64,000 bases of DNA, from contig NC_060028.1 in the NCBI RefSeq assembly GCF_021134715.1, positions 10,681,563 through 10,745,562 of the forward strand, written 5' to 3'. Positions 1 to 64,000 of this stretch are shown in pieces (position 1 is the first letter of the stretch; each line of letters starts with the position of its first letter). The position numbers and the translations under genes are program-made. The notes under the pieces are model-generated. The model was not told where the DNA came from, did no database searches, and saw only the letters and a program-made list of their open reading frames with translations. Source of the DNA: Daphnia pulex (Eukaryota > Arthropoda > Branchiopoda > Diplostraca > Daphniidae).

Positions 1-3000
1 CAGTCATTAACCTAATGGATTTCGTTCGTGTGGATGAGAAATCCCCTTTATTCGAAGGGATCCGTGCGACGTGTGTATACTGGACGTCAATAGTATACGA
101 CATTTCAAAATGTCCACTAAAATTTTCTACTTCCGGGGTCGACAATTTCGCGAATGAAATTTTTTTTAAAGTTAGGGGAATGAATTATGTTTAATTCGAT
201 AGAAACAAAAGTTGGCCAAGATTACGTGATTACATCACTGCCTTGTGAGCTGTCCATTAGAAGAAAAAGAAAAAGAGTTTGTTTTAGATTACGTAATAAT
301 AACGAGGCGGATTCGGTTACAGCAATCATTCTTATATGTTAGAGCCTATCTATTCCGGCGGCGCGTTCATCCGCTTTATATCGTGCGGTATAGTGAGTGG
401 CTTATAATGTGGCGTGTGTGCGTGTTTATGTACTTTGGCTGGTATAATTATTGGGCATCGGGAAATTGACAAGAAGCGTTCCCGGGGTTTGAAATTCTCC
501 CGCCAGTAACTGATTTCCCATGAAAATCTGTTGGGCGTTCTAATCCGGAATCTGCGCAAAATGTCACCCAACTAAAACAGCATCCGCAAGTTGAAATGAG
601 CATTCACAATTCAAAAGCCATTTCCAGATTCTGTCGAGATTGGCTGCAAATTCTGTTAGACTTTGAGTGCAAACTGGGATATGTACGTTATACTATACAC
701 AACCTCGCATCATCTGATGTTTGCACATTTACATATGGAAGGAGGGAAACCCCATGAAACTACAAACGTGACCCCACCCACCTATCTCTATTCTCTTTCA
801 GTGTGTTTGCTTTTGCTCCTTATGTTATGTGTTTATATAGCTATTGACAAGGAACTACACATATAACCTGATGCCGAGCCACAAGGAGCCCAGGATCCAA
901 TGTCCTTGTGGTGAAAAGAAGCGAAGGAAAAAAAAACTCATCCGGCTCCTGTCACAGAATTCCCCCCTCCGCAATAGAAGAGAGCTGGAAAGAAACACGA
1001 TTCTCAACAAATACCATAAGTCCGCGACAGCTCAAAAGGAGGAAATGAAAAGAAGAAGAAACTAAAGAAAAAAGAGGAAACAGATAAAATAGAAAAAGGG
1101 CAAAAAACTTTGAAGAAATAATACAAATAGAAGGAGAAAAAAAATTTTTTTTTTCTCTTTGGCAAATAGGGCAGGAAATGTTCAGAACCTTTTTTAGATG
1201 TTGAACAAGACCCGAGTAGTACAAGCCCCATAACAATAGGTGTTGAAAAAAAGGCAACCAAGTTCAAGGAATCAGCACCGCACATACATTTCTGGGTTGT
1301 TTAACAGGCAAAAAGGGGGCGAGCGATAAAATAGCTAACACACACATACAAAAAGGAAGTGGCGTAATAGAATGTGTGCCGTGGGCCACCCAAGGCAAGA
1401 CCAAAAAATAAAAACGGCCATTGTTCGACACGGTGTGAAAGTTCCGTAACTTGAAATGCGCCGTAATACGAGATGATGTTTCTTTTAATAAAAAATTAGA
1501 TTTGATTCATTCAAACAGAATCGACACCCGGTGTCTGAAAATACGAATGAAACTCTATACTCTGCATCTACTTGAATATGTAAATAATCTACACGCTGCG
1601 AAATTTAACCGATTCCGGTGAGATGGAGAAGCGGAAAGCGTTGGATATATAAATCTCATTAGAGAGTAAACGTGTCGCATCTCAGCATCAAAGGCAAGCA
1701 GCAGCACTTTGCGCTTTCACTTTCCCACCTTTTTGGGGTAGGGCGAGTCATGGCGTCGTCAATTGAATTCGGGTCCATCCCACACGGCGTCTCTAATACC
1801 AACGTCCGCTCCCATTTGATCAAGTGATGAATTCAGTTATCTCAGTCATAATGCCGCTATTTAAAAGAAAAATATAAACGCCAGCAGCTGCTAGGAGGAA
1901 GAAAAATCGAGAAAGTAACTCGACCGCGCAAAATCGTCGAGTGGCGTGGAATCTTGAACCTAAAAGGCTCGACAGTTTGTCTTTCTCATTCATTTTTGAC
2001 GAGATATATCAAGACGGCGTAGGCGTTAGAGTTAAAAGACTGGCCTACATTTCTTCGAGAAGACCGTGAAAGGCTGAAACTTTCGCCCAATTTTTATTAT
2101 CATCGCTATGCAGTGGTAATACAAGAATTTGAGAAAAATAAGAAAGGGGGGCTGGTCAAGATGTAGGTGACTGTCATTGACCACTGCTCCGCCCACCTCT
2201 TTCCCAGTCACTATCTTATTCGATTCAATTTTATTAACCAAAAAGATGCCTAGACCTTTTTTTCTGGTGTCGAAAGTGGGAAGAAAAAAAGGTTGTGGCC
2301 TATGAAAAGTGGTCAGCATGACAACAGGGGTCCCCCCCCCCTTTTCTATTTGATTCATTCATTCCCTGTTATACAAAAATAGCCCGCCGTTATAATGTCT
2401 ATCCAGCTAGAGAGAGAGAGATGGATGTAGAATATCACACATCACTTCCCAGCGTTATTTTCAAAAGAAATAAAAGAAAAAAAGGTCCACGTATATGTTT
2501 GAAATTCGACAATAGGAAGCCATTTGAAAAGAGAAAAATACAGAGGGGAATGTGTGCAAAAGAATTTGCTGTCAGCAGAGCAGCGGCATGACAAAAGCAT
2601 TTGAAAGTTTTTCTTTCCATTTTCTTATTTTTTGGGAGGGAGTACTACATTTCATGATAGAATTCGAGTTGAACCAAAAGTGAATTCCGAACACGGGTTG
2701 AAAATGAAAATAACAAAAATGTGTTACATTTTTACGCCTTTTGGGACCGAACAAGAGTGCCAAATGGTATACGAATTACGTGTTATATATAGCCTTTCTA
2801 TTATATAAGAAACATAACAACTACCCCAGACAAAAGTTGGGATGGGAAAGTAGGGATGGTGTGAAGGAATAATGATCGGATCTTAATAATAAAAAAGAAA
2901 TGGGGACGGAACGTTCCCGCCTCTGCCACTCCAAATGGCAGGATCGAGGGCTCTTGTGAGTACCTCGTCGGTAATCGACTATTGAAACGGGACAAAAGCA

Positions 3001-6000
3001 AAACTCTCTTTTTTCTTGCCCTGCTGGGCCACGTAAAAGAAGCGAATGGCGCGGATCGAGTGTGATGGCCCTTTGCGCCATCACACAATCAGCTGGATTA
3101 TATTCGATTTACGGGAGTCACGGCTCGGACTCTTCTTCTCGTCGGGAATGAGAAAAAATAACGATCTCCTTTTTATTTTGTATCCGTCCCCCCCTCCGTT
3201 CGTGACGTCAACAAGCTTTTCAATCAGTTTCTAAATGTAAAGCGAAAAGCACCGGGGCCCCATTTTCAATTTGGTTGAGGCACAAACGCGAGTTAATGCT
3301 CCGGTCGCTTTATATAGATCTATCGGGAGTCTGGGATCTGCTGCTGGGATCCCCCTTTGAAAGGCGAAATAAATCAAATATGCAGCAGGCATACCAGCAT
3401 GGGGGCAGACTCCGGATCCTATATTCGATCGCCAGGAACGGCCGAGAGTCTCGGCATCAAATGACATCAAGGCAAAGGCGAAGAAGAAGAAGAAGAGGGA
3501 CGAAATAACCAAGTGAAATTGTATGGATACCTCTTTACAATATTCTATCACGACTATACCATTGACTGCAGAAAATTGATAGCTGCACACACGCGTACGT
3601 GTGAGAGGGGGGTATTACAATTATGGGTGGGAAAACTGGTGACGAAAGGATCTATTCTTTTCGTCGGAAGAGCCAGAGCCGAGTGTATTATAGGCGCAGA
3701 AGAAAGGCTTCTTCTTCCTACTATACTAATCTACGGTAGACTCCCACTACTATAGAGACTTGGTGATGGTTCGAATGCGCCAACTTTTCAAACCTTCCCT
3801 CCTGGCCTGTTGTCCACTCTGTTTCTTGACGTCTAATCGGCTTACAAAGTCGCCATGTTCTTCTTATAAGGCCCCTCTCTCTTTAGATGGGTATAGAAAA
3901 CTTGCTGCTCAAATCCGCTCATACACAACAAAAATTAAGGAGCCAGAATAAAAAAAAAGTAGGAGCGAGAGAGAGTGAGTGAGAGAATAAGGAGAGTTTT
4001 GAAGCCGGAACGGGTGGTTCGGCTAATGGTTTTAAACTGGCCGCCTCCATTTGTTGGACAGCAGAAAGATGGCGCCTTGACAATAGGGTGTTTGATACTA
4101 CAAAGAGAGTGGGGAGTATTATACGATCTAGAAAAGAGCTAGTGGAAAAAGAGGAAAGGAAGTTGGATAATAAAATGGAGAAAAAATGGGAAAATTGAAT
4201 TGATCGAAATCTCCACCCCAGCACCAACGGATTATTCATTTTGATACGGATACAATATTATATCGTCAAGAATATACGTTGATCCTTCCATGACGCAACA
4301 TCCGGCTTCCACAGAGACGTTCTATTTTATTTTTCAAATGTTTGGTAACAGTTTGATTTCCGGCGAGTGCGGATTAAAGGCCAATAAAGAAACTGTGGCA
4401 ACGGTTATTTTTCCTACAGTTGACAGCATTTCATTGGCTTGGACACACAGCAAACAAAGTCGGTAACTAAATTCCAATTTACTAAACGGTCGACACGTTT
4501 AATCGAAGCCTTACTATAGCAACCAAAACTGCTGGTCGTCAAGCAGAAAACTCCACCCCAAAAAATCCTTATGTATAAGATAAATAACGAAATACGCCAA
4601 GGAAAAAAAAAACAGGAATGTTTCCAGCACTCTAGCCAATCGATCCTGTGTACACAGCTAGCGTTCCAACTTTTCAGCCGGACAAGTTTTCGGTTCGTCC
4701 GAAATATAAGCCGATTTAAGTCTGTTTTTCTCCTTTTTCTTGGAAAAAAAAATGAACAGAAAAGTTTGTTTTTGGAACGAAGTCCTTCAGAACAAAATAA
4801 TCTAATGGAATAAAGAAACTGCCAGCGAATTTCAGGGAAATGAATAACCAAACTTAAACTTTGACGAATTTTTTTTGTTTTTTGTTTTTCAACTTTTCTT
4901 ATTCAGCTCCACTGATTCGTTGCTCCTGTGCCGAGCTGATTAAGAGAAAAAGACATGGGTCGTCAGTCGGTGAGGGGTGGTTTGAGGGCAGCCAAAGCGT
5001 AAGGCGGGCGTCGTCCTGCGGGCGCCAAAGAGGAGTTGGAAGTGGGAGCGATGTTGCGTTTCTCATGTCAACCCGTTTGGAGCTGACGCAGAATGATATC
5101 CCAATGGGATCTGGATGGTCGAGTCATCAGTCTTCTAAAATGAGATACGACGAGAGACGAAGGAGCCCTAGAGAGAGGGGGGACAACATCACCCAGCAAA
5201 AAAAAAAAGGATCCTGTAGGAGTCGTCGTCGGACCCTTTTACACGCGTATAGTATATGTATATACACATCTATTCAAGCCGGATGCAATATTCATGACGC
5301 GGAAACATCGGCCGTCCGTTCCGGACCCGATATAACGAGCACGGGTTGGTCCCTTAAGGATTCCTTAAGGATGTACCCCCCCCCCCTACCCAATATACTA
5401 TAAAAATATAGATCTACGTATGCACGAAATCCACAGGCCCTGCTATAAAATCTAGCCGAGAGAGAGAAAAAGAAATAGACAAGACTGACGGAGGGGGGAA
5501 TATAAGCGCGGAGCCGGTGGGCATTCATGAATAAAGCACGTCGTTGCACTGCTGCACTGTTCTGACGAACGGTGAACTACGTATATATAGTGTATACATA
5601 TTACACGGGGAAAGCCGATGAGGCCTTACCGGGGCATAGAGCACAGGATCTTTTAGATAATTCAACAAAACAGAACTAACTTTTTTGTTTTGGTTCTCCT
5701 TATTTTCAGATGTTTTTCTCCTAATCTTCTTAGAACCAAGTTCAATTTTTCGGGACGTACTGGGGGGATTGGAGACCCAAGGAGTGGCAAGCATAAGGAC
5801 CCTAATCCCGTCACGGAAAAAAAAACAATAGGGAGCTAAACAAAATTTCACTAGATGCACCCACCGGATGTGGTTTTGATTTCATATTAGTTTGAATATT
5901 CATGTGGCAGCAGCTCGCTAACAAATTCACGTCGGAGAAATGAACAAAATAAATCCTTGTGGAAAGTTATAAGGGGAAGACGCAAGGAGCCGAAAACACA

Positions 6001-9000
6001 TCATCAGACCAGATTGGATGAATGTGATGTATCAAATCCTCGATGACAGGGCGGAGGGTATTACAGATGCACATATTAGATTATTAGCCTACAGCGGGAA
6101 TGACGTTAAAGGCCTATTAAATTAAATGAGGTAGTGAATTAAAAACAATAAATCCTCGTTCGTATTGAGCAAGTATATTCTTTTCCTTTCCCAATTTGAA
6201 TTCTGTTTTGATTCAAAGGTTTTTTGTTGGTATTTTAAAAAAGTTTTGTAGAAAGTGCTGCCATCTAGCCGTCGGGTATTCTACCAAGTGTAAGGGACGA
6301 GTGATTGTGTTCCAAGGTTTTTTCAAACAAGAAAGAAAAATAGGTTAAGATATTATGACGGCAATAAATTACATCGTCGTCCTCTTGAAATGAGATTTTT
6401 TTTTTTAAAATTTCCAATTAAATGAGCAACGATGTGAATGTTAAGTTTTGAAAGTATGTCGCATTTAGTCATGTATGAAAACGAGTTTGATCCGCCCGAG
6501 ATTAGACTCTCTCGAGCTTTTTGCTGACAGCAATATTTCAAATCAATTTCAAAAGCGTCCTTGACGTTTATAACCAAACTTTGATTAAAAAATCGCGAAT
6601 GTAAATCTCTTTAACGTCAAAAAGAAAAAGAAAACAATTTCAGCAAAGCGGCAAATCATTCAATTCAATATCACCATCCGGCTGGTTGCAATTGACGTCA
6701 CACCCGGACCCTCTCTCGACTCTTGGGTGTTTTGTTAATATTCATCACGTTCAATAATTCATTTTCCTTCCCTCCCCATTTGAGTCGTCGTCTTTTTTGG
6801 CGAAAAGATGCAAAAGCAAAAGAGTCAAAAGAGTCACATCGCGTTCCTCGGTGCTATCCAATACCCAACGACCCGCGCGAGTGCCAGTCAGACCCCCGAA
6901 ATAAAAATAAAAATACAAATGTTTTTTTTTCTTCCCCCTTCGTGAATTCCTGGCAAGACGTAAAGGCAAATTTGCATGACAACTACCATAGCCCGACACA
7001 AGAGAATTGCAGAAGAAAATTCAAGGTTGAATTCTTCCTGGACGCCTACCTACGGTATAGACGTATTATACAATATACACATAGTATAGAAAAACGTATA
7101 TAATAACAAGTCCTTTCTTCCGCTTTGTGAACGTACTTTTGGGTTTGGCGTATTATTCCTTGGCGCTTATTTCTTGTTACAAACTTATTTCTAGGAAAAA
7201 GAAAGACAAACAAAAAAACATTTATGAGAATCATGTCAAAACTTTTACACCGGCTGTCAGCACTATACGACCCGCTTGCCGGCGTTTCAAGTACACCGGT
7301 CTTATCTCGCCAAAAAATTTTAACTTTAACCAACACACAAAAAAAAGAATAAGCGGAGATTATATTCAAGAGATTGCAACAAGTTTTCTTCCTTTCCAAG
7401 AAATGCGGCGTGTAATTCATTGTCCTAAAGTTCTTCTTCTTCTTCCTCTCATTTTCCAACGGGAGAAATTATCACCATTATATTAGTAAATTACACGGAG
7501 AGCGAGGGAGAGAAAAAAACCCGCATAAATATGACGCAGTTGGCGGAGCATTTCGTTCGCAATGGCGCGGGAAGGAAACCCGAATCCAACATTCACGACA
7601 CATAGCCCAACGGCTAAGCCCAACACACAAAAAAGAATAAGATATACGAAAATTGTTGGCTGGCTTTGTGAGACTGGGCTGCTGACAGGTAATACATTAT
7701 TAGTAGTATAGGATGTCGCCCCTGGTTGCGCATCTCCCCCTCATCCATTCGAACCTAAACGCTGCTGACGATGACGCCATCGTGAGTAATGTAAATACCC
7801 GCCATCGCCGTAAATCTTTGAAAAGAAAATGAATCGATTCGACGTCAAAATTTCACGACTGTCGAGTCCAACCTGGGAACTATACACACAAAAGTCCGCG
7901 CTACACATAGTAGTAGAGCTCGATCCATTTTGTCTGTGCAGTGACATTGGCTCTATGGCGGTCGTAAATCAAACGCCAGAAATATCCAATAATCAACATG
8001 TCACTTCATTTTTCGCTCTGGTGCGAAATTGTTACGACCGACCAAAACCAAACTCTGCGCCAAACGTCCCTGACAAATCCAATCACCGATTTGATGGGAT
8101 GATAAAGTAGATCCTAGAGGACTCTCTCTTCCACCTGCGCGCGGGCAAGTAACAAAACAAAATAAAATAAAAGACAGTCGATCAAAAAAGATAGAGAGAG
8201 AGAAGATGACATGGCGGCGTGCCTATTGCCTATACCGCCATTCTTTTAATACTGATTGAAGTCTCAAGGTTTGAGGTGTGTTTGTGCCTGGCAAAGCTGT
8301 TTGTCTGAACGACCCACACACAGACACTCAGGTATGTAAGTTGAGTTGTTCAATTCCTCCTCTCTCCCGTCCTTGCTGTAAAAGAAAAAGAAATAAAAAG
8401 ATAGAGAGAAGCTATTCCTGATCTTCGACTGATGACGAGTGATTGAACGAATTGCAATGACATTCAGTAAAATTTGAGCAACGTCACGCTGTAGTAGACT
8501 CCCGACTTCCAAGAGACGGTCCCATTCATCGCTGGTTTCTCTTCTCTGGGCTCTGGGATTCCATTAAAGACAATCGTACTAGTCTCCCGAAATAGTTTGA
8601 CCTTTAAAGAAAAATAAAAGAACGCCTTCTCTCTTGTCTATTGAATGGAAAATTTTCTGAAATAAGAGCAGCAGCACGGCAGAGTTTGTATCCCCTTTTA
8701 TCTCACGTTGACATAATGTTGCATTGTAGTATAGTTGATCTGGTGTTTAATAGCATATCTGCAGCATTGTTACCGTTATATAAGGGCTCGTTTATCAACA
8801 TCGACCGCAAATATTGCAGATGTCATGATTGGGGAAATTTACATAAAGGCGCAATGTGAACCACGGGGATCTTTTTTGAAAAGAAAGGTGGGGACGATCG
8901 AGAGAAAATGATCGTTTTCTCAGGAAAAAACAACCCACTTCTTCTTCTTCTTCTTTAATTCTACCACGCCCTTACGTCACAACTTTTACAATTTTTTTTT

Positions 9001-9023
9001 ATTTCAAAATTTTTTCTTTTTAG
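1..9023. other. Long non-coding stretch, no gene supported
   Basis: I find no open frame here with a recognisable domain, convincing splice sites or conserved-looking composition; the frames present are short and low-complexity. The stretch is rich in purine runs (A/GA tracts) and short microsatellites, for example GA at about 2411-2420 and a CTT run at 8939-8955. Two perfect CRE-type octamers (TGACGTCA) lie at 3203-3210 and 6693-6700, and a TATA-like TATATAAG lies near 8776. It could be the promoter and 5' untranslated introns of the gene starting at 9064, since an acceptor-like pyrimidine tract ends at 9023. It could also be a large intron of a gene outside the window. Confidence 0.5.
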
Positions 9024-9063
9024 ATATTAATTTTATTAGCGTCGGCGAGCGGCGTCGAATAGG

Positions 9064-12000
9064 ATGATGAAACTCGGCTGGATCAACGTAACCTTTAAGC
9101 CCCATCTTCTTTCTCTCACGATTGCATTGGCTGTTGTCTGCTGCTCAGCTGGTAAGAATGAAACTTGTTTGGTGGATGCACACACTTTAACGTATACAAT
9201 TCCCGTCTCTTTACGACATTGTTAAAAACAAAAAGGAAGAGGTTAAAGCATCGGCTTTTACGAGTGCGTAAAACAGAGCCCTCTTTCACAGTTAGAGTAT
9301 CTCCGCTCTTTTTTGTTTTATTTTTTAACATTCCTTTTGTTCTCATTCGCTTGATTCCACGAGCTCGTACGTGAAATTATGTCGATGATACGTTGTGTCG
9401 ACCAAATTGGCCCCAATAGTTTGCAGTGCATCTAATCACTTTAACAAGTCATTAAATGTTTAAGCCAAAAAAGAAAAGAAACTCAGAGTCAAAGTTGTAA
9501 TTTCTAAAAAAAGGGATACAAGATTACGCCCAGGTTTCTTTTATTTTTTATTATTTTTCCCAATCAATTTAAACAATTAAACAATCTCTCGCCAAAAAAG
9601 AAAAAAAACTTTTCCTCGTCTTCGCAATTAATTCGTGATTAGTTACACCGGCCATTTTTGTTTTGTTTTCTACAGTCCCCCCATTGTCTCGTTTTCACGT
9701 TCGCCCATCGGAGAATTTCAATGTCAACTAATAAAACGCGAAAATGTTGTTACGATAAAAAGATCTTTCGTGGTGGTAAGCTAATTTATTCCGGCGCTCT
9801 TGTGTATAAAAAAGCGTATCCACTCGAGAGAGTTTGGCAATGACGATCAATGCTAATTTTATTTGATTGTAAAATTCAAAAATATGCGGCAGAGATCGAC
9901 ACAGCCACACCCTTAGAGCGTTTTTCACATCAAATCGACCTTAGCAACCATTCATCGGAATGTCAATGCAACTGATGGCCAGTCTATAAACACAATCGGT
10001 ATGCATTACAATGTCGAGCGGGGGTCTCTATCTTAATATTCTAATGCCAAAACTAACCAGGAAATTCAGAATAATGACTCGTTTTCATGTGTTTTGGCTT
10101 TCTTTTTCCAGGAAATGAAGGAACCGACAACAAGACGACGCTACCCTTCAATAGCAGTTCACTCCATCATCACACGCTCAACGGATCATCGCCTACTACC
10201 TTAGCCATGGCCGATTTTGGTCATTTGAATATGAATCAAAGCCGCGATGAAAAGATACACAATTTGAGAGCAGAAAATCAAGGTGAATCAATCAGAAAAG
10301 TCAGTCCATTTAAGGACAACAAACAGTCGACGTTATTTTTTAAAAACTAAACTTGTCTCTAGTCCCAACTTTTAAAAATTATACAATCACCACTAACCAT
10401 CCTACCACATCCAGAGTTCTCAGCACGCGTTCTCGATCGCTGTCCAATCATTCGACTGTTGCCAACGCCACCATTTCGCCAATTAAAGGTACCACAACCA
10501 CCCGAGAAAGAAAGAAAAGATTCACACGAAAAAAATAAGCGCAGTGGATCAATAATTGAAATCAGGTTGAAGTAATTTTGTTGTTGCTTAAACCCATTTT
10601 TTATTATGTTGGGAACCAGGAAATTCCTCTACAAATCCTTGGCTCACACGGAAACCTTCCACTCACGCGGAAACCCTAAATGTTACCAACAAACGCGAAA
10701 TCGGAATCAATCCCGAGTCTACTGCTGGCTATCGTGAAATTACAATTGAACCTGCAGCAGACCAGTTTCACCCAAGAAACGGTTCATCAAGTACAACCTC
10801 ACCTTTGGATTGGAATTCCACCAACACTACTACTCGGACGAATAGAAGCACGGAAGGTAAAAGTCGATCTTATATATGTAACATGCAAATTATCCAACGC
10901 CATGACCTTAAACCTTTTGGGTGGGAAATTTCAAATATGTAAAGGAACGAATATGTTCGACTGGAACCATCCTTCATCCAGACTGTCTACCACAACTGAA
11001 TCAGTAATGATTATTTTATTTTTATTTTAAAAGACAAAATATGTTTTTAGTAATAAAATACTAAAAACTCTTTTAAAAAGAGATAAGAAAAACACAACAA
11101 AATTTATGGGACTCGGTATGCTGGCGCTCGTTCGACTCGGACTTGTTTTTCCATATTATAATTTAGGTTTGGGGATTTCCATTCCATAACAGCACGGACC
11201 GTAGCAGCGGGACCTTCAACTCGTCAACGTCAAGCAAAACTACTACTACTACTACTCCTCGTCTGTCGTCGCTATGGCGTAATACCACGTCTACCAGACC
11301 GTCGGCTAAAAAGTTCCTTACCGGCACGCCTAACCAGTAAATGGTTTTACAAAGATATTTCAAGATCACGAGAGAGAGAGAGGCATCCAATTTCACCTTT
11401 TTTCTTTTTTTTTAATTTTTGAACGTTGCGCAGATTCTCATCAAAGTCTGAACGAGGAGAACCTTGGAATAATAGCGAGACCCATGGGCAAAATCATTTC
11501 AATTCGATCGTCAACGTCCGCGTAGATTCAAGCGCCGAGACCTTGGAGAAAATTATTCGTCTAGAAGCGGCGGTTAGTAATTTCAAAACACCAAGGCAAA
11601 TTAGCCTGTTCAAATAATAAGCGCGTGTCACGTTTGTTGTTACACGATAAAAGATCGCCAGGAAAATGGACGACATGGAGAAAATGGCTAGAGCCATGGC
11701 GGGAGATTTGAAATCGAGATTGAACCGACTGGAAGCCACTCTGCTCAACAATCTCGAATCGCGGCGATCGAGGGCGGCCGATGAGATGAAGCAACACCTT
11801 GAATCCGTGATCGACGTTAAAAGTCAAACACTGCGCACCGAATTGAAAAATTTCAAATGCGCTCACCACCAGGATGTTGCGGACGCCGGGACCGTTCACG
11901 CCCAGACAACTAACGAGCCGATCGAGCTCAAGATTGGACAATTGAGAGATTCGCTACATACGCATCAACCTCCCATGGAAATGCAAAGAAATTCGGATGT

Positions 12001-12204
12001 AAAATCGAGTCTGGCCGAGTGGCGAGGTGAGTAACCTTTTTAGAGCTCTTTCTTTTTCTTCCCCTTTCGTGTTTATTTTTTGAAATTTTTGAATTTGTAT
12101 TCACAGCAAAGCGCACAAAGTTGATGGAGAGATGGGAAAGTAACTTTCAAAGAGGCTCCCAGAGGAAATCGACATCTAAAAGATCTACTCGCAACCTGTC
12201 GTAA
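9064..12204 (+). CDS. Secreted Ser/Thr-rich protein with C-terminal coiled coil, unrecognised family
   Basis: I do not recognise the family. Nine exons join in frame to 486 aa: 9064-9151, 10112-10282, 10363-10488, 10620-10856, 10945-11003, 11167-11336, 11434-11572, 11654-12026, 12107-12204. Residues 1-29 look like a signal peptide: a Lys near the start, then a hydrophobic core (LLSLTIALAVVCCSA). The next 250 or so residues are rich in Ser, Thr and Asn, with many N-glycosylation sequons (NKT, NSS, NGS, NVT, NST, NAT). From about residue 300 the protein becomes charged and heptad-like (EKIIRLEAA, KSRLNRLEATLLNN), followed by a basic tail ending RKSTSKRSTRNLS. The start is the first ATG after an acceptor-like tract, giving MMKLGW. 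AATAAA lies at 12324-12329. The layout (secretion signal, glycosylated stalk, coiled coil) would suit an extracellular matrix or multimerising protein, which is inference. The small exon at 10945-11003 and the acceptor at 11653 are the least certain boundaries; both were chosen because they keep the frame open. Confidence 0.75.
9152..10111 (+). other. 960-base intron 1 of the secreted coiled-coil gene
   Basis: GT-AG intron (donor GTAAGA at 9152, acceptor CCAG ending 10111) separating the signal-peptide exon from the Ser/Thr-rich region. I see no gene inside it, only T- and A-rich tracts. Confidence 0.65.
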
Positions 12205-12323
12205 AGTAAAAATTCGTACCTTTTTATTTTATTTCTCCCGTTTTTTTACGTGTTACTTGTGCGTGTGTGATGGGTTTGCGCCATTTGGGCCGTTTAAGAT
12301 GTAATATAAATATCGTTTCGAAA

Positions 12324-12329
12324 AATAAA
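12324..12329 (+). terminator. Polyadenylation signal AATAAA
   Basis: AATAAA lies 120 bases after the stop codon of the secreted coiled-coil gene and is the first canonical signal downstream. Confidence 0.55.
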
Positions 12330-13499
12330 AAGATTCCTCTTGCGCTACTCCTTGCTTGCTTGCCGACTCGTTTAAAGTTATATTAGTCATGCAATCTTAG
12401 ACGATTCAAGATGCGAAACGAGTTGAGTGAAACATTCCTATATACATTAGCTGTGGCCTATTCTGTATAATATGCACGCTTTGCTGCTCCACTAGGCAGC
12501 TGGCGAATGTGTAATCTCTCCCGTTTAGACACGGGCACACCAGCCGAGCGAGGAAAGAAAAGCCTTTTTTTCCCCATCAGCTAAAACACATAGAAGCCGG
12601 AGCTGTGTGACACCTGCGCAAGTGTCTCGGGTAACGGTCTTCTCGTCTATGAAATACAAAAGTTCTCTTGTATTAATTCTCTTGTTGCTGGACTGCTGGC
12701 CATGTGGAGTATTTTGGGTTGAGGGAGGAAAATGAGCGAGACATTTGTCTGAGCTGCTACTGCAACAGTTGCTATTACGATGCGGTCTATAGAATTAGAA
12801 AAAGAAAAGCGGATAAAAATCGTAGCCTTTTGGGTGTGTGTATTTTATTATCACACAATTTCTTTTTCGTTGGTTCGTTCGTTTTTTCTTGTTGGTGTAA
12901 GTTGGGCTTTCGCCAAAGGCGCAATGGCGCGACTAAAAGCCATCAACAAATCGTCCGTCTCGCCCAAACAACAGGCATTGAAAATAGTATAGCAGCCGGC
13001 CCTCAGCGGTACGTTGGGCAACCCAAGGATTTCATTTCTGAAACCACTTCATAAAATGCAACTAACGTCTAATAATAAGACAACAACAACAACCCAAAAA
13101 AGACTTTCAAAAAACCCGAAACCAGACAACAGAAAAGAGTGAAGACATTGAGACGATCCGCACGATCAAGTAGTTGCTGATTGGACAATTAATACGGTAT
13201 TTTTAACGCCACAAATCACGAGCCAGAGAGAAAAAAGAACCAAAATCCATACCAGTCGCCTTTTACTGGCAAAGGGTTTTCCATCGATGAATCGATGCAG
13301 CAATGCGGAAAAACGTAACGGTTCATTCCTCGACTGCAGTACTGCCAAGTTGTTCAATAAATTCTTTGCCGGGAATCAAACGGATGAATCAAGTGAAAAC
13401 AAAAGAACCCCCCAAAAAAGTATTACGGCCCAGTTAGATTAAGTAGAACACATTAAGTCGACACACAAAAGATTTTTTAACCAGTATTTATCGGGGTTT

Positions 13500-13519
13500 T
13501 GTGTGTGTATACACACACA
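13500..13519. repeat. Perfect 20-base GT/CA palindrome
   Basis: A (TG)n run turns over at a central TATA into a (CA)n run, so both strands read identically. It can form a cruciform or Z-DNA-prone structure. A chance microsatellite arrangement is the simplest explanation. Confidence 0.8.
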
Positions 13520-15612
13520 TACATGCACATGCCGAGGAATGCAGCAATGACTCTCTCTGGTACCTCTATACGAAGCCGACAAAATGTTATTATTCAGTTT
13601 TAAGGTCACGCACGCTCAGGTTCGAGAGCTGCTACAGAGAATTTTACACGGAATTCGACGGAATGCTAACACAACTTTCTCTGGCTGAAATTGTTTTACA
13701 CTATCACTAAATAGCCGACGAATTCCAGCGAATAAAAATGTCGAATTTTTTGTTGGTTTCGTTTCAATTTGAATTATCGATAAATTAGAAAGAACTCGTG
13801 ATTTTCGTCAGGGCCATCTTTACTATCGTGAAATAATCAAGAAAAAATCTACGATCTCTGACCTCCTAAACTGGAAAAATAAAAAAGGACTAGCTCGTGT
13901 CACCATTTGACGATTTGGCGTTCGTTCGAACGCGGCGAAAAATCCTGTTTGACTCGCTCCGCGTTATTCTTGAACACCTCGCGCCGTCCCGAAAATACAA
14001 CCGGGTAGTATCTAGTAAAAGAAAAATAAAAAGGAAATAACCGGTCCCTTGTAATTATATTGCATTCGCTTGGTTGCCGTTAAGAGTCCACTTAGAACTG
14101 ATTGCGCAAACAGGTTCCGACGGCACGACACACGCACGCGGGATTTCGATAGTAAAATGGAAGAACAGCTGAGATGCATCAGCGTTAAAAAAAGAACTAG
14201 ACGAGACGTGTGTGTGTGTATATAAAAAAAGAGCCCCATTCCCCGACAACATTTTTGGCTTATAAAAAGAAACGTGTGTGTGTGTCTAGTCAAATAGTTT
14301 TGTCATTAGTTCATTCTTTTCCTTACGGACTAGAAAAGAGATAACGAGTTGGGTCGTACAAGACATTTCAAGAATGGTTATGGTGACTTAATCTAAGAAA
14401 AGTCATCTTCCCAATAAGACGGAGTAGTAGGGACGACCAGAAAAGAAAAGAGGAAATTCTTTGACAGGATAAGGACAATCGGATCACGTTATCCGGAATT
14501 AATGAATAAATTGAAAGAGAACAGGTTGAATATCAACACAAACAAACCGAAACGCCGAAATACGAAGAAAAACTAGCACAGAAACCCAATCGGGATTTGT
14601 ATCTGTAACCTGGTAACCTTTTCTATTCTCCCGAAGAGAACCAAATAAAAGCGACCAACAACAATAATAATTTTTGCAAACCTGCTACGTGGGCAGGCGA
14701 AAATGTATTGCAGTAGTGAGGCGAATGTTTTTTTTTCTTTTTCTTTCCTTTTTTTCTAGTACGGCACATTACAACATTATGAGAAAGTTCACCTCTCTAC
14801 ATCATCACCAGCTCAAACTCAATCACTAGAACATTGTGTTTCATCTTCCTCTTTGTTTTATATGCATAAAAAGGTATTAAAAAGCAAAAATCGTGACCGA
14901 CGACGACGGGCAAAAAAGTGGGGGGGGAGCATTCTGCCTTTTAAAACAGAAACTTGAATGGCGGGGATCCAAACAGAAAAGGAAAAAAAAGGCACAACAA
15001 CAACAAGTGTGTAAGGGTGAGAAGGGTGGCATAGGAAAAAAAAAGATGGGAAAATATAGCGATACCTTAAAGCGATATGTGACGCAGCATGGGGTCAGAT
15101 TAAAAGTGGCGATAAAAGAAAAAAAAAACTTTTCCTTCCTTTTGGAGGCTATTGAGTTTCCAACATCCAAAAACAAGTGTTTTTTCTCAACATATACAGG
15201 GAAGAAGAAGACGAAAAAAATTTCTTGTTCACACAGATAATCTTTCCCGCGCTATGAGGAAGTCGAGAAATTCATTTTTTTTACACGCCAATTTACGAGA
15301 TTTTTTTGTTGTTTCGGTTTTTCTAGGGCGGACGGGACCAGAGAAAACAACAAAAAAAGAGATTGTCAAATTGTTGAGATTGTCAGTTAGCAGGCGCAAT
15401 TAGACAAAAAAGAAATCGGTTTTGCAAACGAATAGGAAGTCTATCAGACTCACGAGAGAGAAAAAACAAACAAAAGGGAAACGGATAAACGGGGGCGGAT
15501 ATAAAAATGAAATAAAAACCGAGATGTTGTGGGTGTGTGTAGGTGTGTGTGATGGCGAGTAACGCAGACGGATGCAGATCATGATGGATACAAACGAGCG
15601 CGTTGGTGTTCA

Positions 15613-18600
15613 TCATTCTTCCGATTCCTTACGCTTCATCCGAGGGTAAAGCTAAAATAAAAACGGACGGTTTTCATTTTGATTTGCCAATCGGAAACAA
15701 GAGAGGTCAGATGAAAAATGGGACTTACCCCGAGTAAATTGCGAGGCACGTAACCCTCGTGATCGTTGAGACGGGACCACCACCATTCGCGTTCGTAGTC
15801 GTCGCCCTTCCGCAACACGACGAGCTCGTCTCCCATCCGGAAAGTCAACTCATCCGTGTTCTGCGCCTCGTAGTCGTAAACGGCCGACACTCGACCGCCG
15901 TTCAAAATGCCCAGTTTCTCCTGGATGCCTGGAAAAAATATAAAACCCCCCGTTGTAGTATGAGAAAAACCAATCACCGCTACAAGCAACCGAAAACAAG
16001 TTGTTTTCCTTACTGTAAAGATATTCCGAACATCCATCGAAGCCTTCTTCATCCTCCTCGCACTTTTCGGCGGCCGTCTCTTGATCGCTGAGCGTGGCCG
16101 CGAAAATACAAGCGCCGTGCTCTACCAGGAACTTCACCATGGCCAAATTGTTGCACGAGGCGGCGCAGTGCAAAGGCGTCCTACATTTTGTTGTTTTGTT
16201 TTTCGCCACAAGAAAAAGTAAGAATCAATCAATCAATCATTTGGCGGTTAACAGAAGCCAATAAACATGTTTCCTTTTCTCTTCTCTCTCTTGCTTACCA
16301 TCCATCACTGTCTTGGGCGTTGACGTCACAACCAAGCTCGACGAGGAAGCGCACGATTTCTAAATGACCGGCGCATATGGCGTTGTGAAGCGCTGTAATT
16401 CCTTCGTCATTGGCAGCACTGGGATTAGACACCTACGATCAAAAAAAAGTTTAAAAATAAACGGCCAGTTTTCATGTGTGTTTTCTAATTCCAATTTTTC
16501 ACGGGTTCATCTCGTTTGTAACGTGGGAACTAACATACCTCTAAGGCCGTCTTCTTAACGAGCTCCAGTTCGCCTTCCAACGAAGCATCCAGCAGCAAAG
16601 CCAAGGGATCGAAACTGACTCGCCGAGACTTTCGCAAAGCGTCGGCTGTACCGCTCTTCAAATTACCCTTGCGCAATCGACGGGCAACGCCTTCCAACGG
16701 TGGTGAGGGATCATGGGTGTCTGTCATTAGCGCGGCCGCTCCTTGATCAGCCCCCAAGTCGTCGTCGTAGTTGGACGTAGTCGGATGTTGTTGTTGTTGA
16801 TGCCCGGCTGCCATGGGAGATTCGCCCGATTGATCGGGAAATGCCGCCACCCTTTCGTCTCCTTGATCTATTTGCGGATGAGACGTTGGTGATTCATCCT
16901 GCAGCATCCGCTCATCCTCTTGATCCATCGTCTCTTCCTTCGTCATCTCGCCCAGGAATTCTGGCGGTTGAGATGGTGGCGGAGGTGGCAGAGGAGGTGG
17001 CGGAGGTGGAATTACATGTTTCTTCAGCGTTAAAGGTTTCGGTTTGAGGGGAAGCTCCGCTTTGGCCAGCAAATAGTCCACACTCTTCTCATCCTGAAAT
17101 GCACATCAATAAATTTAAAGAAATCGCTCCACTTCCCAAGCTCCAAGAAAATCGGTGGCGGTGAGAAAAGAAACTTACAGAAGAGGGTTGGGGGGATGCG
17201 TCGATGGATGAATCTTTGTCGGGATTTTGCCTGGGAGGCAAAAGTGGTTTGTAATTCACGGCGGGTTTTGGCGGGAGTGCGGGCTTTTCGGCCACCTGCG
17301 GCGGGACCGAGGCCACTTTCAGACTCTTCATCATCGTCGGCGACCCTCTCTTGTTGTTATTGTTGTTATTATTGTTGTTGTGAAAGTTCATGGGGACGAA
17401 ACGGGTGTTGTAGGGCAGCGTCTGATATTTGGGGTCGTTCTTGCTGAAATCCGTCACGTCATCGTCGCGCTGGTCACTAATGTTCGACTGTTGTGACTGT
17501 TGTTGTTGTTGCTGCTGACGATTGAACGGCTCGATGGCCGCCACTTGCGACACGGAATTCTTCACCGGCCTCTGCTGCTGCTGCTGGGACAGAACCTTGT
17601 TATTCTTCTGTGACGCATCACTGAGTTGGTTGGCCAGCTGCTGATTGAGCATCTTCTTCCGCTGGAGTCGCTCCCGAAGTTCATTAATTCGAATTTCCAT
17701 GTCGCCAACGTTTTCACGATTCTCCAACAGCCTGGCCTTCTTTTCCTTCAGATCGGCCGCCTTTTGTTCGTTCAGCTTATTCCGATACTGTTTTTCACCA
17801 AACGGCAAAAATAAATAAACACGGGTATTAAAATAAAAGATTTTTTGCCAGAGGGCGGATCGAAATGGAGGGGGGGAAGTAGTCAAAATAAAAAAATAAC
17901 AATACCATCAGCTCGGCTCGGAGACGTTCAAGGTGAAGCTGAACAAAGTAAGCTTTGCTTCCCGGATGAGCCTGGGCGTGGTGAGCCTGAGCGCTGAACT
18001 GTTCCAACTGCCGCGTTAGATCCTCCACCTGGGCCGCCGCCATACTCAGTTCCTTCTCCTTCTCGTTGAAGAGCGCTCGAATCGACGTCAAGTCGGCAGC
18101 TGTGGCGAGAAGGTAGTCCGAAAGAAAGAAAAATATTCAAAAGAGTTACGATCATCATCAAAAGGAGGCGATCATAACGACGATAAGAAAATATTTTTTT
18201 TTTGCGCGCCAGTCTCTTACAGAGTGATCCGTTGGTGATCCGCTGTTGGTCGACCTGGCCCCGCAGTGCGCGCAGCTTGCGCAATTTGGCCTCCTGGGCT
18301 TCGACTCTCTCGCGCAATTTGCGAACTCGCTCCGCCTCGCTGCTGGTGGCACTAGCGTCATTGACGGCCTGGACCCCCTCCTGCACCTGTTTAAACATGT
18401 ACGCAGATTGGACAATGAACCACAACGAGAACAAGGCGAAAATGCGACTCGCAATCGCAGCAGCACAGCGTATATATATATATAATCACTATTGAACAGT
18501 TATAAGAGCACAAGCGGGACAGTCGCGGGTCTTTCTCCCAGGAGCTACTGCCACCCCGGCAATTAAAAAAGAAAGGCTCCTTTTCGTGACCGACTGCAAT

Positions 18601-19013
18601 CATCCGTGATTGTGCATTCTTCTTTTAGAAGACAATTGGCCAAGGCAATTAAACACGTGAAAATACACATAACTGTTGAATACAATTCTCCAGCTGCGAG
18701 CTGCTACTTTCTCCATCAAACTGTTGTTTTTCTTTTCTAGTTTTTAAAGAGCGACATTGCAAACAATGAGAAGGCCAAAACCATTTAGTTACGACATACC
18801 CAAACACACACACACGGAAATCAAAAGAATTGTTTTTCTTGAGTTTCTTTCTAGGCAATAATTTTTTTTTTTTTTTCAAAAATTTGTTGTAAGTTTCTTT
18901 ACCTGTCGTAAACGATGCTCGCGGGCTGCAATCAGCCGGGCTTGAGTGTCCAACTGCTGCTGCTGCCTGGCGGCCAAGGCCTGCAATTCACTGGTGGTCG
19001 GCTCGCCTCTCAT
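15613..19013 (-). CDS. ASPP: ASPP (apoptosis-stimulating of p53 protein) homologue
   Basis: Nine coding exons read from high to low coordinates give about 724 aa: 18903-19013, 18221-18386, 17906-18099, 17179-17787, 16539-17093, 16299-16432, 16014-16180, 15729-15928, 15613-15651. Residues 1-220 form the ASPP coiled coil ([12 protein letters not shown] at the start, VEDLTRQLE later). Next come Gln/Asn runs with PxLPPKP motifs and a poly-proline block (about residue 385). Two ankyrin repeats follow ([17 protein letters not shown] and [19 protein letters not shown]), then an SH3 domain ([30 protein letters not shown]) and the family-typical end LYPRMK. ASPP proteins bind p53-family proteins and PP1 through ankyrin-SH3 and scaffold cell-junction and apoptotic signalling. 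The start ATG is supported by an in-frame TGA about 45 bases upstream with no good acceptor between. The protein therefore lacks the N-terminal ubiquitin-like (RA) domain of vertebrate ASPP1/2, unless another promoter exists. Confidence 0.95.
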
Positions 19014-21649
19014 TTTTTGACTCGGTTGTTCCGTCGTTTTTGTTTTTGTTCACCCCACCAATGAAATGAAAAAAATCCTCTTTCACTCGACAAACTGAGC
19101 TGAGCTTTAGCTTCCGGGCATCCTAAATTTATTGAAAGGGCAAACAGACAGACAAAACAGTCAATACATGTTGATTAAAAAAAAAAAAACTACCGCATAG
19201 TTGTGACACAACAACCCCACCGCAGACAACTTTCCCGAAAAATCGTGTTTGAAAGGAATGGAAAGCTTTCGCAGTCAAAAATACATACGAACGATGTGCG
19301 GTTATCGGATTCTTTATGAGAAGAAGAAGGAAGAAGAAAAAAAAAACAAGTGTCACGGCGCGGTTATAACCTGGCGTGAGAGAAGCTTTAAAGAATAAAA
19401 AAGCTCTACTCCGCCTAGAAAGGGATGGTTAACCTACTGCCCTAGGTGAAATAAAGAAAAAGAAGACCCGGATTTCTTGAATTCTCTCCTTCCAAAACGG
19501 CCGTCCAATTTGCATCGACACAACACGCTACGACCGCGTTCTCCTTCTGATCGATTCCCCCATTCCTTTTTCCCCTAGCTCACCCACCTCTTAGCTAACT
19601 ACGTTTAACCACAGCCCCCTCTTTTCCATCATAAATAAGATTAAGTCTTGAGCGAAAAAAAAAACGACATTTCTGTTTGCATTATGAATAAACAAAGTCG
19701 ACAGAGAAGAAGAATCAACACAGGGGAGTAGAAAAAAGGTAAAAGAAAATGAAGGACGCTAAGGGTCAGTTCATGTCCCGCGGACATCCTACTTCTATTT
19801 TAACGGGCCGAGAGTGTATATAGTGCCTTACGCCTTGTGTGTGTTACACATGTTCCTACATCTTTTTGGCGCCCAAAGGTAAAGCTCACAGCACCATTCA
19901 GACTCGTGCGTATGGAAAACAAAAAGGAATTCAGATTACACACACCGAGTATCGAGTAACAAAATAACGAATAACTTATTGCACACAGCATGCCAAGTAT
20001 TTAAGGTGACGCCCAGAAAAGAATTTTTCGACGTACCAAACGACAGACAAACAGCTCAGCAAAATGGCCAATCAACCTGCTGCTAGCTGGTGGACAAGTG
20101 GGGGAGAGAATAACACGAGATCGAACGGCAGCTTTTGAAAATAGACTCAACAATGGAGACTTTGCTTTTGTGTTTGATCTAGAATAGAATAGCAAAGCAA
20201 AATCAAAAGAGTTGAACGGCTCGCTGGTGCATTCCACCACCATCACCAACCGAATGGTGGGTGTTTGAAAAACTAGACGACCAGAATAAAGTAGAGGTAG
20301 GCGTGAGAGGGAGGGAGGAGGCCCGAGGGGATTGAAATTCCATAAAGTTAGCAGGCTTAATGAATAAAGAAATTGGCACGTTTTTTTTTTTTTTTAATTT
20401 TTACGACAGATATTCTTTTCTCACGATCTAAAAGGAAAACCCGACATTTTAAATTCCCAACAACGTGTAGTCCAGCAATTTCTTTCAAGCCCCCGAAACG
20501 TTGGGTACTAGCCCCAACTCCACAACACAGAGATTAAAAATGGCCGGAATTGACAGTGTGTTGAACGCTAAATACGTACACGAGAACTGAGAGATTTCCA
20601 ACGTGACGCTGCTTCAAAGATCAGTGTACAACTGATGGATATTTCCTTCCTATTTCCGGTTTCTCTCGCTCGAACAATCACCACAAATCTCTATGTGCAC
20701 TCACACACAAACACACAACACAACACTCTCTCTCTGACGATCACACAAGCGATGCACTTGCTGGCTTTGACCGAGAGCGTAGACAAACTGCAGGTTTTCG
20801 ACGAATAAACCAGCAAAATGGAAGGTAAAATGTGGGAGGGGAGAAATGCCGAGCCCCTCAGGAGGGGAAACTCTTCAGCCATCTAGCGTTCAGCATTGCC
20901 AACCAAAAAACAAAAGAAGTGGTTTGAAAAAACGAAATGAATACCTGTTTGAAAAAGAAAAACGACAACGAGACACATTAATAACTTTCTTTTCTTTCTT
21001 TATTATTCAAATTTCGCGAAGAAAAATGCCTTGACCGATCAACCCTCTGACAAAATCAACAGCACTTGATGTGTGGGATACATAATGCCTCGTTTTTAAT
21101 TAAAAAAAAAGGTTAGACATGGATGTTGGAAAACGCTACCGTTGAAATAGCAAACAGGAAGAACATCAAGTGTGTGTGTGGAAGGGATGGGATAAAGAAA
21201 AGATAAGCCAATGACGTCGTCCCGACTTAATAGGACATTTCCCCACCAGTACTTTTGGACACACATTTTCTTTTTTCCAATTCATTTAAACAGGAGGAGT
21301 TGAGACGGAAAATATAATATACACAAGGCACCTAGGAGCTCATCTATATCAATCGATAGATCATCATTGTATATACGTTTGGGATAAAACTTGGAAACTG
21401 ATTATATTTTGCAGACTAAATGGCTTTCGACTTCTGTTTTGTCCTACAGCCGAAAACACACTCGAAGAATATATATATATAAATTGTGTAGATGTATACA
21501 AAAGCAAAAGAAAAATAAACATAAGAGATGAAAAATTGTCGCAATGGCAAGGCTGTGTACTCCTGTATCGTCACGATGGAAAGGCGCAATAATTACGCCT
21601 TTATTTTTGTTGTTGTTTTCCCTTTGGGTTTGTTTATCTCCAACCAAAT
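19014..21649. other. Intergenic stretch upstream of ASPP, downstream of ITPK1
   Basis: No coding region is supported. Both flanking genes are on the - strand, so this holds the ASPP promoter and 5' untranslated sequence plus the ITPK1 3' untranslated region. It contains T/A homopolymer runs (20380-20398), CA-rich stretches (20698-20724) and an insulator-like CCATCTAG motif near 20880. I looked for an upstream exon with the missing ASPP ubiquitin-like domain and did not see one. Confidence 0.5.
21600..21605 (-). terminator. Polyadenylation signal of ITPK1 (AATAAA on - strand)
   Basis: TTTATT on the + strand, 45 bases beyond the stop codon of the - strand ITPK1 gene. Confidence 0.55.
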
Positions 21650-23407
21650 CTAACTGATGGTAGCACTGGTGGAGTTGAAAAGGGCCGACGACCGTTTCAC
21701 CCGCGAGCCTTGATTGTTCTGCTGGTGGCGTTTCTCGTCGCTAGAGTCTCCAGTATCGATGCCCGAGTCCTCTTCTCCCACACCGCTGGAGGAGGAGGAG
21801 GTGGTGGTAACGGAAGATGAAGAGGAAGACACCGGACTCGACTCGACTATTTCCTTGAGTACTTCGGTGACGTGAGTGAAGAAGTCTGGAACGCCTTCAT
21901 AGCCTGAGAAAAAAAGCAAAACGAACCAGACACACAAAACAGATCAGTTGGCTGAATGCTGTTATCAGACACCCTTCAAATAAGATTAAGTTACGTCAGC
22001 GGCCGAAAACAAGGACAGCAAACTGATAGGCTGCCCAACGCAAACTGGCTTAATCCTATTAGACTTGTTTGGGTTAATACCTGGAAATGCATTGATATCG
22101 ATAATGGCGTAATGTCCAGTGCTCTTTTCTACGACAATGTCAACGCCGAAAAGGTTCATTTCTAGAGCGAAACGCAGCATAGAAATCACTTTATCAAGTA
22201 ACTCTCCGCTGGTAGTTGGACGGACATCGCTTTTCTCGGCGTCGTCTAAGACGCTCAGAAGGGAGACGGAATCAGGTTTCGATACATCGTGGCTGTCGAA
22301 AAAAATAGTAGGTCTTTCTGCGATACAACAAAGAAACAAGACATCAAAGCTCTGAACAAAATATGTAAAGAATGTCGATTTCTAAAATTATACCGGCAGC
22401 GCTAAAGTTCTTTAAAGAAGGTCGTTCGACCACAAAGTATTTCTTGCCTATAACAAATATTTTAAAAAGCACGGCATCGTGGGGAATAAAAGTCTGAGCA
22501 ACACATGGTGGTTCGCAGTCTTTGACTGCTCCTTCGTGAAATATTATTGACATCTGTAAAGATAAACAGTTGTCCAATTAACTGGTTCATAAAAAAGAAT
22601 AAACTAATAAACCATACCTGATGAGCCATTTTGGATCCATGGGCAACAGCAGGTTTGCATACTATAAAAGGATGAAGAAATATAATTTATTGTAATTTGA
22701 ATTGATGTCAGAAATACAGTAACTTTTTATTACCAAATGGATATCTTACTCCAGCTTCTCTTAGTTTTCTGATGTTTTCGTCAACATCAGAACTAACAAG
22801 ATCAACAAATGGAGGGACAAATACTTCACCTGAAATATTAAAGAAAATGTGAATACATTACACAAAAAAAAGAAAGTAAACACACAAGTCTGATAATACA
22901 CACCAGCCTTATGCAGATCACTGTTGTTGATTTTGCTGTATGTTTGATATCTGTCAAGGAGTTGGCGAAGATTGTCAAATGGATCAATGATTTTTATTTT
23001 GGGATTGGCACAAATAAAGCGTTCAAAAGACTGAACTATAGTAAGACACTGCAAAAAGAATTCAAAGTTAGAATACTGTTAAGGAAATTAGTTTGTTTGA
23101 ACTCAAATTTATAATTACTTCAGGATCACCAAGGTCTGCTTGTGCAATAACATCAGTCATCTTATGAATAATGGCAGAAAATGGACCTTGCTCTTCAATT
23201 GGAAGAGTAAAATTAATCTATGAATAGCAAAAAATGTCTGTACAACCTGTGGAATTGTTATGCATTATTAATAATAAATACCTTGACCAGCTCAAGTCCA
23301 GCTTGATCACAAATCCCGTGAAACTCTTCCAAATTAAATTTCTTGCTTTTCTTCTCACTAAACCAATAGCCAACTCTGTGCCGTGGCATAATACTTGTGG
23401 AATCCAT
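21650..23407 (-). CDS. ITPK1: Inositol-tetrakisphosphate 1-kinase
   Basis: Eight exons (23282-23407, 23119-23217, 22904-23048, 22734-22829, 22618-22661, 22394-22553, 22081-22317, 21650-21903) join to about 386 aa. The enzyme phosphorylates inositol phosphates such as Ins(3,4,5,6)P4 and Ins(1,3,4)P3 in the cytosol, feeding higher inositol phosphate synthesis. Family features appear in order: HRVGYWFSEKK at residues 10-20, PIEEQGPFSAIIHKMTDV, an ATP-grasp core with VCKPAVAHGSKMAH, HDAVLFKIFVIGKKYFVVERPSLKNFS, then FGVDIVVEKSTGHYAIIDINAFPGYEGV, which carries the metal-binding Asp/Asn residues. The ATP-grasp fold is complete. After it come about 60 residues of Ser/Thr-rich, acidic tail (runs of Ser, then GEEDSGIDTGDSSDEKR) that look like a phosphorylation-prone extension. 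The start is the first ATG before the conserved HRVGYW block. Confidence 0.95.
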
Positions 23408-24756
23408 GATGACAGCTATTGAACGTTAAAAGAAAAACTGTTAAGCTTTCTTGCCAATAGAAGCCAAGCTAATAATTGAAAACAACTAGCATGTACAGTG
23501 GAAACTTCACTGCCACTGATATAGGACCAAAGAAAGATTTACACATGTCTCTCTCACAGATTAACATAGGTGATTGCGCAAACCACAAGTGATAAGAACC
23601 CACACACTGTTGATACACAATCTATCATATAGAGCATAACCCAGTTGTGGTTAAAAAAAACAATTTTCCTTCAACCCTCTCAAGGCGTCAAAAAAACGAC
23701 GCCACAAATTATCAAATCAAACCGTTAACTCTATCTTAATTACTACCTGCTTCGTATATCGTCACGTGTACAGTAAAGGTAAACCTTTCACAGCACAGTA
23801 TTCAATAAGGCCAATCGGAAAGACCAGCAAAAGTTTGGCGTTTTCCATAGGCTCGTCGGCACTTTCTATCCGTTCGTTGATAACGATAAATTTTAAAGAA
23901 AAATCACGATCTTAAAACTATCGCTGGCAATTGCGATTGTGTATACACAACACACGCACACCCGGTTAGTATCCTAGAACGAGACCCAGCCAGCTACAGC
24001 AAGACAGATTAAAAGGATATGTCAGGCAGAAATTTTGAGATATCGTTCCGCGCAACGATGCAACAACGGATTTTTTTGTCAAGTCAGTTTTCAAAAAAAT
24101 AAACTGTTTTTGTTTTAAAATTATTTAAAAAATATAATCAAAAGAAATCTGAGAAACAGAACTTTCACTGCAAAAATCCCGCACGGTAGCCTTGAAATAT
24201 TAATAATAGCCCGAATCGCTGTTTTTATGTGAGTGAGCTTGGCCAGAGTAAAGAAACGAAAAATGTAAACTAAAGAAAATAATTTGTTAAAACAAAATTC
24301 TGCGACGTTACTTTTGCGACGCATCTACTATCACGAGAGAATGGCGTAGGCGTTATGCGTTATTCAACTAAAGGGCACCGTTTATCCCAAACTCACGATT
24401 ATCGACAATTAAAATCACGTTTCTCGTAAACAAGTCTTTCAGACGTAAAATAACGCATGCACTGTGCTGCAGTTGCATGTTGCATCATAAAACTCCCTTT
24501 ACGGAATGTATGTCAAACGTAGAAATACTACTTGGAATTTAATTTTAAACAAAAAATAGCCATGGCGATTTCATCTGGTCCTTCACTTTTTATTTGAAAG
24601 TTACGACACGAATTATTGCGCAGAATAACATGTTTTCTTCAAGTTAGACCAACACCAGAAAACCAGAATACAATTTTATTAAAACAAAAGAAAGTCACAC
24701 AAGCAAAATGAAATTTGAAAACCCTTACAACCTTCTGTTTACACACGGCACTACTC
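23408..24756. other. Intergenic stretch between ITPK1 and citron kinase
   Basis: Both neighbours are on the - strand; this contains the ITPK1 promoter and 5' leader and the citron 3' untranslated region. No open frame of note. A minus-strand AATAAA lies at 24675-24680. Confidence 0.5.
24675..24680 (-). terminator. Polyadenylation signal of citron kinase
   Basis: TTTATT on the + strand (AATAAA on the coding strand), 77 bases past the stop codon. Confidence 0.55.
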
Positions 24757-31612
<6,856 letters not shown>

Positions 31613-32275
31613 CTTCACGACTAGACACGGTTCCTAAAAAATGAAACACATTTACTTTGCATTTCTCAATACAAACACCCCAAACCATCCCAAACAGATT
31701 TGTTTCTCAGTTTTGGAGGGAAAAACTTGAAACAAAGAAATGATTTAAATCTTCAAACCAAAATGTTTCCCAGTTAAGCTTCTTGTGATTACATTTTCAG
31801 TATTTAAAATTATGATTTGAATAAAAATAAAACATAAAAATGTTTACTTACAAACTTCAAACCGTTTCGCGTCGCACCCTAACGAAATTGTTGACTGTTG
31901 AAAATTTACGGATTTTACGAACATTTGATTTGAATAAAATGGTTCCGTGTTGCCAGTTCTGGTATTACATCGAGTGCGGATTCTAAATTTTTGTGTCTGA
32001 TTAGAATGCGTTACGTATGTAACGAACCTTAAGTAATTAAAATAAAAGAAAATATAATTTGAAAATTCATTTCCATTTCACCTGTTTAACATTTCTCATT
32101 TGTTTCCTTCGGAATTTGGGACAAAATAAAAAGAATGGCAACAGCTTTCATGACGAGGAATATTGGGAAAATTGTTGTCTGTCTGTTCTGTCATCCGGCT
32201 TTTAGTTTCGTTCAATATTAAAGAGATTAGAGCTCTAAATTATCCTTCGAAACACGTTGTTTTCATTCTTTCATA
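31613..32275. promoter_or_regulatory. Bidirectional promoter region of citron kinase and PSMA4
   Basis: The two start codons face away from each other across 663 bases. On the citron side an untranslated intron is visible: donor GTAAGT on the - strand at 31846-31851, acceptor TTTTTAG ending at 31634. That leaves about 400 bases (31852 to about 32250) for two divergent start sites. No TATA box is obvious. Shared regulation is inference. Confidence 0.5.
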
Positions 32276-33325
32276 ATGGTAATTTAGTTTTATACGATTA
32301 AAATCTCTCCATGCATAAATTTGAATGTTGTCTTAATTTAGGCTCGTCGTTATGATACTCGTACAACCATCTTTTCCCCTGAAGGTATGCGTTAAAAACA
32401 CTTTTCTATGCCAAAATTGAAATTGCCTATTATATATTGGAAATGTTATGACATTTAACTTATAGGTCGACTTTACCAAGTTGAGTATGCCATGGAAGCC
32501 ATTGGCCATGCTGGAACTTGCTTAGGTAAGGATTGATACAAACTGATTGTAATTGCAATTTTTCATCTACAAAAAATTGTATGTTACATTGCAGGCATCC
32601 TAGCTTCAGATGGTATTGTGTTGGCAGCAGAGAGACGCAACACAAATAAACTCCTTGATGAGGTGTTTTTCTCTGAAAAGATCTATCAACTAAATGCTGA
32701 TATGGTCTGCAGTGTAGCAGGAATCACATCAGACGCTAATGTTCTTACCAATGAACTTCGTCTCATTTCCCAACGCTACCTTCTTCAATATGGAGAATCT
32801 ATTCCATGTGAACAACTGGTCTCCTGGCTATGTGATGTCAAACAAGCATACACTCAGTATGGTGGCAAGAGGCCATTTGGAGTATCACTTCTCTATGCAG
32901 GATGGGACCATCAGTATGGCTTTCAACTTTATCAGTCAGATCCATCAGGGAACTATGGTGGATGGAAAGCCACATGTATTGGAAATAACAGTGCTGCTGC
33001 AGTGTCAATGCTCAAGCAAGTATGTTACAACAAACATAAAAAATGTGTTCATGCAGTCACTAAAGAAAAAATTTTACTTCAGGAATACAAAGAAGGAGAA
33101 ACTAATCTGGAGGATGCTTTAGCTTTGGCTATTCGTGTGATGAGCAAGACTATGGATGCCACTAAGCTTACTCCGGACAAGCTGGAATTGGCCACTCTTA
33201 CACGTCACGACAACAAGACTTTTATCAAAGTTCTTCCCGTCGCACAGGTCAAAGCTTTGATTTCAGATCACGAAAAGAAAGAAGCTGCTGAGGCGGCTAA
33301 ATCAAAACCGACCACCACATCTTAA
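32276..33325 (+). CDS. PSMA4: 20S proteasome subunit alpha type-4
   Basis: Five exons, 32276-32278 (only the ATG), 32342-32384, 32466-32525, 32595-33019 and 33083-33325, encode 257 aa, against 261 in human. The protein is an outer-ring subunit of the 20S proteasome core. The alpha-subunit N-terminal signature is complete: [46 protein letters not shown] follows, then the core with [24 protein letters not shown], and a Lys/Glu/Ala-rich tail. Alpha subunits are non-catalytic, so no N-terminal threonine nucleophile is expected. The last intron (33020-33082) is only 63 bases, a multiple of three with no stop codon, so a naive frame reads through it. It is called an intron because it has GTATGT...TTCAG signals and because removing it restores the conserved MLKQ-EYKEGE junction. 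AATAAA is at 33477-33482. Confidence 0.97.
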
Positions 33326-34173
33326 TAATCTTGTTCGTGTATCCCAACTTTGATTATTTTGGATTCTGAGAACTTGGAAGTACACATTTCTGCTATAGCT
33401 CATTTATATATTTTTTTATTCACGAGTTAATTGGGTCATTTATTAATTAGTCCGATAGTTTTTATTCGCTTGTTGAATAAAAGTCATTCACTTTTGAATA
33501 CGACCTATAACTCCTAATAATGAAAACTAAAACAATTTTAAGTTAAGGATCTATATTTGCAAAAAAGATTCTGTTACTTCAGTTCCACATTTTTTAGCCA
33601 ATAAAAAGCGCACGTGTAATTTAGCAAAGTAGAACATTAGTTCACGCATCTTGTGGAGTCATATTTGTGCCAAAGTCTGTTATATCAGACCTGACAGAAG
33701 GGAAGAACAAGAACAGTAAAAATTGCTTACATATTGGTTTCCTTATAGCAATGGTGAGCTCTATGCGGGTTTTAGAAAATAGCGACAACCAAAGCTGACG
33801 TGACGTGTTTCAGGGCTGGCTAAAGGCAATTCCGCTTTCTCGATTTGTGATCAACTAGGCTCACAGCGTGACGAATTCTTACTATACAGCTGGTGGATCT
33901 GCCGGTTTGGTTAATCGAACTAAAATGCATTCTTTTCACCCCTCTGTGGTTTCTTTTTTTTGCCAATATGAAGATCGATCAACAAGGACGAAAGCCACTA
34001 TCTTCTGCCGAATGAAAGCCTTAAAGTTATAAGTACGACAGATGCGCCTGTAGCGCAAACCATTAAACCACACAAGATCGCATACGTGAAAGCAGCTCAA
34101 AAACGTCACGCAAGCCAAGAAAATGTTGAAGTAGGATTGGCTGTTTCAGTGAGGCGGAGCTTATTCAGTTGAG
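33326..34173. other. Intergenic stretch between PSMA4 and the Tyr/Pro-rich gene
   Basis: Contains the PSMA4 3' untranslated region with AATAAA at 33477-33482, then about 700 bases with no supported gene leading to the TATA box at 34174. Confidence 0.55.
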
Positions 34174-34180
34174 TATAAAT
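34174..34180 (+). promoter_or_regulatory. TATA box of the Tyr/Pro-rich secreted protein gene
   Basis: TATAAAT sits about 110 bases upstream of the start codon. An initiator-like sequence about 25-30 bases downstream (near 34200) is at the expected spacing, so the 5' leader would be about 85 bases. Confidence 0.6.
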
Positions 34181-34285
34181 ACCTATCGGTATGTGTGTTT
34201 TAGTATCATAACCCTCTGACTGCAATACAAATAAGCAGCTCATTCGTCTAGGTAAAACTGAGACATTGAAACTTGTTACTACATC

Positions 34286-35066
34286 ATGAAACGCGGAATT
34301 CCCCAGGTAAGCAAAAACAAGGAATTATTTTAACTTACTTGGCTTGCAGATTTTTAAAAATCAAGAAAATTAAAAAATTTTATTCATTCCAGTTTCAACA
34401 CTTAATTTATATTATTTTTCTTTTTAGTTTCTAGGCCCATTTTTTTTGGTGCTGCTAGCTTTAGCAATCGTCGAGTTCAATGGCAACTTTGCAGCGGAGA
34501 TTGTAAATGTGAGGGAAATGAAAGTTGAACACAGGTCGGATGACTTTGAAAGCCTAAGAACAGAGACACGTGATCATCACCATGGACATGGACATAGCAA
34601 TGGTTTTTTCCCATCAAAATCACATAATAAACCAAAAAAACCTAAATCGAGTTACGGAACACCAAGACCTCAATACGGAGCACCCACCAAGTCTTACTAT
34701 TCGCCCCCAAAAGGAAACTATGAAAGTTCATCTTATAGCAAACCATCTCCAGCCTACAACCCCCCGCCTTACCGTCCTCCAGTCTATTCTTCTCCCAGTT
34801 ACAGTCCTCCTAGTTACAATCCTCCAGCATATGTTCCTGCATACACAGAACAAGTTCCAGCTTACCAACCACCAGCTTATTCTCCTCCAGCTCCAGCGTA
34901 TAGCCAACCCTCTTATCCTTTGCCGTCAGAGCCTGAATACCCAGGTTACAAAGTCGCCCCGGAATCATTTAAGGGTGTCGATAAGGCAGTCTCTAATTAT
35001 GATGATTTTCCAACTTTTGACGAATTCTTTAAAAAAAGCTTAAAATTTGATCAGTTTAAAATCTGA
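34286..35066 (+). CDS. Tyr/Pro-rich secreted protein, cuticle-like
   Basis: Two exons (34286-34306 and 34428-35066) give 219 aa. The first exon encodes only seven residues (MKRGIPQ), a layout common in arthropod cuticle protein genes. The second continues a signal peptide (FLGPFFLVLLALAIVEFNG). Mature features in order are a charged stretch, a His/Gly patch (HHHGHGHS), a Lys/Pro-rich segment, and about 110 residues of irregular repeats built on YxPPxY (SPSYSPPSYNPPAYVPAY). The tail is acidic and aromatic (FDEFFKKSLKFDQF). No Rebers-Riddiford chitin-binding motif is visible. A structural role in cuticle or another extracellular matrix is inferred from composition and gene structure. AATAAA is at 35256-35261. 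Confidence 0.85.
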
Positions 35067-35898
35067 GTATGTTAGAATGTTCCCAGCGCACATGATAGCA
35101 TATTTAACTTTGCAGTTTTCACTTCAACTTCTTCAACATTTCATTTTGTTAAAACATGTTATCCGAGCTAATCCGTTTCCGCACCGCAACATTTTCACAT
35201 TTGTCGTTAATTTCACCCGTATTTCAAAAAATTATCTGTACATTGTTGTTTATTGAATAAACATGTGTACACCAATATTCCGTTCAATAAATTTATAAAT
35301 TGCAAAATATCATTATATATTGTTCGTTCCTAAGGAATGTACGACTTCGCTTGACGATTACTTAGTTTAACCCTAAATAAGTGTCTTCTTAAGAAGAAGG
35401 AGGCAAAGAGTCAGACTTCCACTGTCAAAGAAACACAACCAGGTGATTGAACTCACAACAGTTCAACACGCAGAACTATCTCAATTAGCCTCTCGGCCTC
35501 TCCACGTCTGCTGCTGACGACCTACTAATTCGAACCTTTATTTGGATTAGTAGGATAAATAATTAATTATTATTATTAATTAAATATTATAATTATCATT
35601 ATAATTTAGTTGTCTACCCACTTATCACTAGTAAAAAATTCGAAGAAAATTATTTTCGTCTGTTTTTTATGTAAAACTTTAAAAACTAAAAAAACTTTAA
35701 ACTTTAAAGTTTTTTTTTTTTAATATGGCGCTTCGACGCCATTATGAATCTCGCCTAGCGATTTTCATTTGTTCTTTCAGTCCTCTTCTCTCTTCTGTAT
35801 CGTCTGCACTGCAGCAGATCTTCTCGTCTACGACTAGATTGTTCATTCTTGGACTTCTCCTTTTCTCCAAATAATTATATTACATAAAACTATTCGCC
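35067..35898. other. Intergenic stretch upstream of UQCR10
   Basis: Contains the 3' untranslated region of the previous gene, an AT-rich run around 35550-35610 built on TAAT, and the promoter and leader of UQCR10. No gene seen. Confidence 0.5.
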
Positions 35899-36154
35899 AT
35901 GTCTTTGGTCACAACACTTTATAACAATATTCTGCGTCGCTCATCTACGTACGCTTTGGCTATTGTAGCCGGAGCATTCTTTTTTGAACGAGGTTTCGAT
36001 TTGGCCTCGGAGCACCTTTACAGCGAAATCAACAAAGGGGTGAGTAACAGTTAATTAGAAATGTAAACCCAGTTTGAATGGCTTATTAATTTTCCTTGTT
36101 TATTTTTAGAAACTGTGGAAGGACATCAAACACAAGTACGCTCCTGCTGAATGA
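35899..36154 (+). CDS. UQCR10: Cytochrome b-c1 complex subunit 9 (UQCR10, oxen homologue)
   Basis: Two exons, 35899-36039 and 36110-36154, encode 61 aa. The protein is a small single-pass subunit of respiratory complex III in the inner mitochondrial membrane and helps hold the Rieske and cytochrome c1 subunits. The sequence has the family layout: an N-terminal segment (LYNNILRRSSTYAL), a membrane span (AIVAGAFFFERGFD), then EHLYSEINKGKLWKDIKHKY. Length matches the family (about 60 residues). AATAAA at 36231-36236 lies 77 bases past the stop codon. Confidence 0.95.
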
Positions 36155-37543
<1,389 letters not shown>

Positions 37544-37915
37544 TTTCCAAAGTTCTCGTCAAGTGTTGAAGAATTCAATACAACCTCTTTTTTTTACACG
37601 TGTATACATGTCAGACTTACTGTTGATACAAGTAAAACGAGCTGAATCATATGATCAGCCTTACAGAGATAAAGTGCAGTTGAGTGAGTTTCAGTGACAC
37701 CTTACATTTATTTTCTGATTTTTTTTCTAGAATACAAATAAATGTGAGTTCATAATATTAATTTTTCATCTCTAATTTTACTGGATAAACTGGATGTTTT
37801 TAAACTTGTTGTAACAAACTGCTGTTTTCATCAAAATGGCAATGCCTACAACACTGAATAAGGGGAGGAAAATGCAGACGACTTTTGTTTTGACGTACTA
37901 ATCAAAATAAAGGAA
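37544..37915. other. Short intergenic stretch SNRPD3-VPS16
   Basis: Holds the SmD3 3' untranslated region and poly(A) signal and the VPS16 promoter in 372 bases. No gene seen. Confidence 0.55.
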
Positions 37916-40900
37916 ATGGCTCTATTGACTGCAGATTGGAATCCTCTCGGAAGAGAGGCTTATTACAGGTTATTTCTCAATTTACCAGTAATCTGTGTAG
38001 CCCTTAACCTGTTAGTGTTTCTTCCAGAAAATTTGAAATATATTCTATGGAATGGGTTGACCAAATAAATCTTCAGGAATTAAAAGTCTCTGTTGCCCCA
38101 TCTGGTGGACCTATTGCAGTTGTAAGAGATGAAACAAAATTCACGCCAGTTCAGACTTCGGGCAAACCAATCATTTTTATCTTTTCCCCATCCGGGGAAT
38201 TGAAATCAACGATTAAAGTAATTTTCTGTATGCATGTCTAGACCCCACTCTTTTACCAATATAATCAACATTTTTGAAAAATTTCTACAGTGGAGTGGTG
38301 GGAAGGTTATTGGTTTAGATTGGTCTGCTTCAGAAGAGCTTCTTTGCATCCAGGTAAATCTGCATAACATAGCACACATTGCAAACATAAATAACTTATT
38401 TTTGTCTATCTAGGATGATGGTAGTGTATCGATTTATGACATATTTGGGACATACCAAAATTCTTTCCAAATGGGCCAAGAGGCTAAAGAAATGAAGATC
38501 ATTGATGCTAGGAAATTTGCTACTACAAGTGGCACTGGGCTAGTAGTATTGACTACAAACTTCAGATTTTTTGTTGTAAATAATATAAAAGATCCAAGAA
38601 TTCGAAGATTTCCAGACATTCCAGGTAAATATTTATCCCTATTTTAAATGTTGATTGAAATAATAATACTATGTGAGAACATGTTTCAGGTGTTAATATT
38701 GCCCCTAGCTGCTGGACAGCAATACATGGTGAAGACAGGCAAACTAGGGTTATAGTTGCTAAAGAGAAAGATATTTATCTTCTTGATTACGGTGAGCAGC
38801 ATGTTGCTCAACGAATGCCCGAGATTTCTCATCACCACCTCTCGATAGTTGCGATTTCTGTATCGCCATGTAACAAATTGGTTGCATTACTAACCGACGC
38901 CGGTAAGTAAAATTTATGGTTTACTGTTATTAAGTAATAGTTATTACGACGAGGTAATTTAAACCATTGCATTTAAAGGTGTCATATGGATTGGATCGTC
39001 TGATTTTCGAAGAAAGTTCTGCGAACATGATGCCCAGTGTATGTCACCTGCCGTCCAGTTGGTTTGGTGTGGGTCGGGTGCAGTAGTCCTAAATCTAGGA
39101 TCCGTCCTGTTAGTTCTCTCACCCAACAGGGATAACTTCACCTTAATTTTGGATTCGACTAGTCACGTTTGTCCAGAAATCGACGGATTGCGCATTATTA
39201 CAAACAGTAGCCACGAATTCTTGCAAAAGGTTCCATTACCTAATCAAGAAATTTTCCGAATCGGATCCATGTCTCCTGGCGCTATTCTCGTCGAGGTCTG
39301 TGATTTTTTTATTTTACTCTTTATGTATTTTTTAAAACAACATTCTTTTTCTTCAGGCTTCCAGGGAGTTTCAGAAGCGCTCACATCGGGCCGAAGAGTA
39401 TATTCGACTTGTAAAGAATCAACTGGAACTAGCCGTAACCCAGTGTATTCAGGCCGCTGGAAACGAGTGGCAGCCCAGCGTTCAAAAAATGTTGCTTCGA
39501 GCTGCCCAATTGGGCAAAAGTTTCCTGTTTGACAAAATCGACCCGGAGCTATTTGTCGGAATTTGTCAAACGTTACGGATCTTGAACGCAGTTCGCAATT
39601 ACAAAATTGCACTACCGCTGACTTTCCAGCAATACGAGCAGATGGGAAAGACAGTTTTACTGAATCGTCTCATACTGCGGCGCCAATACAGCATAGCCAT
39701 TCAAATATGTCAGTATCTGCAAATGTCGGAAGCTGAGGGCATACCACGCGTATTAACAGAGTGGGCATGTTACAAGATCAAACACGGAGTTGGAAAAATG
39801 GATGCTGAACAGCTGGCAAACGAAATTTCTACCAAGCTCGGCACTGGATCTAAAGTCTCGTACAGTAGTATTGCACTTAAAGCAATTGAATGCAAACAAG
39901 AAAAATTGGCAATCAGGTATATCCACAAATTCGATTTGCATGAAGTTGTTCGTTTTTTTTTAGATTTTTGTCTCATTTCAGGTTATTGGATTTCGAACAC
40001 CGAGCATCTAAACAAATTCCACTGCTCCTCAAGCTAGGCCAAGAACCGCAAGCTCTGACTAAAGCTGTGGAAAGTGGTGATCCCAATCTCATCTATAAAG
40101 TGCTAGTCGTCATGAAGGAAAACTATTCGGCTGATAAATTTTACATGACCATTCGTCATTATCCTTCTGTAAATGCACTCTACGCCAAATTATGCCGCAC
40201 TGTTCAGATGGGATCGCTCGAACAAATTTACGAACAAGAAGATAATTTCAACGCTCAAGCGATTCTCAGCGTTAAAGATAGTTACCGGGCTCAGGTTTGT
40301 TCCGTAAATACTTGCTTACAATGTTTGTAAATTGTTTAATAATTCTTTGCTATTACAGAAACTTGAGAATAGATCGGCAATGCTCACGACAGCAGTCAAG
40401 CAGTACCGACAGGCTAAAGCCGAAATAGCCGCTACTCTGACTGAAGATCAACTTAAATTGCTGAAAATCCAATCAGGTTACGAAACGAAATTTGGGTGTC
40501 CGGTTATTGATGTTTCATTAAATGACACTCTCAAACTTCTAATGCGTCGAAGAGATTTGAAAGAAACAGAAGAAATGGTCAAGAAATTCAAAGTTCCTGA
40601 ACGGAGGTAAGAATTCCATCGTGAATTATTTATAAAGTGAAGTTTTGCTTATTGAATGCATGTGATCACATGTAGATTGTGGTGGCTCAAAGTAACAACT
40701 TTCGCTGAAATTGGGGACTGGGTCGAGCTGGAGAAACTAAGCAAAGCAAAGAAATCTCCGATAGGATACGAGGTAAAGAGAAGGTTTACGGGGAAATGGG
40801 AATCATATGTTGTTATTTGATTTTCTTTTAGCCTTTCGTCGACGTTTGCCTACAGTTCAACAACATCGCTGAAGCTCAGCGCTACTTACCGAAAGTAGAA

Positions 40901-41095
40901 GAACATCTTACCATCAAATATTACGTCAAGGCCAAACTGTACACAGAAGCTGCTCAAATCGCTTTTCAGCGTAAGGATACGGAAGCGTTACATTACGTTC
41001 AATCCCGCTGCTCCTCTAATCGCGAAGCAGTAGACATGATTAACGCCCTAATCGCCAAATTGGCTAATCCATCAGAAGGCCAGAGCAAACGTTAA
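37916..41095 (+). CDS. VPS16: Vacuolar protein sorting-associated protein 16
   Basis: Eleven exons (37916-37968, 38028-38217, 38291-38353, 38414-38624, 38690-38902, 38979-39295, 39357-39916, 39982-40294, 40359-40606, 40676-40772, 40832-41095) encode about 842 aa, nearly the human length. VPS16 is a core scaffold of the HOPS and CORVET tethering complexes, with VPS11, VPS18 and VPS33, acting in fusion of endosomes and lysosomes. The N-terminal half is a WD-like propeller (ADWNPLG and [11 protein letters not shown] at the start, [19 protein letters not shown]). The C-terminal half is an alpha-solenoid (Vps16_C) with [19 protein letters not shown] and [20 protein letters not shown], the part expected to hold VPS33. 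All introns are short (52-95 bases). The frame is intact throughout. Confidence 0.96.
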
Positions 41096-41732
41096 CGAGA
41101 TCTTTCACACTATATTTCCTTATCAGAATGTTTCGTCGTCTGAATTTTGACGCAATTCCAAACTCATTTTCATAGGATTTCTTGTCAAATATATACGATT
41201 ATACTTATATATATTACTATAATTGCTATGGGCGAGTCACGTGAAACTGAAAACAATTTTGGTGGAAAATTGCACTGACCTACTGGAATTGCATGGTTAT
41301 CGTACGTGAGTGTTTACCTCAATCGAGTGGCGACTCTTACAGAATCAGAAGTGGCCCTGTTCATGAGTACGCGAGTCATAATACTTTGTTTTTATCTATT
41401 TTAGAGCCCTCGTGCCCATATTTGGTGTCATAAACTTGTTTTGAAACAAGTCTTATCCAAGGTAACACACGAAAAACACCGTCGTTATTTATTTCGCCCA
41501 ATAATCTTCAACTGTGCCAAGTTGAACTCGGCGTTTATAACCATGAGATTATTTTTGCCATTATTTGCATATCTCTTTCAGAATAAGTCTTTTATTGAAT
41601 TGAACAAAATGTGAGAAATATTTCTACATATTATTAAAGTTGAAACAAGTTTTCAACTAAGCTGACACATTTTTTATTATTGAAAAATAACGAGTTCAAG
41701 GTGGTGCTAGTGTAACGAAGCCTAGCGCACTT
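41096..41732. other. Intergenic stretch after VPS16
   Basis: VPS16 3' untranslated region and the upstream region of the lectin-like gene. No coding potential seen and no canonical AATAAA close to the VPS16 stop codon. Confidence 0.5.
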
Positions 41733-41739
41733 TATATAA
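41733..41739 (+). promoter_or_regulatory. TATA box of the lectin-like membrane protein gene
   Basis: TATATAA lies 61 bases before the ATG, which implies a leader of only about 35 bases. Confidence 0.6.
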
Positions 41740-41799
41740 GTAGAACCAGTCGCCAAATGAGAAACGGAAAAATTCAGTTTCTTCATTATTCTTGAAAAA

Positions 41800-42561
41800 A
41801 TGGACGATAATGAAGATATCGAATACGAAGATGATGAAACAGAAGAATTGGATGTTGAAATGCCAGAAGAACCCGAATATTACATTCACGACGAAAGAGA
41901 AAAATGTGTTTGGTGTTTGTGGATTGTATTTCTATTGACGATGGTGGGTGTCGTAATTGGCGTGACGCTCTACATCAACCTAGTCTATTTCCTTATCAAG
42001 GATCCGGAGCCAACATTTTCAACCACAGAAATCCTGGATGGCTATCGTTACGACTTTTTCCATGAGCCAAGAACGTTCAACGATACGCAACGCATCTGTT
42101 TCAATCGCAACTCTGAAATGATCGTCTTCAACAACACGGAAGAACACTCCCGTTTCAACCAATACGTGGCCGATTATTTCCAACCTTACATCAAGAATCA
42201 TACGGATCGATGGAAGAGGGTCGGCCTTCAGATTTGGACTGGCATTCGCATAATATTCAAAGCAGGTCAACTGACACAATTCGATTGGCCCGGCCGAACG
42301 GAATCCCCCGAAGAAATGTTGAATTTCTATTACATCTCTCAACACAATCGCTTATGTAATATCGGCACCATCGAAAGAATGCAACAAATTCGCAAGGCCA
42401 TGCAGAGCAAATACGCTTCCAGGCAGTTTATCGTCAAGGATTTTAGAACCAAAGCTGAAAATGCAATCAACGAAATCGGTTGCTGGCAAGTTCGATTTCT
42501 AGAAGAAAACGAGTCGCTTATTTTACCATTTGTTTGTAAGAGCCGCATTATCCCGACGTAA
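41800..42561 (+). CDS. C-type-lectin-like type II membrane protein
   Basis: Intronless gene, 253 aa. The first 45 residues are very acidic (Asp/Glu runs). A Cys-containing membrane span follows (CVWCLWIVFLLTMVGVVIGV, about residues 46-66), with no signal peptide, so the rest should lie outside the cell (type II). The outer part resembles a degenerate C-type lectin-like domain: an opening aromatic stretch (GYRYDFF), a Cys after an alpha-helix-like segment (TQRICFNRNSEMIVFNN), a WxG-like core (LQIWTGIRI), a later C-N-I-G and the terminal pattern W-V-R-F...F-V-C-K. The calcium-site EPN or QPD motifs are missing, so sugar binding of the usual kind is unlikely. N-glycosylation sequons occur at NDT, NNT, NHT and NES. 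The family assignment is inference from cysteine and tryptophan spacing. A TATA box lies at 41733 and AATAAA at 42565-42570. Confidence 0.8.
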   Translation: MDDNEDIEYEDDETEELDVEMPEEPEYYIHDEREKCVWCLWIVFLLTMVGVVIGVTLYINLVYFLIKDPEPTFSTTEILDGYRYDFFHEPRTFNDTQRICFNRNSEMIVFNNTEEHSRFNQYVADYFQPYIKNHTDRWKRVGLQIWTGIRIIFKAGQLTQFDWPGRTESPEEMLNFYYISQHNRLCNIGTIERMQQIRKAMQSKYASRQFIVKDFRTKAENAINEIGCWQVRFLEENESLILPFVCKSRIIPT

Positions 42562-44554
42562 AAAAATAAAAGCTTTAATTCCCAAAAGATAGGTGGCCAA
42601 CATGACATACGTATCACGCTTCGCAGGATCTTAAAAACTAATACAAAAGCTCTAAAAATACAAAAATTTTGTCACAAGGAAAAATTCATGAGTGTATAAA
42701 GGAAAAACTAGGTTGGCGAACTTTCACATATTAGTAGTCAGGTGCTTAGTTTTAGATAATAAACTCACCTCATTAAAGATTAAAATAAAGTCAGTAGCGC
42801 GTGAGTTGCTAGTTGTAAAACTAAACATAAAACAAACCATTTTTCCTCCTTATAGCCGAGAAAAATGAAAGCTCCTGATAACAGAAAAGCTATATAATCA
42901 GTTAAACGAGGTTACGAACAAACATAAATCTCGGCGGGCGCTCGTGTACCGCGTGATTCTCTCATCATGTGGTTTAGGACGATGACGTATACCCTTATCA
43001 CAAATGAAAAAAGGAAACGACTTGCGCCTTTGTTCGTGAAAAAAGCCGGTCTCTATACACTAATAGAGCTTGCGCCTCAAGGTTATTGTGTACGATGGAG
43101 CACTTGTTGATGGTGCAAGTATCTATGCACCCGCCTGTGTTGCGATCACGCAAACATCATCACGTGCTATAACAATGAATTGTTGTCAAGGGGAAATTAA
43201 TGTTTTGGTTGATCGAAGGACGGTAGCAACGATGCAACGATCTTCCATATACGGTTGCAAATTCTTTACGCGTATTATGTATTCATTCCGCATGCTCATT
43301 TGTAAACTATATCCTCTTCATTTGGGGAGGAATCAAATAACTTGTGCTATAAGCGCAGCAACCGCATGAATAATCACCGGCTGTCTCGGTACAAGGACAA
43401 TCACACATCGGTGCTTGGCACCATCAAATTCGTAGCACCTGTTTATCTCTTCGAAAAAAGTGAAAGGTGTGGCTCACGAAGGATCGTGTTTGGTTGAATC
43501 CAAGGTCTCAGGGAAATTCAACATAAAATTGGGCGAATCTACTACTAACTAAATAACCTGCTCTGCGGGTCATTGCTGGGTACACATTTATATGGCATTG
43601 ATCTCGATGCGAAATTCCAGCACCCACCAGCATCACAGGTGAATAATCAGATAGACATTTTCAGTTGAATAGACTTTGAAAAAATTCGAACGAATTGAGA
43701 AAAGCGTGTGTGAGACCACCAGTTCTGATTTGCTGATAACAATCCTGAGAAGTATAGGAGTTGACAGTAGGGAATTTTGTTTTTGTTCTATGCGATCCAG
43801 TTGACGGCCATCTTGGCACACAAACTGTTTTTTAAATATAGAGAGAGCGCAGCAGTCGAAAGGTAAATATAGATGGAGTAAAATTCGCAGAGGTGTAGGG
43901 TCTAGGGTTTTACCTTGAAACTTGTATTTATATATTCCGAACCGACTCGGTCCGGCGCTGGAGATGTTGCAAACAACACTCAGTGCTTCAGTAACGGGAC
44001 ACGCTAGCCTTAAGCTCCAATCAACAAAGATAATATAAACCGGTGGCTTTTGTGAAAAGTAACTGAATCTAAATTGTGTATGCAAATTCAATGAGATCAA
44101 GCAGAGGCCTATATCTTTGTACAGTTAGTTCGAAAATAAAGCCAGGAGGGAAATCCCTGGCAGACAAGCCGCCAATAAAGTAAAAAGGTTTCCCCCAATC
44201 TTTTATTTTGTTACCCAAGAAAAATCTTGTCTAAGACACAAACAGGGAATGGCTGCGGGATATTGAATTCTCTTGCTCCATCTTTCTCACTGGAAACCGG
44301 CTAAATCCGGTTTAACTATTTCCCGCGGCCAGTATAAGTCTTATTATTCGCATCCTGATTCATTGCGCTTGGTAACCACCAACGAGTATAAGGAAACAAA
44401 AAAACAAGAGTCTTTGTGTTTGCGGTTGTCGGTAGTTAGTAGCCAGAACCTCGTGCTACCGCGCGGTCGTCTCTGTGCGGTTGAATCAGTTGCACTTTTT
44501 CGCATATACAACACGTTGTCTATCACAGACTGATATCACAGGCAGTGTATAAAG
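42562..44554. other. 2-kb intergenic stretch upstream of the MYORG-like gene
   Basis: No coding region supported: frames are short and without recognisable domains. The end of the stretch holds the promoter and leader of the gene at 44555; an initiator-like TCAGT lies at 44486-44490. Confidence 0.5.
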
Positions 44555-47500
44555 ATGAACGATGATAACCAGCAAACTGTTCCGCTGCTGGGTTCTAGTT
44601 TGAATTATTCCGCCGGAGTTGCACCATCCGGAGAAAATCAGCAACATGTGAGGATTGTCAATAACCTGGCGACAGCGACAACCAAGGTAATCTAAGATAG
44701 CTTTAAATTAAATTTGGTTTTCAAACCGATTGTTATTACATCCGCCGAGTGACTTTTGACTCCATTGGGTAATGCTGATTGGCTGTTTGACAATTGAATC
44801 GAATAAATAAAAGAAAAAAAGGGGGAAGGCTTTATTCGTGTGGCGTTACGCGCATAAACAACTGACAGTCGCTTTCCAGTTTGACACGCTCTCTATCACG
44901 ACTCAGTTGGATTACGTAAAGGGACGAGAGAGCACGCTTCGTACTTTGGCTTAGATAAAAGCTAGAAAAAGTATAGTTTCTTTTTTTTATTCAACGTGTG
45001 TACACAAAACCACCATAGATTACACACCCACCGAGTATTCAACAAGTGGTTTTTCTGGTTGGGTGGTTGGGGTCGGTTTTACGCAGAGAAGAATTTTTTC
45101 AGCCAAACGAAACAAATCTTTGAAATTAAATGGATGACAAAATTAAGGTAACTTTTCCTCGTTTCCACACAAGTTTTCTGAACTTTGTTATTTTACAAAC
45201 TGTCACTGCTGTCACGGATTTGCCTCGTTGTGGGTTGGTATGGAAACTGGAAACCTCGGCCCCATTTATGGCCGTCAAGTGAAAGAGAAAGGAAGTCATC
45301 TGCCCTTTAATCTTCTCTTTATTTTTCTATTCTTGAGCGCAAGAATTGAATCATGACATTCTCGGTCAAATAGGATTGATTCTAGCTAGTTAAATTACGA
45401 CCATCATGTCGTCGAATCCAAATTGTTTTCTACATTTCTAGCCATAAAAAGTTCTAATTAAAAAAAAAAAACTAAATAGTTCTTGTCTATTGTTTAAATA
45501 TGCCTATGGCACGTTTTTTTCTGGATTCACCTGCAGTTTGACTTCATTATCAACGTGCAACATTCACAGTCATGCCCGTGAATAATGTGCTTTAACGTCC
45601 TTTGTTATATTTTCTATTTTAGTTTTTTAGTTACAGTTTTGGATCGAGCCAACGTATTTTCGAGAATATTTACCTCGTTTTTACTCATACTAAGTGGCTA
45701 TTATATATTCTCTATTGAATTTCCGTCGTGTCAAAATCTTATTGAGAAATCTGCCGAGACGAGAAGATGTGAAAACGGTTGTTTATCAAAATCCTTTGTT
45801 CTTTCAGCAGACGAATATTGCTGTTCCAGCAACACCTACTGAAGATGATTCTGACTATGACACAATCACCTCAAGGTATGATTTATCTGTTTATTTATGT
45901 GTTTGAATTGTTTTAGAAAAATGCATATTTAATACTGACAATGTAAATGTCATGCAGAACTCCTCTCAAAAAGAGGACAGGGTTTGTCTTGCCAACACCG
46001 TCCAATGCAGACATCGAAAGTGGGAAAAAGGAAGAAGCTGATCAAGCCGATAAAACAAATTGCACGACACCTTTAAATCCCAATAATAACCAGAAGAATG
46101 GCAGTCCTTCATTCGCCAACCGCATCAAAGATAAGATAACTGTAAGTGTATGTCTATGGACTTTTCTGAACCATTGGCGGTCAATCAAATTTTGTAAAGA
46201 CGACCTGTATTTAATGTTGAATGTGATTTCATGTTTGTTTTACAGAATGCAGTTCCAAATGTGATTCAAAAGAAACCAAGAGAGTACAAACTCAGGGCTT
46301 TTGTTGGGTTTTTGTTCCTACTTGTCGTTTTTCTGGTTGGCTTTGCCTACATTTTCTACTATCAACAACTTTCTAGAGTGAGTGATACCTATTGCATTTT
46401 TTTACATCTCCCTACATTTCAGTATTCAAACAAGTAATAACAATTTCTGTTTTTAGAAAACTTATTTCGAGAGAATTCGGTTTACTAAAGAAGATCGTAT
46501 AATGCGAGTGTACGACGATAACGGTATGGAAGCTCTCAGAGGCCATATGGGAGCATCATTTCCTACATCACAAAAATCTTATCCATGCCACGAGAGAGAC
46601 CGTCCTGCCAATTCTACTTTGTGTTTGGAATGGATGGGACGCGGACGATTCTCTCTTGCTCAAACTCCGAACAAAAATCAGGACGATAAGTCGCGATGCT
46701 ACCGAGTCATATGGCAATCGCTCTCTCCCGATACCTACCCCACCGATTGCTACGAAATGAACAACCATTTGTGGTTTGGAGCTGGAGCTGTACTAGGTCA
46801 ACAACACGATTTTGCTGGTAATGCTGCTCCAATTTCATGTACAACAATAGGTAAATAAATTGCCAATGCATTCTATTGTTTTGTTTCCAGGGTGGCCTCT
46901 TAATAGAGCTGAAGTTCCAATCAGTCCATTTGTCACGGGTACTGAAGTTCGGGGACATAATGGTTGGGGTCAAGTTCTTCGCCGCTATTTTATGAGTTCC
47001 AGAGCAGCTGCCATAATCGTCGACGATTCTACCCCATTGTGGGTGTCGGTCAATGCCAATCAAAGCCAGCGGCTTTGTTTGCAATCCAGAAGTAGTGGTT
47101 TCCCATTTTTCGACCATGGAGAGGAATCAATTGCTTCCAATACTACCACCAAGAGAAACGGGACCAAAAATAACCCTCTGGTTAATTCAGTTTTAAATTA
47201 CACCATTTGCACCGCCGCTGATCTCGATACGCTGTTAACCTCACTGGCCGACGCCTGGTGGGACGGACTGAGGAAAGACGAAATGGAGGTAAAATTGAGC
47301 AAAATTATTTAGTGGTATTAGTAGGTAAACTTAAAAATTATGACCCTGGGAAAATCCTGGTGGGTTATAATAGGCCATCTAAAAATGAAAGTTCTTGTCC
47401 TTGGTGTTCATTTCTTTTGCAAAGATAGGGAAAGTTATCTCTTTTGAATTTCCTATCAGTGCTATCACAATAAGAATTTTTATTTTTTCGAGGAAGATGG

Positions 47501-48833
47501 TGTCATCTTTTATGTTTTTTTTTCTGTGTTAAGGTCGTAAAGAAACTGATGGAAGACCCCGTCTGGAGATTTCAACCCAAGGCTGATGATAACCAAACAG
47601 TTCAAAGCTTGATGAAGTACACGAACAGTATCGTCGGATCGGTATGGACCAGTCCAGGTTATTTGTTGATTGATACACCATGGGAGGAGAAAACTGGCGA
47701 TTTAGAGTTTGATCCTCATCGTTTCCAGGTTTGTTTATTTCTTTTCATTTTATTTGCCCAGATCTTAACCGTTATTATATCAGGGATTAAATGAGGCTCT
47801 CGAGATAATCCATCGCAAAGGATTCAAAGTTGCTGTTACCGTCCGGCCATTTGTCAGCACATTTTCCAAGACCTACAAGAGTGGCTTAGATTTTGAACAT
47901 TCGGGCTCGTCATCAGTTGGAACATGGATTCGTCAGCCTTACGGCGAAGGATCACCAGCTTTGACGAGCTATAATGGCGACCACAGTCTAGCGTTGGCCG
48001 ACGTAACTTCCCGCAATATTTCTGAATGGGTTGCCGAACGTCTCCACACTCTTATCAAGAACTACGAATTGGATGGCATCTTCTTCGAAAGCGTCACAGC
48101 CGATTATTTGCCCCATTACTACCTGACGTCTAAACCACTATTAGATCCATCAACATTGAGTAGTTTGTGGGTGGATGCAGCTCGCCAAGTCACAACAGTA
48201 CTCAGCGTCACTTCAGCCACACACATGCCTAGGCTTCCGACCTTCGTGGCCATTCCTTGGCTTCCGTCCTCTTGGGATGGTCTGGCTCATCTACTTCCTT
48301 TGGTCTTGACGCTCAGCGTCTCCGGTTATCCCTTCCTAATCCCTCCTCCAGTTGGTGGCTTTTCAAATGCGTCCAAACCTGAAAAGGAGTTGTACATCCG
48401 CTGGCTTCAAGTAAGTACTTTCCTACCAGTGATACAATTCGCAACCATTCCTTCGTCTTACGATGCTGAAGTGGAACGAATGGCCAGCAACCTGACTGGA
48501 CTTCGGCAAGCCACTGTCCTTCCCATCCTGCAGCGGTATGGTGGCAGCTCTGTGTTTGACGGATTGCCAATCATCAGACCGCTGTGGATGTTGGATCCTT
48601 TCGACAAAGAAGGACTAGACGTTGCGGACGAATTTTGCGTCGGTGATGAGCTGCTCGTTGCCCCCGTCCTGGAGCCGGGAGCGCGAGAACGAGAAGTATA
48701 TTTACCCAAAGGTGTATGGAAAGATGGCATTGATGGAAGTCTTCGGAAGGGTGGACGATGGATTCACCATTACAGAGCCAAGCTCGATCAAGTTCCGTTT
48801 TTCACACGAGCAGCCGAAGGCACGCGCTTATAA
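44555..48833 (+). CDS. MYORG-like glycoside hydrolase family 31 membrane protein, probably catalytically altered
   Basis: Eight exons (44555-44686, 45808-45875, 45958-46141, 46246-46377, 46457-46850, 46891-47288, 47534-47728, 47784-48833) encode about 850 aa. The protein has a cytosolic N-terminus of about 145 residues, one membrane span (LRAFVGFLFLLVVFLVGFAYIFYY), then a luminal region with many N-glycosylation sites. The C-terminal 350 residues follow the myogenesis-regulating glycosidase branch of GH31: KELYIRWLQV, YDAEVERMASN, PIIRPLWML and LLVAPVLEPGAREREVYLPKGVWK. The order and spacing of these blocks match MYORG (an alpha-galactosidase of the secretory pathway) and insect relatives such as CG33080. 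The nucleophile Asp position, expected before the YLP motif, is Glu here (FFESVTADYLP). The acid/base segment upstream of the GYPF block reads PWLPSSWDGL and lacks the expected Asp. Loss of hydrolase activity is inference. Intron 1 is 1.1 kb; the others are 40-245 bases. Confidence 0.88.
44687..45807 (+). other. 1.1-kb intron 1 of the MYORG-like gene
   Basis: GT-AG intron with donor GTAATC and acceptor TTTCAG. It separates the short N-terminal exon from the rest. An in-frame ATG near 45132 is followed closely by an intron-like donor and might mark an alternative first exon, but evidence is thin. Confidence 0.55.
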
Positions 48834-49460
48834 TAATTACAGAGAACGTAACCCGTAAACTTTCACCTGAATTGGCCTATTTCATTTCATTTAGCTGTAT
48901 GTTTGTGTTGAATTTTTAGGTTGTATTTTTATTCGCGAAGCTCTATATGTTCTTTAGATTGTTGACATAATGCTGCCAACTATGTCCAGTGAAACATTTC
49001 TCTTAAGGAAAGAGATGCATTTCTCTTTCTTTTGGATCCTTTACGAAATAAAATAAAATTGATTATAATGTGTGTGTCTTGTTTAAAACTTGTTGATTCC
49101 AGAAAATCTAGCGACGATGTAATATAACTTGTCAAGAATACACTCGTAACTTATCCCTCCCACAAATTATGAAATTCTTAGTCTTCAGTGCGAACAACAA
49201 TCAACCAATGATATCTTACGTCCCGTAATAATAGGGATAAAGAATAGGCAGCAATTCTGAGGACTACATCCAAGGATTCTTACATGTTGAAACAAAAAAA
49301 AAAAGTTTGATAGGTAGTAATGTAAAGACAAAAAAAGAATCACACTAAATACACGACAGAAGGTAAAAGAAATTGGGAGATGTAGGGGAGGGAAATGACG
49401 AATGGATGTGTTTTTGCCAAAAATATTGATTTCAAGATGATGTAAGAAAAGGGAATCGTT
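48834..49460. other. 3' intergenic stretch between convergent MYORG-like and zinc-finger genes
   Basis: Convergent 3' untranslated regions. AATAAA for the + strand gene lies at 49047-49052. No gene seen. Confidence 0.55.
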
Positions 49461-52190
49461 TCAACTCGGCTTCTGCCTGTTATCAATCAACTCCTGTACG
49501 GCATCTATTAGGGTTTGTACGGCGTCCTGGTTCGACGAAGGTTCAGTTTTTATCTCCCCAGATTCGTCTTCTTCGACAACCCCTTCTGTGTCATCTACTG
49601 TCTGCGCTGTTGCATAAGCTACGGCCGTCTTCAAAATTAAAACAAAGATTAGTTAATCAGATCTCGAGAAAACATTAATTAGCATCTTACCTGAGTACCG
49701 TCCTCGTGGGTTTGGACGAGAATCAATTGTCCATTCTCTGTCTCGACTAATTGCCCACCAGCAGGCGCAAGCACTGCACTACCGTCAGGCTGAAGGATAA
49801 CAATTTGGCCCGATTCGACAAAGGCGTGTCCAAGATCTCCTCGCAGCATACCGTCCTCATCGTCATCATAAACACCACCTTCCAGATCATGTTCTCCATC
49901 TACTCGACCCGGACCAACCATCAGTCTCATCTAATTCCAAAATACAAGATTTAGCAGTGAACTATAAAGTATGAGCTAATCAGCATACCTGGCCATCTTC
50001 TCCGTAAACCAAGTGATGTGTAGATAAAACTTCTGTTCCAGACATTGGCTGCTCTAATTGGATCTCCCCCACGTCGATTCTCACTGGCTCTTCCTCCTCT
50101 TCCTCCTCTTCTTCTTCCTCAACTTCCGCATTTTCATCAAGTTTGAACATTTCTTCAGGGTATCCCACCACTTCTCCCTGGAAGCAACCCAATCGTAAAA
50201 AATTATATTCACGTAAATAGAAAATAATGAAGATGTATACCTTAGAAGTAATAAAGGCACCCGTTTGGTCATCCAAAAGCGTCTCCTCTTCCGTAAATGG
50301 ATCGATGTCAAATTGACTGTCTGGCCTCTCCGAGGGCCTTAGCTCCACTACGGTTTCAGGGACCTTTTTTCGTCGAAGGGGACGACCACTCGATCCGAAA
50401 CGTTGGATGGCTGGTCGGAATCGCCAAATTTGCGTCCGTTCCATGAATTCATCCCAATTGTCCCAGTATGTAGGAGGGAAAGTGACCTTAGGCGTTTTTA
50501 GTCCAGCAAATGGATCAGTTGACAAGCGGTTACTCGCTGCTCCTCGTTTGGTGTAGACAAGAGCTGGAGTTCCTTTATTTCCATTCAGCATCTGATTAAC
50601 CAAAGTACCAAATCCATTAAAGTTTCATTGTTGCCAAGACTTTTGTTGTAATAATACCTTGTTGACGACAACAGGATCTACTTTTCTATGGGTAATCTCC
50701 ACAGAGCTGGTGGAAGCTACATCCTTAATTTCAATCTCCGGCATTTCGGCCGGAACCGGTTCTAATTCGGTTCCTGGAATGGGATGAATATAGCGAACGT
50801 GATTCTCCCAGTACTCTCGTTTGCCAAACTTAAATCCACACACCTAGAAATAAAAGAAACAAAATCTTAAATACCAAAATCATCGAAGTCTACAACCATA
50901 AGATATGTTTTATACTTGACAGTGATGAAAAAGTTTACGATCATGGTTGCTCAAATGCCAGCGTAAATTCTTTTTGTCACCAAAGGTGCGGTGGCACTTG
51001 CTGCATTTGAAAGGTCGGTCCTTGTTGTGAACTACTTTGATGTGGCGTTCCAAATCACCTCGTCGAGTAAAGCGGGCATCGCACAAATCACAAGCATGGG
51101 GTCGTTCATGGGCATGGGTCTTCAAATGAGCTTTCAGCGAACCGGGTTTCATGATGCGATGACAGGACAGGCACTCGATTCTTGCTCCTTCTCCCTCCCC
51201 AACAACAATGGTCCGAACTTGGATCCGGCCTTCCCCGTCCTCTTCGAACTCCTCTAAATCATCTGCGTTCTATACTCATGCAAATTGCAATAATAAGGCG
51301 TCTAAATATACCTAACCACACACTCTTTCATCACTGTCGGTATGCAAAATATCGTAGGATTGAACTAGAAATCAATGAACCAAATTGGATGTAAGAAACA
51401 ACTACTCACCGTTGGGACGATGAAACTACTACTAGCGGTAATTTTCTTCTTCTTGGCAGGAGGTGAGTGGATAACTGGGTCTTCTTCATTTTCTAGTTTC
51501 CACTCAAAATCACTGTCATGATCTTTAGTAGATTCAAATGTCATTTTCTGGTGTGTTACTTCCAGAACTTCTTGTGAAATTTGAGTATTGACAGATTTAT
51601 TAGTATGCTTCTCTGTCAATTCTTCTTCTTCTTCTGTTTCCATTGTAACACTCATTGACTGTACAGCCAGCTCTAGAACTTGACCCAAGTTTACTTTCTC
51701 CTTTTTAGGTGGGTCTGTTATTATTTCTTCAACTTCTGCCATTTCTTCTGGCTGAATACTCAAAATGTTCACTTCAATGGGTTTAATTTCACTAGATTCC
51801 TCTTCCTCTTCTTGTTCTTCTTGTTCTTCTTCTTCTTGAGATGCAGGTGCTGTATATCTTCTAGGGCGACCTGGGCCTCGCTTAACTTCTGATTCTGGAT
51901 TAGACTTGTTCTTTGAACCTATAAAATACACATTGTAGCATAACCCAATGTTTTTAAGTGTACATTGGTTACTTCGGGTTATGAATAACAAAATAAACAT
52001 TTTAATTACCTGGGGGTCTTCCTCTTTTCTTTTTTACTTCTTGAGAGTCTGCATTTTCAGATTCATCGGCTGTAGATTCACTTTTGGTGCCTTTGCTGTA
52101 ACTCCTAACTGCTGGAACGTAATATTCATAATCTTCATCATATCGTTTATTGGCCACTGATCTACGTCTTGGAGATGACTTGTTGCTCAT
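49461..52190 (-). CDS. AT-hook and C2H2 zinc-finger nuclear protein
   Basis: Eight exons (52010-52190, 51410-51918, 50916-51269, 50658-50843, 50241-50591, 49989-50177, 49691-49930, 49461-49628) encode about 725 aa. Residues 1-60 are basic and end in an AT-hook (KKKRGRPPG); a second AT-hook-like motif (KRGPGRPRR) opens exon 2, followed by a long Glu-rich acidic region. Exon 3 has three C2H2 fingers: CLSCHRIMKPGSLKAHLKTH, CDLCDARFTRRGDLERHIKVVH and CSKCHRTFGDKKNLRWHLSNH. A fourth (C-x2-C across an intron, then H-x4-H in ENHVRYIH) lies at the exon 3/4 junction. The C-terminal half has acidic runs and hydrophobic Gln/Val-rich stretches (SGQIVILQPDGSAVL, NGQLILVQTHEDG) like activation regions. It is likely a DNA-binding transcription or chromatin factor. 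I do not recognise a named orthologue. RpS17 starts about 1 kb away in the opposite direction. Confidence 0.88.
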
Positions 52191-53211
52191 CTATTAAGAG
52201 AACCATTGAGGAAAAATATAATGCCCAGTCAAACTAGGTTGATTCACTTGCAAGCAGAGAAATGACAGAATGAAAAACGTTCAATTCTTTTGTTTTTGAA
52301 AAGCGAATGTGGGCCCGTAGTGATGGCGTCCTCTGCACACCAGAAATTACTTACGCCCAAACCAAAAAAAAAAAACCTCCACGCCACTAGTTAAAATAAC
52401 AACCACCAGGCACTGGTTGAGTTCAATAATCGTTATAAAGATGACATACGTTTGATTTGAAAGGTGTCCCGGCCCGGGAACAATCAAATATTTGTGTGTT
52501 TCGTGCCTACCTTCTTTCGATGAAGTTGTCCTACCGACGAATTAAATGGCCGCCAAGCGCTTTTTGGATAATGACTGACTCGAGAATAGGATGTTTATAT
52601 TAAATTACTCGCGATCAGAAAATTTTTACCATTTGAACAATTTTTTTAACGTGGTTAATTACGAAATTTTTAAAAATATTAATTACTGTAAAAAGGGCCT
52701 TCTATCTCTAAGATAGACCTTCAAATATGAAATGCCTCTTTACAATTGGGTGCCGATTCAAAGCTTGATTTGGCGGGAAGTCAATCGACTCTTAAAGATT
52801 TTTCGATAAAATGATTCAAAATGTTGTTATTAATATATACAGAAACTAATCTTCCATCATTTGAAACATTATTTTACAACAAGTTTCATTTATATGCAAA
52901 TATATGCATTTTCAAAACCATGAGCCTAGTCCTCGACAATTAAAAATCTAAATAAATCCAGTAAAGCCTAACTTAACACTAAAAATATTCACTAAAAAAT
53001 CTTCAAATTTTCTGATACGTAAAATATAAATCGTCATTTGCTTCATTTTCGAATATAAAACATTTACATCATTTTGTAACGCAGCTGCAGACGCCAAGCC
53101 CCTTCGGCATCAAGCGTTGTCTTCTTTTACTACTAACTTGGCATCGTTCAGTCTTTCCCAGTTGGGTCCTTTTTCGTCAGTCGTCGTCAGGACTTTATAC
53201 ATTCTTCTAAA
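52191..53211. promoter_or_regulatory. Divergent promoter region of zinc-finger gene and RpS17
   Basis: About 1 kb between the two outward-facing start codons. It contains an exact canonical E2F site at 52769-52779 and, next to RpS17, a pyrimidine-rich start region (CCTTTTTCGTC near 53167) as expected for ribosomal protein genes. No open frame of note. Confidence 0.5.
52769..52779 (+). promoter_or_regulatory. Canonical E2F-type site TTTGGCGGGAA
   Basis: Exact match to the E2F consensus TTTSSCGS in an otherwise AT-rich region between the zinc-finger gene (579 bases from its ATG) and RpS17 (433 bases). Function is not shown by sequence alone. Confidence 0.4.
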
Positions 53212-53970
53212 ATGGTAAAACATCTTATTATATCGAGTTTCATCCGTCAAAATCTTAAACATCTTTTTAAGTATTGAACGAGAAAAAGTAGATAGTCCAT
53301 TCTCGCAATTATTCCTTATTAGTTTTTGGTTGAAAAAAAAAGTCTTGGACACTTTGCGGTTACTGTCATGTTTGGAAAACTTCATATTAAAACATGGCCT
53401 TTTGATCATGTGTAGGGTCGCGTTCGTACGAAAACCGTCAAGAAGGCCGCCAAGCTGATCATCGAGAAGTACTACACTCGATTGACGTTGGACTTCCACA
53501 CCAACAAGAGAATCTGTGAAGAGATTGCTATTATCCCTAGCAAACCTCTGAGGAACAAGATTGCTGGGTATGTTTGTTGATCTGTGTTAAGTTTGTTCAT
53601 GAGTTATAATGTGTGTTATTATGTCATAGGTTTGTCACCCATTTGATGAAACGTCTGCAACACAAGACTGTTCGTGGTATTTCCATCAAGCTTCAAGAAG
53701 AAGAGCGTGAGAGAAGAGATAACTATGTCCCTGAACAATCTGTCTTGGATATGGACACTATTGAAATCGATTCTGAGACCAAGGAGATGTTGAAGATGCT
53801 GGTTAGTACATTTATTTTTCCTGTTGTGTTATGTTATGTATACATTATTTTGAATGTAGGAATTGGAGAAAATTCCCAAGCTTCATGTGGTCAATCCTAC
53901 ACCAACTGGACATACTGGTGGACATGGTGGACACAGTGGCGGCCCGCATCACGGTGGTCAACGTCGTTAA
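53212..53970 (+). CDS. RpS17: 40S ribosomal protein S17
   Basis: Four exons encode 145 aa: 53212-53214 (ATG only), 53416-53567, 53630-53801 and 53860-53970. The protein is a component of the small ribosomal subunit. The sequence begins [20 protein letters not shown] and continues with [44 protein letters not shown] and [11 protein letters not shown], all family-typical. The C-terminal tail is extended by a Gly/His-rich stretch ([17 protein letters not shown]). A start codon standing alone in exon 1 is a common layout for ribosomal protein genes. I looked in its introns for C/D or H/ACA snoRNAs, often hosted there, and saw none. Confidence 0.96.
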
Positions 53971-54313
53971 GATTTCTGTATTGCCCATCTCCTTGTTTGA
54001 TTGTGAAATACAATTCTTTATCAAGGACAATTAATTGATTCTTGTTACACTTGTAATTATTGAATAAGTATTCTAATAGGTGAACGGTGCTTTTAAAATA
54101 GCAATGAAATCAAAGGAATTCATGTAAAACAAAAAGAATTAAACAAAATCACCTAAACTGAAAAAAAAAAAATTTCAAATTTATCCTTCAACATACATGA
54201 AATAAATTGAAAACAATATTTTTCTTTGTTCAATCAGCTTTGCTGATATTTTATTAGACACATTTAGTGGAGGATACCAGAAGTAAGATTCATGAAAATG
54301 ATTGCTTGGTAAA
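53971..54313. other. Short intergenic stretch between convergent RpS17 and elongin C
   Basis: Overlapping 3' flanks. A minus-strand AATAAA for elongin C lies at 54250-54255. No gene seen. Confidence 0.55.
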
Positions 54314-55007
<694 letters not shown>

Positions 55008-56461
55008 TTTTTTGGAATTCCAATCAAATTTACAATCAAGAAATTAATTAAGACAACGTTTACTCTTCTCAATACAAAAAAACGAATGAGACGACTTTTT
55101 TTCACAGAAGAAATTTGTTGTCAACATTTATTTCAACGTTGCCAGTTCTTTTTACAAAGCCGACTCCGCGAAGCGAATTTTCAACCGGGAACGGGAAGTC
55201 AGGAACTATTTGAGTATTTTCACGGGTCAGAACACGGGTTGAGGGCACTCTTTTTCATTTTAATTTATCAATGATTTTTTTTCAATTTGGATCGACTTAC
55301 GTTAAAAAAAAATAATGGCAATGGCACGCGGTGTGTGACGGGGGCAGGCCGGCCAGCGGGCAGCGGCCACCCCACGGGCCACACGCCGGAATTCATTAGC
55401 AAATGACAAAGCCATCAACAAGGGTGTTAGATTTATAGCTATTAATCTAATTACTAAATAATTTATAAGTTTCCAATTAAAATAATTAAAACTCATCAAA
55501 TTTCAAAACGCCATCTCTAGTGAATGCTGTTCGCCTTCTTCCCTCTACCTCTAGATGTCCTATTGCTTACAGTGTACTCGTGCATTGCCACCAGGGGGCT
55601 TTGCAGGCAGAAGTTCGTCTGCAATGAAAAATACTCAAGTAGCCAAGGGTCTAGCTATAATCACACAAAAATTAGCATTCAAATTCCGGCAATTTACTTA
55701 TTATTTAGTAGTTTGTGTGTGGTTTAGTGAAACCAACAACTCGATATTACAGCCTTGCGGTGATCTAATGCAGGATCTATTTTCCCAAAAAACAATTTCT
55801 CGGCCGACCATTATCATCAAGTCTACATTCATTCTTCAAAACCACACAGGTGAATTCACAACACTTTATTTATGATTACTTGCAGTCACTCTAAATAGTC
55901 AACTAAATATCTAAGATCAGTTTTTTTTCGGGAAATGTTTCAAAAACACAGTGCATCCAGCTTTGCAAGTTTCAGGCTAATCATTTTCACACCATGATCT
56001 TAAAAGAATTTTGCCCTAGAAATCAATAATTATTACTTGGGAGAACAACTCATTTTCAGCACAGGTTGATGCTCTTATGATCTTGCCTTTTTGTTTCAAT
56101 CCTAATCAAACTCAACCAGGTACTATTGTCATACTACAAATTCTTGATTTTGTGCGTAGATAAATTTTTTATTATGAAGCCCCACTTTGTGAGATTTACT
56201 TAGTTGACGTGTTAGTTTACATTATATTATGCACACAAACATGGGAAGAGCGGGAGACAACATCTCATGGGACTGAGTACAAGTACAAGGATTATTCCTA
56301 TGTGTGTAACATTTTTGCAGCTTTTGAGAACTTATTGACAGAGAAAAGAGGTTTCTAACAAGCCTAAACTGTGTGTACATCATGAAATGAATATGGATTG
56401 ATCATGCGTTTGAAAGTTATTAAATAAGGTTGCCAAGGAATATTTTCAAAAAAGCGAGGAC
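55008..56461. other. Intergenic stretch with GC-rich patch and CTCF-like motif
   Basis: No gene supported. An open frame of 106 codons at 55555-55875 has no recognisable domain or splice support. It holds a GC-rich patch of about 80 bases (55316-55395) that stands out from the AT-rich surroundings, and two insulator-like motifs at 55509-55522 and 55588-55599. Confidence 0.5.
55588..55599 (+). promoter_or_regulatory. CTCF-like core motif CCACCAGGGGGC
   Basis: Matches the CTCF core consensus (CCASYAGRKGGC) at every position. A related CGCCATCTCTAGTG lies 66 bases upstream at 55509-55522. Occupancy is unknown, and the site borders the repeat-gene cluster that begins near 56.4 kb. Confidence 0.35.
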
Positions 56462-56770
56462 TTATTCATTCACCGAAAAAACGAGTCAAATGACTCAAAT
56501 GTCAATTGGTATAAAGTGAGTTTTAATCCATAACCATTTGGTATTCATTTTGATATTGGTTGTTGTAGACCCATCCCCAGCAACGTCAACCTGCAGAAGG
56601 AAAGGCCAGTTTGCATGTCCTTTCACGCTCGAAGGTCACAGAGATCATTACGTAAAACGTGTCCTGCAGTGGTGTAGATGTTGGGTGAGAAAGGGATGTG
56701 TTACATTATCAAGGAGGTCAATTAGCCGCAAGGCTTAGGAGGTGAGGGTGAGAAAAAATTCGGATAAAAG
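56462..56770 (+). repeat. Promoter-unit repeat A of the YYTEAP cluster
   Basis: About 300 bases shared with units B and C: CACCGAA, then the inverted pair GAGTCA-AA-TGACTC (56483-56496), a block around GACCCATCCCCAGCAACGTC, the Arg/Lys-rich middle and GTGAGAAAAAATT leading to a TATA position. Here the TATA reads GGATAAAAG (56762-56770), with the first T replaced by G, so the promoter may be weak. Confidence 0.8.
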
Positions 56771-56779
56771 GAGAGAGAA

Positions 56780-57380
56780 GCAGTTGGGTGAGCATCACCA
56801 ACAGGGCTACAACTGCTGAGAACTACCTGTACCAACTGCATTCTTCGTTGGGATCAGTTCGCAAACACGGGTAAATATTCTGTTGTTACATGGAGTTTTG
56901 TGTCAAATTCTATTTTTATTTCTTTTTGTTAATATGCCAGTTATTGAATATTAATGTTCAAATTATTTATTGTTTAGTCGTATAATACAAGTAGAGACGA
57001 AAGGCGAAATAAATCAGTCTAGTTTGCATCTCCGACACGGCAACAGCAACTGCAGTGCCAAGGCTCAGAGTATTACACCACAACTTATGTTGGCCTGAGA
57101 TACTACCAAAGCGCCTGAGTGCTATACCGAGGCCACTAATTACTACACCACCAAGGCACCGGAGTACTACAACACTACATGTCATGGGTAAATATTCTGT
57201 TACGTGGAATATGCCAACTACTAAAAATATAAATTATTTATTTTCTAGTCGTATTAAAGAAGAGAAAAGTTGAAAGAATTCAGCAGTCGAGTGAGCATCT
57301 CCGTTACAGCAACAGCTATGCACTATTTGTCACTAACTTCATTCTTTGTCGCACAACACGTTTGAATTAAAGGTAAATAT
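56780..57380 (+). pseudogene. Broken YYTEAP repeat-gene copy 1 with shuffled leader pieces
   Basis: Three leader-like fragments (56780-56872, 57025-57060, 57280-57375) each resemble the family 5' leader with GACACGGCAACAGC-type sequence. The segment 57060-57185 reads partly as the Tyr repeat (EYY, NYYTTKAPEYYNTT) but has no signal-peptide exon and is interrupted by TGA codons in the repeat frame. It ends in a family-type first-exon junction (ATGG followed by GTAAATATTC at 57182). At 56865-56870 the expected start ATGG reads ACGG. The fragments look like products of unequal recombination. No intact protein can be made. Confidence 0.7.
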
Positions 57381-57479
57381 TTTTCCATGGAATTGTGAAT
57401 CAACTCAACTTTTTTTCTATTTGGTAATATGCCAGTAATTATTCAATATTAATGTTTAAATTTATTACTGTCTAGTAAA

Positions 57480-57995
57480 CTATGTTGTCGTGCTGCTATT
57501 GGATGAAGAATCGTTGATGACTCGGTCAACCACTAATGTGCTGATGTCTCCTGGGTATGGCGGGTATCAAACCACAACGCCGGCGTCCAACAACAACATA
57601 CGCAACGACCAGTTACTACACCGAGGCCCCCAAGTATTAAACCACCAAGGCTCCAAATTATTACACCAAACTTCTGCTGCCCCGAGCTACTACACCGAAT
57701 CCCCGAAGTATTGTTCTTCCCCGATCTATACTACAAAAGCGTCGAGTACTACACCGAGGCTCCGAAGTACTACACAACTACACATGCTGCATCAGATCTC
57801 TACACCGTGGCTCCAAAGTACTGCATCACCAAGGTACCGGTTACTACACAACTACGTATGCTGCGCCAGCTCACTACACCGAGGCCTCCAAGTACTACTC
57901 TGCTCCTGTCGGTCTTGTTTTATCGGCTGCATTTTGTCGATATGTTGTCTCTTGGGACCGGCGTCGAGGTAATGCTTAATGTTTCGTTCAATTAT
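57480..57995 (+). pseudogene. Broken YYTEAP repeat-gene copy 2
   Basis: Family exon 2: it opens after a TAG acceptor (57474-57477), reading VNYVVVLLL, and contains the diagnostic MSPGYGGYQTTTP (57541-57585). Just after this a deletion relative to the other copies (the PYYTTTYA block is shortened) shifts the frame. In the original repeat frame a TAA follows PKY within 60 bases. Later stretches can still be read as YYTESPKY and YYTEAPKYYTTTHA in changing frames. Open frames of 160 and 95 codons here are out-of-frame readings of the decayed repeat. Confidence 0.8.
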
Positions 57996-59561
57996 TGACT
58001 TTCAATTAAAATCTATTCGTTTTCAGTTGAATCGTTTGCTGCCGTTCCATAGACTTGATCCATTGGTAAAACTGAGGAGAAGTTGCTGAAATTCAAGACT
58101 CGTCAATAAATTATGTAGATGTAGACAAATTACAAGTGCATATCTGGGCTCCCTTCTTCAGTGGCCCCGTTTCCCTAACTAACCACTAACCAACGCCCGC
58201 CGGTGGTCACTCACTCGCTGCGACAACCAGGAGAAAGGGAGATGTCTGGTCGAACGGGGACTTGCAAGGCGCATGATTCGATGCAAATCTGTTGGAGGGT
58301 CATGAGTCTAAGCCGAAAGCCTGCTATGATGCATTGCTCTCTTAAAAACTTTTCCTCGGCTCTCTTCGCTCTTTTTCCGGTTTCTCTTAACCATGGCCGG
58401 GTAATCTCCCTGGTCGAGTCAGTCGGGCAGTGTCTTCTCCTGCTTGACTGGCTGCAGTTTGAACCGGACGGTCTGTTTAAATAAGAAATTAAATTTAGAA
58501 CAACGCTTCCTTTGAGCGGCCCGGACAATCCTTAAGGGTTGCCACTCCATCGAGGCTTAAACGAGGGTACGTAATTATACGTTAGTCAAATTGCTAAAAC
58601 CGGCTAAAACTACAAATTCAATTTTTTGTATTACCCAGATGACGCGGAGGTGTCGCCCATTGAGGGGTTTTGGTGACAAGGAGAAGGAGTCACTGAACGA
58701 AACGCTAAACCATTAAAAAAGGTAATGCTAGATACGACATGAAGGTTTTGCTTTGGCAGAGAATAATGTGTATTTGTTTGCAACCAACGATTCTTTATAT
58801 ATCCGAGCCGAGTCCTTTCCTTCTACATTCGGTGTGAAGAGCAAAACGCGAATTTCAACACATTTTACTGCTTAGCAACGTAAACAAAGCGAGTGTCAAA
58901 ACATCGTTTTACTTGCGCATACTTAATTGTAGCAGAAACGCGTTGGTCATGCAACAGGATCTATTTTTCCCCTTTTGTTTATGCAGCATCAAACGACACG
59001 CGATAGGTTCCGGCGGTCATCAACTATTCAAGATGGTAGACCTGTCAATGTAAAAGACAGGCTAAAGGTACAAGCTCCTGTAAATGTCATTCATTTATGT
59101 TAAATAGCTGCCAGCAGGATTTCATTGTTGATTTGCGGTTACAAAATCCATAGGCCTAGAGTTTAGGTATTGTCAATCAATCATTCGATTTGCGTTTTAG
59201 ATGCTCCTAAATCAGTTGTGGAAATACGATTTTTCCCCCCGCTTCTTCTGGATGGTTACTTAGGATCATTCAAGTTCATTTTTGAGTTAAGCGTTGTGAA
59301 CGTAGCGGACGAACTCTGACAGTCTATCGAGCTTTAGCAATTTCGTCAAATTTCTTATTTTATTAATTTTATTTAACCGTTTCATGAGAAGCTTTGATTT
59401 GAATTTTTTAAAAGTAATAATTTACCTTTTTTTTATCTCTATTTTGAGATTTTCTGCTCCGGCCGCAGGTGCAGGGATCATGTGTTTGAAACTTAGATAA
59501 GTTTGCAGTAGAATATTTAAAAAAAAGCCGATTGTTGTTCAAACGGTTCGAAATGGAAGAT
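57996..59561. other. Unclassified stretch inside the cluster, possible inserted element
   Basis: Between copy 2 and promoter unit B. The part 58150-58560 is richer in G and C than its surroundings and shows no Tyr repeat or leader homology that I can see. It could be an inserted element or a remnant of another gene. I found no clear terminal repeats, tRNA-like promoter or coding domain. The rest is AT-rich and featureless. Confidence 0.4.
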
Positions 59562-59865
59562 TTATTCATTCACCGAAGAAATGAGTCAAATGACTCAAAT
59601 GTCAATTGGTATATTTTTTTAAGTGACTAAAGTTTAAGCCATTATCATTTATGATTTGATATTTATTTTCATATTGATGTTGTAGACCCAACCCCAACAA
59701 CGTCAACCTGAAGAAAGAAAAATGCCTATTTCCATGTCGTTCACGCTTGAAGGTCACGAGAAACATTACGTAAAACTGGCATGCAGTGGTGTAGAGGTTG
59801 GGTGAGAATGACACGTGTTGCTTCATTATCAAGCAGGTAGAATAGCCACAAGGATAAGCTATTTG
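59562..59865 (+). repeat. Promoter-unit repeat B of the YYTEAP cluster
   Basis: Starts with the same CATTCACCGAA and GAGTCA-AA-TGACTC pair (59583-59596) as unit A and runs through the GACCCAACCCCAACAACGTC block to CCACAAGGATAAG. It then passes straight into unit C without its own TATA box or leader, so it is an orphan promoter fragment. Confidence 0.8.
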
Positions 59866-60110
59866 GTATTCATTTTGATATTGGTTTTTGTAGACCCATC
59901 CCCAGCAACGTCTACCTAAAGAAGGAAAGGCCAGTTTGCATTTCAATCGAAGGTCATGGAGATCATTACGAAAAGGTGTCATACAGTGGAGAAGAGGTTG
60001 GGTGAGAACGGTACGTTTTGCATCATTATCAAGAAGGTAAAAAAAGCCGCAAGGCTTGAGAGGAGGGGTGAGAAAAAATTGTATAAAAGGCGAGAGAAAA
60101 GTTGATAGGG
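59866..60110 (+). repeat. Promoter-unit repeat C with intact TATA box
   Basis: Repeats the second half of units A and B, beginning at the ATTTGGTATTCATTTTGATA block. It ends in TATAAAA (60082-60088) and an initiator-like ATCAGTCG at 60111, spaced about 29 bases. This is the best-preserved core promoter of the family in the window. Confidence 0.8.
60082..60088 (+). promoter_or_regulatory. TATA box of YYTEAP copy 3
   Basis: TATAAAA 29 bases before ATCAGT, the probable transcription start, followed by the family leader with GACACGGCAACAGCTGCATT. Confidence 0.65.
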
Positions 60111-60462
60111 ATCAGTCGAGTGAGTGTCTCCGACACGGCAACAGCTGCATTCTTCGTCGTAATATCAGTTCGCAATTATGGTTAAATATTCATTTTTAAT
60201 TTCGAGTCGTAAATCTATTCTATCTTGTTTTGAGTTGTTGATACGACTAGTTATCTTCGAAAAATAATATCCAATTGTTTATTTTATTGCGTAGTTAATT
60301 ATGGCGTTGTGTTGCTGTTGGTTGTTGTATCGTTGATGTCGACCATGAGAGAAAGTCTTTTAAAAGGAAAGAAAAAGGGCAACGGAAGTCAATCGAGTGA
60401 GCATCTCCGACCGGCAGCAGCTGCATTCTTCGTCGTATCATCAGGTCACAATCACGGGTGAA
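60111..60462 (+). pseudogene. Broken YYTEAP copy 3: promoter, leader and signal peptide, no repeat region
   Basis: After the TATA box the leader reaches an ATG at 60178-60180. Exon 2 opens at 60298 and encodes the start of the family signal peptide (VNYGVVLLLVVVSL). The donor after ATGG is changed (GTTAAAT instead of GGTAAAT), so ordinary splicing would shift the frame to an early stop. After about 20 signal-peptide codons the sequence runs directly into another family leader (AGTGAGCATCTCCGAC and on) and stops being repeat-coding. It is a truncation fused to the next unit's leader. Its first-exon end at 60456-60460 reads ACGG in place of ATGG. Confidence 0.7.
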
Positions 60463-60544
60463 TATTCTGTATTTCTACGTGGAATTTTGTATCAATTTCT
60501 ATTTATTCTGTTTGATAATCTGTCCGTTATTGTTGAATATTTAA

Positions 60545-60970
60545 TGTAGTCTGGTTAACTATGCTGTCGTGCTGCTATTGGTTGCTGTATCGTCGATGGC
60601 TGGGTGGACGGATGGTGTTCCGATGTCTCCTGGATAAGGCGGATACCAAACCGCACGCCGCCGCCTTACTACACAACAACATACGCAACGACCAGTTACT
60701 ACACCGAGGTTGCACTGTTGGGTTTACAGTTAAACCACCAAGGATCCAGATTATTACACCACAACTTGTGCTGCTCCTCGAGCTACACTACCAAGACGCT
60801 AAAGTACTACACCGAGGCTCCCAAGTACAACACCACCAATGCATCTGAGACTACGCAACTACGTATGCTGCCCCAAACAACGACACCGAGGCTTCAGCTT
60901 ATTACACCACCAAAGCTGTCGAATACTACACAGGAGCGCCCAAGTACCATAGAAATCAGTCGAGTTCTCT
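60545..60970 (+). pseudogene. Broken YYTEAP repeat-gene copy 4
   Basis: Exon 2 carries five extra bases after the acceptor (TCTGG before TTAACTATG). In the family frame it reads VNYAVVLLLVAVSSMAG, then MSPG followed by a TAA stop (in place of the Tyr codon) and GGY. Further on, YYTTTYATTSYYTE is followed by a frameshift, and later pieces (YYTEAPKYNTTNA) are again out of frame. Two long open frames of 95 and 122 codons over this area are shifted readings. Confidence 0.85.
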
Positions 60971-61114
60971 GACACCCAACGCGGCAGCCCTGAAGTTTCG
61001 AATAAACTTCGCTTCAAACAGTGAAACGGCGAAGAGTGAAGGTGAGCTCTTTATTATTGGAATTTTGTGGAACATGTATTAATGACTTGCTTTCCTTCAT
61101 TGTCTGTTTTTCGA

Positions 61115-62203
61115 GCAAGACGAATTCTACTGCAATCCCGTCGAATTGAATAGCAAAGACAACACATTCGTACGTGTACACCGCGTAGTTAAACTTGACA
61201 TTGTTGGTCGGAAAGCCGAACTTGACGATGGCCGTACCATCACCTACGATAGTACGATAAGTGCGTTATTGCCACAGGTAAACATTTTATTCTAAACGAA
61301 ATTCGTCTAATTACACCTTAATGAAATGTTGAATAAGTTTGATAGTCTTCCTGCTCGATAGTTACTAAGTCTATTTACACTGCTAGCAATTTATTTCTGT
61401 GAATTAGTTTTACGAATATAATTAGTTCTAGAAATTCCTCTAAAAATAGCCTTTATTTTCTTGTTAGGTAGTAAACAAAAATCTTTTCCAATCCCTGAGC
61501 GGTGCCCTTAAAGATGTCCACGAGCACGTCACGCTGTCCCCCAACATCGATGGCGCTAACACATGCCGAGTCCTCTAAATGTTTAACCAATGGACAACCG
61601 AGAAGGTGAAAGCGGAAAGTGTTAATGTGTTGCCCAAAACTTATGTTGAGGCTGAAATTTTGGAAGACGACGAGGTTGCATTGATCTTATACGATGGTCA
61701 AAAGGTAAACAATTATTTCAGTACATGTTTCAGCGATGTTAATTAAAATCTAGAATTCATTTCTGCAGATTTAAACTGACCATGGCGTCTCTGTTGTCGG
61801 TTAGGACGCAAACACGGATTTGGCTGTCGCTTCTGGTTTGGAAATAGATTCGAATTCCGGTGGTTATCGGGTCAATACCGAGCTCGAAGCACGATCGACC
61901 ATCTGGCTGGTAAGAATCCTTGAACATTTTATTTCATATTGATTTTATTGCTTAAAACTTATTGTAAATTTCAGTGCTTAAAACTTGACCAATAATGACT
62001 GCTCTGATGTTGTTGTTAAATAGTAAGTTCTTGTTAAATTAGATTTTAATTACTGGGTTTGCACTTTATTTTTTTATTAGGCCGGAGATGCTGCCTTCTT
62101 TTGTGATATCAAATTGGGTCGTCGTCGTAGGGAATATCATCACTTTGCTGTTGTATCAGGTGATTGGCTGGAGAGAACAATACTGGCAACTAAACATGGA
62201 TGA
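61115..62203 (+). pseudogene. Decayed fragment of an apoptosis-inducing factor (AIFM1) gene
   Basis: Four exon-like blocks with intact GT-AG borders (61115-61276, 61468-61704, 61769-61909, 62081-62203) read as the middle of the AIF oxidoreductase. The first has KAELDDGRTITYDS. The second has FQSLSGALKDVHEHVTL and QWTTEKVKAESVNVLP. The third has [26 protein letters not shown] and EARSTIWL. The fourth has AGDAAFFCDIKLGRRRREYH and FAVVSG. In AIF these blocks border the NAD- and FAD-binding sites. In-frame stops occur at 61576-61578, 61772-61774 and 61802-61804, and the reading ends at TGA 62201-62203. The glycine-rich NAD motif expected in block 2 (GGGFLGSE-type) is lost, as are the N-terminal FAD domain and the C-terminal dimerisation domain. 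Because introns are kept, it is a duplicated or translocated genomic fragment, not a retrocopy. Confidence 0.85.
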
Positions 62204-63204
62204 ACAACTGCAGTGTACTCTTCCCAAGTGCTTTCTTCTTCGTATTATCAGTACGCAATCGGGTAAATATTCTGTTTTATGGAGTTTGTGTCAATTATTT
62301 GTTTTTTATCTGTTTATGTACCATAATGAATATTAATGTTTAAATTATTTACCGCATAGTTGATGATGGTGTCGTGCTGTTGCCGTTTGTCGTATCGTTG
62401 AAGGCTGGGTCGATCACTGGTGTACCGATGTCTCCTGGGTATGGTGGATACCAAAGCACCACACCGCTGCCTTACTACACAACGACAACATTCGCACCAA
62501 CCGGTTATTACACTGAGGCTCACAATTACTACATCACCAAGGCTCCAGAATATTACACCGCAGATAACGCTTCCCCGAGCTACATCATCAAAGATCCTGA
62601 GTACTACACCGAGGCTCCCAAGTGCTACACCACCAAGTCACCGGAGTACTACACGTATGTTGCCCCAGCTTACTACACCGAGGTTTCCAAGAATTATTTA
62701 GTTCCTAGCTACTACACCGAGGCTCCAACTTATTACACCACCAAAGCGGTTGAATACTACACCGAGTCACCCAATTACTGCACCACCAAGGCTCCAGAGT
62801 ATTACACCACAACTTGTGCTACCCCGAGCCACTACACCGAAGCCCCGAAGTATTACTCTGCCCCAAGCTACACAACTGCAACTGAGGCGGCCAAGTATTA
62901 CGCAGCCCCGACTAACTACACAGCGGATGTTCCTTCGTACTACGTTGAACCGGAATACTACACCGAGGCTCCAGTTTACTACACCACAACCTACGCTACA
63001 CTTTCTACACACTACACCGAGGCCCCTATGTACTACACTACCAAGGCACCTGAGTATTATAACGCTACTTACGCTGCTCCGACCAACTACACCGAAGCTC
63101 CGAAGTATTACTCTATCCCGAGTTACTACACCACTGAGGCACCTGAATATTACACCACACCCTACGCTTCTCCAACTTACTACAGGGACGTTTCTGAATA
63201 CTAA
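62196..63204 (+). CDS. YYTEAP-repeat Tyr/Thr-rich protein, open copy with chimeric first exon
   Basis: Exon 2 (62360-63204) is open for 281 codons: a hydrophobic start (VVLLPFVVSLKAGS), the family block MSPGYGGYQSTTP, then about 250 residues of degenerate repeats such as YYTEAPKYY, YYTTKAPEYY and YYTTTYA, ending YYRDVSEY. Tyr, Thr, Pro, Ala and Glu make up most of it. Other copies start with ATGG in a tiny first exon; here that ATG is gone (sequence CAATCGGGTAAATATT). The best in-frame start is the ATG at 62196-62198, giving exon 1 62196-62262 (MDEQLQCTLPKCFLLRIIST and on) with correct phase into exon 2, for 303 aa in all. That ATG lies in the last codons of the AIF fragment, read in another frame. 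No promoter unit or TATA box like those of other copies precedes it. An extracellular structural role (cuticle, eggshell or similar) is inferred from composition only. Confidence 0.7.
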
Positions 63205-64000
63205 AGTTGAATTTTCAATTTTAATAATTATGTTCATATTTGTCGGTCATATCTCAATAATTACTAGTCACTGGGAATTGTTGATCTTAAAAAATAAATA
63301 AAATATTGTTAACCTGGGTAATCATTTTGTACGACTTGTCTTGCCACCTAAAAGCCTTTGACATTGACACGTTTTCTGATTTTTGTTGGATCTTTCCTAT
63401 TTCGTATGTTGGTGGTGACTATTGCTCTATTCGCTCTGCATTCCGACATGTTCTAGTGTTTGGACGAACTTTATTTACAGGGCAAGATTCGAAAGAAACG
63501 TGGTGTTAACTAAAAATTTTCGATGTTAACAGTTCTGTTTTTAACTTAAGTTGGGGTAAAAAAAGGTGTTGTAGATAATGTTTGGTTTGTCACAGCAATT
63601 TATTTGAAGAATCTGAAGATGATCAGTCACAAAAATATACAAGTCTTTTTTATTACAAGTTACGAGACATGGCAAACAAAAACTTTAAAAGGAATTGCTT
63701 TTTTGTCCCACCTCCACCCACAATTCCACCACATTTTACAATCACATACATAAATACATACACTTAAGTTAACCCGTTGGCTGCCACGCCATGCAACCCG
63801 TAGGTTGTACTCTACTACTCTACGCGCCACGTCTGAAGGATCCGTGACCAAAGTGGGACTTGCCATTGCTGACAAGTCCGGGCTGACACGGTGACAGGAG
63901 AATCCATCACCGCATCGACAAGGGGGAACTTGGTGCATTGCCAAACAGGCGCCTTTCGGCGCGGCCCATGCTAAGGAGCGGGGAGAACAAAGGCGTGGCA
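63205..64000. other. 3' flank and unclassified end of window
   Basis: The 3' untranslated region of the YYTEAP gene has AATAAA at 63295-63300. No gene is supported after it. The last 230 bases (from about 63770) are clearly richer in G and C than the rest of the cluster and may begin another element or gene continuing outside the window. Confidence 0.5.
63295..63300 (+). terminator. Polyadenylation signal of the open YYTEAP gene
   Basis: AATAAA about 90 bases past the stop codon, in a run of A-rich sequence. Confidence 0.5.

Follow-up and report, generated by a model that had tools for sequence, protein, structure and literature searches.

The region of Tyr/Thr/Pro repeat genes at the end of the window, by which we mean the whole 64,000-nucleotide stretch of Daphnia pulex DNA analysed here, appears to be one arm of a genome-dispersed, often palindromic unit that occurs at dozens of places. 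Our best explanation, to which we assign a probability of roughly three in four, is an old dispersed palindromic unit with converted arms, dead copies in the window and selected intact members elsewhere. The window shows one arm only, and its end is the end of contig C12 (last contig base, window base 64000).

The elements of the gene family were largely located as the original prediction had described them (Table 1). Tyr/Thr/Pro repeats were recovered with DNA repeats and by tblastn with the 'open' copy (56967-57182, 57511-57907, 60551-60962 and 62347-63201), and fuzzy matching placed the promoter block at 56761, 57251, 60078 and, with 5 mismatches, 60358, the exon-2 leader at 57470, 60289 and 60548, and the MSPGYGGY block at 57540, 60621 and 62424. 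A leader-only remnant lies near 60289-60340. The split start (ATG-G/intron/TT-AAC-TAT) proved correct and has the same form in intact genes elsewhere in the genome, yet ATG and splice donor are both kept at just one of six first-exon sites in the window, 57184, which is joined to a repeat fragment. In the truncated copy the donor GT has become TT near 60177. Copy 1, which stands in addition to the arm, is a more distant paralogue, 70-90% identical per matched piece, with matches mostly on other contigs.

Table 1 Features at the end of the window.
Feature	Position	Strand	Remarks
Copy 1	56451..57907	+	Promoter block, scrambled first exons, broken repeat pieces with frameshifts
Copy 1, first exons	56864; 57184; 57363		ACG; ATG present, fused to repeat fragment; ATG lost
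Copy 1, frameshifted repeat pieces	56967-57182, 57511-57907	+	
Dispersed repeat	57906..58489	+	Outer side of many units; also other places
Arm of palindromic repeat unit	58480..64000	+	Contig stops ahead of expected centre
Truncated copy	59551..60340	+	Promoter block, first exon with ATG, leader exon only
Broken copy	60346..60972	+	Start ACG, donor and leader kept, repeats frameshifted
Apoptosis-inducing factor 1 (AIF), dead fragment	61001..62176	+	In-frame stops
'Open' copy	62229..63204	+	286-codon stop-to-stop frame
Shared block	63646..63960	.	89-96% to units of both subfamilies

The 'open' copy, previously read as an open gene, looks dead. Its start codon is deleted, no promoter block was found nearby and its leader is degraded: the first exon reads CAATC---GGGTAAATATT with ATG absent (62248-62270), and the leader reads VDDGVVLLPFVVSLKAG against VNYGVVLLLGVVSLMAG. 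Its dN/dS against 11 sister copies is 0.79-1.35, which indicates neutral evolution; the window copy at 62347-63204 lacks start codon, intact leader and purifying selection alike. PDB sequences gave no match for it. The window copies are neutral pseudogenes. Phage records likewise gave no match, the minus-strand frame in the shared block has no Pfam match, and Rfam at gathering scores returned nothing in the window, L016 or L035.

Directly ahead of the 'open' copy lies the AIF fragment, which matches AIF1 chains (phmmer, 3.6e-21) and includes pieces at 61805-61918 and 62075-62176. Its DNA matches C7:11496533-11498011 at 76-77%, and the sole AIF_C match (1.1e-52) adjoins that interval; the parent gene is probably on C7 near 11.4965-11.4985 Mb. 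The dead fragment is also present in many units elsewhere in the genome.

That repeat copies are present in the window was borne out; that they form a self-contained tandem cluster was not, since 58.5-64 kb is 86-95% identical to units elsewhere over 4.5-5.2 kb, non-coding DNA included. The arm in the window matches C5:477k (86% over 5.17 kb), C7:164k (93% over 4.99 kb) and C2:2167k (94.6% over 4.56 kb), with identity to the last climbing from 88 to 100% toward the contig end. The candidate loci number about 60 and are spread over 11 contigs, with divergence between loci ranging from about 1% to over 20%. The units hold copies of a secreted-type gene with Tyr/Thr/Ala/Pro repeats, whose 3' ends point nearly always toward the centre. 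Local decay of a tandem gene cluster by unequal exchange would fit the common direction of several window copies and the 156-nt leader block that recurs at 3079 and 1805 bases, but we give it very little credence: copies, AIF fragment and non-coding DNA recur in the same order at many dispersed loci, often inverted, and direct pairs make up only 4 of the 40 equal-score pairs in the family among the 150 leader matches listed. The supposed products of local birth and death are instead pieces of the dispersed, often palindromic unit, and this sharing with other places largely refutes the local cluster.

All 12 loci for which both arms were fetched, wholly or in part, proved to be palindromes, with arms 98.2-99.8% identical. 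Ten of the 12 match one centre type; C1:4.66 Mb has a different centre, and the outward-facing palindrome at C1:4.61 Mb stands outside this comparison. The one partnerless unit inspected elsewhere, C7:528k, is single-armed. Counted by equal scores among the 150 leader matches listed, inverted pairs number 36 (34 of them inward-facing), whereas the same count among the 150 RR-cuticle matches listed gave 1 inverted and 26 direct pairs.

Near-perfect arms could also arise if the palindromes were assembly artefacts, through library-hairpin read-through or a single arm scaffolded twice; scaffolding can yield false palindromes, according to a warning in PMC7953838. We consider this highly improbable. 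Ten loci match a single centre whose inner stem and loop have diverged, and both stems were recovered in eight of them; inner stems group across loci in six of these eight; mismatches increase at the arm ends in seven of eight loci; and the cuticle control yielded a single inverted pair among the matches listed.

The distribution of differences along the dispersed unit points to homogenisation. Arm bodies carry 0-2 mismatches per 500 bp across about 3-6.5 kb, a figure that, like all the palindrome results, comes from one assembly, in which polishing may have erased the last differences between nearly matching arms. Mismatches concentrate at the outer and/or inner arm end in seven of eight loci (the eighth, C5:341k, has 8 mismatches in total). 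Each arm body is closest to its partner in the same locus (10/10 and 8/8 loci), whereas in six of the eight loci with both stems the innermost stems resemble those of another locus more than they resemble each other: those of B, C and F are 96-98% identical across loci against 84-88% within, and those of D and H 97-99% against 90-91%. The stems of C2:398k and C11:3.29M pair by locus, which counts against our best explanation. As bodies group by locus but stems mostly across loci, the palindrome seems older than the dispersal, and the arms were most likely homogenised in place, by gene conversion. Arm-to-arm conversion would keep the arms alike and would fail towards the central loop and the outer ends, in a palindrome that would already have existed when the unit spread. 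Conversion is usually accompanied by a GC bias, which shows no clear pattern here: GC is higher in arms than in spacers in six of six loci, but for the arm's inner 1.2 kb in only three of six. Fold-back copying is a less favoured origin for the likeness of the arms, given that in most loci the innermost stem has diverged. Spacer flipping between loci was dropped as uninformative, since orientation is not fixed at a palindromic locus.

The search for a route of dispersal turned up neither a shared terminus nor a target-site duplication nor a transposase. By eye, neither a common terminus nor a target-site duplication was seen at both ends of four loci, and homology mostly extends outward in 20 outer windows, so that no terminus was reached. 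The transposase scan covered the frames of C2:2167k and two ORF pieces of inserts; none was recognised by eye in the C2:2167k list (ORFs of at least 95 aa), and two frames of that unit gave no Pfam match. The repeat at 57906-58489 was rejected as a candidate terminal inverted repeat: elsewhere the homology extends further outward, so it forms no clean terminus. It also has short reading frames. The unit might also be a DNA transposon that has picked up host genes and is bounded by very long terminal inverted repeats; this would be compatible with our best explanation and would account for the dispersal, the captured AIF piece, the inverted arms and the common outer repeat. It is nonetheless unlikely, given outer ends that vary between loci, an outer repeat that continues outward, no target-site duplication seen and no transposase recognised in the frames above.

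Also compatible with the converted, dispersed palindrome, if very unlikely, is inward transcription across the centre, which would give a long hairpin RNA and small RNAs directed against the intact family. The inward orientation of 34 of the 36 inverted pairs among the leader matches listed would suit it, as would the promoter-like blocks kept by the window copies at 56761 and 60078. Ten arms compared with five intact genes have 0-93 21-mers in common each, above zero in 49 of 50 comparisons; such sharing is, however, expected from common descent, and the counts stand without a shuffled control.

Intact family members exist elsewhere (MVNYGVVLLL...MSPGYGGY, 27-28% Tyr), and with dN/dS of 0.20-0.25 between them they are under purifying selection. 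At least one of them lies in a palindrome: the gene at C9:1.63 Mb is matched by a partner of equal score and has the centre type that ten loci share. The intact members are probably genes for a secreted structural protein that may be linked through tyrosine, and the cross-linked extracellular material proposed originally is plausible for them. What holds of the earlier description is a large family that has decayed here, combines Tyr-pair repeats with a leader resembling a signal peptide and lacks a Pfam match in the proteins scanned; local birth and death does not. Pfam gave 0 families for two window ORFs and, at E up to 5, for the intact gene L034, and neither RR cuticle (PF00379) nor GYR/YLP (PF02756/PF02757) domains matched these three. 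GYR/YLP arthropod cuticle proteins, of which PMC2932725 reports 228 matched genes in D. pulex, are tyrosine-rich and extracellular, as is predicted here, but differ in having the Pfam match that our scanned proteins lack. A word search of PMC12102780 (on Daphnia gene families) found neither 'palindrome' nor 'mucin'. Literature searches by peptide motif and for Daphnia found no description of the Tyr-repeat family among the papers listed.

Sex chromosomes, along with a few asexual animals, have supplied most descriptions of palindromes with gene conversion. Daphnia, which alternates sex and parthenogenesis, is not known to have sex chromosomes. The candidate loci here, on 11 contigs, are accordingly not those of a sex chromosome, although inverted arms at the 98-99% level typical of X/Y palindromes occur at all 12 loci (for the window, the mirror arm would fall past the end of the contig) and arms seem to have evolved together within the locus after palindrome formation. 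In the account of human P6 in PMC3723533, primate Y palindromes similarly have gene-bearing inverted arms, >99% alike through what is credited to gene conversion, and a more diverged spacer; ours differ in being numerous, small and related, in belonging to a single gene family spread over up to 11 contigs, in often holding dead genes and in having diverged innermost stems. Those of the parthenogenetic animals Adineta vaga and Folsomia candida, described in PMC7953838, are likewise same-chromosome inverted gene blocks that could convert one another, against one family and about 60 candidate loci here; D. pulex fell outside that survey for want of annotation. The hpRNA loci of Drosophila simulans, described in PMC10317233, also hold inverted copies related to a target gene family, but the arms here are kilobases long with whole gene copies.

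An unlikely reading is that we are dealing with a new kind of palindromic gene unit, in which up to about 60 mostly inward-facing units on 11 contigs, each with a gene for a secreted protein, were palindromes when they spread and now either mend their own genes through conversion between the arms or produce hairpin RNA against the parent family. A family with dozens of palindromes on most chromosomes, in which intact and dead genes occur and the diverged stem serves as a clock, would allow the origin, spread and conversion of palindromes to be measured in an animal with both sexual and parthenogenetic reproduction. The palindromes may also make tyrosine-repeat genes difficult to assemble and count.

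Several related copies do lie in the window, as the original prediction held, with four repeat pieces and a leader-only remnant recovered, but its open copy (62229..63204, plus strand) is not a working gene: the ATG is missing and dN/dS against 11 sister copies is 0.79-1.35 (0.91 against the fetched stretch L002 under a different alignment). Stops interrupt this frame in nine of the 11 sisters. The window copies are dead. Against the intact genes L032 and L034, the open copy gave lower ratios (0.39 and 0.25, respectively), as expected if much of the divergence accumulated under selection. No relative of the open copy was found among PDB sequences, nor any Pfam relative for two window ORFs; within the genome, its closest sister in the gene segment is palindrome locus D (98.6%).

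Copies of the tyrosine-repeat family in the window
Feature	Position	Basis or state
Repeat copy	56967-57182	Protein-versus-DNA match of open copy
Repeat copy	57511-57907	Protein-versus-DNA match of open copy
Repeat copy	60551-60962	Protein-versus-DNA match of open copy
Repeat copy	62347-63201	Protein-versus-DNA match of open copy
Remnant with leader only	near 60289-60340	Fuzzy motif match
First-exon site	56864	ACG replaces ATG
First-exon site	57184	ATG and donor both kept, the only such site of six; fused to repeat piece
First-exon site	57363	ATG lost
First-exon site	60177	Splice donor altered
First-exon site	60458	ACG replaces ATG
First-exon site	62256	Open copy, without ATG

Intact relatives were found in the genome (133.2 Mb in 13 contigs searched). 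Their promoter block is close to GTATAAAAGGAGAGAGAAAAGG; exon 1 ends in ATG-G, bearing out the predicted split start, and after a short intron exon 2 encodes MVNYGVVLLLGVVSLMAGS.TGVPMSPGYGGY or a near variant, with repeats such as YYTEAPKYYTTKAPEYYTTTYAAPS. L031, another intact relative, differs in its leader. The spliced sequences of three intact genes (L026, L032 and L034) encode 305-347 aa, the mature part comprising 27-28% Tyr, 19-21% Thr, 14% Ala and 11-12% Pro, with no Cys. Pairwise dN/dS among them was 0.20, 0.22 and 0.25, and 0.29 for L032-L034 with DNA-level alignment, all approximate, the repeats being aligned. Composition and leader suggest a secreted structural role, perhaps tyrosine-linked. 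The outward-facing palindrome at L032 (C1:4612500-4617900) holds a back-to-back pair of tyrosine-repeat genes whose 357-codon frames are identical and whose leaders lie ~1 kb apart.

Many genome matches of the family form equal-score pairs on opposite strands, and this inverted pairing is specific to the tyrosine-repeat family. Among the best 150 of 781 candidates scored with the 32-aa leader, we counted 36 inverted equal-score pairs at most 20 kb apart (34 inward-facing) and four direct, versus one inverted and 26 direct among the best 150 of 331 RR-cuticle domain candidates in the same genome. Equal scores of a short leader are no proof of a palindrome, and a trio at C7:9.30 Mb may be coincidental. 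Pooling all lists yields an estimated ~60 candidate loci on 11 contigs, one list accepting scores within 4%. In contrast to the inverted family, RR-cuticle genes at C10:11.337-11.356 Mb form an array in direct orientation, in which equal scores alternate at a period of ~4.6 kb.

All 12 loci with both arms fetched, whole or in part (A-H, K, M, N and L032), were palindromic in DNA, with arm identities of 98.2-99.8%, which assembly polishing can inflate in the arm body; arm lengths of 2.5 to 8 kb are minima, several arms exceeding the fetched stretch. Ten loci (A-H, K and M) matched a common centre and locus N (C1:4.66 Mb) had a different one, in a comparison that left out the outward-facing L032. 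Some loci carry spacer inserts: a Helitron_like_N domain at B (L012:1114-2229, 8.7e-17) and a 2098-codon open frame, retroelement-like by eye, at C (L013/L014, C5:486.1-492.4 kb). A 300-aa piece of this frame had no Pfam match.

Window positions 58.5-64 kb align to one palindrome arm. The window spans C12:10681563-10745562. Contig C12 and the window end at the same base (64000), inside that arm, and the palindrome may have caused the assembly to stop there; inspection by eye of the window's final 9 kb showed no telomere-like array. Among the matches listed, (TTAGG)n arrays occur internal to contigs (C1:3.296 Mb, C2:8.781 Mb) besides one near an end (C2:13.34 Mb), with 7439 forward and 4286 reverse pattern matches genome-wide.

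Mismatches between arms were near zero in the body and concentrated at the outer end, inner end or both in seven of eight loci; locus F (C5:341k) had eight in total, five adjoining an insertion. Arm bodies were nearest their own partner at 10/10 loci (segment D 7200-8100) and 8/8 (gene segment). For the inner stems beside the loop, six of the eight loci where both were recovered (A, B, C, D, F and H; G and K being exceptions) had each stem nearer another locus's stem than its own partner. This nearest-neighbour test is independent of side naming; E and M yielded a single stem, and at F, with three stem-like matches, the best was kept per side. Stem matches were also side-specific in B, C and F and in D and H. 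Polishing would not produce such a grouping of stems between loci. The simplest history is that an old palindrome dispersed already as a palindrome, after which arms would have been homogenised within each locus, with homogenisation blocked near the loop. Palindromes maintained by gene conversion are a known phenomenon. Gene conversion is the recognised route to such homogenisation, as in human P6 (PMC3723533). GC content was higher in arms than spacers in 6/6 loci, and in the inner 1.2 kb of arms in only 3/6; no clear sign of GC-biased conversion emerges.

No common terminus or target-site duplication was found at the loci examined. Outer homology ends varied from locus to locus, homology continuing outward at most of 20 outer windows, and the one partnerless unit examined (C7:528k) stops within the centre. 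Between two window copies sits a decayed apoptosis-inducing factor 1 (AIF) fragment (phmmer 3.6e-21) that recurs at dozens of genome places (84 matches). C7:11496533-11498011 matches it at 76-77% and directly adjoins the genome's sole AIF_C domain match (C7:11498019-11498456, 1.1e-52), so this locus is the probable parent gene of the captured fragment. Tyrosine-gene copies lie about 20-50 kb away, at C7:11446842 and C7:11515970.

In the literature searched, with most subscription papers and bioRxiv preprints outside its coverage, we found neither the searched peptide motifs in print nor, for Daphnia, any report of dozens of related one-family palindromes on most chromosomes. A survey of parthenogenetic animals that left out D. 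pulex gives at most 19 palindromes per genome (PMC7953838), whereas here ~60 candidate loci belong to one gene family. Each of ten arms has 21-mers in common with four or more of the five intact genes compared, a count without shuffled control, and the inward-facing arms could possibly give rise to hairpin RNA.
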